DNA of 64,000 bases from Morinoia aosen (taxonomy: Eukaryota; Arthropoda; Malacostraca; Amphipoda; Talitridae), in assembly GCA_030386875.1 (NCBI GenBank), contig CM059562.1, forward strand, positions 64,726,201-64,790,200, given 5' to 3'. The position numbers and the translations under genes were made by a program. Every line of letters begins with the position of its first letter. Position 1 is the stretch's first letter. Positions 1 to 64,000 of the stretch are shown here, in pieces. The notes below the pieces were generated by a model. That model saw only the letters and a program-made list of their open reading frames with translations. It made no database searches and was not told the origin of the DNA.

Positions 1-1219
1 ATTTAAGTTTTTACTATTCCAGTCCAGCTAATGTTTTTGAGTGATAACCTTTATTGTGTAGTAATAAAAGATCTGTAGCTAAATCATCCTGGAAGTGGGG
101 TCAGGCTCCACGGGATGAGCTAATAATAAATTACAAAGTACCCAAACGCACTCTAACAGCTCCAGCTCGAGCCCGCAACAGACTGGAACTGCTATGGAAC
201 ACGAAAATTTTAAAGTTGAATAACTCAAAAATAATGCATCAGCAAGCAGAATGTCATTCATGTAATACGTTTTAAAAGTGTACTTATAGTGATACTAGGC
301 AACAAAATTATTAAAATCATTGACAACATTAAAGTCAATAGTGATCGAATTATTCAGGAATTATAATAGGCCAAATCCACACATTACTAGAAGAAAGATG
401 GGAGATAAGTATTCCATCAAGTACATGGCATCATAATTTTCCCTAGTAGTCAATTTAATGTCTTAATCTACACAAACAATAAAAATCTGCTCATAGCAAA
501 AATCACTCAGGTTGCATTTTTATCCAATTTCAGGAAATAGATCATACAGGAATTAAATTAAGTATAGGCCTTGTTAGACATCCTATACAATATACACCCT
601 GTTTAACAAATAATATAAATGAGTTTTTAAACTAAAAGAGACTAAACTGAAAGATTAGATTAGTCGTTAGTTTTAGCCTCCCTACCCAGCAACAATTGCG
701 ATCCAAAGAGAGAAAGGAGGAAGGCACCATTTAGTATGGAGTTAAGGAAATGCGGAATCTACGCAGAAAGGCATAGAAACAGTTAGTTGGGAAAGAAGAT
801 TATGAAACAAGATCAAAGTTGAAGAAGAAGAAAGTAGTAGGAGCTGAAGAACAGGACAGCAGTGAACCGAAAAAAGGTGGTCCTTAACATAACAAAAACA
901 TTTTATTTCAACAAAAAGAAGGCCTACCTAACTCTCAGCTCGGGCCCTCACATTGTCCCCCTGGGAGCGCTAATTCCCATAGATAACTGAACTGAAAGAA
1001 ATTTCATCCTTTCATCAGTAAATTACACTACATTCAAAAAATATCCGGTTTTTTGCCTATTAAAAGTCTGGTTTTAGTTTAGGATTCATTTTGGACTGTA
1101 TACCAAACGTGTATTCTACAATTTTCAATGTAAATAATACCAATTTACATTCTTAAAGACAATGTTGAATTGAAAAAAGCCAATTAAGCTATGCTTTTAT
1201 TTATTTAATTCATCTATAT
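1..1219. other. Non-coding stretch made of dispersed repeat fragments
   Basis: No gene is recognisable. Three stretches recur elsewhere in the window. Positions ~46-165 match ~16,740-16,855 (same orientation; both read tgataacctttattgtgt-like and then a cct(g/a)gaagtgggnttaggctcc-like block). Positions ~211-295 match ~46,213-46,297 (aaaaataatgcatcagc-type block). Positions ~640-985 belong to the repeat family found in the MPPE1 introns, best matched at 56,700-57,020. The rest is AT-rich and shows nothing I can name. Confidence 0.6.
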
Positions 1220-1227
1220 TAGTTTTT

Positions 1228-1759
1228 GGTAAATCTGAAGGATATGTCAGTTGTCGATTTTCCACTTTTTGGTGCCTGAACCTAATTAATTGAATCAAAA
1301 TAAACAAGTTTTCTTCTATGCACTTTCCGCCTCAAATGAGTATTTTACGATTTATAGCGGTAAGTTTAGTTTTGTCTTCGATGACGAATGCACTCATCGA
1401 TTTTTGAATTTTTGTTGCTTGAATCATGGTAATAACATCGAAATAAACAACTTTTCTTCTATACACTTTTTTTGTCAAATGAGTATTTAACAAGGTATAG
1501 CGGTAGGTTTGGTTTCGTCTTTGATGACGATCGCACTGGAAGCGAGTGCGCATTGCAGTGTTGCTGTCCGACGTTCACCTTGAATTACTTGCTGCTTCAA
1601 ACACTGGAGTTGTGGCCAGTTGTTTACCGCTATAACTAATGAAATACTCATTTGAGACGGAAAGTGCATAGAAGAAAACTTGTTTATTTCGATCTAATCA
1701 ACTATGCCACGGCATCGAAATTTACAAAATCAATAACTGACATATCCTTCAGATTTACC
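1228..1759. mobile_element. Short long-TIR (foldback-type) transposable element, copy 1
   Basis: The left end GGTAAATCTGAAGGATATGT and the right end are inverted repeats of each other. The similarity continues for more than 100 bp inward, through the block aaacaagttttcttctatgc and its complement. The element is flanked on both sides by the exact 8-bp direct repeat tagttttt (1,220-1,227 and 1,760-1,767), which reads as a target-site duplication. It has no coding capacity. Related copies lie at 35,717-36,251 and 45,228-45,776, and the same termini bound the 8.2 kb element at 8,915-17,161. Superfamily is uncertain: 8-bp duplications fit hAT, P, Merlin or Mutator-like elements, but the terminal bases are not the usual hAT CAG. 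Confidence 0.8.
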
Positions 1760-1767
1760 TAGTTTTT

Positions 1768-2635
1768 TACTGCTTCATTTCAACTTTAGCAATACATATG
1801 AACAAATATCCTACCATCAGTGTCTATTTCAAAATTGCATCTAAATAGATTCCAACAGCACACCCTGTTACTTTTCATTTCACAAACTTTATTTGCCACT
1901 CTCTGATCCATGCTGCTTAATGATATGTATCAACTAGCATATGCTTTTCTAGTGTAAGTAAACTTTAATCCTAAAAATTCTTTTCCAACAAAAATCCAAC
2001 TAAACTCTGATCAATAGCATTTACATCTAAATCACACAATGCCTAATGTGTCAACTATTGCTTAGAACACCCATTATGTTAAATTAGCATTCTTGACCAT
2101 AAAATAAATTATCAGTCTACCTTTTACTTTTTAGCAGTTATTTAGTTGTCATGCAATAAATGTCAACATTCTAACTTGAATAGCAATGTAGGTTTCCATT
2201 CCTTAAGAGTTCTTCACAGGACACACTTTTTCAAACTTTGTATTGGAACAATTTTTTTACCTATGAATCAACTGTAATTTTTAACACCTTCACATCAATT
2301 AAGAGGCACTATCCGTTCATACTAAGCTCATTAATGCCTACGTTACTTACATTACGCAGTTGTTTTTCAATTCTACTAACTTGTTAGTTATACACGACAC
2401 CTTATGCCAATTGTTTTACCCCCAACTACATCCATCAAAACAATAACATTTACCCAACAAAAATTTGACTAGTTACTGATTAGTGCGTTGTTCTGAAATA
2501 ATACATTATCATAGAAAATACTTTTACTTCCTTGCATTGTCATTATTCTATTTAAGTATACGGTACTTTAATCAGACTCCTATCCCTCTCAAAATGGCGC
2601 CCTCGCTACTTTCACTTATGCCAACAGTTTTACAC
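1768..2635. other. AT-rich non-coding spacer
   Basis: No gene, RNA or element ends could be recognised between the MITE target duplication and the outer edge of the palindrome. Open frames are short and have no family features. Confidence 0.5.
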
Positions 2636-2840
2636 CGGCGCGCCATTTTAGAGAACCCATCTAAGATCCTTCGCAAATTACCCTAACAAATAGGGTTATT
2701 TCTGAACTATAAGACGTACAATCTTGAAATTAAAACCAAATTAATGAGCGTGACGAGAACAACATATTTATGTATTTAAATAATTTTTTACGCCCCCGTG
2801 GGCGGCAGGAAGCGTGGCTCTCGTGGCCCCTCAATGGTCG

Positions 2841-3155
2841 GCCGATATTCTCGATTAACTTCACTTTCCGCCATCATTTATTTCTAAACTTTTGCACCAA
2901 AAAATTTGAAATTGGTTTTATTTTAAACATCAATTCATTTTGCAACGGAGAGTGTATAATATAACTCTCAAACGTTTCTTGGCGAGGCATGGACGGAAGT
3001 TTCCCTCCCCTCGCAATGGTCGGCCGATTTTCTCGATTGACCTCACTTTCCGCCATCATTTATTTCTAAACTATTGCACCTAAAAATTTGAAATTGGTTT
3101 CATTTTGAACATCAATTCATTTTGCAACGGAGATTGTATAATAAAACTCTCATAC
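2841..3155. repeat. Tandem pair of ~130-bp units (~185-bp spacing) in the palindrome arm
   Basis: Two similar blocks begin with cgat(a/t)ttctcgatt and run through ctttccgccatcatttattt to gcaacggaga(g/t)tgtataat. They lie at about 2,841-2,970 and 3,025-3,155, and the mirrored pair lies in the right arm. A third, more diverged relative lies at about 17,325-17,540. No coding potential is seen. Confidence 0.7.
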
Positions 3156-3824
3156 TCTTCCTGGGAGGATGACAGAGAGCAAGGTTCTCCTGGCCCCATA
3201 ATCCACGCTGGCGAGTGCCGTGTATACCTAACTTATGACGCGCTGTCTCAATGTGACGGTCCTTGTCTTGTCGTTTTTGCCCATCATGGCTTCGAAACCC
3301 AGCTCTAGGTGAAGATTTTTCGCTGTTGTAGAATAATCATTTCCATCTTTCTTACTCATGTAGACTTTTGTGAGGCAATATTATAAACATGGAAATGTCA
3401 TAATTCTGATGCATGTTGTAAACATTTTCTCCGAGTCCTTTAATTTCAAGAATATCAAGTCCATACATAGGAATAAAATTATATTTCTCAATGTCAACCT
3501 CGTTGCTTTAGACGTAGAATTATTTCGATCCAGCCGTTTTACTTTCAACAAATTACTTATACCGCAAATCACAGAGCTCGCATTTCACTGCCAGTGTGCA
3601 CCATAAACAGTATTCCTAAATATATATATTGTGATGGAAATCGTGTTTTCTTTTTAAGCAGCACAAGAGATACATTGTCCTCAATCATGTTTTTCGACTA
3701 GCAACATGGGTGTTACAATACTAATGTGTGGGTATCACACATGAGTGTTATACACACAGATGAGGGGGATTTTCCATACTTTTAAATATTTTAAAAATGA
3801 ATGATGTTATGTGCTCTGAGCAAA

Positions 3825-3966
3825 ATCGCCACCCGACTCTGGGCGGAGTTTCTCTGTTATCCCTGTAGGGGAAAAATTCAATGCACAATATCCCACTCTA
3901 CCCAGGTGTCTGAAATGGGTACCGATCTGACCGGGGGAAAGCGTCCTGGTGGTTGGTAGTTATAAG
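3825..3966 (+). mobile_element. tRNA-derived SINE fragment (body only), left palindrome arm
   Basis: The stretch matches the body of the SINEs at 28,395, 33,838 and 34,139, including the landmark cacccaggtgtctgaaat-like block and the ...gttagttataag segment. It lacks the tRNA-like head. It ends exactly where the hAT terminus CAGTGTTGGGC starts (3,967), because the hAT integrated into this SINE (see 4,937-6,988). This copy is the inverted duplicate of 6,989-7,140. Confidence 0.75.
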
Positions 3967-4538
3967 CAGTGTTGGGCAGTTGCGGCGCAACAAGTTGCGG
4001 CCGCAATTGCGATCGCAACTTTTTCTGTTGCGGTTGCGTAGCTACAATTTTTGGAACGTTGTGAATCTGTTGCAATCGCAACAATTTTCGACGTGTCAGG
4101 CCGCAACTCGCAACCGCTACATCACGATGGTAATTTAATTTTTAAAATGACTTCAATCAAGTTTAAAACGCGTTTCATTCTCGTTTGAAACTGAACCGTA
4201 CATGGTACAAAACATCTGGTAACTTTTTATTATTAGCACTTGTACATGCCCGTAAGTTTATAATATCTGACGAAAGGTAAGTACATATATACAAAATCTT
4301 TTATACACAAAAACACTCGTTTAATGCTGCAACGCAACCTTGTTTTAAACTTATTGAACAATGAAATTCTAACGAAATAATACAAAATTAATTTCTTAAC
4401 TTATTGAAGGAAAAGAAGTTCAAGCTGAAATCTACAAAATTTCTGAATGAACGACATTCCTCGTGACCGTTTTAGATTGGCACAGCTGTTGCCTATGTCT
4501 GGTTGATTAAGTGAATTCATGTTGGTCAGTAAATATTT

Positions 4539-4814
4539 TTATTGTCGCGGATTTCCAACTCTGCTAAGACCTACGTACAACTGACCATGGGTAAACACTG
4601 ATGCTGGTAGATTTATGCCGCATCTTGAAAGGCTCTGTCCTTGACTCTTATTTATTGACATAGCAGAAGCAGGTCTAATCGGAAATTGCCTTCGCCTCAA
4701 AGTAAATGGCAAGTCAGTGTCCGATTGTTGTAAAATAATTCGTGGAATCATCAATATGCGTTCACCAACACACTGCAAAGCTATTACACGATACTGTGTT
4801 GGCCTGGCCAACAC
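4539..4814 (-). pseudogene. Helitron Rep/helicase C-terminal fragment (left copy)
   Basis: A 91-codon minus-strand frame matches the end of the PIF1-like helicase domain of Helitron rolling-circle transposons. It reads [10 protein letters not shown], then a [16 protein letters not shown] segment, then [12 protein letters not shown] (helicase motif V) and [11 protein letters not shown] (motif VI), and stops shortly after. Everything upstream (Rep nuclease, Walker A and B) is absent. About 20 residues at the N-terminal side, beyond the palindrome edge at 4,753, are missing from the twin at 6,204-6,416. The upstream end of this frame lies in a 30-bp-arm hairpin, so its first residues are probably not original helicase. 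It is non-functional. Confidence 0.88.
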
Positions 4815-4835
4815 AGTATCGTGTAATAGCTTTGC
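4775..4835. repeat. Perfect 30-bp-arm hairpin with 1-nt loop
   Basis: Positions 4,775-4,804 (starting gcaaagctattacacgat) are the exact reverse complement of 4,806-4,835, with a single T at 4,805 between them. It lies just inside the left palindrome arm, at the broken end of the helicase fragment. Perfect arms and a near-zero loop suggest recent origin by a template switch, or an assembly fold-back. Confidence 0.95.
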
Positions 4836-5579
4836 TATAACTTGTTAAACAAACAACAGACAGACAGACATGGGTCCAGGGGATGAAATAGAGGCACCAT
4901 AATAAATTGATATTACACCAGCAAATGCCTTATAACCAGCGTTGGGCCCGCAACTTTTAAAATGTTGCGACGCAACCACAACACAACAAGAAAAGTTGCG
5001 ACGCAACCGCTACAGCAACTTTGAGAAAACCAAAGTTGTGGTCGCAACCGCAACTTTTTAATCATTGAATGTAATTTTAAAAAAATATTATTCAATTTCT
5101 TCTACGTATATATTGCTATGAAAAAAATATCAAGTTATTTAAAATAGTGCATTTTTTTACTAAAAAAAATTAATAGATCGAGTATATGTGTGGACTATGT
5201 AGAATTGAATGATATATAAAGATACTGAAAGAAACGTTTCATTGCAAAAAGATGAGAAAGAAACGTTCCATTTGGAAATATACCATGAACAGTAAAATGA
5301 ATTCCATTTCCTAAAATTAATATTAAAAAGATACCTGGCTAGTAGCTATATTTTGATAGGAGTTCGGTATATATAACAAGAAAATTAGAAAACAGGGAAG
5401 TGCAGATCATTTGTACAGCCTATATGACGCATGAAGAAAAACCATGCATGAGGTTCTGTAATATATGATATTCCTGGCGCTTTTCCTCTGCTTATTATTG
5501 TTCCTCTGTTCTGATTTATTACTGGTTCATGGTCTCAATGTGACAATGTTAATGCACTGTAATGACGATCAACGTTGCC

Positions 5580-5905
5580 TTGCAAAAATGTTTGTCTGAA
5601 GCCGAGCAAGTCGTGATCTCAAAATCTCATTGCCTAACGAGAACAGTCGTTCGACCGCAGCGCTCGTTGGTATTGGCGTGTTAAATTGAAAGGACTAAGC
5701 AACAAATTCACTTGAAGGTAACATCGCTCAGTGAACATCAGGGTGGCTAGTTCTGTTGATTACTGCCTGTTCGAGCCAATCATTGACTTGTTTCAATGAA
5801 CTTTTCTTCGCATTTACCTTATCATCCGATGTCATTACGATGTTGAAGAAGTCATCTTCGTCATCTACGTCCTCGGCTCTGCTCTCCTCAGCTGAAATAC
5901 CATTT
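5580..5905 (-). pseudogene. hAT transposase C-terminal remnant
   Basis: Reading the minus strand gives an acidic stretch, then a QVNDWLEQAV segment, two in-frame stops, and then NTPIPTSAAVERLFSLG followed by NEILRSRLARL. This is the hAT dimerisation domain: the ...PTSAAVERLFS... block is its hallmark. The catalytic N-terminal part was not found in the remaining 0.3 kb before the helicase fragment. The position, with the domain nearest the left TIR, agrees with a minus-strand transposase whose 3' end faces 4,937. Confidence 0.85.
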
Positions 5906-6203
5906 TCCGATCTGTTTTTAAGATAGTCAGTTAGTCTTTATGTTATTACCTCCACTCTCTTTACATCGCTAAGGCTTTTTAGCTTAAAATGGGGTTGAGG
6001 ACGCCAAGATAAAATCGTCGTTGCGAAGTACATTGGCAAATTGCAATATCTAGCTATGTAGATTTGGCGTATAACAGGTAATTTTACACTTACAACTCAC
6101 ATCATTCTTAATAACATATGTCATATATTGAGTTACATTATATATACTTATATACTGTAAGCAAAGTGTATGTGTATCAGAAATTGATGTTGGATAAATA
6201 TGG

Positions 6204-6416
6204 ATGATTCCACGTATTATTTTACAGCAATCGGACACAGACTTGCCATTTACTTTGAGGCGAAGGCAATTTCCGATTAGACCTGCTTTTGCTATGTCAA
6301 TAAATAAGAGTCAAGGACAGAGCCTTTCAAGATGCGGCATAAATCTACCGGCATCAGTGTTTACCCATGGACAGTTGTACGTGGGTCTTAGCAGAGTTGG
6401 AAATCCGCGACAATAA
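6204..6416 (+). pseudogene. Helitron helicase C-terminal fragment (right copy)
   Basis: A 70-codon frame starts at [10 protein letters not shown] and carries motif V (NKSQGQ) and motif VI ([11 protein letters not shown]), almost identical to the minus-strand copy at 4,539-4,814. It begins exactly at the inner edge of the right palindrome arm and lies inside the hAT at 4,937-6,988. It is a small captured or inserted fragment and not functional. Confidence 0.88.
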
Positions 6417-6988
6417 AAATTTTTGCCGACCAACTTGAATTCACTTAATCAACCAGACATAGGCAACAGCTGTGCCAATCTAAAACGGTCACGAGGAATG
6501 TCGTTCATTCAGAAATTTTGTAGATTTCAGCTTGAACTTCTTTTCCTTCAATAAGTTAAGAAATTAATTTTGTATTATTTCGTTAGAATTTCATTTTTCA
6601 ATAAGTTTAAAACAAGGTTGCGTTGCAGCATTAAACGAGTGTTTTTGTGAATAAAAGATTTTGTATATATGTACCTACCTTTCGTCAAATATTATAAACT
6701 TACGGGCATGTACTAGTGCTAATAATAAAGAGTTGCCAGATGTTTTGTACCATGTACGGTTCAGTTTCAAACGAGAATGAAACGCGTTTTAAACTTGATT
6801 GAAGTCATTTTAAAAATTAAATTACCATCGTGATGTAGCGGTTGCGAGTTGCGGCCTGACACGTCGAAAATTGTTGCGATTGCAACAGATTCACAACTTT
6901 CCAAAAATTGTAGCTACGCAACCGCAACAGAAAAAGTTGCGATCGCAATTGCGGCCGCAACTTGTTGCGCCGCAACTGCCCAACACTG

Positions 6989-7140
6989 CTTATAACTACC
7001 AACCACCAGGACGCATTCCCCCGGTCAGATCGGTACCCATTTCAGACACCTGGGTAGAGTGGGATATTATGCATTGAATTTTTCCCCTACAGGGGTAACA
7101 GAGAAAATCTCCGCCCAGAGTCGGGTGGCGCTTTTGTTCA
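6989..7140 (-). mobile_element. tRNA-derived SINE fragment, right palindrome arm
   Basis: The minus-strand sequence matches the SINE body (complement of caggtgtctgaaatgggtac and of ttatccc/gggtaacagagaaaat-type blocks). It is cut on its left by the hAT at the cttataac duplication. The missing SINE 3' part should lie left of 4,929. Only about 15 bases there (gcaaatgccttataac) still resemble it, so that side has degraded or been replaced. Confidence 0.75.
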
Positions 7141-8311
7141 GAGCACACAACATCATTCATTTTTAAAATATTTAAAAGTATGGAAAATCCCCCTCATCTG
7201 TGTGTATAACACTCATGTGTGATACCCACACATTAGTATTGTAACACCCATGTTGCTAGTCGAAAAACATGATTGAGGACAATATATCTCTTGTGCTGCT
7301 TAAAAAGAAAACACGATTTCCATCACAATATATATATATTTAGGAATACTGTTTATGGTGCACACTGGCAGTGAAACGCGAGCTCTGTGATTTGCGGTAT
7401 AAGTAATTTGTTGAAAGTAAAACGGCTGGATCGAAATAATTCTGCGTCTAAAGCAACGAGGTTGACATTGAGAAATATAATTTTATTCCTATGTATGGAC
7501 TTGATATTCTTCCAATTAAAGGACTCGGAGAAAATGTTTACATCATGCATCAGAATTGACATTTCCATATTTATAATATTGCCTCACAAAAGTCTACATG
7601 AGTAAGAAAGATGGAAAGGATTTATTCTACAACAGCGAAAAATCTTCACCTAGAGCTGGGTTTCGAAGCCATGATGGGCAAAAACGGCAAGACAAGGACC
7701 GTCACATTGAGACAGCGCGTCATAAGTTAGGTATACACGGCACTCGCCAGCGTGGATTATGGGGCCAGGAGAACCTTGCTCTCTGTCATCCTCCCAGGAA
7801 GAGTATGAGAGTTTTATTATACAATCTCCGTTGCAAAATGAATTGATGTTCAAAATGAAACCAATTTCAAATTTTTAGGTGCAATAGTTTAGAAATAAAT
7901 GATGGCGGAAAGTGAGGTCAATCGAGAAAATCGGCCGACCATTGCGAGGGGAGGGAAACTTCCGTCCATGCCTCGCCAAGAAACGTTTGAGAGTTATATT
8001 ATACACTCTCCGTTGCAAAATGAATTGATGTTTAAAATAAAACCAATTTCAAATTTTTCGGTGCAAAAGTTTAGAAATAAATGATGGCGGAAAGTGAAGT
8101 TAATCGAGAATATCGGCCGACCATTGAGGGGCCACGAGAGCCACGCTTCCTGCCGCCCACGGGGGCGTAAATAATTATTTAAATACATAAATATGTTGTT
8201 CTCGTCACGCCCATTAATTTGGTTTTAATTTCAAGATTGTACGTCTTATAGTTCAGAAATAACCCTATTTGCGAAGGATCTTAGATGGGTTCTCTAAAAT
8301 GGCGCGCCGGT

Positions 8312-8906
8312 CAGATTTACACATGTAAATTAAGAATTTTAAAACGAAAACTATTAAATACAATTGAAAAAATACTTGTCATTTATATCTAAAGGCGTGA
8401 ACCTCGATTTTGGTACCAGATGGCCTCGGATAATGAAATATCTCACCTCGTCCATTGACGCATTTGACGACGCAGAACCGACGTGAGGGGCACCCCTCGA
8501 ATGACGGTTTCAGCCGCAGGCGCCAGCCAAAATTTGGCGCGAAAATTTTACCTCCTGCGTGTAGCCGTAAAAAACACGCTCAGAAGTCCGAGGTAACGTG
8601 AATTGCAGCAGATTTATTGAACTTAAGCAACACACTTATTAATTACGTAATATTTGTCTGTAATTTACGTTCCGTGCTCTAGACTGCACTTGCTGACGTG
8701 GAAGCATTCGTGTAGTCAACATAGTAGCCAATCAGAACGTGGCATTTTTTACCATGAGTGGAAAAAACATGATAGACTATGGGAGAGAAAAAAGATTAAT
8801 TCACAAATAATTCCCTTATTTAAACTTCGAGAAATTTTGCAAATCAATATTATTTTGGTAACCATAAATTATATGCAATTTGTTTAGCAAAAACGATATA
8901 TCAATA
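8312..8906. other. Non-coding spacer
   Basis: No gene or recognisable element was found between the palindrome edge and the target duplication of the 8.2 kb element. A 77-codon frame at 8,654-8,887 has no family features. Confidence 0.5.
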
Positions 8907-9784
8907 GATGATTTGGTAAATGTAAACGAAAGGACAGTAATCGATTTTGCAAATTTCGGTGCCTAAACAGTTAATTAGAACGAAATAAACAAGTTTTTCC
9001 TATGCACTCTCCGTTTGAAATGAGTATTTAACGAGTTATAGCGCTAAATTACTTACCGCAAATCTAGTGTTTGAAGACGGGCGTGCCAAATTTCTACCAA
9101 TCACACGAACACAAACTTGAACAGTCTTTCTCCCTAAAAAACAGGGTAAAAAAGAGGGGTAGTCTTGAGAGCGCTCTAACTTTTGAAAGAATACGTCTTT
9201 CGACTTGAAATTACTCTCAAAAGAAAGAGTAAAACATTCTCTCTTGGCCATATTGTACACACGACCACTACTTGAACGGTTTTCTGAAAAATACAGAAAT
9301 TTTTTGATAAGGCTTTCCCGACTCGCTCGCCGTTCAAGGAACTTAGGTTGTCCTACTCGTAACTTACGAAAAAATGCACTCATCGACTTCAAATTACTCT
9401 CAAAAGGGGCTAATATTAGTATCCTGTGTGTCTCATTTTTTCTGTACTTGCAGTCATGTTCATTTCTGGATAAGTTTGATGCCTATTATTGTCAACTTGA
9501 CTTCGTCATTGTGGATGAAATCTTGAAAATTACAGCATAATTAGGATGAATTCAACATGCAGACGATCGTTTGAAGGTCTGGACTCTTTAAATATGAACT
9601 GAATACATCCTTTACATTTATTTTAGCTCCTACCTTCTCAGCTTTTCTCGAGATAGCGTACAGCGAAGACGATGACCACGACCCACTTGTTTTTCTGTAG
9701 GTGAATCATAGATGCCAAGGCTTGAGTAACTTTTTTGGTCTTAGTTACTGCTCCCGTATTCAAGGCTTTGTGACGTTTAGGCCT

Positions 9785-9905
9785 TTGATTACAACCCCAC
9801 TATAATGGAAAACTGCCAAAGTCAGTCTGCCGCTATAGTGAGATTATAATTTGGGCTCTAAAGAAGCCTTTATTCGAAGAACTTGAAACATTTCATCTTA
9901 TCTAA
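9785..9905. repeat. Dispersed repeat fragment shared with 17,695-17,825
   Basis: Both stretches contain a cccca(c/t)tata(a/t)tgg-like block, then a caa/gtcag-containing segment, and then gtgag-ttaaatttgggc and a (c/t)catttcat(c/g)tt end. Same orientation, clearly diverged, non-coding. Confidence 0.6.
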
Positions 9906-9906
9906 A

Positions 9907-10016
9907 AATTCAAAACATTAGGAATTATCTCTGAATTTAAAACATAAGGAATTATCTCTGAATTTAAAACATAAGGAATTATCTCTGAATTTAAAACATA
10001 AGGAATTATCTCAGAA
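9907..10016. repeat. 27-bp tandem repeat, about four units
   Basis: The unit ggaattatctctgaattt + aaaacataa repeats almost perfectly three times, with a partial unit on each side. No coding significance is apparent. Confidence 0.93.
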
Positions 10017-10329
10017 GTTACACCATTTCTAAATATTTACAAAATTTGTAAGTATTTAAAAAATTTTAAACATTTGCAAAATTATTCTACAAAAGTGCAA
10101 TATGGGCGTATCTGGGCCGGAGGCTTCAATTAATACCAAATGGAACCAATTTCAATCGGTGAGATATGAACGTCAAAGAAACAAATCAGTCTTGATAATA
10201 TTCCTTTCTTAAATATTATTCCTGTCCCTACTTTACAATTGAAACTGCAGCACCGGAACGCTTTTTATATTTTCAGCTTATTATTCCCCTATTTTAAACG
10301 GGAAGTGTGCCACGAAAGATATTTTGTCT

Positions 10330-10440
10330 ATGAACGCATTACAACATGTTTGCTATCGGCACTAAATTTGTCTAACAGTTGAAAACGAACGTTCTACAGG
10401 AGCCATTTGATCAGGAGCCAAGCTAAATCTCTTCGATTTT
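10330..10440 (-). pseudogene. Possible hAT-type transposase C-terminal remnant
   Basis: The minus-strand reading contains LAPDQMAPVERSFSTVRQI and then stops. The VERSFS core resembles the dimerisation motif of hAT transposases and related CGG-binding-protein-like families. It is short and decayed, so the call is tentative. It lies inside the 8.2 kb long-TIR element and could be a nested insertion or a relic of that element's own gene. Confidence 0.3.
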
Positions 10441-13197
10441 GAAAAAAATTTCAATAAGGAATTCTTTCTCTGTAGATTTATTTAATGCGTCTTCTTCTAA
10501 GCTTTCATCTTCATATTTCACTTCGTAATTGGCCGCTGATTCCTTTTGAGAATCGGCCGATGATTCATCTTTTTCCGATTAATCATCCTTTTCTCCATGT
10601 TTCGTGTCGTTTGCAAATCCTTTGGTGCGCGTTATCAGCGTTGTCTGGGAAAAAACGGTCATCAATTTGAATATTTGCGAACATGATTCTTCAATTACAT
10701 TTGTCTTCTGTATTCGAAGTCCGTTCATTTCACTCTATGTTTATAAATAAAGTTTTCTCATAATTTGAAGCGTACGTCCTTTTTATTGAGACACCTTGTA
10801 TGTATTCGGACCCACACTGACTAAATTATCAATGACAGTATTAGGTGATAGGTATAGATACTGACACAACTGAACTGACACAAAAAATAAAGGCAAAAAT
10901 TATGATAAAAATGAAATCAACATTTCAATGGTCGAATATCTTATTAAGAGAAAATAAGAAAGAGCAAATGTTGAGGCAGCAAATGAGAGGTTAGTAGCAA
11001 AAAATTAGTAAGACTTCTGACGATGTAAGCCGAGCGACAGCAAAATGAAAGATTACAAATAGGTATCTGAAAAGTGGATACTATGAATTCAGCACATGTG
11101 AGTCGGATTTCTTTATTATTTTTTGCCTCAAATACTTTTCGCTCAACAGAAAGAATAATCTTAACAGAAAGAATAAACCATTGCTTCACCACTTTACTTT
11201 AGACAATGGGAACAGATTAGAAGAACTCACCTTAGAGCACTTCCCCGCAGATGCTGAGGCGTTTTCTTCGTGGAAATATTCATTTTTATTGAGACGAACT
11301 CCTCCGGTGAGAGGTACTTGGCATTTTGCGCATTTCATCTGTGAAGCGAAAAATGAAAGACGAGTATAAGTGAATTTAAGCAGTGGCGGGCATCGATCTT
11401 CAAAATATTAGTCTGATTCCGAACTTCCGATCCTGGTCAATGGCATATTCCGAATACGATCATCCGATCCTAAAATTTTAACGGCGATCCCAAATTTTCA
11501 AAGCATTTGTTTTTTAAAGTTTTAAAGCTGAAAGTAAACGAAATAAAATTAAAATGCTTTACTGAGATGCGAAAAAATTAGCAATGTTGTTTATTGATCA
11601 TTTTATTTGAGGTTCGAACTAGCGTAGTTATACCTAATACATAATACTGCCATTATTGTGGGTTCGCACATATATATATGTGATACCTACGAGTCCGAAA
11701 TGTAATTTTCGTGCTAGAGTGATAATGCAAACCTTAATGTTAAAAAGCCGTAGTTAGTTGCTGAACGCGTCGTAAATTCATTCTGTTTATTTCTGTTTCT
11801 CCGATTTCCCCTTCAATTAATATATAGGATGTAAAAACTTTTTGTAAATGTGTTGCAAGCTACTTGTAGAACTGCTGAGCTGATGTAATACATTGTACTC
11901 ATGAAAAGAGTGGTAACTCTGTACGCTCTTAATGTGTCTATATTCTATACCAGCGATTCCTTAAAACGATCTTTTCTAATCTTTCTTTTGGTTATGCTTT
12001 GGTGTATTGATTGATAATGACTAGTCTTTGCAGAAACCTAGAGTTATGTTGTGATCATAAATATTTCTAGTCTTTACGTTATGATACATTGGCAATGGCT
12101 AGTCTTATTTGCCAAAATCTGAAGCTACGGCCTGATACATGAAAAACTTCTGATTTTCAGGTTATGTAATCACTATTCATAATGAAAATTCAATTAGCTT
12201 GTTTAGATGTTAAAACTGGAATATTATTTGAGTTTTTTCTGCAATACGTAGTCCCTACGTACTTCAAATTGATTTCTTTGTTTCGTTTACTTCCTTGTTT
12301 TTAGGTCAAATTAAAATTAAATAATAGTGAAAATTTTTCCTCGTTGTTTCTGAAGTTATTCCTGGAATTTTGTTTGGTTCTTTAAGAGTTATATTTTATT
12401 TTACTATTTCATTTCCATGTTTAATTTTGATCTCCTGATCACTCCCTAGTTTTTAAGTCAGTATATACGCTGAAATGGAGATTTTCATAATTATGTTCTT
12501 AAAATTTTAAGAAGTGAAATAGTGTCTGTTTCTCGGCATTATATAATTAACTACTTCTTCATAAGAAAGTTTTCGAAATATTGTAAGTCACTAAATATCG
12601 GTCTTGGGACACATGAAAAAATAAAATACGACGTAATCGAGCTACAGTGAAAATAATTACAAAACACCAGCAAAAACTTCACTCAGTCACACACACATGC
12701 TGAAGCTGAAAGCAATGCACTATCTCAGCTGCAATGATTGTTGCATTTATGCCCTAGTACAAATTTTCTTGCTGAAAACGTTCCAAATTGCGCCAAAAAT
12801 AAAAAATGCAAAGAACATTGCCGTTTATTAAAATAAGAATGTGACAAATACTTAGTAAAAATTCAGACGAGAATAAAATACAGTATCATATTACACACAA
12901 AAAAAAAAGAAAAGTGGCTTTTATTCGTAAACAAAACGATCTGAAAACGTCTGGCCCGTGCGACGAAAGCGGAACAACTTTTACCCATTATAACCGAAAT
13001 ATAAAATAGTGTTCAGCACTAATATAACAACTTTTCTACATTGTTACCCTGCATAGTGGAGATGCAGATAAAAAAGGCAGTGTGTAAATTTTGCCTACCT
13101 TATTTGCCTAATTGAATCAACTATTGTAATTTCGTTGAATTGGTTCATACTTAGTTGATACTGTTAAAGAAGTCAAAGTTCCAATTCTTGGAGATCT
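10441..13197. other. AT-rich non-coding interior of the 8.2 kb element
   Basis: No recognisable gene. A minus-strand stretch near 11,200-11,340 reads KCAKCQVPLTGG followed by more residues; it is too short to assign. At 11,384 a cagtggcgggca block could be a hAT end, but no partner was found. Confidence 0.4.
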
Positions 13198-13287
13198 TAA
13201 TTAAAAATAGGAAGACTAATGACACAACGCTTAGACTCATTTTAATGAGTCTAAGCGTTGTGTCATTAGTCTTCCTATTTTTAATTA
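13198..13287. repeat. Perfect 44-bp-arm hairpin with 2-nt loop
   Basis: Positions 13,198-13,241 (starting taattaaaaataggaagact) are the exact reverse complement of 13,244-13,287, with TT between. The word ttagttgatact occurs just before (from 13,151) and just after the hairpin. No terminator or RNA gene context is seen. Confidence 0.95.
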
Positions 13288-13822
13288 GTTGATACTTATC
13301 TATGATTCTCAGGGTAGGCGCTGCCTACTTTGCCTACTCAGAAGACGCCTGAGTAATCCCGTCATAAATGATGGGATTCGATATTGTCTGTATAGAAATC
13401 TTCCAAATGTGGATGCCAAACAAATGTATCCATCCTAATAGTACCCGCGATTAAAATATTCATGAGCTTGTGCACTGGTGAAACTCTTATCACAGGTACG
13501 ATTATAAAGTATCCTTTTAAGAGCGGGAAATGGAGACAGACCAACCAAAAAAGACAGACCAACCAATTTTATTTGTTCAATACTGAATTGAATATTGTAA
13601 TAACGGAGGATAAATTATGCACAGGAACTTGGTATTTTATTGTATAAGAATAATCAACACTATATATGTATGGTGTTTTTTTCGTATAGACAAATTTCAA
13701 CCATAAGCCCATAAACTGAAAACAAATAGATTTTTACTACGAAGGATAAAATGTCAAAAAATTACTTAGCTTTCGAGTTATAGGGACTTGAAAAAACTTT
13801 AAAACTCAGAGTAGGGTACCAC

Positions 13823-14772
13823 TAGGATTTGCATCCAGGGATCCCGAGATCCGGGATGATTTTGGGCTGAAATTTCCCAGTCCGGGAATTTCCATTTTCC
13901 GGGAATTCCCGGGATTCTAGATAGCATATATATTTAAATATATTAGTGAGAAAATAATTCGAAATCATGCTGCTTAATATGATTAATTACTTAGAGGGCT
14001 CAAGATAGGACTTCATTGTCAATTACAATTATTGCAATATTATTATTAATATTATTACAATTTACATCGCTACACAGTGTAATCTACACTTGCTCATAAT
14101 ATAGTTCAATTCTTTCATGAGAATATATTTTGTGGTTTGGTTTTGCAGGTAATAAAAAATAGACTGTAATAGATACGCTGGCAACAGCCGATGTTGTAGA
14201 AACTAAAGCCTTTAATTGTGGGGCGATACTATGTTAAAGATGCAACTGGAGAAAGTGCGAAGTGTATAAAGTGCGGCAAGAGTTTACTTTGCAAAGGCTG
14301 GTCTATCAATGGTTTGTTACGTCACCTAAAGAGTGAACACAATATAGTGAAGCCTGAAACTGTAGACCTAGTTGCTTTAACTAGTAGCTGAGAAAAAAGA
14401 ATTCGTATTGGAACAAAGTACCCTCTTGCAAGGGCGATTTGCTTCTTGCAAGCACTAAGCAAAAACGAACAAACATAACAAGTTTTGCAAAGATGCATCA
14501 AAGTTCTTTGGAAGAACAAGTGACTAAGATTGTAGCAGTTAATTGCGTGCCAATAAATACAGTTACAAAGAATCAATTTATTAGAGAATCCATCTGAGAT
14601 GAGAATTTTTCGCTCCCTAAATCGCCAAATACTGCGATGGGCATGGGCAAGAATTAAAATAGCATAATTGTAAAATATAAATAAATTTCGGGGTCTCGGG
14701 GATTGCTGGGATTGTCTTCCTGAAACCCCGGGATCCCGGGATTTTCATTTTGTCCCGGGATTGCAAACCCTA
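13823..14772 (+). mobile_element. Small hAT element with GGGATCCCG-rich ends
   Basis: The left end TAGGATTTGCATCCAGGGAT and the right end (complement of TAGGGTTTGCAATCCCGGGA) are inverted repeats continuing into cccgggat-rich subterminal DNA. The flanks are ggtaccac (13,815-13,822) and aataccac (14,773-14,780), matching at 6 of 8 bases. It is 950 bp long and retains only a BED zinc-finger relic, so it is a deletion derivative. It is nested in the 8.2 kb element. Confidence 0.8.
14229..14391 (+). pseudogene. BED zinc-finger remnant of a hAT transposase
   Basis: One frame reads YVKDATGESAKCIKCGKSLL and then, after a short gap, INGLLRHLKSEHNI, ending at TGA (14,389-14,391). The spacing C-x2-C ... 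H-x4-H is that of the BED DNA-binding finger found at the N-terminus of hAT transposases. The catalytic region is deleted, and the only sequence left before the right TIR is non-coding. Confidence 0.75.
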
Positions 14773-15109
14773 AATACCACGTGCGCGATAATGTTAGCGC
14801 TAGTCTTGATAGTTCTGACTCCACTAAAGTAGTTTTTTGTTATTTTCAGTAAAACCTGCAAGCATTTTAGAATTACGAAAAATTTGCAATTTAAATGTTC
14901 GTTAGGAAATTAACACTAAGCCATAAATGAAAACCTTCAGTAGCTATTTAATCAAATTAATAAATCGTACAAACATTCTTACATGCTTAATAGCTTGAAA
15001 GTGCATATATTGTCCCTATCCTTAAAATGCTTCCAGTTTTTAAGGTAAAAAAAAATAAAAAACCGGTTTTAGTGTGGTCGGAACTATCAAGACTACCCCT
15101 TATTCACTT

Positions 15110-15185
15110 CGAGCTAATCCAAGTCAATTTCAATTTAATCAAAATCAAGTTCAAATTAATCCAAATCAAATTCAAATTAATGCAA
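15110..15185. repeat. Short imperfect tandem repeat (ttcaa(a/t)ttaatccaaatc type)
   Basis: The motif tcaaattaatccaaatcaaa and variants repeat about four times at ~18-bp spacing. Simple-sequence origin is likely. Confidence 0.65.
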
Positions 15186-16355
15186 CCCTACGCTGACTTT
15201 AGAATTTACATAATCACTCATTATTTGAGCATTTTTTGAGTTAAATATGTATCTATTGAATGTGATGAGCAAGACAATCGTTGTTCCTTTGAGCAGGGAA
15301 TACATCAAATTTTCGCCGGTGTTGCAATCTAAAGAAAGCTGTCGTAAAATGAGCTAATTATCCAGCATCAGCAGGCAGAATATGTGATTCAGATCATTGA
15401 CCGCCGTAAAAGATACAAGTAAAATCTGAAAACTTCGTATTGTACTACTTATTGAAGTTACAATAGAATTAAAAGGGCGATTTTTGGGAAATCTAATACG
15501 TAAAATGAAAAGAAGAGCCAATATAAAAGGGAAAATTATTTTAATAGCAAACGTTTCGGAATCTTTGATTCCATCATCAGTGCTGTAAAACAGGGAATAA
15601 AAACGATAAAGAACAAATTGCGATAAAGCTGTAAGAAATTAATTTCACTATACCTACAGCGAAAAATAGCTTTGCCTAGCTATTAAAAATAAAAACACAA
15701 TTTCTCTCACACATTTGGAGCCATACGTACACATACACCTAAATTCTAGCAATCAAACCAACGCACAATAACATCTACACAAAGTAACAGAACTGCATAC
15801 ACACACACATTCAAACACACGCATATTTACACAGTTGGAGCAATATTTTTTAATTTCATCGCACTTTGATCATAACTTAGCTGAGGTCTATGGGTAAAAA
15901 TTAACAATGTTTCCAAAATTCTAAGGTCAAATTCCTCTGCAGTTCTACTATGTGGACACAGCATGATCATTCGACAGCGAAAAGTTTGAATACTTTTACT
16001 CGACTATGCATTATTGTGAAGCTATGACGTAAACTCCTATTATAATTATTTACACGACTATTGTGAAGCACAAACTAGTATTACTTACAGGACTGTGTAT
16101 TATTTGGATGTCATGACTTAAACTCCATATACTTACACGACTATGTATTACTATGACGCGATAACGCACATTAACTTTTGGAAATTTGCAATGCTGTATA
16201 TTTTCATGAATCATGCGAATGAGACTCGTTGCCATGAAAAGGTCTGTTCATTGTAAGTAAAGTTGAGGATATTATTTTTTCGTATGTTAGGATAGGATGT
16301 TTTGACAACGCGCGAGTTACGAGTCGGTCAACGTAAGTTTATTCTTGACAGCGCG
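15186..16355. other. Non-coding interior of the 8.2 kb element
   Basis: No gene was found. At ~15,550 the segment aaacgtttcggaatctttga resembles a block I associate with many arthropod repeats, but it is not assignable here. Around 16,010-16,160 a loose repeat of an acgactatgtattact-like phrase occurs. Confidence 0.4.
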
Positions 16356-17169
16356 CTAGTCGGGAAAGGCTTATCAAAAAATTTCTGTAATTTCCAAAAA
16401 AAAACGTTAAAGTCGTGGTCCTGTGTACAATATGACAAATAGAGAATGTTTCACTCTTTCATTTGAGAGTAATTTGAAGTAGATAGATGCATTCTTTCAA
16501 AAGTTAGAGCGCTCTAAAAACTCCCTCTTTTTTACCCTGTTTTTTAGGGAGAAAGACTGTGCTCAAGTTTGTGTTCGCGCGAGTGGTCGAAATTTGGCAC
16601 GCCGGTTGTTTGAAGCTGAGAGAAATTCATCGAGCGCGTAGGACGGAAAGACTATGATGGACTCTTCCTTCCGACGCGCTCGAATGATCGAGCGCTTTCC
16701 CGACATCTAAAACGAAAATTAACATACTGGTTATTTTTTGGTAATAACCTTTATTGTGTTATCAACTAAAAGATCCTAGAAGTGGGCTTAGGCTCCGCGG
16801 GGTCGGCTAATAATAAATTACAGAGTACCCAAACGTACTCTAACAGCTTAATCGCGTAAAAAATAAAACCTACCCCTCTAACTCGTAAAATACTCATTTG
16901 CCGCAAAAAGTGTAAAGAAGAAATTATTATTTCGATGTTATTATCATGATTCAAGCAACAAAAATTCGAAAATCGATTAGTAGCTGTTTATTCGAGCGCA
17001 TTCGTCATCATAGACGAAAATTAACATACCGCTATAACTCGTAAAACACTCATTTCAGACGGAAAGTGCTTAGAAGAAAACTTGTTTATTTTGATGTAAT
17101 TAACTATGTTTAGGCACCGAAAAGTAAAAAATCGATTACTGTCTTTTCCTTCACATTTACCGATGATTT

Positions 17170-19251
17170 TTTAAGCTATTATAATACACACATATGATAT
17201 GAGTTTAGTAATCGTGGGCCCAAATAAGTTCAGCGACTTATAGGGCATCCTGTCATCAGCACCAGCTAGCAACTTTTGGGCACCAAAGTAGAACCCTTCT
17301 GAGGAACCTCTGAATTACCTGGTCAAATAGGGTAATTTCTAAACTATAAGACGTACAAACTTGAAATTTGTACCAAATTGATGCTCGTGACGAGTATAAC
17401 ATTTTCATGAACATAAAAAAGTTCTTACGCCCCTGTTTGGGACAGGGAGTGAGATTTTCTTACCAACTCAATCCTCGGCCGATTTTTTCGATAAACCTCA
17501 TTTGGTGAGGACGTTAATTTCTAAACTATTTCTAACTAACGAACTTCAAATAGCACGGGTCATCGCCGAAATTATAATTTATTCATCATTCGAAACGAGT
17601 TGTTCGCGTGTCTTTTTTGATATCTGCTGCTCGTTCTCTGAAGCCTTCTTTAGTAACTTTAAAATCCATGTTTCTTCTTGTGTAGTGAGTAAGCAGTATT
17701 TCCAGCCCCATTATATTGGTCAACTGTCCAAAATCAGCTGGCCATAATAGTGAGGCTAAAATTTGGGCCGTACAAAGAGCCTGTATTTCAAAAGTTGACT
17801 CATTTCATGCTTAAAATAGAAAGTTATAACTGTCTATGACTCCTCAGATCCAGTTACGTAAACATGTTTGGTTACAAATTACACCATGTTTATTTAGGAC
17901 CAGTATGTTATTAAATTTTCCAATCTTTATAAAAGAATTATGCCACAAAACGCTAGTTGAATAGATAGTAAGGCAAGGTAAACCAAAAATAAGTCATACA
18001 AAACATAGCACAACACTCACATCAAGAAACATGTAAACAAGTCTACACAATGAATTTCAGAGGCTGCTCATCGTGTGACATGTGTAATCTGGCTAGTGAA
18101 ATACGTAGTTAGTCCTGATTAAAAGTTCAGTGCTATATATTCTCAGAGCATTAATCATCATGACTTCAGGATTTATTTTTCTTCGACCGAAAAATGATAT
18201 ATAAAACGCACAGAAAATTAGACAAAAACGATAGTAATGAAAATAACCGTCGCTCAGTTACATTGAACTGACGGCTTCGTTGCACATGATAGACGAAAGA
18301 AATAATTGAGATATAAATTATAATGTTAGGGAACGTGAAAGTGAGTTAATTTCTAAGCTTAAGACAGGATTTTCATGAAAATCAAGTTATCATTTTAGAG
18401 CAACAACTTTTTCATTCTCTCAGTATTCTCATTAACAACATACGGACATGGGTACATGGGATAAAATAGTGACATCGTAATAAATTGATATTACTTATCA
18501 ATAACAAATTGCTAAACCAATTCTATACATAGGTGACATATGAGCCTAATTATGATTTCATAATCAAATGCACTTTGCAGGCTAGGGAACAGAGATTTGC
18601 AATATGACGTGACACATTTTTCTTGCATTCCTCTAAGAGTTTTTTTATATGCTCAGGAAGCGGTTTATATTCAAGGGACACTGATGGATCAACTTGCTAC
18701 TTAAAATATTTGATATTCCTTCCCTATAAATATAAATTCAGATTCATAATTTGACTAATCTAGCTTATTTAAAAAAATGTCATGAGTAAATAATACTACC
18801 CGTATGAAACAACCTACACTCTTCGAGAGATCCAAGTTATTTTTTAAGGCTAATTGTTAGACGTGTAATAACTTCCGGCACTAGCAAATGCACTCTTCAA
18901 CTAAGCGTTGCAAGGATTGTGTCTCTTAGTTACTTATATTTAAGTGCAGTGTAAAATTCAGATTACGCAACGAAGGAAACTCATTTTTGTTGTGCTTTTC
19001 TATTAATCATTTTTTGTTTCAACATTTTACATGGGTATTACGATACCAATGTGTTATTATTGCAACGAAACAGATGTGCGGCTGTCACCTCCACTGTATT
19101 CATAGTGAGGAATTTAAACCTCATAGTAAGAGAGGAAAATGAAAATATATAGGGTGAAAGAAAAAAAAAACGTTTATTTCCAAGGTGCTACATGAGATAC
19201 ATGCCAACATATTGGCTTTTAAAAGTTTCTTAATATAGGACATCCTAAAAC
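17170..19251. other. Non-coding region with diverged repeat copies
   Basis: Positions ~17,325-17,540 resemble the palindrome-arm sequence around 2,695-2,880 (same order: aactataagacgtacaa, ttacgccccngt, ggccgattttntcgat). Positions ~17,695-17,825 match 9,785-9,905. Positions ~17,205-17,250 (gggccnaataagttcagcga) recur at ~28,837-28,880. Positions ~18,000-18,500 are a diverged member of the family repeated in tandem at 19,965-21,390. No gene was found. Confidence 0.55.
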
Positions 19252-19682
19252 AAAAGTTCCATACGAGGAGTACTAATTGACAAACCATCCGAGGTATACA
19301 AGAAGATAAGCTATACGAGGCATAATAATAGACAAAATATACGAGGTGTACTAATAGACAAACTATCAGAGGTGTATAAATAGATAGACCAAACGAGGCA
19401 TATTAATTGACAAAAATTCGAGGCGTACTAATAGACAAACCATACGTGGTGTGCTAATAGTCTAACAAAAGTTCTATACGAGGAGTACTAATTGACAAGC
19501 CATCCGAGGTGTACAAATAGATAAGCCATACGAGGCATAATAATAGGCAATCTATACGAGATGCACTAATAGACAAACTATCAGAGGTGTACAAATAGAT
19601 AGACCATACGAGGCATATTAATAGACAAAATATACGAGGCGTACTAATAGACAAACCATACGTGGCGTGCTAATAGTCTAAC
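19252..19682. repeat. 26-bp satellite with ~215-bp higher-order repeat (two units)
   Basis: Monomers of about 26 bp follow the pattern catacgaggcgtactaatag + acaaac. Eight variant monomers plus a short caaaagtt spacer make a higher-order unit, and the whole unit is then repeated: the first begins at ~19,259 and the second at ~19,474, with the variants in the same order. This is organisation like that of a small satellite array. Confidence 0.93.
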
Positions 19683-20635
19683 TCTGTCAAGGGTAGTTGA
19701 ATGAGAAATGAAAAATATCATTTCTTGGATATTTTATATTCCAAGAGATTCCGGCATAGCATCGTTTGTCTTCTTTTTCCTACTTCGATAATTTCAACTA
19801 AGAACTTGGGAGCCTCGAAGAATTCTTTAGTAATATTCGAATTATTCATAAGGTCATCGAAGTAGGAAAAATACAAAAAACGCTGTACCGCAACAGATTG
19901 AAACACCATCGTGCATGACAATCAAGTATTGAGAAAAGGTTTGTTACGAAATAATTTATAAAGAACATCGCGCAACACAGCACGCACATCTAGAAATGCG
20001 TAAACAAACTTACACTCAAAAATGAAATGCATGGCTTGTTCGGCATACAAATATAGAGATAATTTTTGCACGAGCGCTTTATTTCATTTGTTTGTTTATA
20101 CTTTCAATTTCTTCTATTCACAGAAATGCCCTTCGGGGTCTTTATAGATCGATTTATTAATCATTAAGCAAGCGCAATCAATTTGTTTATTTCTGGAATT
20201 TGGTTCTGTGTTAACTGATTGCAGAGCTTTAGGTAAAATGTAATGTGTCTTGAGATTTTGCTTTTTCCACAAAAGGTAAAAATAGAAACATACATATATA
20301 TGTACATGTGCGCATATATAAGTGCGAACGAGTGAACGTGTACACTGATACATAGACATTTATGTATGCGTGCGCACACATACACACTCATGCACACACC
20401 AACAAACATATTCATATATATACATATTGAAAATGAATATAAGAAAAATGCTAATAAACATGAAAAATAATTTTGCTCTTTCTATATTTAAAATGACAGC
20501 CAAAGCTCTGATGAATCGTAAGAAATAACCTGAGGAAAGATAAGGAATAGAAAAAAGACTTCGAAATACGTTTAAATGGAATGGTTTTTTAATTTCCTAA
20601 AAGAAGTTTTAAGAAAACTCAAGTTACCGCCGAGG

Positions 20636-20662
20636 AACAACAACAACAACAACAACAACAAA
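20636..20662. repeat. (CAA)n microsatellite
   Basis: A run of about eight aac triplets lies inside tandem copy A and is absent from the corresponding place of copy B. Confidence 0.95.
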
Positions 20663-20977
20663 AAACATATTTCAAATCCTCTCGATATTCTCTGCAACAT
20701 CATGCGGACATGGGTACATGGGATAAAATGGAGATACAGTATAAGCCGGTTACCACTCATGATTGACAAATATCTACAAAATTTTGGCAGAAATGCGTAA
20801 ACAAACATATACTCAACATCAAAATTCATAGCTTGTACAACATACGGACAGTCATTAATCCGATTCACAGAAACGCCCTCTGGGGAAGTGATTGATCTAT
20901 TTTTTAATCATTTTGCTAGTGCAATAAAATTTATTAACCGGATGGTTTTTGCGTAAAGAAATGAAATAGAAACATGT

Positions 20978-21050
20978 ATATCTATTTATGTAGATATATA
21001 TATATGTATATATATACCTACATACGTACACACACATATTAATATATATA
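20978..21050. repeat. TA/TG-rich microsatellite
   Basis: Alternating tatgtatatata and acacacac runs in tandem copy B; the longer counterpart is at 20,290-20,430 in copy A. Confidence 0.85.
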
Positions 21051-21905
21051 CTTATTGAAAATGAAATATAAGAAAAAAATACATATATAAAATAAAAAGA
21101 TAGAAACAACCTACCATCTACTACAACGAAAATGACAGTTAATATCACTGTAATCCTAAGAAATTATTAGGAAAAAAAATAACTAAAAGGAAAAGAAGAC
21201 TTCGAAAAACAAATGAATGAACTTGTTTTTATTTTTTTTTCATAGAAATTTTTAAGAAAACTCAGGTTACAGTCAAGAAACAACACAACTCTTCAGCATT
21301 ATGCGGACATGTGTACATGGGATAAAATGGAATAACATTGTCGCCGGATATCATATCTGAGTGGAGAATATTTACAAAATTTGGCACATGTAGGTAGATT
21401 AAGCAATGGTCCAAAGTGATAATTTTAATTACAGAAATTTAGAGTTTTTCCCGGTTTGAAAGTTCAGTGCTAGTGTGCGCTGAACGCACGAAAAAATATA
21501 AAAATACTAAATGAAATGCTCAAATTACCCCCTCCCCCCAGCTCAGCCGAAATCGATTGAAAACATCTTCGAGAATGCTTTTGAAATAGCGAGACAACGA
21601 AAAACACAGAAGGAGAAATGATTGGTGGAAAATAGAGATATAGTAGCTACTGATCTGCTCATCCACTTCAGCACTCAAGGTCAACACGGCAAAATGAAAC
21701 GACTAATTCAACATTTATGATTATTTATTTTAAGTAAGCTCATGAACACATGAATTAGTATGTTGATTTAGTGACAATTATATGTCGAAACAAATACGAA
21801 ACCAATGCGAGAAGCCTACACTGATGCGGGACCACTGCATAAAAGAATGAACTTAGGCTGAATCGAGTGATAGAAGGGTCACACACCTCAGACAATGTTT
21901 CTTAC

Positions 21906-22386
21906 GGAGATCATCCGAGTTGTTCAACTTTTTTCATCCGATTCATTTGAAAATTGGCCAGTATATGTATATTTTGAAAGTAAACTTTTTTTAATCATGT
22001 CACTTTTTCGATTTAGGCCTTAGTTTTTTTACGAGAAATTAGGTTTTTGGTACATTTTTATGTACATTTCAAGACGTATCTCCTCGTTGAGTTTTGATGC
22101 TAGAACAAAACAAAACACAGTTTCAGAATCCTTGAAGCATTTCTAACAACAAAATGTAGCTAAATTTTAACATTTTGAAAAAAATTCTGTGATAGGCCTA
22201 TGGGGTTGAAATAGGGTCGGAAATTCAAGATTTTTGTCCCCTTACCTCCCCCCTTCTGGGGGGAGAGGATCTATTGTCCGTAGCGCCATAAAATTTTAGG
22301 ACCGAATAGTCCACAACCTAAGGGTCCTTTTCGAACAACAAAACAAAAAAAGCTCACCGGACCGATAGGGGCCCGGGATGATCTCC
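21906..22386. mobile_element. TTAA-flanked MITE (GG(A/G)GATCATCC family), copy 1
   Basis: The left end GGAGATCATCCGAG and the right end GGGATGATCTCC are inverted repeats. The right flank is ttaa and the left flank ttac, a decayed TTAA. Internal blocks (gaaaattggccagtatatgt, gttttgatgctagaacaaaa, ctttctggggggag-like) match the larger element at 48,228-49,881. Non-coding. TTAA target duplications are typical of piggyBac, but these TIRs start with GG rather than CC, so the superfamily is open. Confidence 0.75.
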
Positions 22387-23402
22387 TTAATGAACTGATG
22401 AAGGAGACCGCACCGATGAACGAATGCGTTCCAAGGAAACGTCATTCATCATATTAAAAGAGAATTTTATACCACATATCTTCGTTTAAATGGCCTTCAA
22501 ATTATTTCATTAGTAAAAGAAAACTTTTAGCTTTAGGAAAAGGTAAGTTTTTTAGTCAAAAACCCCTTCAGAGTAATAGTAAATCATTATTGTTTCCTGT
22601 GAACAAGACGTGAAAGAATACATCTATGTTATTCTTACCAGAATTAATTGCTTTTCGGCCTCGTACCAGACACAAATTTATGAAGTTTTGGTGACTAGTA
22701 TGAAGTTCATTAGTATGAAGTTTGGTGTTTTGCTTGGTGTGAGTAATTCAATTTTTATTTATTTGTTTTAAGTACACCAGTTTGATGTTCTGGTATCAAC
22801 AAAGTTTTGACAAATGTGATTGACAGGGTCACCAGCATTTACTGTGCCTAGGGCTAGGCACATAAATATAAATTTAAGATTTTAGATTGAACGTCTGTTT
22901 GGCCCTTTGACTCAGAAGGAGTAATAATCGGGTGCTCTACTGGCACCGAGGTTTTCAGGTAGTTGCACGAACTTTACCTCTGCAGGATAGTGAAAAACCA
23001 CGACTATTCTCACCTTTCTTTATTTGTGACTCTGAGGGGTGCCGTGGCCACGGTCCACTCATTGGGGTGAATCCGCTTCTAGAGGCTGGGTTCCGGATCC
23101 AGTCCTGGTGGCGTACTCCAACCGCGCGCGGCGGCTCGCGGGAGTCCGTTGTGGGTCCGATGGAGGACTTGAATGTGAGTATAGTTATCCGCTGATTCGG
23201 GTGATTAGAGCGGCTTAACATGTGGAGATGGCCGTAGTGGAATGGACGGTGAGAAGGAAAAGGTGAAGCCTGAACGCTTGAAGCGAGGCAATAGTGGGGG
23301 ATTGAAGTGTTCAACGAGAATTAGAAAGTCTCGAAAGAGGGTCTCGAAAGAGGCAGCACCTTGGTCTGGTTACTGCGTGTGGAGCCGTGTGGCTGAGCGA
23401 AT

Positions 23403-23460
23403 TTGAGGAACGTCTCAAGTGAATCTGAGGAAGGTCTCAAGTGAATCTGAGGAAGGTCTA
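23403..23460. repeat. 22-bp tandem repeat
   Basis: gtctcaagtgaatctgagga + ag repeats about 2.5 times. Confidence 0.9.
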
Positions 23461-24040
23461 GTTTTCGGCTCAATGGCGGGGGTTGAGGACTAGGTGGTTG
23501 TGTTTGTGTGTTGGCTCATCGGTCCTTCTGTGCGGGAAAGAGGCGCTCGGTTACTTGTTCAAGCACAGTTAGAGAGGGAGAACACTCGCTGCACAAGCCA
23601 GGCTGTGAACGACTGCTGATTCACATAATTGCCTCGGATCGAGGAGTCTCTATGCAACAACATTGTGGTGCGTTCTCCCTCAGGCTGCTTTACACTCCGG
23701 GCAGACTGTGAATATCTTTAGACTTTGTGGTATCTATGCCCGAAGTGAGTGCCTGAGGTGCAAACGAACCCGACAGGATTAGGAATACACAACTGGAATA
23801 AAAACCGTATTCTTGAGAAGATCGCCGACAGTATGACACACGAGGTAAATGATTACAGGTGGTGGTATAGTACACAAGGACGACTTGGACGACCGACGGT
23901 TGTCGGTAAGTCGCGTCGTGCGTGCCGTGGCGTAGCGGTGCGCCGTCGAGGTGGCGATGGAGGCCGTGAGGCTACTGCTTGCTGAACAGCCGAGACTAGT
24001 GAATGTCAGAGTCGCTGCGAGGAGAGTCGCAGGGAGAAGT

Positions 24041-24170
24041 CTTGTGTGAGCCGCTGCTGTAAGGAGGCTCTTTGGAAGACTTGTGTGAGCCGTTGCAGTG
24101 AGGGGCTCGTTGGAAGACTCGTGTGAGCCGTTGCAGTGAGGAGGCTCACAGGAAGAAGACTTGTGTGAAT
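24041..24170. repeat. ~39-bp tandem repeat, about three units
   Basis: Units start with ct(t/c)gtgtgagccg at 24,041, 24,080 and 24,118, with a partial unit at 24,160. Each continues through ttgcagtgaggnggctc. It lies inside the putative LTR, where tandem repeats are common in U3 regions. Confidence 0.85.
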
Positions 24171-24531
24171 ATCAGGGTTCCTGCGAGTGCACTGTGTGAG
24201 TTCTGCGAACTGAACTGTGCTTAGCGCGCAGCTCTTTATATAGGCCTGGTGGCGGCCGCACTGAACCGAGCTAGCCTCTGGTTAGCCGGCTCGGGGTGGC
24301 GCTTTTGAAGCAGTTGAGGCTGAGCTAAGCGTACGTGAGTGTTCCTAGGTGTCACCTGGCTGCTCGGTGCGCGCGGCTTGTAGAGGCTTGGTCCGCCACC
24401 CCAGCGCCAGATTTAAGCGCGGATTGGTCGTTTAGTAGGATTACTTCGAGGCTGTGAGGTGGCGCTTATGAGCTTGTGTGGTGGTGAGCGCGTACAGCTA
24501 GATGGTACCACCACAACATTAACCGTAATTC

Positions 24532-24545
24532 TGGCGCCCGAATAC
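24532..24545 (+). other. Possible tRNA primer-binding site
   Basis: tggcgcccgaat matches the start of lysine-type primer-binding sites of LTR retroelements and follows a possible LTR end by about a dozen bases. No downstream gag or pol survives. Confidence 0.3.
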
Positions 24546-24657
24546 GGCCGAATCATCTTAACACCCCAGAATCGGTGTTCAAGACAAACTGGTCATAAGC
24601 TCTATCTTGATATCAAGCAACAAACACAATGCTGATTTGGTTACCAGGTATTCTGGC

Positions 24658-24744
24658 AGTAACTAGCAAAATACATATAAAAATGAAGTAACTAGCAAAA
24701 TACACATGAAAATGGAGTAACTAGCAAAATATATATAAAAAGGC
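24658..24744. repeat. 29-bp tandem repeat, three units
   Basis: agtaactagcaaaatacata + taaaaatga starts at 24,658, 24,687 and 24,716. Confidence 0.92.
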
Positions 24745-25397
24745 GCAACAGTAAAAACAAACTCAAGATGGAAACAAAGTTACAGCAATTTAGCATAGGT
24801 TAGCAAACGCTCAATTAAATTCAAGGAACAATATTGACAAGATGGCGCAGTAAGCTTGAAGCTTGTGCCTAACTAACACTGGCACCGATAAAAACGGAGG
24901 ATGTTTCTAAGTTAATTACATGAATTGAGTTCTACAAAACGTTACATAAGTTGGAGTCTCTAGACACAATGAAACACTTAACATTAAACACTTGTTAAGG
25001 CCCCGATACACTGGCGTTCATGACTCGAGAAATTGTGGCAGTGGACCCGTCCGCCAGTTGAAGTTAGAACTAGCGACATGATACACTCAGCACGCAAGAT
25101 GAAGCACCGCGGAATGCAATGCAATGCGTCAGTCTGCCTCAGCGTGTCGTACGGGTAGGTGCGCGATTGCGACCAGCCGCATAGAGCGCAGGATTAAACC
25201 AAAGCGCACGTTGCGCTGTGCTTTAGCCTTTTGTAAGCGCTGCTTATCACATTCTGCAAGCGTCGAATTTTTTAAATGCGTCTATACAATTCAGTGTTCG
25301 AGTTTTGTCTACTCAGTTGCGGAGCAAGACATTGCTGCGCACCTCTCCCGTCAACGTTCAAATCGGTACTGCTAGTCGCAGTGACGACTGACGAGTC

Positions 25398-27945
25398 CAG
25401 TGTTGCCAATTTAGCATATTTTATGCTAAATTTAGCGTATTTTTGAGCTGTTCAGCATCGAAATTTGCTCATTTAGCATCTAGCATATTTTTTAGCTTGC
25501 GAAAACTAATTTTCAGCATAATTTTAGCATATTTTGAGCTCAACTTATATTCAAAACTGCAACGGAACGCGTTTGATCGGGTATGAAACGAGGTAACTAC
25601 GAGCCGGCCAGGCGCGCCACATATTCTTCGTTCGTCTGATCCTACCAATCAGTCTCGCGGTTGATTACGAATGATTCGTGTCTCCAACTGCAGTGCGTTG
25701 CCGGTTGCGGAAAATTTACATAACCATAAATTGGTGGTTGAGTTGATAGTGATGAATACGAACACTAAAATGAGTAAAGATCTTAAAAAATATTCACAAA
25801 AGTTTAGGAAAGAGTGGTTAAAAATGAAGGAGTTCAGTGCGTGGTTGTGCGAAGTACCGGGCGACAGTTCGAAGGCACATTGCAAGTTTTGCAGGTGTGA
25901 TATTGAAGCAAAGTTGAGTGTAATATCAAGGCACGCCGAAGCAAAAATACACACATCTGCTGTCCCACGTGAAGTGACCTCTTTGCAAAGCTTCTTCGCA
26001 CCGAAATCCAACGAAACAGCAAAAGTTGAAGGTTGCCTTGCTCTGTTCGTCTGCTGCCATTCATCGCTCAATTCCTGTGATCATTTAGTGGATCTATGTG
26101 AAACTGCAATCAAAGACAGTTCCGTGCTTTCAAAGGCTAAAATGCATCGCGCTAAATGTACGGCAATCGTTAAAAACGTTCTTGGCGTTCACTTTGAAGA
26201 GGATTTGGTCACTGACATTGGAAGCAATAAATTTAGCCTGCTACTGGATGAAAACAATGACGTGTCGGTGTGCAAAATACTTGGAATTGCCATAATTTAC
26301 TTCAGCAGAAAACACAGAAAAGTTATTCATACATTTCTAAGTTTAACTGTTTTAGAAAAATGTGATGCTACGAGTATCGTTTCTGCTGTAAAACAAGAAC
26401 TGACAAGGCTGAAGCTAAACAGTAACAAGCTAGTTGGCGTTGGTACAGACAACGCTAGTGTAATGACTGGAGTCAACAATGGAGTATACCAACAGTTAAA
26501 AGCCGATGTTCCCGACTTAATCCTTATCAAATGCACTTGCCATTCTCTACAGTTGGCAGTTTCTCATGCTTCTGCTGAAGCTCTTCCAAGAAATCTTGAG
26601 TTTCTAATAGGGGAAACGTACAAATGGTTCGCCCATTCAGCGACAAGACAAATTGCCTACAAGCAGCTATATGAAACAATAAATGATAGCAGATCTCCTT
26701 TGAAAATTCTGAACAATTGCGCTACCCGATGGCTATCAATTGAGCCTGCAATAGCTAGAATTATCAATCAATGGCTTGAGTTGAGAACTCATTTTGGAAT
26801 TGCACGCTTATCAGAAAAATGTTACACGGCTGAAGCCTTGCATGACATGTACCAAGATGAAACGAACTTGCTATATATGTTGGCTCTACATCCAGTTCTG
26901 GTCCAAGTTCAGCAAGTGAATAAAGCATTCGAATCAAATGATGCTGACAAGACGAAACTCTTCGAAGATCTTACTCGATTAATCAAATCAATTGCTAGAC
27001 CATTGATGCTACAATCCAGCAAAGTGGATCCAATACATTCGGACATAGAGAGTCACTTGGATCCGGAACCAAGTCTTGGTTTTAGATTTGAAAGGAAAGT
27101 GACAGAATTGATTAGTGACAACAAAACAACTATAGATAAAGTGAAATGCATTAGAACCAGATCGCAAAAGTTTCTTCTGAGCCTCTTTCGACAACTGAAG
27201 CAGAGACTGCCCGAAAACATCAATGTTTTGAAGCAAATCTCGTCCTTTTCAGTTCAAAACACTTTGAAACATGTTAAAGATTCAGTCACCCCAATATTGC
27301 AAGTTATGCTCAACACTGATGAAGAAGTAGCTGCAGCTGAATTGCAGTATAATAATATTCATTTAAGCAGTTGGAACAATGTCTCTCAAACGGAAGAATT
27401 TTGGACTGAAGTTGATGCTCACAGAGACTCGTCTGGTAATAATCCATTCAAAGAGCTAGCCGACTGTGCTTTGAGTTAGTTAGTGTTACCTAACTCGAAT
27501 GCAGAAATTGAAAGGATATTCAGTTCCATGAACATTGTAAAAAGTAAATTAAGAAACAGAATGGAACTGCCTTTACTAAACGCAATCTTAAGAGTCAAGT
27601 ATGGCCTGAAACGTCATGGCAAATGCTGTCAAAACTACGAGCTGCCAGCTTCGACGATCAGATCAATTGGTACAATGGCAACGTACAGCAAAGAAGAACC
27701 GAGTACTAGCTCACTCGAAAGTGACGTTGTTGCCGTTTTCAATGACGAAACTGATTTAAGCTGCTAAAAAAATACTTTTAGAAGTATCATCATTCAAATA
27801 TGGACTTAGAAATTGGTAAGTTGATATTAATAATAGATTTTTATATAGCATATTTTTCAGCATATTTCCAGAAATTTATTAGCATATTTAGCATAACTTT
27901 TTCTCTGTTTTGGCATATTCTACAAAATTTCATTTGGCAACACTG
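25398..27945 (+). mobile_element. Near-complete hAT transposon
   Basis: The ends CAGTGTTGCCAAtttag and ...TTGGCAACACTG are 12-bp inverted repeats. Flanks are ctgacgag (left, with two extra bases before the TIR) and ctgacgac (right), an imperfect 8-bp duplication. Both subterminal regions (25,410-25,540 and 27,845-27,915) are dense in the word TTAGCATA and its complement, likely transposase-binding sites. Between them lies one transposase gene on the + strand with a single stop. At 2,548 bp this is close to a full-length autonomous element. Confidence 0.92.
25671..27767 (+). pseudogene. hAT transposase, intact except for one in-frame TAG
   Basis: The frame runs 602 codons to a TAG at 27,477-27,479 and continues in the same frame to 27,767 (about 698 codons in all). 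In order it has an N-terminal zinc finger (C71, C74, H88, H94), an RNase-H-like catalytic domain with D193 in LLLDENND and D260 in GVGTDNASVMTG, the CTCHSLQLAV block (288-297), the CATRW block (350-354), and the C-terminal dimerisation motif NSNAEIERIFSSM just after the stop. The likely start is an internal Met such as M28 or M34. The stop would remove the dimerisation motif needed for activity. Otherwise the frame shows little decay, so the insertion is young. Confidence 0.93.
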
Positions 27946-28094
27946 CTGACGACCGTCCTAATCCAGACATGCTCGGATCGCTGAAAGCTCGGTGGCCACT
28001 CTGCCAACTGGCTGGTGTGCAGGCATGGGAGGCACATTGAGAGGCGTGCTGGCGGTTATCACCGCGATTTTTGCCTAGTGTATCGGGGCCTTTA

Positions 28095-28394
28095 CTTACA
28101 TATGCCCATCTGGGACCCAAGCACAACACTCAGACGGATCTCTCACGTGAATGACGCACTCTGCCCGGAGACCTGGCCTCATATACGCAAGATAACCGGA
28201 AACTTGCGAAATGGTTCTACATCAAAACACATGAGTGCTAATTTTTGGAAATGTCGAAGTATTTTTGGTTCAAATTTTAATCGATTTCGCGTCATGTTAA
28301 ATGAATTATGTTATCTAAAATTTTTACGAATGATTGTGTTAATTTTTTTAATTTTTAGAAGATTGTTTTAATAATTTATGAAACTTAGGCTGAA
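28095..28394. other. Non-coding spacer
   Basis: Sequence between the Harbinger-like target duplication and the first complete SINE. No features were recognised. Confidence 0.5.
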
Positions 28395-28693
28395 GTGCTC
28401 GCGGTGGCACAGCGGTTAAGGGATCGGACTTGTATGTTGGAGTCGCGGGTTCGTATCCCGGAACTGGCGCTGCGATTTTCCCCGTTGGGTATGAGAGAAA
28501 GCTCAAGCCCAATACCCCACTCGACCCAGGTGTCGGAAATGGGTACCGGGTTTACGGGGGAACCGTCATGGTGTCCTATATATAGTGTTAGTTATAAGAC
28601 ATTTGAAAAACCAATGCTTAAGATCATTTTTATCAGGCTTGATTGGAAATAAAGCATCCCAAAGATGCCGATGTTTGTTGTTTGTTTGTTGTT
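28395..28693 (+). mobile_element. tRNA-derived SINE, head type 1
   Basis: The head has an RNA polymerase III A box (tggcacagcggttaagg) and B box (gggttcgtatccc). The body follows: gcgattttccccgttgggta, the cccaggtgtcggaaatgggt block, a tatatatag and gttagttataag segment, and a tail ending cttgattggaaataaagcat...gatgcc with a short inverted repeat. It ends in a tttgttg-rich tail. Same head and body as 33,838-34,128. Confidence 0.88.
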
Positions 28694-29130
28694 AAAGTGC
28701 GGCTGAGGGCGTTCACTACAAATTCACCTTGTATAAACAATTTAAGCAATTTAAACAATTTATTTACCACAGGAGATACAGAGGTAGAATGTTTCTTAAG
28801 TCTAATACAATGGTCAGAGTTGAGTATAGCTACCTGTGGGCCCGAATAAGTTCAGCGACTTCTAGGGCATCCTACCATTACATTATTCTAGGGCGTACAA
28901 TAATGTTTAACCTAATTCACTTAGCCTAGTTTCGCATTAGACTGATCAACAGGATAATGAACTCGATATTGATGTTTAATTTTACAATATAGGTCATATG
29001 GACAAGATTTAACAGTATATTCGATAACGATATGGGAGCAGACTGAAAACCGGCGATATTACTCATGGCAAATTGCATTATTAGGACCAGACATGTAGGA
29101 GGCAGGATTTGACTTGGTGATCTTACACGA

Positions 29131-32120
29131 CTAGTATTCTGATAAGAAGTGAGACTCAAGATTTCTTTTAAATACCTTGTAAGAATTACTTTCACGGATC
29201 TCCGCAGGTATTGAGTTCCAGGTTTTAGTTCCAACGAATAGTATACTATGTTGCGAGCGGGCCTTTGAATAATAAGGAAGCATGAATTTACTTTTATTTC
29301 GTGTTAAATGGTCGTGATGACCAGTTTGCGCAGTTAATAACTGTTGAAGGCTATTTTCGCCATCATTAGCTAATGTTTTGTAGATGAAATTGCAGATGGA
29401 GATTTTGTAGAGATCCGAGAGTTTAAGTATTTGTAAATTTTTGAATGAATCATTTGTGTGAGCATTATATTCTAGGTTCTTTACCGCTCTGATGGCTCTT
29501 TTTTGCAGAGTAAAAATTATATTGGTTTTATTTTTATCAGTTCCATGCCATGCTTTTATTCCGTATTGAAGGTATGGTGAAATGAGCGTTCGATAAAGCA
29601 TTAGTAAGGCAGTTTCAGGCAGGAAATTTTTAACTTTATTCAGGATTCCGATTGATTTTGATAATTTAGAACTAATATGAGTGATGTGCTCTTTGAAGGT
29701 CAGATGTTTATCTATTATGATGCCCAGAAATTTACATGAGTTGGTTTCTTTGATTTCACCTTCGCCAATTTAAATGGATGGTAGAGATATATTTTTCTTG
29801 TATGAGAACGTAATATAATTTGTTTTATCGATATTGAGGCTTATTTTATTAGCTTTAAGCCACAGTGAAACCTTATGGAGTTCATTATTTATACTCTCCG
29901 CAATCGTAGTGGGATTTTCGTTCGGAAGGACCGCAGAAAGCGTACTGTCATCGGCAAAAAAGTATGAATTTAAAAAATGATGTAGATTTAATAATATCAT
30001 TGATAAAAATCAGAAAAAGGAGAGACCCAAGAACAGATCCTTGTGGAACTCCATGGCTAATTTTCTGTGGGTCCGATTTTGCGTCGTCAATGACAACGTA
30101 TTGCTTCCGATTTGTTAGGTATGATCTGAACCAATCATGGGCAACCCCACGAATGCCATAACAATGAAGTTTCGAGAGTAATATGTTATGGTCCACACAA
30201 TCGAATGCCTTTCGAAAGTCAAGAAATACAGAGAAGACAGTCTTTCCGTTATCTATATTAGAATAAAGGAATTGTAAATGATTTAATATTGCCTGTGTGG
30301 TTGATTTTTTACAGCGAAAGCCGTATTGTTTATCATAGAGAAATGATTTTTGTTCAAAATAAGAGTACACTTTTTTATACATAATTTTCTCGAATACCTT
30401 GCTAATAATTGGTAACATGGAGATAGGTCGATAATTGTTCACACAGGTTTTTTCACCATTTTTAAAGATAGGGGTTACTCAAGAAACTTTGAGGGAGTTC
30501 GGGAAAGTGCCTAGTATGAGAGACTGGTTAATAATATTGGATATCAGCGGGGCCACAATATCAGCAATTATTTTAAGTATTTTAGTTGGAAACGTTTGTA
30601 ACCCACTCGATTTATTTTTCATGTTGTTTATGCACGCAATTACATCGGAGGAGTTTGTAGGCGTAAAGAAAAAGGAGTTGTGTTCTCGAATATGATCCAT
30701 AAATTCCAGGTGATCAGTAGGTTCACTTGGAATACCATTGGCTGTAGTTTTCCCTACGTATACAAAGAAGTTGTTGAAGAGATTAGCAATTTTATTCTTC
30801 TCATGGTATTTTACATTATCTTGAGTGATATATCCAATTTTATTTTTTTCGGCGTTATTCGGTTTATAACAAGAGTTAAGGAGGCGCCAAGTCTTTTTAA
30901 CGTCAGCTTTGAATTGAGTAAACTTGAGGGTAAAGTAGCTCTTTTTTGATGTTCATATCTGGTTTGTCACATAGTTTCTGAATCGGTTATATGTTTCTCT
31001 AGATATTCGCCCTTCGCAAAGGAGGGCTAGGTACGCTTGGCGTTTCTTTATATTTATCACGATGTCTCTAGTAATCCAGGGCTTTTGTTTATTTTTCGGG
31101 GTAACTGTACGAGTCACAATTGGGCAACACTGATTGTATGCGTTCATTATAGTTTCAGTCAACTTTACTACTGATTCATCAATGCTCCTTGCATTATTGT
31201 TTTGTTGGGTGATGTGCAATGTTGGCATTAAATCTTCTAGAACGGTGCGCATTTCTTCTAAATTTGATTCGTTTATTTTACGATATGAGTAAGTTTCAGC
31301 CCGTGCTTTGGTGCACGCAAGATAGACATTTTTCTTAATAAGAAAAACTGGAAAATGATCTGATAAGTCAGAAGTAATTATTCCAGCAAGAAAATCACTT
31401 GGGTCTGTCATAAAGATATTGTCAAGCAGCGTGGCACATTCTGAGGTTATTCGTGTTGGCTTTGTGATGATCGGAAGGAAAGATTTAGAATGAAATGCAT
31501 TTAAGATAAGAGATTGGTTCATAGCTTTCATGTTTCAGCAAATCATAGTTGAAGTCACCGCATATTATTATGTCATTGTAGAAGGACCTGTTGAACTGAG
31601 AAATAATTCGATTAAGCTCATTAAGGAAGGATATAGGACAGGCTGTAGGCGGCCTATACACCGTTCCAAGCACAATTCGTTTGCCATCTCTAGACAGTTC
31701 TACGAATAATGATTCTATATGATCCTGATTCAGTGTTGCACTTGCTATGATTCTCGAATCCATGTGCTTAGAAATGTATGTACTGATGCCCCCGCCTCGC
31801 TTGTTTTTTCGTAGCGAATGGTAACTATGATAATTTTCAAATTTAATCATGTCTTTGGTCGAGTCATCTAGCCAGCTTTCGGTGAAGCTAATCACATCTA
31901 AGGTATACTTAAGTTCAGTAATCTCTTCCAATTTTGGATAGAGTGACCTACAGTTCCAACACAGTAGCGAAAACTCCTGCCGGGTTATTCGTATAGATTC
32001 GTTGAATTTTGATATATTAGTATATCTTCAGTTTTCAGAGTCGTTTAGGTTTGGAAATATTCTGTTCAAATGATTGAGATCCGGGTCGATTTCATCTAAT
32101 ATATCAGCGTGATCAGTCAT
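29131..32120 (-). pseudogene. LINE family A ORF2: AP endonuclease + reverse transcriptase (broken)
   Basis: The start is the ATG at 32,120. An in-frame TGA comes about 29 codons later. Then follow the endonuclease (LLCWNCRSLYPKLEEI, TESWLDD, KNKRGGGISTYI, VYRPP, ICGDFNYDLL) and, after frameshifts, the RT: NNYRPISMLPIISK, FLDFRKAFDCVDH, HGVPQGSVLG and FFADDST near 29,950. The C-terminal domain (29,601-29,131) includes LISPYLQYGIKAWHG and TKTWNSIPAEIRES. Frameshifts lie near 31,500, 30,950-30,700, 30,450, 29,970 and 29,770-29,600. The original product made and inserted cDNA by target-primed reverse transcription. This copy cannot. Confidence 0.9.
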
Positions 32121-32768
32121 TCAAAATTAGTAAACAGTAGGCAGTAAGTACTATTGTACAACTTAAAACGAAATACAGAGTCAAGATTAAAAGGATATAT
32201 CTATCTAAAAACTAGCTTAGAAAGTATAGAAAAGAGTAAGAAATCTAGCGTGATTTCGTGGGTACACTCAATACTCAGTCAAGAGCGATTAATATTGGAG
32301 TTCAATATACAAAATTGATGCGTACAAATTGCTGAAGGCGTTGTTACAAAGTTCACATACAACAGGTAATAAGTTAAAAAAAAATAAAAATAAATAGAAA
32401 AAATTTAGCGACGATGATAATCTAATCAGCTAATATGTTTTACACATAATAATAGTTTGTTGGTTAAAAATTACATACAATTTACGAGGAAAGGTGAACA
32501 AGGTGGATATCAATATTCCATCATAATATTGGTAGGTACAAATTGCTGATGGTGTTGTTGCAATTTCCAATACAGTTGTCATAAATGTTCATGTATATCT
32601 GTCATAATATTGTCAAAATTGAGGTAAAACTGCCGTATATATCTTTAGAGGTTGGAACTGATTCATGACATGAAGTTATGCAGTTTGAAGATCTAGTGTA
32701 AAGTTATAGAATTCGAGGCGTTATTGGCATACGAGTATATAATTTGACACAGGTACATGTTTTGATAC

Positions 32769-33605
32769 CTAATTGAGGTGAACACCCAAGACCTGATTCG
32801 ATGATTTATCCAGTTGCCGCATCAGGTATTGGTCGAGCTCTTCTGGCGTGTTAATCTGACGTCTCGAGTCCGGTTGTCCAGGGATGAATGCGAAGATGTT
32901 TCCATCTTGGGTCCTCGGGGTTCCGATTTTTTCCGTGAAATTTCTCTTGGCTACTCTCAAGGTGTACATGATCTTGGCCCGTGAAGGTATTTGATATTCA
33001 TTTATATAGAACGTTGGTTTATTTACTCGGCAGGCAGAGAGAATTTCACGTTTTTTGTTGTAATGTTTCAGTTCGAAAGCGATGTTTCTTCGATCCTCGT
33101 TTCCACTTAGTGGTTTTCTTCCCATTCTGTTAGCTGACGTGATGTCAGCATCACTGAGGTCGATGTTGATGTCCTTCATAATTTTGCAGACTGTTTCTTT
33201 GCAATTTTCGTTGTTGTGTGAATGAGGTAGTTCCCCCCCGGAAATGACGAGAGTACATTTTCTATCTTCCAGGTCTCGGCACTGATCATTTTTTTCCAAG
33301 CGATCGAGACGTGACTCCAAGCTTTGTATTTTTTCATTCTGCTCTTCAATAATTTGTTTGTGTTCTGCTTCTTTTCCTGCTATTGTTTCAGATAGTGTTT
33401 TAAGGTCGCTTATTTCACTTTTCATTTCGTCAATATCATTATTAAATTTTGTCATCACTGAGTCGAAATATTTTATTAGAACAGATACCACTTCTTTGCA
33501 GTCTTGCGTTAGGCTAGACACATCAGGATATTGACCAAACTTTGGTTGATATTCACAGCTGTTATTGCAGCTGCTGATGTTGTTGCGTTGCTTCCTCGGT
33601 CCCAT
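32769..33605 (-). CDS. LINE family A ORF1 protein (coiled coil + RRM-like), intact
   Basis: An uninterrupted 278-codon frame starts MGPRKQRNN. Residues ~45-108 show heptad-rich coiled-coil composition (FDSVMTKFNNDIDEMKSEIS, then EEQNEKIQSLESRLDRLE). Residues ~116-190 resemble the RRM-like domain of LINE ORF1 proteins (KCTLVISGG ... ITSANRMGRK ... RNIAFELKHYNKKREI). Residues ~195-278 fit the C-terminal domain. Such proteins trimerise on LINE RNA as nucleic-acid chaperones. It stands immediately upstream of ORF2, as expected. That it is open while ORF2 is broken may be chance or recent decay. Confidence 0.85.
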   Translation of the reverse strand: MGPRKQRNNISSCNNSCEYQPKFGQYPDVSSLTQDCKEVVSVLIKYFDSVMTKFNNDIDEMKSEISDLKTLSETIAGKEAEHKQIIEEQNEKIQSLESRLDRLEKNDQCRDLEDRKCTLVISGGELPHSHNNENCKETVCKIMKDINIDLSDADITSANRMGRKPLSGNEDRRNIAFELKHYNKKREILSACRVNKPTFYINEYQIPSRAKIMYTLRVAKRNFTEKIGTPRTQDGNIFAFIPGQPDSRRQINTPEELDQYLMRQLDKSSNQVLGVHLN

Positions 33606-33660
33606 CTTGTAAGTTTAGAGAGTTGGCTTTCTTGTATAAACGAGGGTTGAACACCTTCAC

Positions 33661-33837
33661 ACTTTATGAGGGAATATTTTATTCTTAGTTTGATGATTTT
33701 TATGTTGATATCACATTTGAATCCTCATGGCGAGAGAGGGTACCCATTCATGCTAGAAGTACATTCTTTCTAACAATAGGCACTTTGTTTCGGAGCGAGC
33801 GGAGCGAGCGCAACGCACATCCTCACCATATGGCTCT
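33661..33837. other. Short spacer between LINE A and a SINE
   Basis: AT-rich sequence followed by gagcgagcggagcgagcg. The phrase tggctctccg is duplicated at the SINE start. No gene. Confidence 0.4.
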
Positions 33838-34128
33838 CCGTGGCTCTCCGTGGCACAGCGGTTAAGGGATCGGACTTGTATGCTGGAAGTCGCGGGTTCG
33901 TTCCCAGCGCTGGCGCGGAGATTTTCCCCGTTGGATATAAGGGAAAGCTCAAGCACAATACCCCACTCAACCCAGGTGTCGGAAATGGGTACCGGCTTTA
34001 CGGGGGAACCGTCATGGTGTCCTATATATAGGGTTAGTTATAAGACATTTGAAAAACCAATGCTGAGATCATATGTATCAGGCTTGATTGGAAATAAAGC
34101 ATCCCAAAGATGCCGATGTTAACCTTTA
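33838..34128 (+). mobile_element. tRNA-derived SINE, head type 1 (second copy)
   Basis: Very similar to 28,395-28,693: A box tggcacagcggttaagg, B box gggttcgttccc, then the same body and the cttgattggaaataaagcat tail with the gcatcccaaagatgc hairpin. Confidence 0.88.
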
Positions 34129-34138
34129 ACCTATATGG

Positions 34139-34446
34139 AGTCTCAGAGGACACTGAGCCATGTGCAAGAGGTTCTGCCGCCGTCCGGCAGAGACCCGGGT
34201 TCGAAACTCGGCGCTGGCAGTGGCGATTTTCTCTGTTGGGTATAGAAGAAAAATTCCAAGCACAATACCCCACTCCACCCAGGTGTCTGATATGAGTGCC
34301 GGTCTTGAGTCTTGACTGGGGAAAAGCGTCATGGCGTCTTGGCGTTAGTTATAAGCCATTTGAAAATCCAATGTACAAGGTGATATGTATCAGGCTTGAT
34401 TGGAAATAAAGCATCCGTAGATGCCTTCATTATTATTATTATATCG
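34139..34446 (+). mobile_element. tRNA-derived SINE, head type 2
   Basis: The body and tail are those of the two type 1 SINEs (ggcgattttctctgttgggt, ccacccaggtgtctgatatg, gttagttataagccatttga, cttgattggaaataaagcat, then attattatt). The head is different: gaggacactgagccatgtgc, then gagacccgggttcgaaactc as B box region. It follows the previous SINE by ~10 bp. The palindrome SINE fragments (3,825 and 6,989) match this body subtype better. Confidence 0.85.
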
Positions 34447-34561
34447 TTTTTCAGAATTGAACTTCCGAGAGTTCCATTTGCTCCGGAAAGTTGTTTCTTC
34501 CGCGCCGCAAGTCCGCAACTACGGGGTTGAACTACCTAGTAGACCGTTACAAAGGCCCCGA

Positions 34562-35145
34562 CACTGTCGGCCCCGTGGAGGGAGTATATATGGAGGGAGC
34601 ATAGCCGTCTGTGAAGAGAACCAGTTTTTGATATTTCTCCTAGGTCTGTGGTAACCAATAGCCATCTCGCAAGTGTGACATCAGCACGGAAGTCAGTAAC
34701 CTACTAACTACGGTAGTGTGCACACGTTCGCTGAATGCTCTACTAGCTGTCTAATCATTAATTTGGGATTCTAAGACTCCAAAAGATAATAAATTGTGTT
34801 TCCTCACTTGAGGCCACTTAATAATATCAAAATTTCTAGCAAAGGTACATTAGGAGTTGAAAACTATAAAGATTACAGGCCCTTGATTGTAACAAATTAG
34901 AGCGACTTGCACGCACACCTCACCCTTTGACTTGTGGTGTGGTACTAATCTTGCTTCGGAAAGTGGGAGGGGAGTGGTAGAGGAGGTGGGAGGAGCCAAC
35001 TTCAGCCAAGCGTCTGTGGTTGGCTCAGAATTGTGACGTGTCGGGCATTGAGAGTGCCCGAGTGTTTCAAATTTTGCAGCCAAATTGAGCCCGATCGGAG
35101 TGCGCTATGCTCCCTCCATATATCCTAGCTCCATGGTCGGCCCTC
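34562..35145. repeat. Possible small inverted-repeat element at a LINE B junction
   Basis: The left part (atatatggagggagcatagc near 34,586-34,607) is repeated in reverse complement near 35,104-35,124 (gctatgctccctccatatat). Outside both lie gtcggcccc/ggtcggccct, which match the LINE B 3' end. It may be a MITE inserted into a LINE B tail. No target duplication was resolved, and no gene is inside. Confidence 0.45.
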
Positions 35146-35716
35146 AAGTTCAAGACCTAGAAGAAATTCCTGCTGGAAATGAACCTGAGAGTGAAGATCT
35201 GTTAGTAATAAAGTGTGAAAGAATGCATGCCAGAGAATGTGTTATTGTGGTTGTATGCTATATGACAACTGATGGTATTTTAGCTCATCAAGAGAATGTA
35301 AAAAAGTATGAAATATTAACAAGAATTGTGCAAGAGCATTGCAGATGCCCTCTGATTGTGATGGGTGATATGAATGGCCATGTTGGTATACTTGGTGAGC
35401 CTGTGAACGCAAATGGACAAAAATTGATTGATTTCTGTGATGAGAATGAACTTGAGAACCTGAATGTAACAATAGGAAATGGCTTGCATACATGGCAAAG
35501 CAGGGAATGTAAAACTGCAATTGATTATATGATAGTGAATAGTAGAGCAAGAATATATGTCATAGAAATGTTTGTAGATGAAGATGATTTTGATATTGAT
35601 AGTGACCATAAAATGCTTCTACTAGAATATAATTGGGGTGGAAAGGAGTCAATGCAGAAGGCCAGCAGAGTAAGAGAAAATTGGCGTGTTAAAATGGCAA
35701 ACTGGGAAGAATTTAG

Positions 35717-36251
35717 GGTAAATGTAAAGGACTTGACCATAATTGATATTCGAATTTTCGATGCCTTAATAATGTTAATCACATGGAAATAAACAAGTTT
35801 TCTTCAATGCACTTTCCGGCGGAAATGAGTATTTTAAAAGTTATGGCGTTAAATGAGTTACCGGAACTCCATTGTGCATCACCCTATTACAAACGTAAAG
35901 AGGTTGGGTCGTGAGGGGTAGCCACAGTTCTTTTAGTTTTATAATTTTCACTAAAAGAACTGTTGCTACCCCTCACGACCCAACCTCTTTACGTTTGTAA
36001 TAGGGGGTTTGCTCTTCGTCGGCTTGGTTGGCGCGCGGGAACGCCTGTTTACTTTCACGTCGGACCGCGCGGTATATTTTTCCCCGCCTCAAACACTGGA
36101 GTTCCGGTAACTCATTTAATGCCATAACTTTTAAAATACTCGTTTCCGCCGGAAAGTCCATTGAAGAAAACTTGTTTATTTTCATGTGATTAACATTATT
36201 AAGGCATCGAAAATTCGAATATCAATTATGGTCAAGTCCTTTACATTTACC
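35717..36251. mobile_element. Short long-TIR element, copy 2, inserted in LINE B
   Basis: The ends GGTAAATGTAAAGGACTTGA and its complement match for over 150 bp. The flanks are gaatttag (35,709-35,716) and aaatttag (36,252-36,259), 7 of 8 identical. Copy 2 of LINE B reads straight through this site (gaagaatttaagaatgaatt near 42,405), which confirms the empty target. The centre is a 55-bp-arm palindrome. Confidence 0.93.
35883..36004. repeat. 55-bp-arm palindrome at the centre of the MITE
   Basis: Arms 35,883-35,937 (cctattacaaacgtaaagag...) and 35,950-36,004 pair with one mismatch around a 12-nt spacer. One end of the arm (ctctttacgtttgtaatagg) recurs at 46,141-46,160. Confidence 0.93.
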
Positions 36252-39076
36252 AAATTTAGAAATGAATTGAGTAGATGTAACTAGAACAGGTGTGGAAATG
36301 TAGATGACCTAATTAAGGAGATTGCAAGAACCTTGTATGATGTGGCAGAGCAAATGATCGGTAGAATGAAATGCAGCAAAAGTACAGGGAATGCTAGGTG
36401 GTTTAGGAGTGAGATAAAGGAAGAACGAACGAGAAGGAAGACTTTAAATAAACAACGCAGTATAAGGAAAATGTATGAAAGACGCAGAATTACTGAGGAT
36501 GAATGGCAGAGTGTATGGAATGAGTACAAGGACCAGCAGAAGAAAGTAAAGAGAATGATCAATGAGGCTAGGGTTAAAGAAGAGAGACACCAAGTTGAAA
36601 ATCTAAGAAAGAAAGGTCCAGATGGAATAAAAGATTGGTATAGGTTTATACAAGGTAATGATAGAGGTAGTGAAGGTCAAGTTGATGAATTAGTAGTCAA
36701 TGGTTGCAGTGTGCAAGATAGGATGCCAATGGTGAAAGCAGTTGAAGAATACTGGGAGGACATTGGTGGAATGAATGAGCAGGTTACAGATGATGAACCA
36801 ATAAATTTTCTGATAGATGAACGTGAACTGCAAATGGAAGACAAAATCACTTGTGAAGAGATTGTAAGTTTTTTGAAGAAAGTGAAAAATGGAAAGGCAT
36901 GTGGCCCTGATAAGATACCATATGAGTTCTATAAATGTGGAGGAGAGAGTGTAGTCAGTATGTTGAAATATTTATTTGATGAGATATGGAAGAGAGAAAG
37001 AGTACCGGATGACTGGAAAAAGTGTAATGTAGTTCTGTTGCATAAGGGTGGACATAAGAGTATGAAAGAACTTAAAAATTACAGACCAATTGCACAGGGT
37101 GACACCGTATGTAAGATCTTTTGTGGTATTTTGAATGAGAGAATGAAAAATTTAGTTAAGGAATTAGGAGTCCTGGGAGAAGAACAGAATGGTTTTAGGC
37201 AAGATAGACGGGGGGGAGGATAATCTGTTTGTAGTGAGTGAAATAATTGAGCGAATGAAGAAGGATAACAAGAAGGTATATTTAGCATTCCTGGATATTG
37301 AAAAGGCGTATGACAGAGTGGATCGGGTTAGGCTGTTTGAAATTTTGAGAAAAGTTGGTTTTAGCAGAAAAATAGTGAACATTGTACAGAGTCTGTATGA
37401 GAACACAAGTGCTTTCTACAGGTTAGGAAATTTGGAAACAGGGCAAGTGAGGAGTGAGACAGGGCTGTACTCTGTCCCTCCTGTTGTTTGGATTGTACAC
37501 AGAAGAATTAGCAGTTCGACTGAGAGGGAGTGGTTTAGGACTGAAAGTTGGTAATGAGAGACTGAGCTGTTTGTTGTATGCTGATGATGTGGTTGTGGTT
37601 AGTGAATGTGGTCATGAACTACAAAGGATGCTTGACATTGTGAATGGATATAGTACAGATTTCAAGATGAACTTTGGTGCCGATAAAAGTAAGGTCATGG
37701 TTATAAATAGTAATGAGACTGATAGAGACAGACTGTGGAATATTGGAGAAATCAGAATAGGTAGAACAAAAGAATATAAATATCTAGGTTGTATGATAAG
37801 TAAAGATGGATGTACTAGAACGAAAGGTGAGAAAGTGGCTAAAGCAATGCAGTGGAGTAAACGGTTAGGTAGTGTGGCCAGATACAGAGCAAACAAGTAC
37901 GAATGTGTGAGAGGAATGTGGAAGTATGTTGCTGTACCTAGTGTCATGTATGGTATGAGTGCTCTTGCTTGGAATGGAAGTGATCTTGAAAAGCTGGATG
38001 TGATACAAAATAAGGTAGGACGTGTAGCATTGGGTGCTCCGAAATGGACAGCTATAGAAGCCATTAGAGGTGACCTAGGGTGGAGCCTATTTTCAGAAAG
38101 AATGATGAAAGCTGTGCTGAATTATAAGGTGAGAATTGAAAGAATGCAGAATAGCAGGTGGGTAAGGCGAATCTTTGAATGGAATCTGAGTGTAAGCTAT
38201 TGGGAGAAAGTATGTTGGGGGCATGCAAGGAAACTCAGTATGCAAAAGATTATTCATGTTAGAATTGGGAGACCTGTGGTCCATGGATGACTGGAGTTTA
38301 ATAAATGTTGGAGGTGTAGGGCCTGAGTGACACTGCAAGAGGTGGAAGAAAAAGATTGAGAGACAAACAAAAGAGTATGGATTGAATAAGTGGAAGCTTA
38401 GCATGATGCGGAAGCATACACTTAACTGGTATATGAAAAAGAAAGCACCTAAGTTTGAGCTGTTCTATGATGGTAGTTTTGGAAGTCAACTCTTGTTTGC
38501 TGTGAGATGCAAGTCATTGAGTGTAAACAGACGTACATGGAGATGGAATGAGAATAACAACAGATTATGTCAGCAGTGTAATAGTGGAGTAGAGGAAACA
38601 ATTGAGGATTTTGTGCTGGAATGTAGTAAGTATGAGCAAGAGAGAGAGAGTTTTTTGAATGTGGTGTCTGAGCAGTATGGAGAGAATGAGTGGAATGCCA
38701 GATGTGCTGAAGATGATCGCGGTATGAGCTGTCTTGCTGGATTGGATCAGGAGTGTAATTTGAGTATCATTGAAGCTATGAAAATGTTTCTTGTGCGTGC
38801 CTGGAGTAAGAGACAGTGATTGGAATGAGCCAGTCAGGTAGAATGGTCAGTAATGACCCAATATGCCTGGGGATGGTGTTTTGACACACTGGCTATCCCA
38901 GTGATTCCATCCAATGGCAGCTTGTGACAAGGATTGGTAGATCCTGAGTAGTTTAGTGGACAAGTCTGTTACCAGGCGCTGAACTCTTTGTGTGAAAATT
39001 GTGGAGGGAATTGTGGGCCGTTACAAAGGCCCCGACGCTGTCGGCCCTCAATTTCAAGTTCAAGTTCAAGCAGCTT

Positions 39077-41272
39077 AATTCACTTCATACTTGGTCAAAA
39101 CAATGGGGTCAAAAAATGAATTTGAACAAAACAAAGTGCATGATTTTCACAAGTAAAAAAATTAACCCACTCCCTATCACAGTAGGAGGAGAGCAATTGG
39201 AATTTGTACAGCAACTCAAGTATCTGGGAGTCATGCTAGACTCTCCTCGCCTTTGTTGGCATCATCAAATAGAATATCTCAAGCAATCTTGCCCGCCATT
39301 GCTCAATTTGCTGCAATCTATATCACAGAGGCATTGGGGTGCTGACCGAGAACTACACTGAGAAAAATTTTGTCGCAAAAGCGGCACACTTTTGTGTGTC
39401 AAGTTGTCGCAAAACCGGCACACAAAAGTGTGTCAACAAAATACTTGATTAGCCTATGAATTTTGATGCACTTTTGTGAGTCATGGGCTTTTACGACACA
39501 CATAAGTGTGCCAAACATGACACACTTAACGAAAGTCGATTTTATTTCTCATAAATATTTCACTTTCTTAGACCAACTAATTACACTGATGTACAGACAA
39601 TGTCCATGAATTAGAAGAAAAATTAGCGAAGATGTAAAATTTTTTGGGGTTGAATTGTACTCCAATTACAAAGTTTAAACACAGTTCGGTTTTCTACAAA
39701 AAGTATTGAGCCATTTGAAACGTGAAAAAGTGTTTCAAGTCTCTCTACCGCTTTAATATGTGGTCAAAAGAAATACTTCAATGTTTATCTAAATATTTCT
39801 GAATAACCGTTTGACACACCTAGGCGTGTCAAAATTTCTCTCAGTGTACTACTTTACCTCTATAGAACTCTCATTTGCAGCCGACTAGACTATGCTGCCC
39901 CTCTGTATGGTGCTGCTGCTCCTTCAAATCTCCTACAACTAAACACCATTCAAAATCAGTGCCTGCGCCTTGCTACTGGATGCCGCAAAACTTCTCCTGT
40001 AGCTTCACTGGAGGTGGAAACCAATATCTTCCCTTTGGCAATACACAGAGAACAACTCACGTGTTTGTATTACAGCAAACTACAGCAACTTCCCAGTGAA
40101 ATTGCTAACAACTTACTTCAAGCTCCATTCCCTCCACAGCTAGTTTCTTCTATGCTTTTGCCATCCATGGCATCACGTGCAAGAGCTCTTTTTTCCAGTG
40201 TTAACCTGCAGATTCCAGCTCACAATGTAGCACCACTGGTTTCACCGCTGCCTCCCTGGTTCAAAGTAGAAGCCCACGTCCTTACTGATTTACTGTCTAA
40301 TCAAAGGTATCAATCTTACTGTCTAATCAAAGTGTTATTCAAAGGTATCATGAATTAATGGACACAACCTTCACTGGATACACCCCTTTATTTACTGATG
40401 GGTCCTGCATTGCTGAACCTACCTGTTCCTCATCTGCTGCAGTGGCTGTCCCTTCAAGAGGAGTCACCAAGAACTGGAAACTCCGTCCACAGACACAAGT
40501 CATTGAGTGTGAACTAATGGCTATCAATGAAGCTCTTCAATGGACACTGTTGAACAATAATGGGGAGGATAAGTATGTGATTTTTACTGACTCCTTGAGC
40601 TCCTTGTACCTCGTAATGAATAGGAAGCCAAAAAACTATCTCCCCTTAGTATGTGACATACAAGCCAAGCTGTACACCACTGCTTCTTCCCACGGTGCTT
40701 ACCTGCAGTTCATTCCAGGCCATAAAGGTGTTCCTGGTAATGAGGCTGCTGATGAGGCAGCCAAAGATGCCCATCTGCTTTGATATCGCACGCTGACACC
40801 AACCTCATATGAAGAAATGAAAAGTCTCATATGTGAAGCCTTCGAATTAAAGTGGAGCACTGAATGGATGAAGGGGGTTCAACTGACAGGGAAAGGACGA
40901 CATTTACTGAAAATCAGAGAAAATACGGCAAGGTGGCCGTGGGCTGCACACAAGATCCGTTGCGTCGAGACAGCACTTGCTCGTCTGCGTGTTGGGCACA
41001 CGGGGCTTTGGTCACATCTACATCGCTTCAATATTGTTGATGATCCAAATTGCTCATGTGGTGCTGAGGAAAATATTGACCACCTTTTTTTCTACTGCCG
41101 TTGCTACACTGGGGAACGTGCCTCCATGAAAAATTCCTTAAGACTATTTAATGTATCATTCCGCTTAAAAAATTTGCTTGGAGGTGGCCCTTTTATGGAA
41201 CTCACTCAAAAGCAAATTGTTAACATAGTTGTACATTATCTATCATCTATAAGAAAAATTAAAACAATCTGA
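39077..41272 (+). pseudogene. LINE family C ORF2 remnant: RT end, RNase H, Cys-rich tail
   Basis: The first part reads KQWGQKMNLNKTKCMIFTSK and LKYLGVMLD (RT thumb side). After the MITE come AAPLYGAAAPSNLLQLNTI and CLRLATGCRKTSP (39,880-40,010). A 26-bp tandem duplication (40,290 repeated at 40,316) adds a frame problem before the RNase H frame at 40,358-40,783. The RNase H motifs are FTDGS, ECELMAINEAL, FTDSLSSL and GHKGVPGNEAADEAAK. A single in-frame TGA (40,781-40,783) separates it from the C-terminal part (40,817-41,272) with CSCGAEENIDHLFFYC. Confidence 0.9.
39356..39846. mobile_element. TA-flanked MITE (mariner-like) inserted in LINE C
   Basis: The ends CACTGAGAAAAATTTTG and CAAAATTTCTCTCAGTG are inverted repeats flanked by TA (39,354-39,355 and 39,847-39,848). 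The LINE C reading frame resumes after it. Inside, the words cacacttttgtgtgtc, gacacaca and gcacacaaaagtgtgtc form repeated small palindromes near both ends. It has no gene. TA duplication points to the Tc1/mariner group, though other TA-targeting elements are possible. Confidence 0.85.
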
Positions 41273-41474
41273 AATCTTGTTAAAATTGTGATATTGCAGA
41301 GAAGTGAGTTCCTCCAGTGGCACAGGCACTTCACAGAAAAACTTCCTGTGACTTCTTTCAGCCTAAGTGCTGAACTTCAGAACATCAATCTACAACTTTG
41401 AAGGCGTGGGGCTGCATGGAGGCATCTCCGAAGCTCCAAGAAACTGGAAACAACAACAAACAACTACCTAGCAG

Positions 41475-44400
41475 CTCGTCTGGTGTGTGTGAGATGAAAC
41501 TCTCCAAGAGATATATCCGGTGGATCAGGGCTACTCATGTCATAATGGAAGGTGGAACTGGATGAATGATAATCCGTCAGAGCAAAAGTGAGGAATGTCT
41601 TGAATTGTCCAATTGTGTTGTAAGGTTTGGAAGTATAAATGTGCGTGGATGGAATGCAGGAAATTTAGATGACCTTGTCGTAGAATTTGAAAATGGAAAA
41701 TTGGATTGTGTTGGTGTAGTGGAGACCCAAATGCGTGATAGTCAGTCTAACATGTAAGGAGAATAAGTATCATATGATAGGAAAAGGGCGTGTAAATTGG
41801 CAAAAAAGAGGTGGTGGAGTTGGTCTGATTGTAAAGAGTGCTCTAAATTGGAAATTAGAGGAACTTCCTGTTGGAAATGAACCTGATAGTGAAGATTTGT
41901 TATCAATTAAGTGTGAAAGAATGCATGTCAGAGAATGTATTTTTGTGATTGTATGTTATATGACAACTGATGGGATTTTAGCTCATGAAGAGAATGTAAA
42001 AAAGTATGAAATATTAACAAGGATTGTACGAGAACACTGCAGATGCCCTCTGATTGTGATGGGTTACATGACTGGCCATGTTGGTATACTTGGTGAGCCG
42101 GTGAATGCAAATGGACAAAAATTGATTGATTTCTGTGATGAGAATGAACTTGAGAACCTGAATGTCACAATAGGAAATGGCTTGCATACATGGCAAAGCA
42201 GGGAATGTATAACTGCAATTGACTATATGATAGTGAATAGTAGAGCAAGAGTATGTGTCAAAGAAATGTTTGTGGATGAAGATGATTTTGATATTGATAA
42301 TGACCATAAAATGCTTGTGCTAGAATATAATTGGGGTGAAAAGGAGTCAATACAGAAGGCCAGCAGAGTAAAAGAAAGTTGGCAAATAAAAATGGCAAAC
42401 TGGGAAGAATTTAAGAATGAATTGAGTAAGTGTAACTGGAACAGGTGTGGAAATGTAAATGACCTGAATGGTGAGACTGCAAGAACCTTGTATGATGTGG
42501 CAGAGCAAAAGATAGGCAGAATGAAATTCAGGAAAGGGACAGGGAATGCCAGGTGGTTTACAAGTGAGATGAAGGAAGAACGAATGAGAAGAAAGACTTT
42601 GAATAAGAAACAACGCAGTATGAGGAAAATGTATGAAAGAAACAGAATTACTGAGGATGAATGGCAGAGTGCATGGAATGAGTACAAGGAACAGCAGGAG
42701 AAAGTAAGGAGAATGGTTAATGAGGCTAGAGTTAAAGAAGAGAGACAAGTTGAAAATCTAAGAAAAAAAGGTCCGGATGGAATAAAAGATTGTTATAAGT
42801 TTATACAAGGTAATGATAGAGGTAGTGAAGTTCAAGTCGACGAATTAGTAGTCAATGGTTGCAGTGAGTGAGATAGGATGCAAATAGTGAAAGCAGTTGA
42901 AGAATACTGGGAGGACATTGGTGGAATGAATGAGCAGGTAACAGATGATGAACCCGTAAATTTTCTGATTGATGAACATGAACTGCGAATGGAAGATGAA
43001 ATCACTTGTGAAGAGATAATAAGTTTTTTGAAGAAAATGAAAAATGGAAAGGCATGTGGCCCTGATAAGATCCCATATGAGTTTTATAAATGTGGAGGAG
43101 AGAGTGTAGTCAGTATGTTGAAATGTTTATTTGATGAGATATGGAAGAGTGAAAGAGTACCGGATGACTGGAACAAGTGTAATGTAGTTCTGTTGCATAA
43201 GGGTGGACATAAGAGTATGAAAGAACTTAAAAATTACAGACCAATTGCACTGGGTGACACTGTATGTAAAATCTTTTGTGGTATTTTGAATGAGAGAATG
43301 AAAAATTTAGTTGAGGAATTAGGAGTCCTAGGTGAAGAACAGAATGGATTTAGGCAAGATAGACGTGGGGAGGATAATCTGTTTGTAGTGAGTGAAATAA
43401 TTGAGCAAATAGGAAGGATGAAAAGAAGGTATATTTAGCATTCCTGGATATTGAAAAGGCATATGACAGAGTGGATTGGGTTAGGCTCTTTGAAATTTTA
43501 AGAACAGTTGGGTTTAGCAGAAAAACAGTAAAAATTGTACAAAGTCTGTATGAGAACACAAGCGCAATATACAGGTTAGGAGATATGGAAACAGGGCAAG
43601 TGAGGAGTGTTAGAGGTGTGAGACAGGGCTGTACTGTGTCTCCCCTGTTGTTTGGATTGTACACAGAAGAATTAGCAGTTCGACTGAGAATGAGTGGCTT
43701 AGGACTGAAAGTTGGTAATGAGAGACTGAGCTGTTTGTTGTATGCTGATGATGTGGTTGTGGTTAGTGAATGTGGACATGAACTACAAAGGATGCTCGAC
43801 ATTGTGACTGGATATAGTACAGATTTCCAGATGAAATTTGGGGTTGACAAAAGTAAGGTTATGGTTATAAATAGTGATGAGATTGATAGAGACAGACTGT
43901 GGAATATTTGAGAAATCAGAATAGGTAAAACAAAAGAATACAAATATCTAGATTGTTTGATAAGTGAAGATGGATGCATTAGAACTAAGGGTGAGAAAGT
44001 GGCAAAAGCAATGCAGTGGAGTGGATGGTTAAGTAGTGCGGCCAGATACAGAGCAAACAAGTATGAATGTGCGAGAGGAATTGTAGGACATGTAGCATTG
44101 GGTGCTCCAAAATGGACAGCTACAGAAGCCATTACAGGTGACCTAAGGTGGAGCCTATTTTCAGAAAGAATAATGAAAGCTGTGCTGAATCATAAGCTGA
44201 GAATTGAAAGAATGCAGAATAACAGGTGGGTAAAGCAAATTTTTGAATGGAATCTGAGTGTAAGCTATTGAGAGAAAGTATGTTGGGGGCATGCAAGGAA
44301 ACTAAGTATGCAAAAGATTATTCATGTTAGAATTGGGAGACCTGTGGATGACTGGAGTTTAATAAATGTTGGAGGTGTAGGGCCTAAGTGGGACTGCAAG

Positions 44401-45104
44401 AGGTGGACAAAAGAGTATGGATTGAATAAGTGGAAGCCTAGCATGACACGGTAGCCTTCACTTAACTGGTATATGCAAAAGGAAGTACCTAAGTTTGAGA
44501 TGTTGTATGATAGTAGTTTTGGAAGTCAGCTCTTGTTTGCTGTGAGGTGTAAGTCATTGAGTGTGAACAGACCTACATGGAGGTGGAATGAGAATAATAA
44601 TAGTGTCGGCAGTGTAATGGTGAAGTGGAGGAAACAATTGAGCATTTTGTGCTGGAATGTAGTAATTATGAGCAAGAGAGTTTCATGAATGTGGTGTTTG
44701 AGCAGTATGGAGAGAACAAGTGGTATGCCAGATATGCTGAAAATGATTGTGGTATGAGCTGTATTGTTGGATTGGATCAGGAGTATAATTTGAGTATCAT
44801 TGAAGCTATGAAAGTTTTTCTTGTATGTGTCTGGAGTAAAAGACAGTGACTGGTATGAGCCAGTCATGTAAAGTGGGCGGTAATGACCCACCATGCCTGG
44901 GTGATGGTGTCTTGACGTACTTGTTATCCCAGTGATGCCGTCTAATGGCAGTTTGTGACAAGAATTGGTGGATCCCACATAGTATTGGACAAGTCTGGTA
45001 CACAGGCGCTGAACTCTTTGTGTGAATATTGTGAGTATTGAGGGAATTGTAGGCCGTTATGAAGGCCCCATTGCTTTCGGCCCTCAATTTCAAGTTCAAG
45101 TTGT
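41475..45104 (+). mobile_element. Non-LTR retrotransposon family B, copy 2 (near full length)
   Basis: The start of the endonuclease is preserved, with ~90 bp of probable 5' UTR after the LINE C tail. The end carries the family tail (ggccgttatgaaggcccc ... ggccctcaatttcaagttca). Compared with copy 1 it lacks the MITE but has its own deletion of about 100 bp near 44,080, where the segment between CARGI and VALGAP is missing. Confidence 0.88.
41566..44849 (+). pseudogene. LINE family B ORF2, copy 2
   Basis: The endonuclease begins RFGSINVRGWNAGNLDDL and VGVVETQMRD, shifts frame near 41,750, and continues KGRVNWQKRGGGVGLIVKS, CPLIVMGYMTGHVG (the D of GDMN changed to Y) and AIDYMIV. A single in-frame TGA (42,869-42,871) precedes the RT (42,878-43,438: GPDKIPYEFYKCGG, LKNYRPIALGD). 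After a frameshift, 43,471-43,911 carries GVRQGCTVSPLLFG and YADDVVVVSE. A TGA at 43,909, the deletion near 44,080 and shifts near 44,620 follow, ending in a degraded Cys-rich C-terminus. It is inactive. Confidence 0.9.
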
Positions 45105-46139
45105 ATACTTTTCTAGAGTGGTTTAACCCCTTCCCTGGCAGAAACGTGTATACTTGTTTTCACAAAATGTTCGTTTTTCAGTCATGGACGAGTATACTTG
45201 TCTAAAACTTTACCCTCAAAAACCAATGGTAAATGTGAAGGAAAGAACAATAATCGATTTTGGAAATTTTGATGCCTAAGCATAATTAATTAGATCGAAA
45301 TAAACTAGTTTTCTTCTATGCACTTTCCGTCTGAAATGAGTATTTTATTAGTTATAGCGGTAAATGACTCAATGCAACTCCAGTTTTTGAAGCGGATAGA
45401 AATTTATCGATCCTGTAGTATGGCAACACTGCAATGGAGTCTCGCTTCCAGCGCGATCGTCATCAGAGACGAAACTATCAAACCTACCACCATACCTCAT
45501 TGAATACTCATTTGACGAAAAAAGTGTATAGAAGAAAAGTTGTTTATCTTGATGTTATTACCATGAATCAAGCAACAAAAATTAAAAAATCGATGAGTAA
45601 CTGTTTATTCAAGCGCATTTGTCATCAAAGACGAAACTAAACCTACCGCTTTCTTGCAATATAATCATTTCAGATGAAAAGTGCATAGAAAGAAACTCGT
45701 TTATTTTGATTTAATTAATTATGTCAAGGCATCGAAAAGTCGGAAATTGATTGTTGTCCTTTCCTTCAGATTCACCAAACCAGCTACATACGTATATACT
45801 CGTGATTTTAAGCTTTTGTAAACCATTATATGTGTGAAACGAGTATTCTTGTCAAAATGTACGCCTGGCAGAGACGATAGGGTAGAGCTGTAGGATTTCA
45901 AGGACATTGTTACCTGACTTGCTCCGACAGACATTGACATCGGATGGGTGTTGTTTGTATCCACATTTCCATTCATTTTTTTTAGCATTTTCAAGTGTTA
46001 CACCTCAAATGTCTAGTTCAACAGAAAATAGTGAACATGAACCTTCCCTCGGAAGCTTGAATACTTCTGATAACTCTGCCAGTTCATCAGACAATGACTA
46101 TTTCTCGACGTCAGACAATGACTTATTTGACTCATTTCA
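45105..46139. other. Decayed TE region hosting a long-TIR element; possible piggyBac relic
   Basis: A TTAA precedes ccccttccctggcagaaacg at ~45,123, a start resembling piggyBac-type TIRs, but no clear right end was found. Cctggcagagacgat recurs at ~45,868. An 86-codon frame at 45,907-46,167 has an acidic Ser/Asp-rich stretch (SSSDNDYFSTSDNDLFDS) like N-termini of some piggyBac transposases. The evidence is weak. Confidence 0.25.
45228..45776. mobile_element. Short long-TIR element, copy 3
   Basis: The ends GGTAAATGTGAAGGAAAGAA and the complement of GGTGAATCTGAAGGAAAGGA are inverted repeats of at least 130 bp. The flanks are aaaccaat (45,220-45,227) and aaaccagc (45,777-45,784), 6 of 8 identical. 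Internally it resembles copy 1 (gcgatcgtcatcagagacga against the tttgatgacgatcgcac block), with the TIR core repeated in the interior. Confidence 0.82.
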
Positions 46140-46300
46140 ACTCTTTACGTTTGTAATAGGGGGTTAGCTTCCGTTATTAATTAAATTCCGCTTGGCGCGC
46201 GAAAGCCAACTTCAAAGTTTAATAATTCAAAAATAATGCATCAGCGAGCAGAATGTCATTGTTGTAAAACGTTCTTAAATGGGTTCCTTTAGTGATTTTT
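46140..46300. repeat. Dispersed repeat fragment
   Basis: tctttacgtttgtaataggg matches the palindrome inside the MITE at 35,883-36,010, including a ttggcgcgcg block downstream in both. Positions 46,213-46,297 match 211-295. Confidence 0.7.
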
Positions 46301-46809
46301 TGAAATAAAATTATTATTTTTCTTCATTGCATTAAACTTTACATTGACCCACTTTTTTGACATATGTTACCGTAAATTTTTTCCTAATCTGTAATTAAAA
46401 AAATCCTTTGTTACGGTCTTAGCACAGTCCTTCCGCGTTGAATAAGACCAAAATCACACTTTTACGTTGAAAATTGTTGAGTGAGATGAGTTTGGGACAA
46501 GTGTATTTATTTTTTCAATAATTGCAAAATAAAATTTTTTTAGTAAAAATCAAAAAATTTTATAGCTGCAAATGTGTGAGGAATTCAATTTTACATCTAT
46601 ATGTGAATTTTTATTCTCATAGGTGCAATAGAAAAGTGTACAGTGAAGTTTGAACAATGAGGTTGGATCCAGGGTAGTAGATTCTCATAATTCATGCTTT
46701 TCTATGGTTGTAGGACATTTTTCATTTTCTGTGGTTTCATATTTTGATATTTTATTTTTTTTTACAATGCACGTGCACCACCTTCATTCAACTCTCCAAT
46801 CGATGTGTT
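46301..46809. other. AT-rich non-coding spacer
   Basis: No gene or element was recognised. Confidence 0.5.
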
Positions 46810-46813
46810 TTAA

Positions 46814-47034
46814 CCCTTTAACGTCCGAATTTTTGTACTCATATTACCGTTAACACAACCACCGTCACTAAACTGGCGCTGGCATCAGGCAGTCACTATT
46901 ATCAGGATGAGATAGGAACTGCCACCCGACAGAGAACTTCAAAGAACACATTAGGGAACTAATTGAACAAGAAATACAATATATTGAGGGTATTTTTGAA
47001 AGAGGACACTGGTGTCCTCTGGGGCGTTAAAGGG
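46814..47034. mobile_element. piggyBac-type MITE (TTAA target)
   Basis: The ends CCCTTTAACGTCC and the complement of CCCTTTAACGCCCC are inverted repeats, flanked on both sides by TTAA (46,810-46,813 and 47,035-47,038). CCC ends plus TTAA are the piggyBac signature. The 221-bp element has no gene. Confidence 0.85.
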
Positions 47035-47038
47035 TTAA

Positions 47039-48223
47039 TAATATGTCTTTACTGCTGGTCATAGATAAGCATTTTCTGCTAATTCGATGTAGTATCTGGA
47101 ATTCATATTGTAAGAGATATGACAAAACTGTGAGTCTGACTGAAATTTGGCAACACTGTAAGTTGTTTACTTTGTTGTTATTCTCATGATAAGTCATTGA
47201 TTTCTATTCATGTGAAATGTCTGAAAAAATTATATAAAAACTAATATTTCCCATTTTCTCAAAAACTAAGGCCAAAATCTGAAAAGTTACGCAAGTAAAA
47301 TGTGTATTTTTATAATACATATGATGTGCAAATTTCAGAACAACCGGTCAAAAAATTAAAAATTGCTGGGTTGTCCTCCTTAACCTAACTTTAACATCAA
47401 AAGGAAACCATAGAGTAAAAGTGGTGGCAGATACCTACAATTACCTAGAGGAGCTTAGAAGAACAGCAGGAGCCACAGAATGGTATGCCTAAGGTGGAGC
47501 AAGGTGGAGCAATTCTGTGAAGAATTTCAACAATTTAAAACAATTTATTTACCATAAGTGATACAGCTATAGATTGTATCTTAAGGACAATATCCCCCAT
47601 AGGAATCCATGTTTTTTTAGACCATTTGAGAAACTAGGATTTTTGCTGCTATAAGAAGTGTAAGAGATCAAGTACATCTTGTGAAAAAATGACTCGTATG
47701 TTCACTCGTTCACCTGCTACCGGGGTTTGAAGAATGGGGGGAGGGGAGGAGGAAGTAGTATTTTATCATGCTACACCTCCCCCATGGCACTTTCTTCACG
47801 GCGCAACGTTGCTATGTCATCTCCTATGTCTCTGTATTGCTCTATGATTTCAGGGGTCTAACCTGATCCAAAAATGTAAAAAAAAATTAATTAAAATTGT
47901 TTACATGTCATTGTTTTGCCTATAATGAATACCTCAGACTTAATGATTTCAAAATCCTTCTTCTCCTACAGTTTTTGAACTAGTCATGATTTTGGTATCA
48001 TTGGATGCGGAAAAATGAGGCCTTTTATAGAAGCCCAATTTTTTTCTCAATTACTTCTTGTTCATTAGTTATAACATCATAAATCCGCATTTTTTGAAAG
48101 CTGAGTTTGCTCTCAAATTTTTTCATTTTTTTATTTAAAACAGAAAATTTGGGAAATACATTTGAGCTTCTATAAAAGCCCTTGTCTTTCTGCATCCAAT
48201 GATGCTAAAATCATCACTGTAGC
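47039..48223. other. Non-coding spacer with LINE A-like 3' tail
   Basis: No gene. Positions ~47,530-47,580 (aatttaaaacaatttattta) match the complement of the LINE A 3' tail at 28,738-28,780. A short open stretch before it (~47,410-47,490) reads RVKVVADTYNYLEELRRTAG and is not assignable. Confidence 0.5.
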
Positions 48224-48227
48224 TTAA

Positions 48228-49881
48228 GGGGATCATCCGGGTTTGAGACCTTTTTTCGTCCGATTCGTTTGAAAATTGGCCAGTATATGTCTTTTGTTAA
48301 AGTAAACCTTTTTTACTCCTGTAATTTTTTCGATTTAGGCCTTAGTTTTTTTTTGACGAAAAATGTGTTTTTTGTATATTTTTATTGATATTTCAGATTG
48401 GAACTCCTCCTTCAGTTTTGATGCTAGAACAAAAACAAAGACATTTTTAGAACCCTTGAAACATTTCTAACAAACGCTCGTTCAGTATTTTTCAAATTCA
48501 AATTTGTTCTATTTTTTCAAAAATTTTTTAAATTTCAAAAATCAGCAACAATTTTTTGGGTTTAGAGCTATATATTTCATCAAAGAATTCGAATTTGAAA
48601 AAGCCGAACGAGCGTTTGTTAGAAATGTTCCAAGGATTCTAAAACTCTCTTTGGATTTGTTCTAGCATCAAAACTCGAGGACGAGTCCCGTTTTGAATGG
48701 TAAAAAAAGAAAATTTTTGACTGCAGCCCAAAAATGAACTATGTCTATTGAATTTGAATATAACGAAAATTTTTTGTACATGTATGCAGTTTCCATGACC
48801 TATTTTGATGTACAAACAATGAGCAGCATTTTCCTTGTGAATTTGAAGTAAACATATAAGAAATATCGTTATTATGACTGAATAAAAATAATACATTTTA
48901 TTTCAGTACTCACCATGTTCAGACTTTTTCATTTTTTTTTGTCCGATTCGTTTGAAAATTAAATTGGCCAGTATATGTATTTTGTGAAAGGAAACCTTTT
49001 TTACTCGTGTCACTTTTTCGCTTTATGCCTTATTTTTTATTTTTTTGACGAAAAAAGAGTATTTCGGTACATTTTTTTTGGATATTTCAAAACGGGACTC
49101 GTCCTCGAGTTTTGATGCTAGAACAAAACCAAAACCAGTTTTAGAATCCTTGAAACATTTCTAACTAACTCACATTGGCTTTTTTTTTCAATTTGAAAAA
49201 TTTCAAAATTTTGTCGATTTTTTTCAAAATTTTTAAACCCAAAATTGTTTTTTGGGTTTAGAGCTATATATTTTTTCAAAGAATTCGAATTTGTAAAAAA
49301 GCCAAATGAACGTTTGTTAGAAATGTTCCAAGGATTCTAAAACTGTCTTTGGATTTGTTCTAGCATTAAAACTCAAAGACGAGTCCCGTTTTGAATGTAA
49401 AAAAGTCAACTTTTCACTAGAGCCCAAAAACAAACAAATTGGGTCTGAAAATTATCATTTTTGGTCTCCTTTTCACCCCCCTGGGGGGGGTTCTAGTGTC
49501 GGCAGGGCCATAAAATTTCATGGCACAATCACCCATCCCCTAAGGAACCTTTTTCAACAAAAAAAAATTGGGCCTAAAAATCACCATTTTCGGTCCCCTT
49601 TTCATCCCCCTGGGGGGGGGTTCTAGTGTCCGCAGGGCCATAAAATTTCATGGCACAATCACCCATCCCCTAAGGATCCTTTTTCAACAAAAAAAAATTG
49701 GGCCTGAAAATCACCATTTTTGGTCCCCTTTTCACCCCCCTGGGGGGGGGGAGTTCTAGTGTCCGTAGGGCCATAAAATTTCATGACACAATAACCCATC
49801 CCCTAAGGATCCTTTTTCAACAAAAAAAAAATTTTCAGTGGGGGGAGCCACCGGGGCCCTATGGGGCTGCGGATGATCCCC
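48228..49881. mobile_element. TTAA-flanked composite element (GGGGATCATCC family), copy 2
   Basis: The ends GGGGATCATCCGGG and CGGATGATCCCC are inverted repeats, flanked by TTAA (48,224-48,227 and 49,882-49,885). The interior holds two tandem units (~48,240-48,715 and ~48,930-49,430), each itself palindromic (ttgatgctagaacaaa ... tttgttctagcatcaaaac), then a triple 129-bp tandem repeat. The 0.48 kb relative at 21,906-22,386 has one unit. No transposase frame is present. Confidence 0.82.
49438..49825. repeat. ~129-bp tandem repeat, three units
   Basis: Each unit has aaaattgggcctgaaaatca, a ttggtccccttttcac block, a cccccctggggggg stretch, agtgtccgcagggccataaa, and a cccatcccctaaggatcc end. 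Units differ by a few substitutions and by G-run length. Confidence 0.92.
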
Positions 49882-50082
49882 TTAAAAACTGTTTGCAGAT
49901 ATACATTTTGAACCATCCCCGAAAAATTTCGTTTTATATAAATGTGCCGTTTTCTTTGAAAAAAATCACATTTTTTCATAGACAATATAGATTCCAAATT
50001 GCATTTCCTATCGGTTACCAAATTTCATTGCTCTAGGTCCAATAACAAACAGAAAGATCAGGAAGGGGGACGCTGTCCTTAA

Positions 50083-50294
50083 CACTTTGACTGTGACGTG
50101 AGCCACCAGTGGGACACGGAAGTAATTTTCATAATGCTGCTGAACAACCAATAGTCGTAAATTCAATTTTTCAATCTAAGCTAAATGAAGGCACCATCCA
50201 GTTCATGTTTGGTATTTCCAAAATAGTTTACTACAATTTATTTTAAATTTGAGTTTGGCATTGAATTTAATATTTAGTAGTTGCAGTCAAAGTG
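50083..50294. mobile_element. Second TTAA-flanked MITE (CACTTTGACTG ends)
   Basis: The ends CACTTTGACTGTGACG and the complement of CACTTTGACTGCAAC are inverted repeats flanked by TTAA (50,079-50,082 and 50,295-50,298). 212 bp, no gene. Likely a piggyBac-type MITE, different from the 46,814 element. Confidence 0.82.
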
Positions 50295-50298
50295 TTAA

Positions 50299-51629
50299 GC
50301 CAAGAAAATTGTGTGAAACCGTCCTATTTTGTATTTGTTTGAGAGGAATGAACTGGAAGAAAGGCTCAGACTACTGTTAGCCATCTTATTAATTTCAAGT
50401 TGTTAGGCATAGAAACAGAAAGGTTTTGTGAGCAGAAAGCTTTTTTTTCTAGTTGAAATGTGCATTCAAATGAATAATGCTTGTAAAATCTGAAGAAGTA
50501 CATTACGAGCAATTCTAAAACAGAATATCCATTGAATGCATATTCAGGTTTTATGGAATATTCATTTCTATGTGCAGTTTCGGTCATGGATGTGGAATAG
50601 CATCCATTCAAAGTTTATTTGTGAAGACACTAAATTTGAACATCTCATGGAAAATCAATGTAGACCACATACTGTGCACTCCTAAATGGCATTGCATCTT
50701 AGCAAAGTTATAGTTTTTATGGCTCTTTGACAGTATACCTAAAATTTTGCAATTCAATTTATTCACTAAGTTGCTTGTTATAATTATAATTAGTAGGTAA
50801 TAAACTTGTAACTAGCTATTATTTTCACAGAAAATAGGTATTTATATTTTCAATTCATATATTGCTCAAAGCTAACCAATTTAGACCATATCTCAGCTTT
50901 TTATCTATAAATCATTTTATTATCAATCAGGTCTCGCTAAATTTGACTTTGAGCTGTATCTTCAAGGAAATACTACATCATCTTCCTAATTGCATGTGTG
51001 GTGATACACCCTCTGGAAAAAAGTACCTATTAAATTATATTATGCAATACATATATATTGGTGATATTTATGTTTGAAATGAAATAAGAAACTTGGCTGG
51101 GGATCAAAAAATTTTAAGCTCTGGAATCTAACCCAGCAATCTCAAGCTTAATGGAATCAAATGTAACCTTGCATTTCTGCTCTTGGGAGGAAATGGTTAC
51201 GTTTTAGAATTGATGAAGTCAAGTCTAACCTTTCATTAAAATAGTGTATACTAAATTGCTTATATTTTTTTAATTGATATGTTTTTTCTTTAACAAATTT
51301 GTTAATTCTGTATATTTACTATTAATATTATATTGCAAGGATTATTTTGGAATTTTGTGCTGGACTGTTGCAGTAATGAATTGATTTTGAAGACCTTGAT
51401 ATTCAGGAAGACCGAAAAGACTATTCTTGGCATTTAATAAAGTAATCCTGGTCATTTGAATTTTTTGGCTTATCGTGGATTAATTTTGTATAACCAGATT
51501 TAATCCACAAAGACTGGCAATGGTTTTTACTCCAAAGTGTATCAACAGCAGTCAGTAGATTGTGAGATAATGATCTGAAAATCTGTCATGCTAAGGAAAA
51601 GCTTTTATCTAAACTGTTTTTTTTTTCAG
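50299..51629. other. Region upstream of the first MPPE1 coding exon
   Basis: No coding exon was recognised. A pyrimidine-rich tract and cag at 51,610-51,629 form a good splice acceptor, so this is probably an intron of the 5' UTR, with the promoter and first exon further upstream and not identified. Confidence 0.45.
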
Positions 51630-51649
51630 ATTTTAAAGTGTTCTGTGGT

Positions 51650-51772
51650 ATGAGGGTATTTGCTCAAAGAATTGGCTTTCATAAATCTGCATTCATTTTA
51701 AAATTGCTTGGCTTTACGTTTTTCACACTGTTCTATTGTGAATTTCTTCATTATTATGTCACCATAGTCAGA
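51650..51772 (+). CDS. MPPE1: MPPE1 coding exon 1
   Basis: 41 codons, MRVFAQRIGF..., then a hydrophobic run (FILKLLGFTFFTLFY) and CEFLHYYV, like the N-terminal anchor of the family. The acceptor ends at 51,629, so 20 nt of 5' UTR precede the ATG in this exon. The donor is GTGAGT at 51,773, phase 0. Confidence 0.85.
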
Positions 51773-54700
51773 GTGAGTAGTATGTGTTGCGCAAAGCTTC
51801 ATTTCATTTAATATGTTGTAAGACCTAATTTGATATGTTGAAGTGTTTTTGAACTAATCGTAATATTTTAATATGTAGTGTTAATAAGTCTTAATTTGAA
51901 GTATTATTTTTATGGTCCTCTTAAGACTTGAATTTTAATAATTCTGTGATAGCTCTAATGACACTTGGTCTTCTGTTTGGGATCAAAAGCATGTGGAAAA
52001 TTATCCTGTTGTGTGTGATAAAGATAATTAATGATCATAACGAAGGCCTTGGCAGCTGTTGCCTTGCACACTTCCAAGTTTCAGCTTATAGCTTTAGTTT
52101 GCCTAGCATTAATGTAAATCATTTTTGTTGAAGAAAACAGGCTTTTTTGAGAAACAGCCAAGAAATGTCAGTGATATTTCAATAGGATTTGTTTTTTACT
52201 GCAGGCTGTGATTGCAGTAATGTTGAGCAAAATTGGAAATAGATATGTCACAATTTTGAAAGTTCTTGAATTTATTTTCATTTTATGTGAGGCAGGGAAA
52301 GCAGAAAATATTTTCTTCATACTTCCCATACCCATTGAGCAATAGTTTTCTTGGCTGACTTATTGCTATTTAAATTTATTTTTAGCTGATTGTACAATTG
52401 AACAACAGCAAGGTCTACTTATCTAGACAAGGATTCATTTTCAGGGCTGATCATAAATAGCCAACGTATTCATGTGGTATGTTAGTCTTAGTGTGTCAGG
52501 CTGTAATGTAGCAATCTCACATTCTTAGCTGGCCCAGACTTATTTGTTATTGTATTCTTGTCGTTTTACATAGGAAAGAAATTGGTTAAATATCTGGGGC
52601 TAATATTTTTAAATTAATGACTGGATTCTTGTGTTTTGTTATGATAGTTTATAATTGAAAAAAATATGATTTCACTAGACTCCTCATACATTTTATTGAA
52701 GTACTAGTCCACCCCCCTTTATTTGAAATTAAAAAGAGGGCGAAATGAGAGAAAAGCTATAAGAAATATAAAAATACAATCTCTCGAGAGTTAATGAGGG
52801 CTCGTGAACACGGTCCGTCAAAATGTATAGGACTGGAGCTTGGGTAGCAAATACGCTCATCACACACTTTCGGCTGGCTTTGGACAGACAGACAAACCGA
52901 CGTACGCGGCTCTTAATATAGTATAGATTGGCTGTGTAGAAGTATGAGGGATGTTTTTAATCTTGTGATGTTGCTAGTGGTGGATGTCATTTTCAATTAT
53001 AATAGTTCTTCATTATCAAAAAATGCTGGAACCAAACGTTGTGACAATATTCCAACTGTATGGGTTGTGGAAAAGATATAGCAGTGAAAAAATTGGATTT
53101 TATTCCAAAAAATTTTTTTGATTTTAATATATTCTTCATAGAGATAACATGTATCATTTACATGGCTACCATGCTATGATTGGTTAAAGCATTAATATCA
53201 CCTAATTCATTTCAATAGTTATAATAGGGATTTATTCTCAGTTTTGAGTGGTATTGTGTGGGTAGTTGTGCTCTTCATAAATCTGAGTTGAAAGTCTTGA
53301 ATTGAATGTTTTTAAAGTTTACTTGTTATTCATTTAGTCAAGAGAAAATTTTCTCTTGTGTTTGTATCAGATGAATAGACCTGCTGATATCTGACTTATA
53401 AGATGTATTTACTATTTATTCTATTTATCTTATAACCTCGTGGTATAACTGTAGACTTCTGAATTTTGTTTTTCATTGCTGGGTAGATAAGTTACTAGAT
53501 ATTGGCAGAAGTGATGTTTTTAGTAAGGTCAAGCTGTTTTTTAGCTATTTATAGAATTGTTTCATTATAGAATATTTCACATTTTAGAACATTGCTATTA
53601 TTTGCAAAAAATTTCCACTATGCATGCTCTTACCAGTAAATATCTTCTAACATAATTCTTCCTTGAATTTGCTTGGTCTTCTTTTTGATGGAATGTTAAT
53701 TCTATACATCACTTGATGTGAGGATGTATGATTATCAGTGCAGATGGCCTCATGTTGGGTCTGCGGCTCCTCAAGAGGACGTGGTGAGAGCCATGGTGGT
53801 GGCTGACACACATCTCCTCGGCTCCAGGAATGGCCACTGGTTTGACAAACTTCGCAGGTGAGGCCTCACTCTCAAGTTCTCTGTTAATTTCTAATCAATT
53901 TTTGAGTTTGAATCATATTACATATTGATTATTTTTTGAGTGCATTTACTTTTTTTTACTTGAGTCATTTTGTGTGTTGGATAATATTTATCTTGGTAAC
54001 TCGTTTTAGTAAAAAGAAATGACTCTTTGGTTGCTGTAAATATTATCCCAAAATCATACCTATTAATGGAAAAAAATCCTCCAATCAAAATCTCTTAACA
54101 AATATCTTAATGTGCAGAAATTAGTGCTGACTTAATTTTTGTATTTCTTAAAGGTCTATTTACTGCTTTTCATGCTTTTTCTCTACTCATTTACGTTAGT
54201 ATGAGGAGAAAGATTAACATTTTCTTTTGAGGAACTTTTTTAACCCTTTGTCTACCAATGGTAACTTGAATGCCAAGATGGCTAGTGTTTCCAGTTTAGG
54301 GCAACAAATAAAATTTTGAAGTTATTCAACTGGTAGTGGAACATTTCAAAATGAGTAACAAAATTAGGGCTGTCAATAACAATAATGAAAACATTTTTTT
54401 CACACATTTTAGAAGAAGGTTAACATTAGAAATTTGCTAATTATTTGCTCTGAGTTTCTCATATGATCCATTTATCACATTTAATATTTTTTTTTAATTA
54501 CCCTAGTAAATTTTTCAATGTATTCATATTCTGATGTTTTTGAAAAATATTTAATTCATTATTTTTAATGTAGAAAATCAATGGTACAGTCATATCTTGC
54601 TTTATAAAATTAATTTGTTCCAGAAGTGGTTTTATAGTAGGATTTTTTATAAGTAGAGTTGTATTTTACATGTAAAAGGCCGGATTTATTCTAAGGCCCC

Positions 54701-57700
54701 AATACTACTCCTAAACCCTTTATAAATTATAAGAGTATACCTATTTTGTATGAAGTTTATGTTAGATGGAAAATAAAATTATTTATTAAACCATTATAAT
54801 GAATAAGACATGCAAAGCCTTTACCATTGGGGTTGGGCAACTATGCCCAAGATACGCTAGATAGAGTGATTACTTAGTGAAGTGAAGTTTGTGGTGGATG
54901 AGGGAGGTGGAGGCAAACATTTGGCAGCTCCGGTTAACAATGGTAACTCTGTCCTTTATGCGTGTTGGAACTCTGTGACAAACGAGGGTCAAAGGCACTA
55001 AAAGCATCATGGGTATCATGGAGATGCAGCTTCCTCCTAGCCAGTGGGAGGTCTGGGGGGTGTTGGGAGATAGCCAATGAGAGAGCAACACTATTGCACC
55101 AATTTCAAATCAAAGTACAGGATGCTACAAATGTATTTACGTTTTACGCCTGCAAAGCCAATGAGCATTATTTGAATTTTTGAGATTATGCATTTCATAA
55201 CTTGGGTTTTCTTTTGTATTCAGAGACAAAGACAAAAATTTTACATAAAGACATTTCATAACTAGAGTATTTATTAGTTGGGTCTTTCATCAAATATTCT
55301 TCTTGCTGAGCATACATTTTCATGAATTGTTTTGAGATCATTGCAACCTTACTCCACTAGATTAAGTAACAAGTTCAAATTGAATACACATAAGGTGTAA
55401 AAATAAATTCATTTCAAACATTACTCTTTAGGGGTCATAGTAAATGCAATAGGTTTAGATTAGTTGGTTTATCTATTCTTCACTATGGGGATGGGCACCT
55501 GAAGGGGCAATAGTGATAGCCCACCTTGGGAATAGATAGGTTTTTGGATAGGTTCATTATTCATGTTTATTGTGCTTCTTTTAATTTCCTTTTCTTTCTA
55601 AACTTGTTGTTTTTATGTGCAGGGTATCCTGTGTGATAACACACCCTGTGCATTGATTTCCTTTGTTTTACATTTCATACTAATTAGTCCCTTCTCTTTG
55701 CTCTCTACAGATCTCACCAAGGTACCTCTTCCTGTATATGCAATTGTTCTCTGGAAGGGTATTACTACTTCTTATAATAGTTTGTTTTAGGCTATTTTCC
55801 CCAAGAGTTGAATGCATCTACAAATAATGTAGCCGTAATCACTCTTATTTACATCCGAGTTGAACTCAATGAACAACTCAAATAGCAATGCATGATGTAT
55901 ACACTGCAATTGATTTTTACCATGAATCACACAGTACCAGCATCATGAATCTCTCCTTATTTTTTCTAATGTGATTGTCTCCATTAACTTCTGTGTTTGG
56001 TCATTTCCAGAGAATGGCAGATGCAGCAAGCCTTCCAGACTGCTGTGTCCTTACACAGCCCTGATGTTGTTATTTTTTTGGGTGAGACCTTACTTCCAAA
56101 AACTCATGTGTGCATCAAAGTGAAAACGTTTCTTATGTTACTAGTTATTTGCAGCAAGGAAGCTATAAAATAATTGTAACTTGGTTTTGTGGTATCCTCA
56201 AAGTTCATGTGTGTATTCCAATATCAGGTAAAAATTGTGTTATGTATTTTAAGAATTTCGATTTCATTTTAACATACCGCAATCTGGCAATGGCAAATTT
56301 TTTGTAGATATCTGCATTAGGGATATGTTATTTTGAGATTTTTTACCAATTCTTGTTTTGTTATTTTTTGTAACCAAATCTGAAAATTGGCAGTTTCTGC
56401 AGCTTTCGTAACAGTTAACAGTTAAACTAAAAGTTAAAACTACAGCTACAATAGTTTGTGATAAGAATGATGCTATCACATCTCACCAACATGATCCATT
56501 TAATATGTATAACTGTAAAAAAAAATTTGCAATCTCAATTTTAATGAATTTGCCAAAAAAGTTTGTTGAATTTCCATTGATCATTCTATGAAATGATGAA
56601 GAAAAATTCAGTATATGTAAAAGATCATGTTTTACACCAATATGTACTGGCATACTCTTGGTTTTTTGAAACAGTTGTGCCAAAATAATTAATTGATTGA
56701 ATATAAGTTTATTTTAGCCTCTTATTACAACATAGATGTACAAAGTGAAGAAGGATGCAGGCATAAATTATAATGGAGTTGAGGAAATGGGGAATCGATG
56801 CACAAGGTGTGTTCTTGCACATGATCCCCTGCAGACAAAACAGTAAGTTGAGAAGGAAGGTTAGGAAATAAGATAAAAGTTTAAGAAGTCAGAGGTGCTA
56901 AATAACAGGACAACAGTGAACAAACCAAAAAATGATGAAAATGCCTATCTAACTCTTAGCTCAGGACTTCACATTTTCCCACTGGGAGTGCTAATTCCTA
57001 TCGATAAAATAGCTGAAGGGTGGGCCAAAATAATTCTCATCTTATTTTGAAATAATTCATCTAATTGATGAAAATGAGCCCATAAAAGCACTAAAATAAA
57101 AATTTAATCCTGTGCTCAACACTAATGGAAATGGTAAAAAAAAATTAAAACACTCTATTTTGAGACAACATAAGATAGCCATGATGCAATTGTTTCAAAA
57201 CAATAGGAAGACTTTCTCAGTGGAATACAACCATTGTGTCTATCAAAATTTGTGCTTTCAGGGGCAAGATGTGATGCTGAAACTAACCTAAGCTTTCTCT
57301 GTTCAAATAGAACATTTTTTGTCTCGTCTTGCTATGAGATATTTGTTTCAAGCTCATTGGTGTTTTCTTTCAATACCTATAGATAGTCTTTTTCAACTGT
57401 AATCTTGTTTCATAAGCTTTGTTCAATCTAGCTGTTCATATGTGCAGACTGTTGGGACAAACCTTGTTTAAAGATTCTTTGTTTCCTTAATTCTATACTA
57501 AATGATGCTTTCCTCATTTTTTTGAAAGCATTTTGATTGTGGCTTGGCAGAAACTAACTTATAATCTAATCCAAAAAGTTGGAGTATTTCTCACCAACAA
57601 TAAAATCAAATATGAAACCTTAATCAAACCTGTTCATATTTGGCACACACCCATTGTTTGTTGTTCGTTGCACTCTCACTATGTAGTTGAAGTTTTTTTT

Positions 57701-60700
57701 TGCGACAATTGAATGAAAATATAAATTGTTCTATAATACAGTAATGAATTCGCTTTGATGAAATTTTGCTTATTATCTAGGAATCTGCAATTTTTACCCT
57801 GTATGGAAGCCAACTTGCACAAATATTGCCAATTTCTATCTATGCTGTTTACTTGGGACATCACTGGTCTGCACACAAGGTGAAAAAGGCAGGTGGAGGG
57901 TTTGAAGAACCAAATAACCTACTTAGTTGGGCAGTACACTGAACCGTTAACAATTTTGCGTTGTTTGATCTACACTCCCATCTAAAAATATGCAGGATTG
58001 AATTAAGTTTTTCCATTTGAATGTAGATTAGGTTATTCGTTGTTTTAAAAGTATTGTATTTAGTTTTTCTAGAAAAGTGATATGAAAATCATTGCTGTAC
58101 GCTATGAGGTTGAAGCATTTAGTGCAGGTTGATGTGCTGCTATCAGTTTGTGCCTGTTGCTAGATCATCCAATAAGAAGATATTGAACCAGCTTTGTACC
58201 ACATGTGTTCACAAATTTAAATTGAACAAAGAAATTCAACACTACATCTACTATGACTAAGGTATGATAAACTTATTTGAAATTTAATTAGTATCAGACA
58301 ACTGGATTTCAGTAAAAGTAAAGAAAATGTTTAACGCATGGTCGTGTATGCTTTTATCTGTCACTTAATGTATGATTTGGGTACAGGCGACCTATTTGAT
58401 GAAGGCAAGTGGTGCGGAACCGAGGAGTTCCGTGAATACGTCACCAGGTTCTCGCGACTCTTTGCTGTGCCCAACACCACCCAGGTCATCATCGTAGCTG
58501 GTAATCACGACATGGGCTTCCATTACAGGTTAGACTGCTGTGACATTTTTGTAAACATTCTTGGTTATTTGACCTCTTCATCAGTCAAAACTCAGTGGAA
58601 AAATCTGTCTCAATGGCTTTGTCTGTATCCTACTGTGATGCTCAAGTGTAGCTGTTGGCATGGAAAAAGTTAGTACTTGGATGTGGCTAGACTGTTTGGA
58701 GACATTTTATTTTTTTTAATATTACTCATGTTCATTATTTCAATGTGTTCAAACTAGATGGGTATTGCTTACTGTTGCTTATGTATTGCATTCATTTTGA
58801 GGTGCGGCATAAGTACGTGTGATCTGTTTCAGCAATTTTTTCTTGTCTACTTCTACTTTTACTAATACTTGAAGATCGTATTTGCGAAGTTAGTATGTAT
58901 ACATGTTTCAAGGAAAAATTTGCAAAATATAGAAGTGTGAAATTAAATATTCACTCCCAGATAAAATGACTTGTGCAATGCCAGTGGGAACAAACTTATG
59001 TATCACTGTGTCTTGTTAGTGAATTGATTGTAGATCTTCTACTTTGTATATCAGAGAAAGCATGTGCTAGCTGGTGTTTCATAGCTTACCAGCTAAAAGT
59101 AACATGTTTGACCTTGATACTAACTTTGATTTAGTTTACTCCAATTTAGTGAACGATTGAACAAATACTACGAAAAATAGATATTTTTGCTCTCCGCGTT
59201 TGCATATGACGGTGATTATTAGCATTCTTTAGAGGCTTGTAAGATCGCTTTGTGAAGATATTAATTCATATTTTCTGGTGCCTTGATAACCTCCATGGTC
59301 TGTATTTTATTTGGAAATCTATTTCTTTTATTTTTGTTCCTTTGGTAACTTTTTCTTGGCGGGAGGCCAGCATATTGTCCTTTGTGATGATGTAGATATG
59401 AAAAGTAGTGGGCAATTCTAGGTGAGTTGGAGAAATTTATGGCTGTCATTGAAAAACTTTTTTGCGCTTGAGTAGATAAGTTGTATTATTTTTACATCCG
59501 AAATGCTTGAGAGTGTTTGTGTTTTACGATTGTTGTTCTAGTGGGTGGATTGGGTGTGGAATATGCATTATCTTTCCTAGACAGCATCTATGCTGCACCG
59601 TTCATGGTAGCTCTTGCCATATATTTGTGGTCACATGTAAACAAAAATGACATCATGCTGCAGCTTCACTTATTTTGTGCAGCATCAACCCGTCACTGGC
59701 TGGCCGATTCGAGTCTGCATTCAATGTGAGCAGCGTGAATGCTGTGATGGTGCGCGACGTGCTCTTCGTGGGAGTGAACAGCATGGCTATGCACGGCGAT
59801 GATTGCTTCCTCTGCTCCCACGCCACCGAGAGGCTCCATCAGCTCAACAGTTAGTCTTCTTTGGAACTAATGCTTCTTGGGACCAATATTTCTGTTTTTT
59901 TATGTGTCAAAGCCTGAACTGTTGTCAGTTGTTTGTCTTTTTCCCCATTCATTTGTTTGCATTAGCTCTCTGCTACTTTATGATACGTTATATGTGAAGG
60001 TGACGACTTAGGAATGGTTCAAATAATATACTTTGAATAATTGTAGAGCATGAATTTCTTCTTAAAAATAAGTACCATGTGCATGACGTGCAGACCAGTG
60101 TATTATATTGATTTCAGCTCTCCTTTTGAGCAAAAAAGTATTCTCCTACTCTGACCTACTTATGGCCATACATAATCACGGACTAGCAATTGTCCCAGTT
60201 GATGATTGTTGACCTTTTCTTTTGTAGAGAAACTGTCGCTTAGGTTCGTGTCTTCTCTTTCAGAATGTTGAACTTGGAGCCATTGGTGCAGTAACTTCTT
60301 TCTCTTCTTTCCTGCTTGGATCTATCCAATAGTTTGATTTCCAGTGGCTTCCACGATGGGAGTCCGTGCTGAATGCAGATCACATGAAAGCTGCGTTGCT
60401 AACGAGCAAAAGTTAATTACGAACAAAATTTCAGATATAATACATCAAAGTATTTGAACAGGAATTGCATGTTGACCTATTCATTCGTTAGCACATTGGA
60501 AAAATAACTTTAATCTAGTTGCTTCTCTTAAGTCTTAATTCCTTCCTCAATAATTTCCCTCGTATCACGTTATCAAATTCGAAATCATAACTTATTTCCA
60601 TTCATAAAAAAAAATTTTCAGCTCGAGAAGAGTTTTCACAAGCCATCATATTTTACAACATCAATACAGACCTACAAAACTGCAAAAGAAACTGAAATTC

Positions 60701-63372
60701 CAATACTTACAAGTGTAATAAAAAATTTTTTGTAGCAACACAATGAAGTCATGTTGAAATCCTTCTCCTTTTTTTTTTAATTCACACAGAGTTCTTATGT
60801 GAAAAACTTTCCCCATCTTGAAGCATTAAATAAATGAATTCCTAATTGAAGCATATTGCTAGATTTCAGTTACAATTTACCAAAGTTTGTGTTGAACTTA
60901 GTTTTATGTAGATATAAAGTGATAAATTTCTCCGTGAGCTAATGAAAGTCTTAAGACTGAACAATATGCTTTGAAAGGAAATTCTGCTTCTTAATGTTGT
61001 ATTAACAGTACTTCTATTTAAACTCACTTCTCCCTGTTGAAAAATATCGCGTTTTCAATTTTATGATAATTGTGTTGCATTAAAAAATAAAAATAAAAAA
61101 AACTTGTCCCATTCTTGTATATGCATCAGCTCTCTACTGCCATGTGAGATTTACGGATATACTCGAATTTGGCTGGTTTGATTGAGATAGCCATTGCACG
61201 ACGTCAGCCCGTCGTCTCAGGAGTCGAGGTGCCATGTTTGAAATGTGCTGCAATGATCGACTTAGAAAATCTTTCCGAGCATTAATTTCTTCTTGAAAAT
61301 GGAAACTCTGTATGCACCACGGTATTGGTATTGATATCATCACCCCTTGTTGAATATGAATTGTTGACTATTTCCAAGGAATTTGTATTGCTTCAAAATA
61401 AACAGGTTGTGATGGCGTTGTGATGTGTGTGCAGAGGAGCTGGTGTGCAGGCGCGGTGCCGGTCCGTGCTCTCACCCTGCCGCCTCTGTGCTGCCCTCTA
61501 CCGGCCACCTCCACGCTCTACCTCAGCCTGTCCTGCTCCAGGTCTGCTGTTACACGAAAGCCACTACTGTGATATCCAGTGATAACAATTCAGCGATTAG
61601 TTTATTTTTTCGTGCGTTTCTCATTATTTTGTTGGGAGGAGTGTATCAGTGATGCATTGAGTGTTCCATTTAATGCCAGAGTGGCAGTTTTTGTGGGTGC
61701 CCCTCTCCATATACTGGTGTTGACTATGTTACTCATGTGATGTTGAGATTGCTAGGAACAAAAATAACATTTCGTCTAGTTACATGAAGTAAGAGTATCA
61801 AATCCTCAAGGGGGACAATCATTGCATCTGTAGGAGCTGTCCCTCCCATGTGGAAGATGCTAGGTCTCCAACTGTAATTAGGCTAGCCTTATTTTTAATG
61901 AAATACATTTAAAATAGATTTAAATAAACTTTTTTACAGCTTTTTTTGGCACGCTACTGTTAACTGACCCGTCTTTCAGCACCTACCTAATTATTCTTCA
62001 TTTTTTATCATGTTTTATGAACTTATTTCATGACTTGCTGCTTTTATGCATTAGGATCTTGTGTGGGAAAACAGCTTATGCATAAATTTCTTGCTCCCGT
62101 AACTCCATATTTAGTGGTGCCTTCCATCATCTCTTTGAAACGCCTTCGTAGTAGATAGGGAGACTTAAACTTATCTAATCTATTCTAGAGTTTTTATAGA
62201 AATACAGTATCAAAATTCCTAGTTCATTTGGCCTAGTCTCTTTTTGTAATTAATTTATGTGCACTTGGTTTAACATATTACTCGTGCACCAAGTTCAATG
62301 ATGACATAGATTAGTCATCAGGTCTGGTTTAACTCACTCACTATTATTTTTTCAACTTCTTACTTGTGATCAGCTCTATTCATTTTCTGCCTAAAAGAAA
62401 AAGCTTAGCAAATTTTCAAATTGTTTCCTTCTTCTTTCAATTCATAGTACTCTGGTGTTAAATTATTGGTAAAATATATAATAGTTCATGGCAAGTAATG
62501 GGAGCACTGTCGGTCGGATTATTTTGCTTACTCTTATGGGAAGATGCACTAGACTGCTCCTCTTATTTGTAATCAATGGTGGAAGCCTTGAAAGGATCAA
62601 GGTGTGCTACGCCAATCAAATCAGACAAGCATAATTAATGCTCTCAATTGTGTCCCCTCAAATAGTACAAATGTTGTATCAATGGGAATTGGTACTCTGT
62701 GGGGGAATGGGAGGTCCAAAGCTGAGAGTCAAATAGGCCTTCTTTTTTGTCAAAATGAAATGTTTTTTATGTGTTAATGGCTATCTCTTTTTAGTACGCG
62801 GCTGTCCTGTGTGTTTTTCAACGCCTCTAACTCTCTTTAACTTATATCATCTTTCAAAACCTTCATTCTCAACTTACTGTTTCTAGCGCTGGGGATCTTG
62901 CATGGAAACATATCTTGTACGTAAATTCTGTGTTCCCTTACCTCGATACTGAATGGTGCTTTCATCCTGCTTCTGTTTGGAACACCTTTGTTGTGGTTAG
63001 GGAAGCTAAAACCAATGTATAATCTAATTTAAGCTCTGAGTTGTGTAGCTTCAGAGTTGCAGAATTTTTTCTTAACCCTTTTTATTTACTTGTGAATGAT
63101 ATCAAATGTTGTATTTTTTTTGGCCTTACAATTTTATCTGCTGTGTCAAATTTAACTGGTTTGATTGAGATAGCCATTGCATGTCAGCCTGTCGTCTCAG
63201 CAGTTTTGAATTCGGTGGAACGATTTTTTAGCCTAGACCTACTGTGCAGCACTACCCTCTGTACCGGCCGAGTGACGAGCACTGCGACGGCTACGATGCA
63301 GCGCCGCCGGAGCTCCAGTCCGTCATGTTCAGGGAGCGCTGGGAGTGCCTCTCTCAGCAGGCAACAGTCGAG
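51650..63372 (+). CDS. MPPE1: Metallophosphoesterase 1 / PGAP5 homologue, seven coding exons (3' end outside window)
   Basis: Exons 51,650-51,772, 53,739-53,857, 56,011-56,081, 58,387-58,528, 59,683-59,849, 61,435-61,541 and 63,250-63,372 join to 852 nt, 284 codons with no stop, and all introns are GT...AG with matching phases. Residues ~15-37 are a membrane anchor. The two-metal phosphoesterase ligands appear in order: VVADTHLLG (D64, H66), LGDLFDEGKW (G105-D106), AGNHDMGFHY (N144, H145, D146) and HYPLYR (H244). The final GHxH motif and C-terminal membrane segment must lie beyond 64,000. In mammals PGAP5 removes the ethanolamine phosphate side chain on the second mannose of GPI anchors and promotes ER exit of GPI proteins; the same role here is inferred. 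The Met at 51,650 is chosen because it follows a good acceptor and gives the family's short cytosolic N-terminus. Confidence 0.95.
51773..53738 (+). other. MPPE1 intron 1
   Basis: GTGAGT...ATTATCAG. Positions ~52,720-52,927 are a repeat ending gacagacagacaaaccgacg and then ttaatatagtatagat, a 3' end typical of RTE-type LINEs and their SINEs. The rest is AT-rich with no features. Confidence 0.7.
53739..53857 (+). CDS. MPPE1: MPPE1 coding exon 2 (first metal motif)
   Basis: Encodes CRWPHVGSA..., then VVRAMVVADTHLLG with the first metal ligands, and GHWFDKLR, ending in AG of a split Arg codon. Donor GTGAGG. Confidence 0.96.
53858..56010 (+). other. MPPE1 intron 2
   Basis: GTGAGG...TTTCCAG. At 54,587 cagtcatatcttgctttata after TA resembles one end of a pogo/Tigger-type element, without a clear partner. 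Positions ~55,440-55,760 belong to the dispersed intron-repeat family (see 56,700). No exon was found. Confidence 0.55.
56011..56081 (+). CDS. MPPE1: MPPE1 coding exon 3
   Basis: 71 nt encoding (R)EWQMQQAFQTAVSLHSPDVV and IFL, and the first base of the Gly of GDLFDEG. Phases agree on both sides. Donor GTGAGA. Confidence 0.95.
56082..58386 (+). other. MPPE1 intron 3 with two dispersed repeats
   Basis: GTGAGA...GGTACAG. Positions ~56,700-57,020 match ~640-985 in the same orientation (e.g. gggagtgctaattcctat against gggagcgctaattcccat). Positions ~57,400-57,560 are the same family in the other orientation (tatactaaatgatgctttcc). No exon. Confidence 0.65.
58387..58528 (+). CDS. MPPE1: MPPE1 coding exon 4 (GD and GNHD motifs)
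   Basis: Encodes (G)DLFDEGKWCGTEEF, then a VTRFSRLFAVPNTTQ segment and VIIVAGNHDMGFHY. Contains the GDxxD and GNHD metal-binding motifs. Donor GTTAGA, phase 2. Confidence 0.97.
58529..59682 (+). other. MPPE1 intron 4
   Basis: GTTAGA...TTGTGCAG. AT-rich, no exon or named repeat recognised. Confidence 0.6.
59683..59849 (+). CDS. MPPE1: MPPE1 coding exon 5
   Basis: Completes Ser152 and encodes a region with FVGVNSMAMHGDDCFLCS, the counterpart of the family's NSVAL-GDGC-C segment, ending with A of a split Lys codon. Donor GTTAGT at 59,850. Confidence 0.94.
59850..61434 (+). other. MPPE1 intron 5
   Basis: GTTAGT...TGTGCAG. Positions ~61,150-61,215 (ggtttgattgagatagccat + tgcacg...cgtcgtctcag) recur at ~63,155-63,205 in intron 6. 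Otherwise non-coding. Confidence 0.6.
61435..61541 (+). CDS. MPPE1: MPPE1 coding exon 6 (variable, Cys/His-rich linker)
   Basis: Encodes (K)ELVCRRGAGPCSHPAASV and a linker ending PVLLQ, joining in phase 0 to HYPLYR. Weakly conserved, but the phase is right on both sides and PVLLQ is family-like. Donor GTCTGC is unusual, since position +3 is C, but it is the only phase-compatible choice next to the conserved junction. Confidence 0.85.
61542..63249 (+). other. MPPE1 intron 6 with two tandemly placed repeat copies
   Basis: GTCTGC...CTGTGCAG. Positions ~62,020-62,190 and ~62,870-63,035 are two members of the dispersed family (each with a (g/t)gatcttg(t/c)(g/a)tgg block, then accatatt/actgaatggtgc and ttgtagtngntagggagac-like parts). 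The ~60-bp block shared with intron 5 is at ~63,155-63,205. Confidence 0.65.
63250..63372 (+). CDS. MPPE1: MPPE1 coding exon 7
   Basis: 41 codons, HYPLYRPSDEHCDGYDAAPP followed by ELQSVMFRERWECLSQQ and ATVE. The His of HYPLYR is the fourth metal-site motif of the family. Donor GTGTGT at 63,373, phase 0. The next exon is outside the window. Confidence 0.95.
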
Positions 63373-63899
63373 GTGTGTGGTTGTGTGGGGTCTCGTGCTT
63401 GTGAACACACATATAACCATGCATTAGTTCTTAGTTTCATTAAGATATGGTGATAATATTTGAATAGTAAAAAGCTGAATTTTCGAAATGGCGTTCTAAT
63501 TTTTTATTGCGACTGATATTTTTCTTGGGGATCATTCAGTACCGACAAGTAAGTCATGCTAGATGTCTAACTTTATCCTGGTAATGCAATTTACGTCAGT
63601 TTACATTTTGTGATGATTGCTAAGTTGGCGTCGCTTAATTATTTGTAATCAATTTAGATTGAATGAAATATTCAGTCGCTTACTTTACCGAAACTTTAGT
63701 GTCAATTTAGCATGAACTTCACAATGATCGTGTCCTGGGAAAGTTCTCTAGTAGAAGAAGAGGTAGCTTTGGTGACTGAAACTGGAATTCCTATCCAATT
63801 GGGATTTAGCTCTTGCTGTAAAAGAGGATGTCGTTGCTATGTGTCATAGACGCCGTAATGATAAAAAACTGCCAGTGCGTCTGTCATTTTCCTTATATT
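63373..63899 (+). other. Start of MPPE1 intron 7
   Basis: AT-rich sequence with no exon of the missing GHxH region recognised. Confidence 0.5.
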
Positions 63900-64000
63900 A
63901 GACGCCCCTCCCCATGTCCTTACCTTGTCGTGGTGGGAGGGCTTGCGTGCTGCAATGAAGGTTGAGGCTATACTGCCGGGGCCCCGGTTCTGGTAGGTTC
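63900..64000. repeat. Edge of a dispersed repeat, probably a LINE or SINE 5' part
   Basis: The GC-rich block ccttaccttgtcgtggtggg + agggcttgcgtgctgcaatg stands out from the intron. It is similar in style to 5' regions of arthropod non-LTR elements, as far as I can recall. It is cut by the window end. Confidence 0.3.

Follow-up and report, generated by a model that had tools for sequence, protein, structure and literature searches.

The palindrome at positions 2,634–8,311 of the window (the whole 64,000-nucleotide stretch of DNA analysed here) is, with a probability that we put at roughly 0.87, a fold-back DNA transposon of non-autonomous type, probably Mutator-like (MULE), which is flanked by a 9-bp target duplication and would have reached its present form in six steps.

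Aligned in inverted orientation, the two arms (2,634–4,757 against 8,311–6,198) are identical in 2,071 of 2,129 columns (97.3%), with 38 substitutions, 21 of them transitions, and 20 gap columns. This confirms the palindrome described in the original prediction. The predicted layout holds, but the exact arm limits and the 1.45-kb spacing do not: the ends lie at 2,634 and 8,311, and the spacer is asymmetric and 1,440 bp long. Likewise, the arms are highly alike but not "almost identical". In each arm, the outer 1.33 kb forms a terminal inverted repeat (TIR), which reaches 2.1 kb with its inner extension. Long TIRs, internal tandem repeats of ~165 bp and variable interiors, all features of the Foldback structural class, are present. 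The components are as follows.

2,625–2,633: target-site duplication, left copy CAGTTTTAC, matching the right copy CAGATTTAC at 8/9 positions
2,634–3,966, plus strand: left TIR of the fold-back element, begins ACCGGCGCGCC
2,827–3,171, plus strand: two tandem sub-repeats in the left TIR, ~165 bp each and ~90% identical
3,825–3,966, plus strand: segment derived from a SINE, innermost in the left TIR and closing with the hAT target GTTATAAG; its outer boundary was placed by eye
3,967–4,757, minus strand: right end of the hAT, copied secondarily in inverted orientation, with most of the Helitron-like piece (about 4,243–4,757)
4,757–4,758: novel junction between hAT and element interior
4,758–4,928, plus strand: single-copy interior left of the hAT, with a near-perfect 61-bp palindrome at 4,775–4,835
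4,929–4,936: hAT target duplication CTTATAAC, left copy
4,937–6,988, plus strand: nested non-autonomous hAT, begins CAGCGTTGGGC, terminates GCCCAACACTG
6,180–6,712, plus strand: Helitron-derived piece (C-terminal helicase) inside the hAT; right limit uncertain by ~10 bp
6,989–6,996: hAT target duplication CTTATAAC, right copy
6,997–8,311, minus strand: right TIR of the fold-back element, terminates GGCGCGCCGGT
7,513–8,311: outer portion of the right arm, which has been homogenised with its left counterpart since the window copy separated from copy L009; inner edge between 7,513 and ~7,636
8,312–8,320: target-site duplication, right copy CAGATTTAC

The SINE predicted in this stack is real but small, about 0.14 kb per arm with limits set partly by eye, and lacks the tRNA-like head. 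Positions 3,878–3,951 are 84% identical to the body of a SINE at 33,843–34,120 of the window, and a tRNA gene search of the window found none. The exact 8-bp duplication on both sides of the hAT is read directly, as claimed, and the short TIRs CAGNGTTGGGC are the second hAT class feature; two standalone hAT relatives have target duplications matching at 6/8 and 7/8 positions (counted by eye). The minus strand of the nested hAT carries what we take to be a hAT dimerisation motif; Pfam scans of 35-aa and 52-aa pieces from this strand gave no match. Helitrons have the termini TC and a hairpin with CTRR, and the Helitron content of the hAT is a C-terminal helicase fragment only. Its placement within the hAT, also predicted, is borne out: two standalone hAT copies that were read lack the piece, further search matches skip over it, and its open frame in a relative (L017) matches Helraiser (PDB 7lcc) over residues 14–103 with an E-value of 4.9e-24. 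L032 and L033, two copies related by segmental duplication, have the SINE tail with an empty hAT target site (by eye), in agreement with the proposed order of SINE before hAT. The left arm indeed repeats the hAT right end alone (3,967–4,757), and these inner 0.79 kb arose secondarily by inverted duplication.

DNA searches, in each of which the best 40 candidates were scored, reveal relatives of the left arm scattered across the 1.99-Gb genome, taken to be that of an arthropod on the strength of 17 matches to hemocyanin domains. We fetched 29 loci, which include the segmental duplicates L020/L022, L029/L030 and L032/L033, so that independent insertions are fewer than loci. Inverted arms longer than 150 bp occur in 16 of the 29, as well as in the window copy. 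One of them, L009, lies on another contig and has the same structure, the same 1,440-bp spacer and its own perfect 9-bp target duplication; it is 97.7% identical to the window copy over 5,710 columns, with 96 mismatches. The junction between hAT and interior is common, with base variants, to eight of the nine extended copies read, and the inner 0.79-kb duplication therefore predates the spread of extended copies; the ninth (L018) is differently joined, apparently by deletion. All six short-type copies, which lack the extension, have 9 bp of the hAT end in their left TIR. A single genome holds an empty-site copy, short-type copies, extended copies (790 bp), deletion derivatives and presumed end-swapped copies.

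A target duplication of 8–9/9 lies exactly at the ends of four of the eight two-ended copies (the window copy, L009, L015 and L031). Six of eight are reached by counting L013, with a 10-bp duplication (10/10), and L028, with one end shifted by 7 bp (8/9); none of 56 cross pairs reaches at least 6/9 in a control with shifts disallowed. A clear duplication is missing in the other two (L011, 5/9; L010, 7/9 only after one end is moved by a base), and the flanks of facing ends at C4:69.75 Mb, when compared, gave no duplication match.

These copies bear on two earlier readings of the locus. The original prediction regarded the palindrome as a recent, local inverted duplication of its right half, which would account for the high arm identity and for the hAT right end standing alone in the left arm. 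However, the outer 1.33 kb is a TIR, the palindrome ends are flanked by their own target duplication, the outer inverted repeat occurs in short-type copies that lack the extension, and the same structure and junction recur at another locus with a different target duplication. That difference and the 96 mismatches also oppose L009 being an assembly copy of the window locus, and we consider a local duplication highly improbable. The palindrome is known from assembled sequence alone, and a fold-back chimeric read or merged haplotypes could in principle generate such a structure. Yet the arms differ by 38 substitutions, the spacer is asymmetric, and a second locus has the same structure and shares arm-specific sites with the window copy; such an artefact is very unlikely, with a chance close to nil.

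The original prediction also invoked gene conversion between the arms. In a four-arm site test of the window copy and L009, for which the comparison rows were L010, L011, L012 and L015 only, 6/6 outer informative sites group the two arms of the window copy together, whereas at 17/18 inner sites each arm pairs with the corresponding L009 arm (Fisher p ~1e-5). Tree nodes joining WIN_dup with L009_dup and WIN_orig with L009_orig have values of 100/97 and 97/91, respectively. The switch in site topology is directly observed and upholds conversion, but not along whole arms: since the split from L009, only the outer ~0.7–0.8 kb of the window copy's arms has been homogenised. Since its left arm differs from the matching L009 arm at 17/667 positions in the outer TIR and at only 16/1,457 in the inner parts, a third copy may have contributed to the outer TIR of the window copy.

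We tentatively suggest, while regarding it as rather doubtful, that homogenisation in this family runs inward from the ends when an element moves (by end repair or gap filling at transposition) and not while the palindrome is static. The outer arms group within the element in two pairs at different loci, the window copy with L009 (6/6 outer sites) and L010 with L011 (6/7), whereas L029 and L030 are segmental duplicates that have stayed in place, and there 67/67 sites keep arm identity with zero within-element grouping. The comparison covers three pairs, and both the time since they separated and the larger difference between the arms in L029/L030 confound it. If homogenisation does accompany movement, every jump would rewrite the ends and could lengthen them into any sequence that had landed in the opposite arm.

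A putative autonomous relative of 18 kb lies at C10:30,612,988–30,631,104 and was read apart from 30,613,101–30,615,799 (the first 2.7 kb inside its left end). Its ends are near-identical, with 40-bp ends identical, and its target duplication, TCTAACGTC/TCAAACGTC, matches at 8/9 positions. It contains an uninterrupted 1,198-aa transposase-like frame and other insertions. A GGCTAGCC end at C10:30,616,452 was rejected as the left bound of this element, as its flank mismatches the right flank and it belongs to a different subfamily; the matching left end is 30,612,988. The sole Pfam match of the 197-aa core of the frame is to PF10551 (Pfam MULE), at 15.6 bits against a cut-off of 27.6 (E = 0.022), and pieces of 741 and 489 aa have no MULE match in Pfam at E 1. 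By eye, the motifs LDSTGG, VVDHSF, CHAH and VEGWH give the order D...D...CxxH...E; a DDE triad with CxxH between the second D and E is described for Muta1 in the excerpted text of PMC5225508. As domain matches are absent or below threshold, the superfamily assignment rests mainly on the duplication length, which is within the 8–10 bp of MULEs, and on the long TIRs. From these sequence features, the window element most likely belongs to the MULE superfamily. The putative protein of the linked frame would mobilise window-type elements in trans. PF10551 matches number 87 genome-wide, counted irrespective of these TIRs. Only two of 75 transposase-like frames have one of the 32 entered outer-TIR places within 25 kb, which we count against our explanation.

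The history that we propose would begin with an element with long TIRs acquiring a SINE inside its TIR. A hAT, with the Helitron piece already aboard or gained later, would then have landed in the SINE-derived portion of the right TIR. The left TIR presumably suffered a break or replication gap, which was mended with the right TIR as source; copying would have passed beyond the shared TIR, 790 bp into the hAT, and the copied end would have been joined to the interior with an overlap of at most 1 bp and loss of part of the old interior. Transposition would have spread the extended element. In one subfamily the outer ~0.5–0.6 kb of both TIRs would have been swapped for the kind found on the element with the open transposase-like frame: over this length the left TIR of the window copy resembles that of the putative autonomous relative, and its inner part resembles the hAT-bearing subfamily. 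Lastly, conversion would have homogenised the outer ~0.7–0.8 kb of the window copy's arms, after the split from L009.

Two alternatives leave the fold-back transposon in place and change one part of this account. Instead of being copied one-sidedly from the opposite TIR, the extension could stem from two copies that underwent crossover or unequal exchange. Many copies exist, and since outer TIRs are chimeric between subfamilies, exchange between copies seems to occur; the near-blunt inner junction (judged by eye), however, fits end-joining after aborted copying at least equally well, and we regard exchange as a serious but less favoured candidate. The element could also belong to another DDE superfamily, in line with the frame pieces having no Pfam match above cut-off. 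Against this stand the 9–10-bp duplications, the long TIRs, the MULE domain as the only, if sub-threshold, match of the core and the order of the motifs, and we think a non-MULE origin unlikely. Membership of the P superfamily, with Galileo, was rejected: the duplications are 9–10 bp and not 7, and the frame pieces have no THAP or P-type match at E 1.

One-sided copying of the kind preferred here has a precedent. In the available portion of PMC3573991, 2RT copies of Galileo in Drosophila mojavensis, with extended or recombinant TIRs, are attributed to copying that used the opposite TIR as template and ran beyond its inner end, and recombination and copying between TIRs are proposed as the cause of long TIRs. 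As in the window family, inverted duplication of sequence adjoining the other TIR lengthens the TIR, and chimeric copies combine the ends of one subfamily with the interior of another. Galileo differs in being a P-superfamily element with 7-bp duplications and, in the text consulted, in recruiting its own interior, whereas what the window family has recruited is the terminal part of a nested hAT, foreign to the element and containing a Helitron piece. Tetris, a fold-back element of Drosophila virilis, is likened here by description, not by sequence: its long TIRs combine an outer and an inner domain with tandem repeats of ~220 bp, it makes 8–10-bp duplications, and a Mutator affiliation is proposed; the sections seen report no transposase-bearing copy, whereas the window family has a linked open frame (PMC4079207). 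Tm1, a Mutator/Foldback element of root-knot nematodes, likewise has composite TIRs that contain tandem repeats, makes 9-bp duplications, includes a group with a transposase and shows nested insertions, but has a ~14-bp tandem motif, and TIR extension into a nested transposon is not described in the excerpts of PMC3169594. The Drosophila Pack-TIRs FB4/Ssk-FB4 are likewise fold-back elements with 9–10-bp duplications and ~700-bp repetitive TIRs, and template switching followed by transposition is proposed to have spread their chimeric structure; unlike in the window family, what they captured is a host gene that the element carries and that is not part of the TIR (PMC8277862, in extract).

Each individual step is known elsewhere, and the route of TIR growth has already been proposed for Galileo; what is particular here is that most stages are kept as copies in one genome. 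This set of copies, together with a linked open frame of transposase-like type, allows the proposed steps to be put in order and each to be tested on individual copies, which bears on the open question of what makes very long, repetitive TIRs arise convergently in unrelated transposons. The family also shows that a palindrome in an assembly whose arms are ~97% identical need not be a recent rearrangement but can be a long-established mobile structure in which conversion has been patchy.

Self-comparison of the window returns, as its top non-trivial match, an inverted repeat whose arms are 97.3% identical; they are listed here with the hAT transposon.

2,634–4,757: left arm
8,311–6,198: right arm, inverted
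4,937–6,988: hAT transposon, with an exact 8-bp duplication at both sides

The full arm-to-arm alignment has 2,129 columns, of which 2,071 are identical, 38 are substitutions (21 transitions) and 20 are gaps, and a spacer of 1,440 bp lies between the arms. Of the hAT, the left arm holds the right end only. The palindrome starts with ACCGGCGCGCC and ends with GGCGCGCCGGT, and its immediate flanks, CAGTTTTAC and CAGATTTAC, match at 8/9 positions; the random probability of a match at 8 or more of 9 is 1.8e-4 at the composition of the window. The palindrome is a transposon copy.

In the assembly (G000; 1.99 Gb, 29 contigs), where match counts are lower bounds, the left arm gave at least 68 matches (best 40 of 5,796 candidates scored). 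Beyond the window the matches lie in 29 places, all of which we retrieved; among them are the mutual segmental duplicates L020/L022, L029/L030 and L032/L033. An inverted arm pair of more than 150 bp is present in 16 of the 29, as in the window. One locus, L009 (contig C3:8,227,254–8,232,959), carries this 5.7-kb structure too, oppositely oriented, and is 97.7% identical to the window copy over 5,710 columns (96 mismatches; spacer 1,440 bp in both). Within 1 kb of each window flank, the sole sequence found to be shared with L009 is about 130 bp of interspersed repeat, which recurs elsewhere in the window. The structure therefore moved as a unit. As separate observations, the interior of the element holds a 61-bp near-perfect palindrome (4,775–4,835) with a self-complementary counterpart in 11 of the 29 loci, and a second one of 90 bp (97.8%) lies at 13,198–13,287.

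Both ends are readable in eight copies, window copy included, and the nine bases exactly at the ends reach 8 or 9 matches in four of these.

Matches between the end flanks of the other two-ended copies
L009: GCTGCAAAC, 9/9
L015: CTCGTTTAG, 9/9
L031: GTGAAGTGG, 9/9
L013: 10 bp, 10/10
L028: 8/9, needing a 7-bp shift of the left end
L010: 7/9, after a one-base move of the right end
L011: 5/9

As a control, none of 56 cross pairs reached 6/9 with nine bases and no shifts; with nine or ten bases, again without shifts, one cross pair had 6 matches and two had 7 (best 7/10).

Two architectures can be distinguished among the hAT-bearing copies, the remaining loci being too truncated or lacking the hAT.

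Short type (order left TIR, interior, hAT, right TIR): L016, L019, L024, L028, L031 and L035, some truncated
Extended type: window, L009, L012, L015, L026, L027 and L037, with deletion derivatives L010, L011 and L018

In all six short-type copies the left terminal inverted repeat (TIR) reads GTTATAAG, exactly or with one base different, followed by CAGTGTTGG and TGTAATAT; it carries 9 bp of hAT end at the point at which the window copy, on its right side and with the hAT removed, reads GCATTTGCTGG. In the extended type, the TIR of one side runs on into the right end of the hAT and then meets the interior. Eight of nine printed copies (L011 not among them) have one and the same junction, ATCAATAT|GC, apart from base variants such as ATCAATTT|GC in L010; the junction of L018 differs in the pattern expected from a deletion across it. 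By eye, the parental sequences overlap by one base at most. A single extension event followed by spread is the simplest reading.

The TIR is about 1.33 kb long. In L032 and L033 its inner end carries a SINE tail with an empty hAT target site, GTTATAAGGCATTTGAAAAGCC, resembling by eye the window SINEs at 28.4 and 33.8–34.4 kb, two of which show a tRNA-like head, again by eye. The hAT inserted into this SINE. Standalone hAT relatives elsewhere, two of which were read, lack query positions 1,244–1,776 (about window 6,180–6,712), and the open frame that a relative has in this piece is similar to Helraiser (E 4.9e-24) as well as to PIF1 helicases. Together, these data place the SINE first, then the hAT, with the Helitron piece within the hAT, and so bear out the original prediction; the piece may have joined the hAT either earlier or later than the hAT's insertion into the TIR.

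Several further elements were seen. SINE copies at 28,397–28,675 and 33,843–34,120 (92.5%), the two whose head looks tRNA-like by eye, flank both ends of a reverse-transcriptase-like stretch from just outside. Two neighbouring copies of one element, which from its frames we take to be LINE-like, lie at 35,158–39,066 and 41,856–45,102 (86–92% identical). An open 604-aa frame at 25,665–27,479, with a sub-threshold DUF4371 match, looks like another hAT-type transposase. At L015:2515–5010, an open frame of 832 aa for a reverse transcriptase (RVT_1 at 29.4 bits against a cut-off of 29.6), which looks Penelope-like, is inserted into the hAT of this relative. Hemocyanin-domain frames, nearly all long and open, cluster at C13:64.80–64.90 Mb (10/17 matches) and C23:9.01–9.06 Mb (5/17); the 17 matches suggest that the genome is that of an arthropod.

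The arms differ less in their outer part (4/654, up to 3,300) than further in (34/1,455; Fisher p 0.004). When the two arms of the window copy are compared with the two of L009, sites that split them two against two switch their grouping (Fisher p about 1e-5): all six at 2,836–3,264 pair the window's own arms, whereas 17 of 18 at 3,446–4,753 place each arm of the window copy with the corresponding arm of L009. A tree of hAT ends is in accord for the inner part (node supports 100/97 and 97/91). Thus, the differences between the inner arms predate the separation of the window copy from L009, and later homogenisation in the window copy was confined to the outer part. Six derived states (2,697–3,322) occur in both window arms and in the L009 counterpart of the left arm, none clearly in the other L009 arm. 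Conversion from left to right is suggested, only tentatively because the distances between the window copy and L009 are greater in the outer part (17/667) than in the inner (16/1,457) and the outer part may derive in part from a third copy. The L009 arms show no such gradient: they differ at 24/667 positions in the outer part and at 19/660 further in within the TIR.

In the same tree, both hAT-end segments group by element or subfamily for the window subfamily, L026 (100/99) and L015 (94/85); those of L012 do not, and L037 shows no clear grouping. Given a single junction, this grouping indicates that in some lineages the arms have been homogenised repeatedly. In the L010/L011 pair, six of seven sites group within the element; in the segmental duplicates L029/L030, all 67 sites group by arm, i.e. 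without conversion.

In 100-bp bins, the outer TIR of the window copy (2,634–3,133) is 91–92% identical to the TIR of an element on contig C10 (L036) and 68–91% to the other hAT-bearing copies compared. The inner part, from about 3,234, is mostly 87–99% identical to the same hAT-bearing copies, with a few small bins lower, and drops to 38–69% against L036, i.e. no alignment. A 697-bp outer query gave at least 80 matches (best 40 of 1,882 candidates scored); among those listed, matches from query base 1 outside the window subfamily mostly stop at 522–613. At C10:30,612,988–30,631,104, two ends of the outer-TIR type, identical over the 40 bp printed, face each other between flanks TCTAACGTC and TCAAACGTC (8/9). 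This 18.1-kb stretch, read in part, contains further insertions and, inside the facing ends, an uninterrupted 1,198-aa frame (30,624,375–30,627,968). About five 31-aa repeats were noted at its N-terminus (L038:7776–8400), and copies may differ in how many they have, as 93-bp offsets recur in the comparison with L041.

Searched with 579 aa of the frame, the genome gives at least 75 matches (75 scored of 873 candidates), 84–100% identical, with open frames of 658–1,359 aa. At one other locus, on contig C25, homology is continuous from frame into TIR (97.9% over 4,162 columns); facing ends on contig C4 (69.75 Mb) have no target duplication. An outer-TIR place lies within 25 kb of only 2 of 75 frames (32 TIR places entered). 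This number is probably too low, the TIR candidates scored being 40 of 1,882, but it stands against a tight link of frame and TIR at every copy. Pfam gave only a MULE match below threshold, in the frame core, and the PDB search a weak cysteine-protease match alone, in the C-terminal part (E 0.094). The element is probably Mutator-like, mainly on its 9–10-bp duplications and long TIRs, and from the shared ends we infer a putative mobilising enzyme.

The accounts of Tetris (PMC4079207), Tm1 (PMC3169594) and FB4 (PMC8277862) describe a fold-back plan and 8–10-bp duplications, as in the window family. For Galileo, 2RT copies are described, with a model in which copying continues beyond the opposite TIR's inner end and yields TIR1-F1-F1-TIR2 (PMC3573991). 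In the papers listed by literature searches, titles and abstract openings gave no case of a TIR that extends into a foreign, nested transposon, which does not prove absence. The kind of event is thus known, and the window family represents a well-documented variant.
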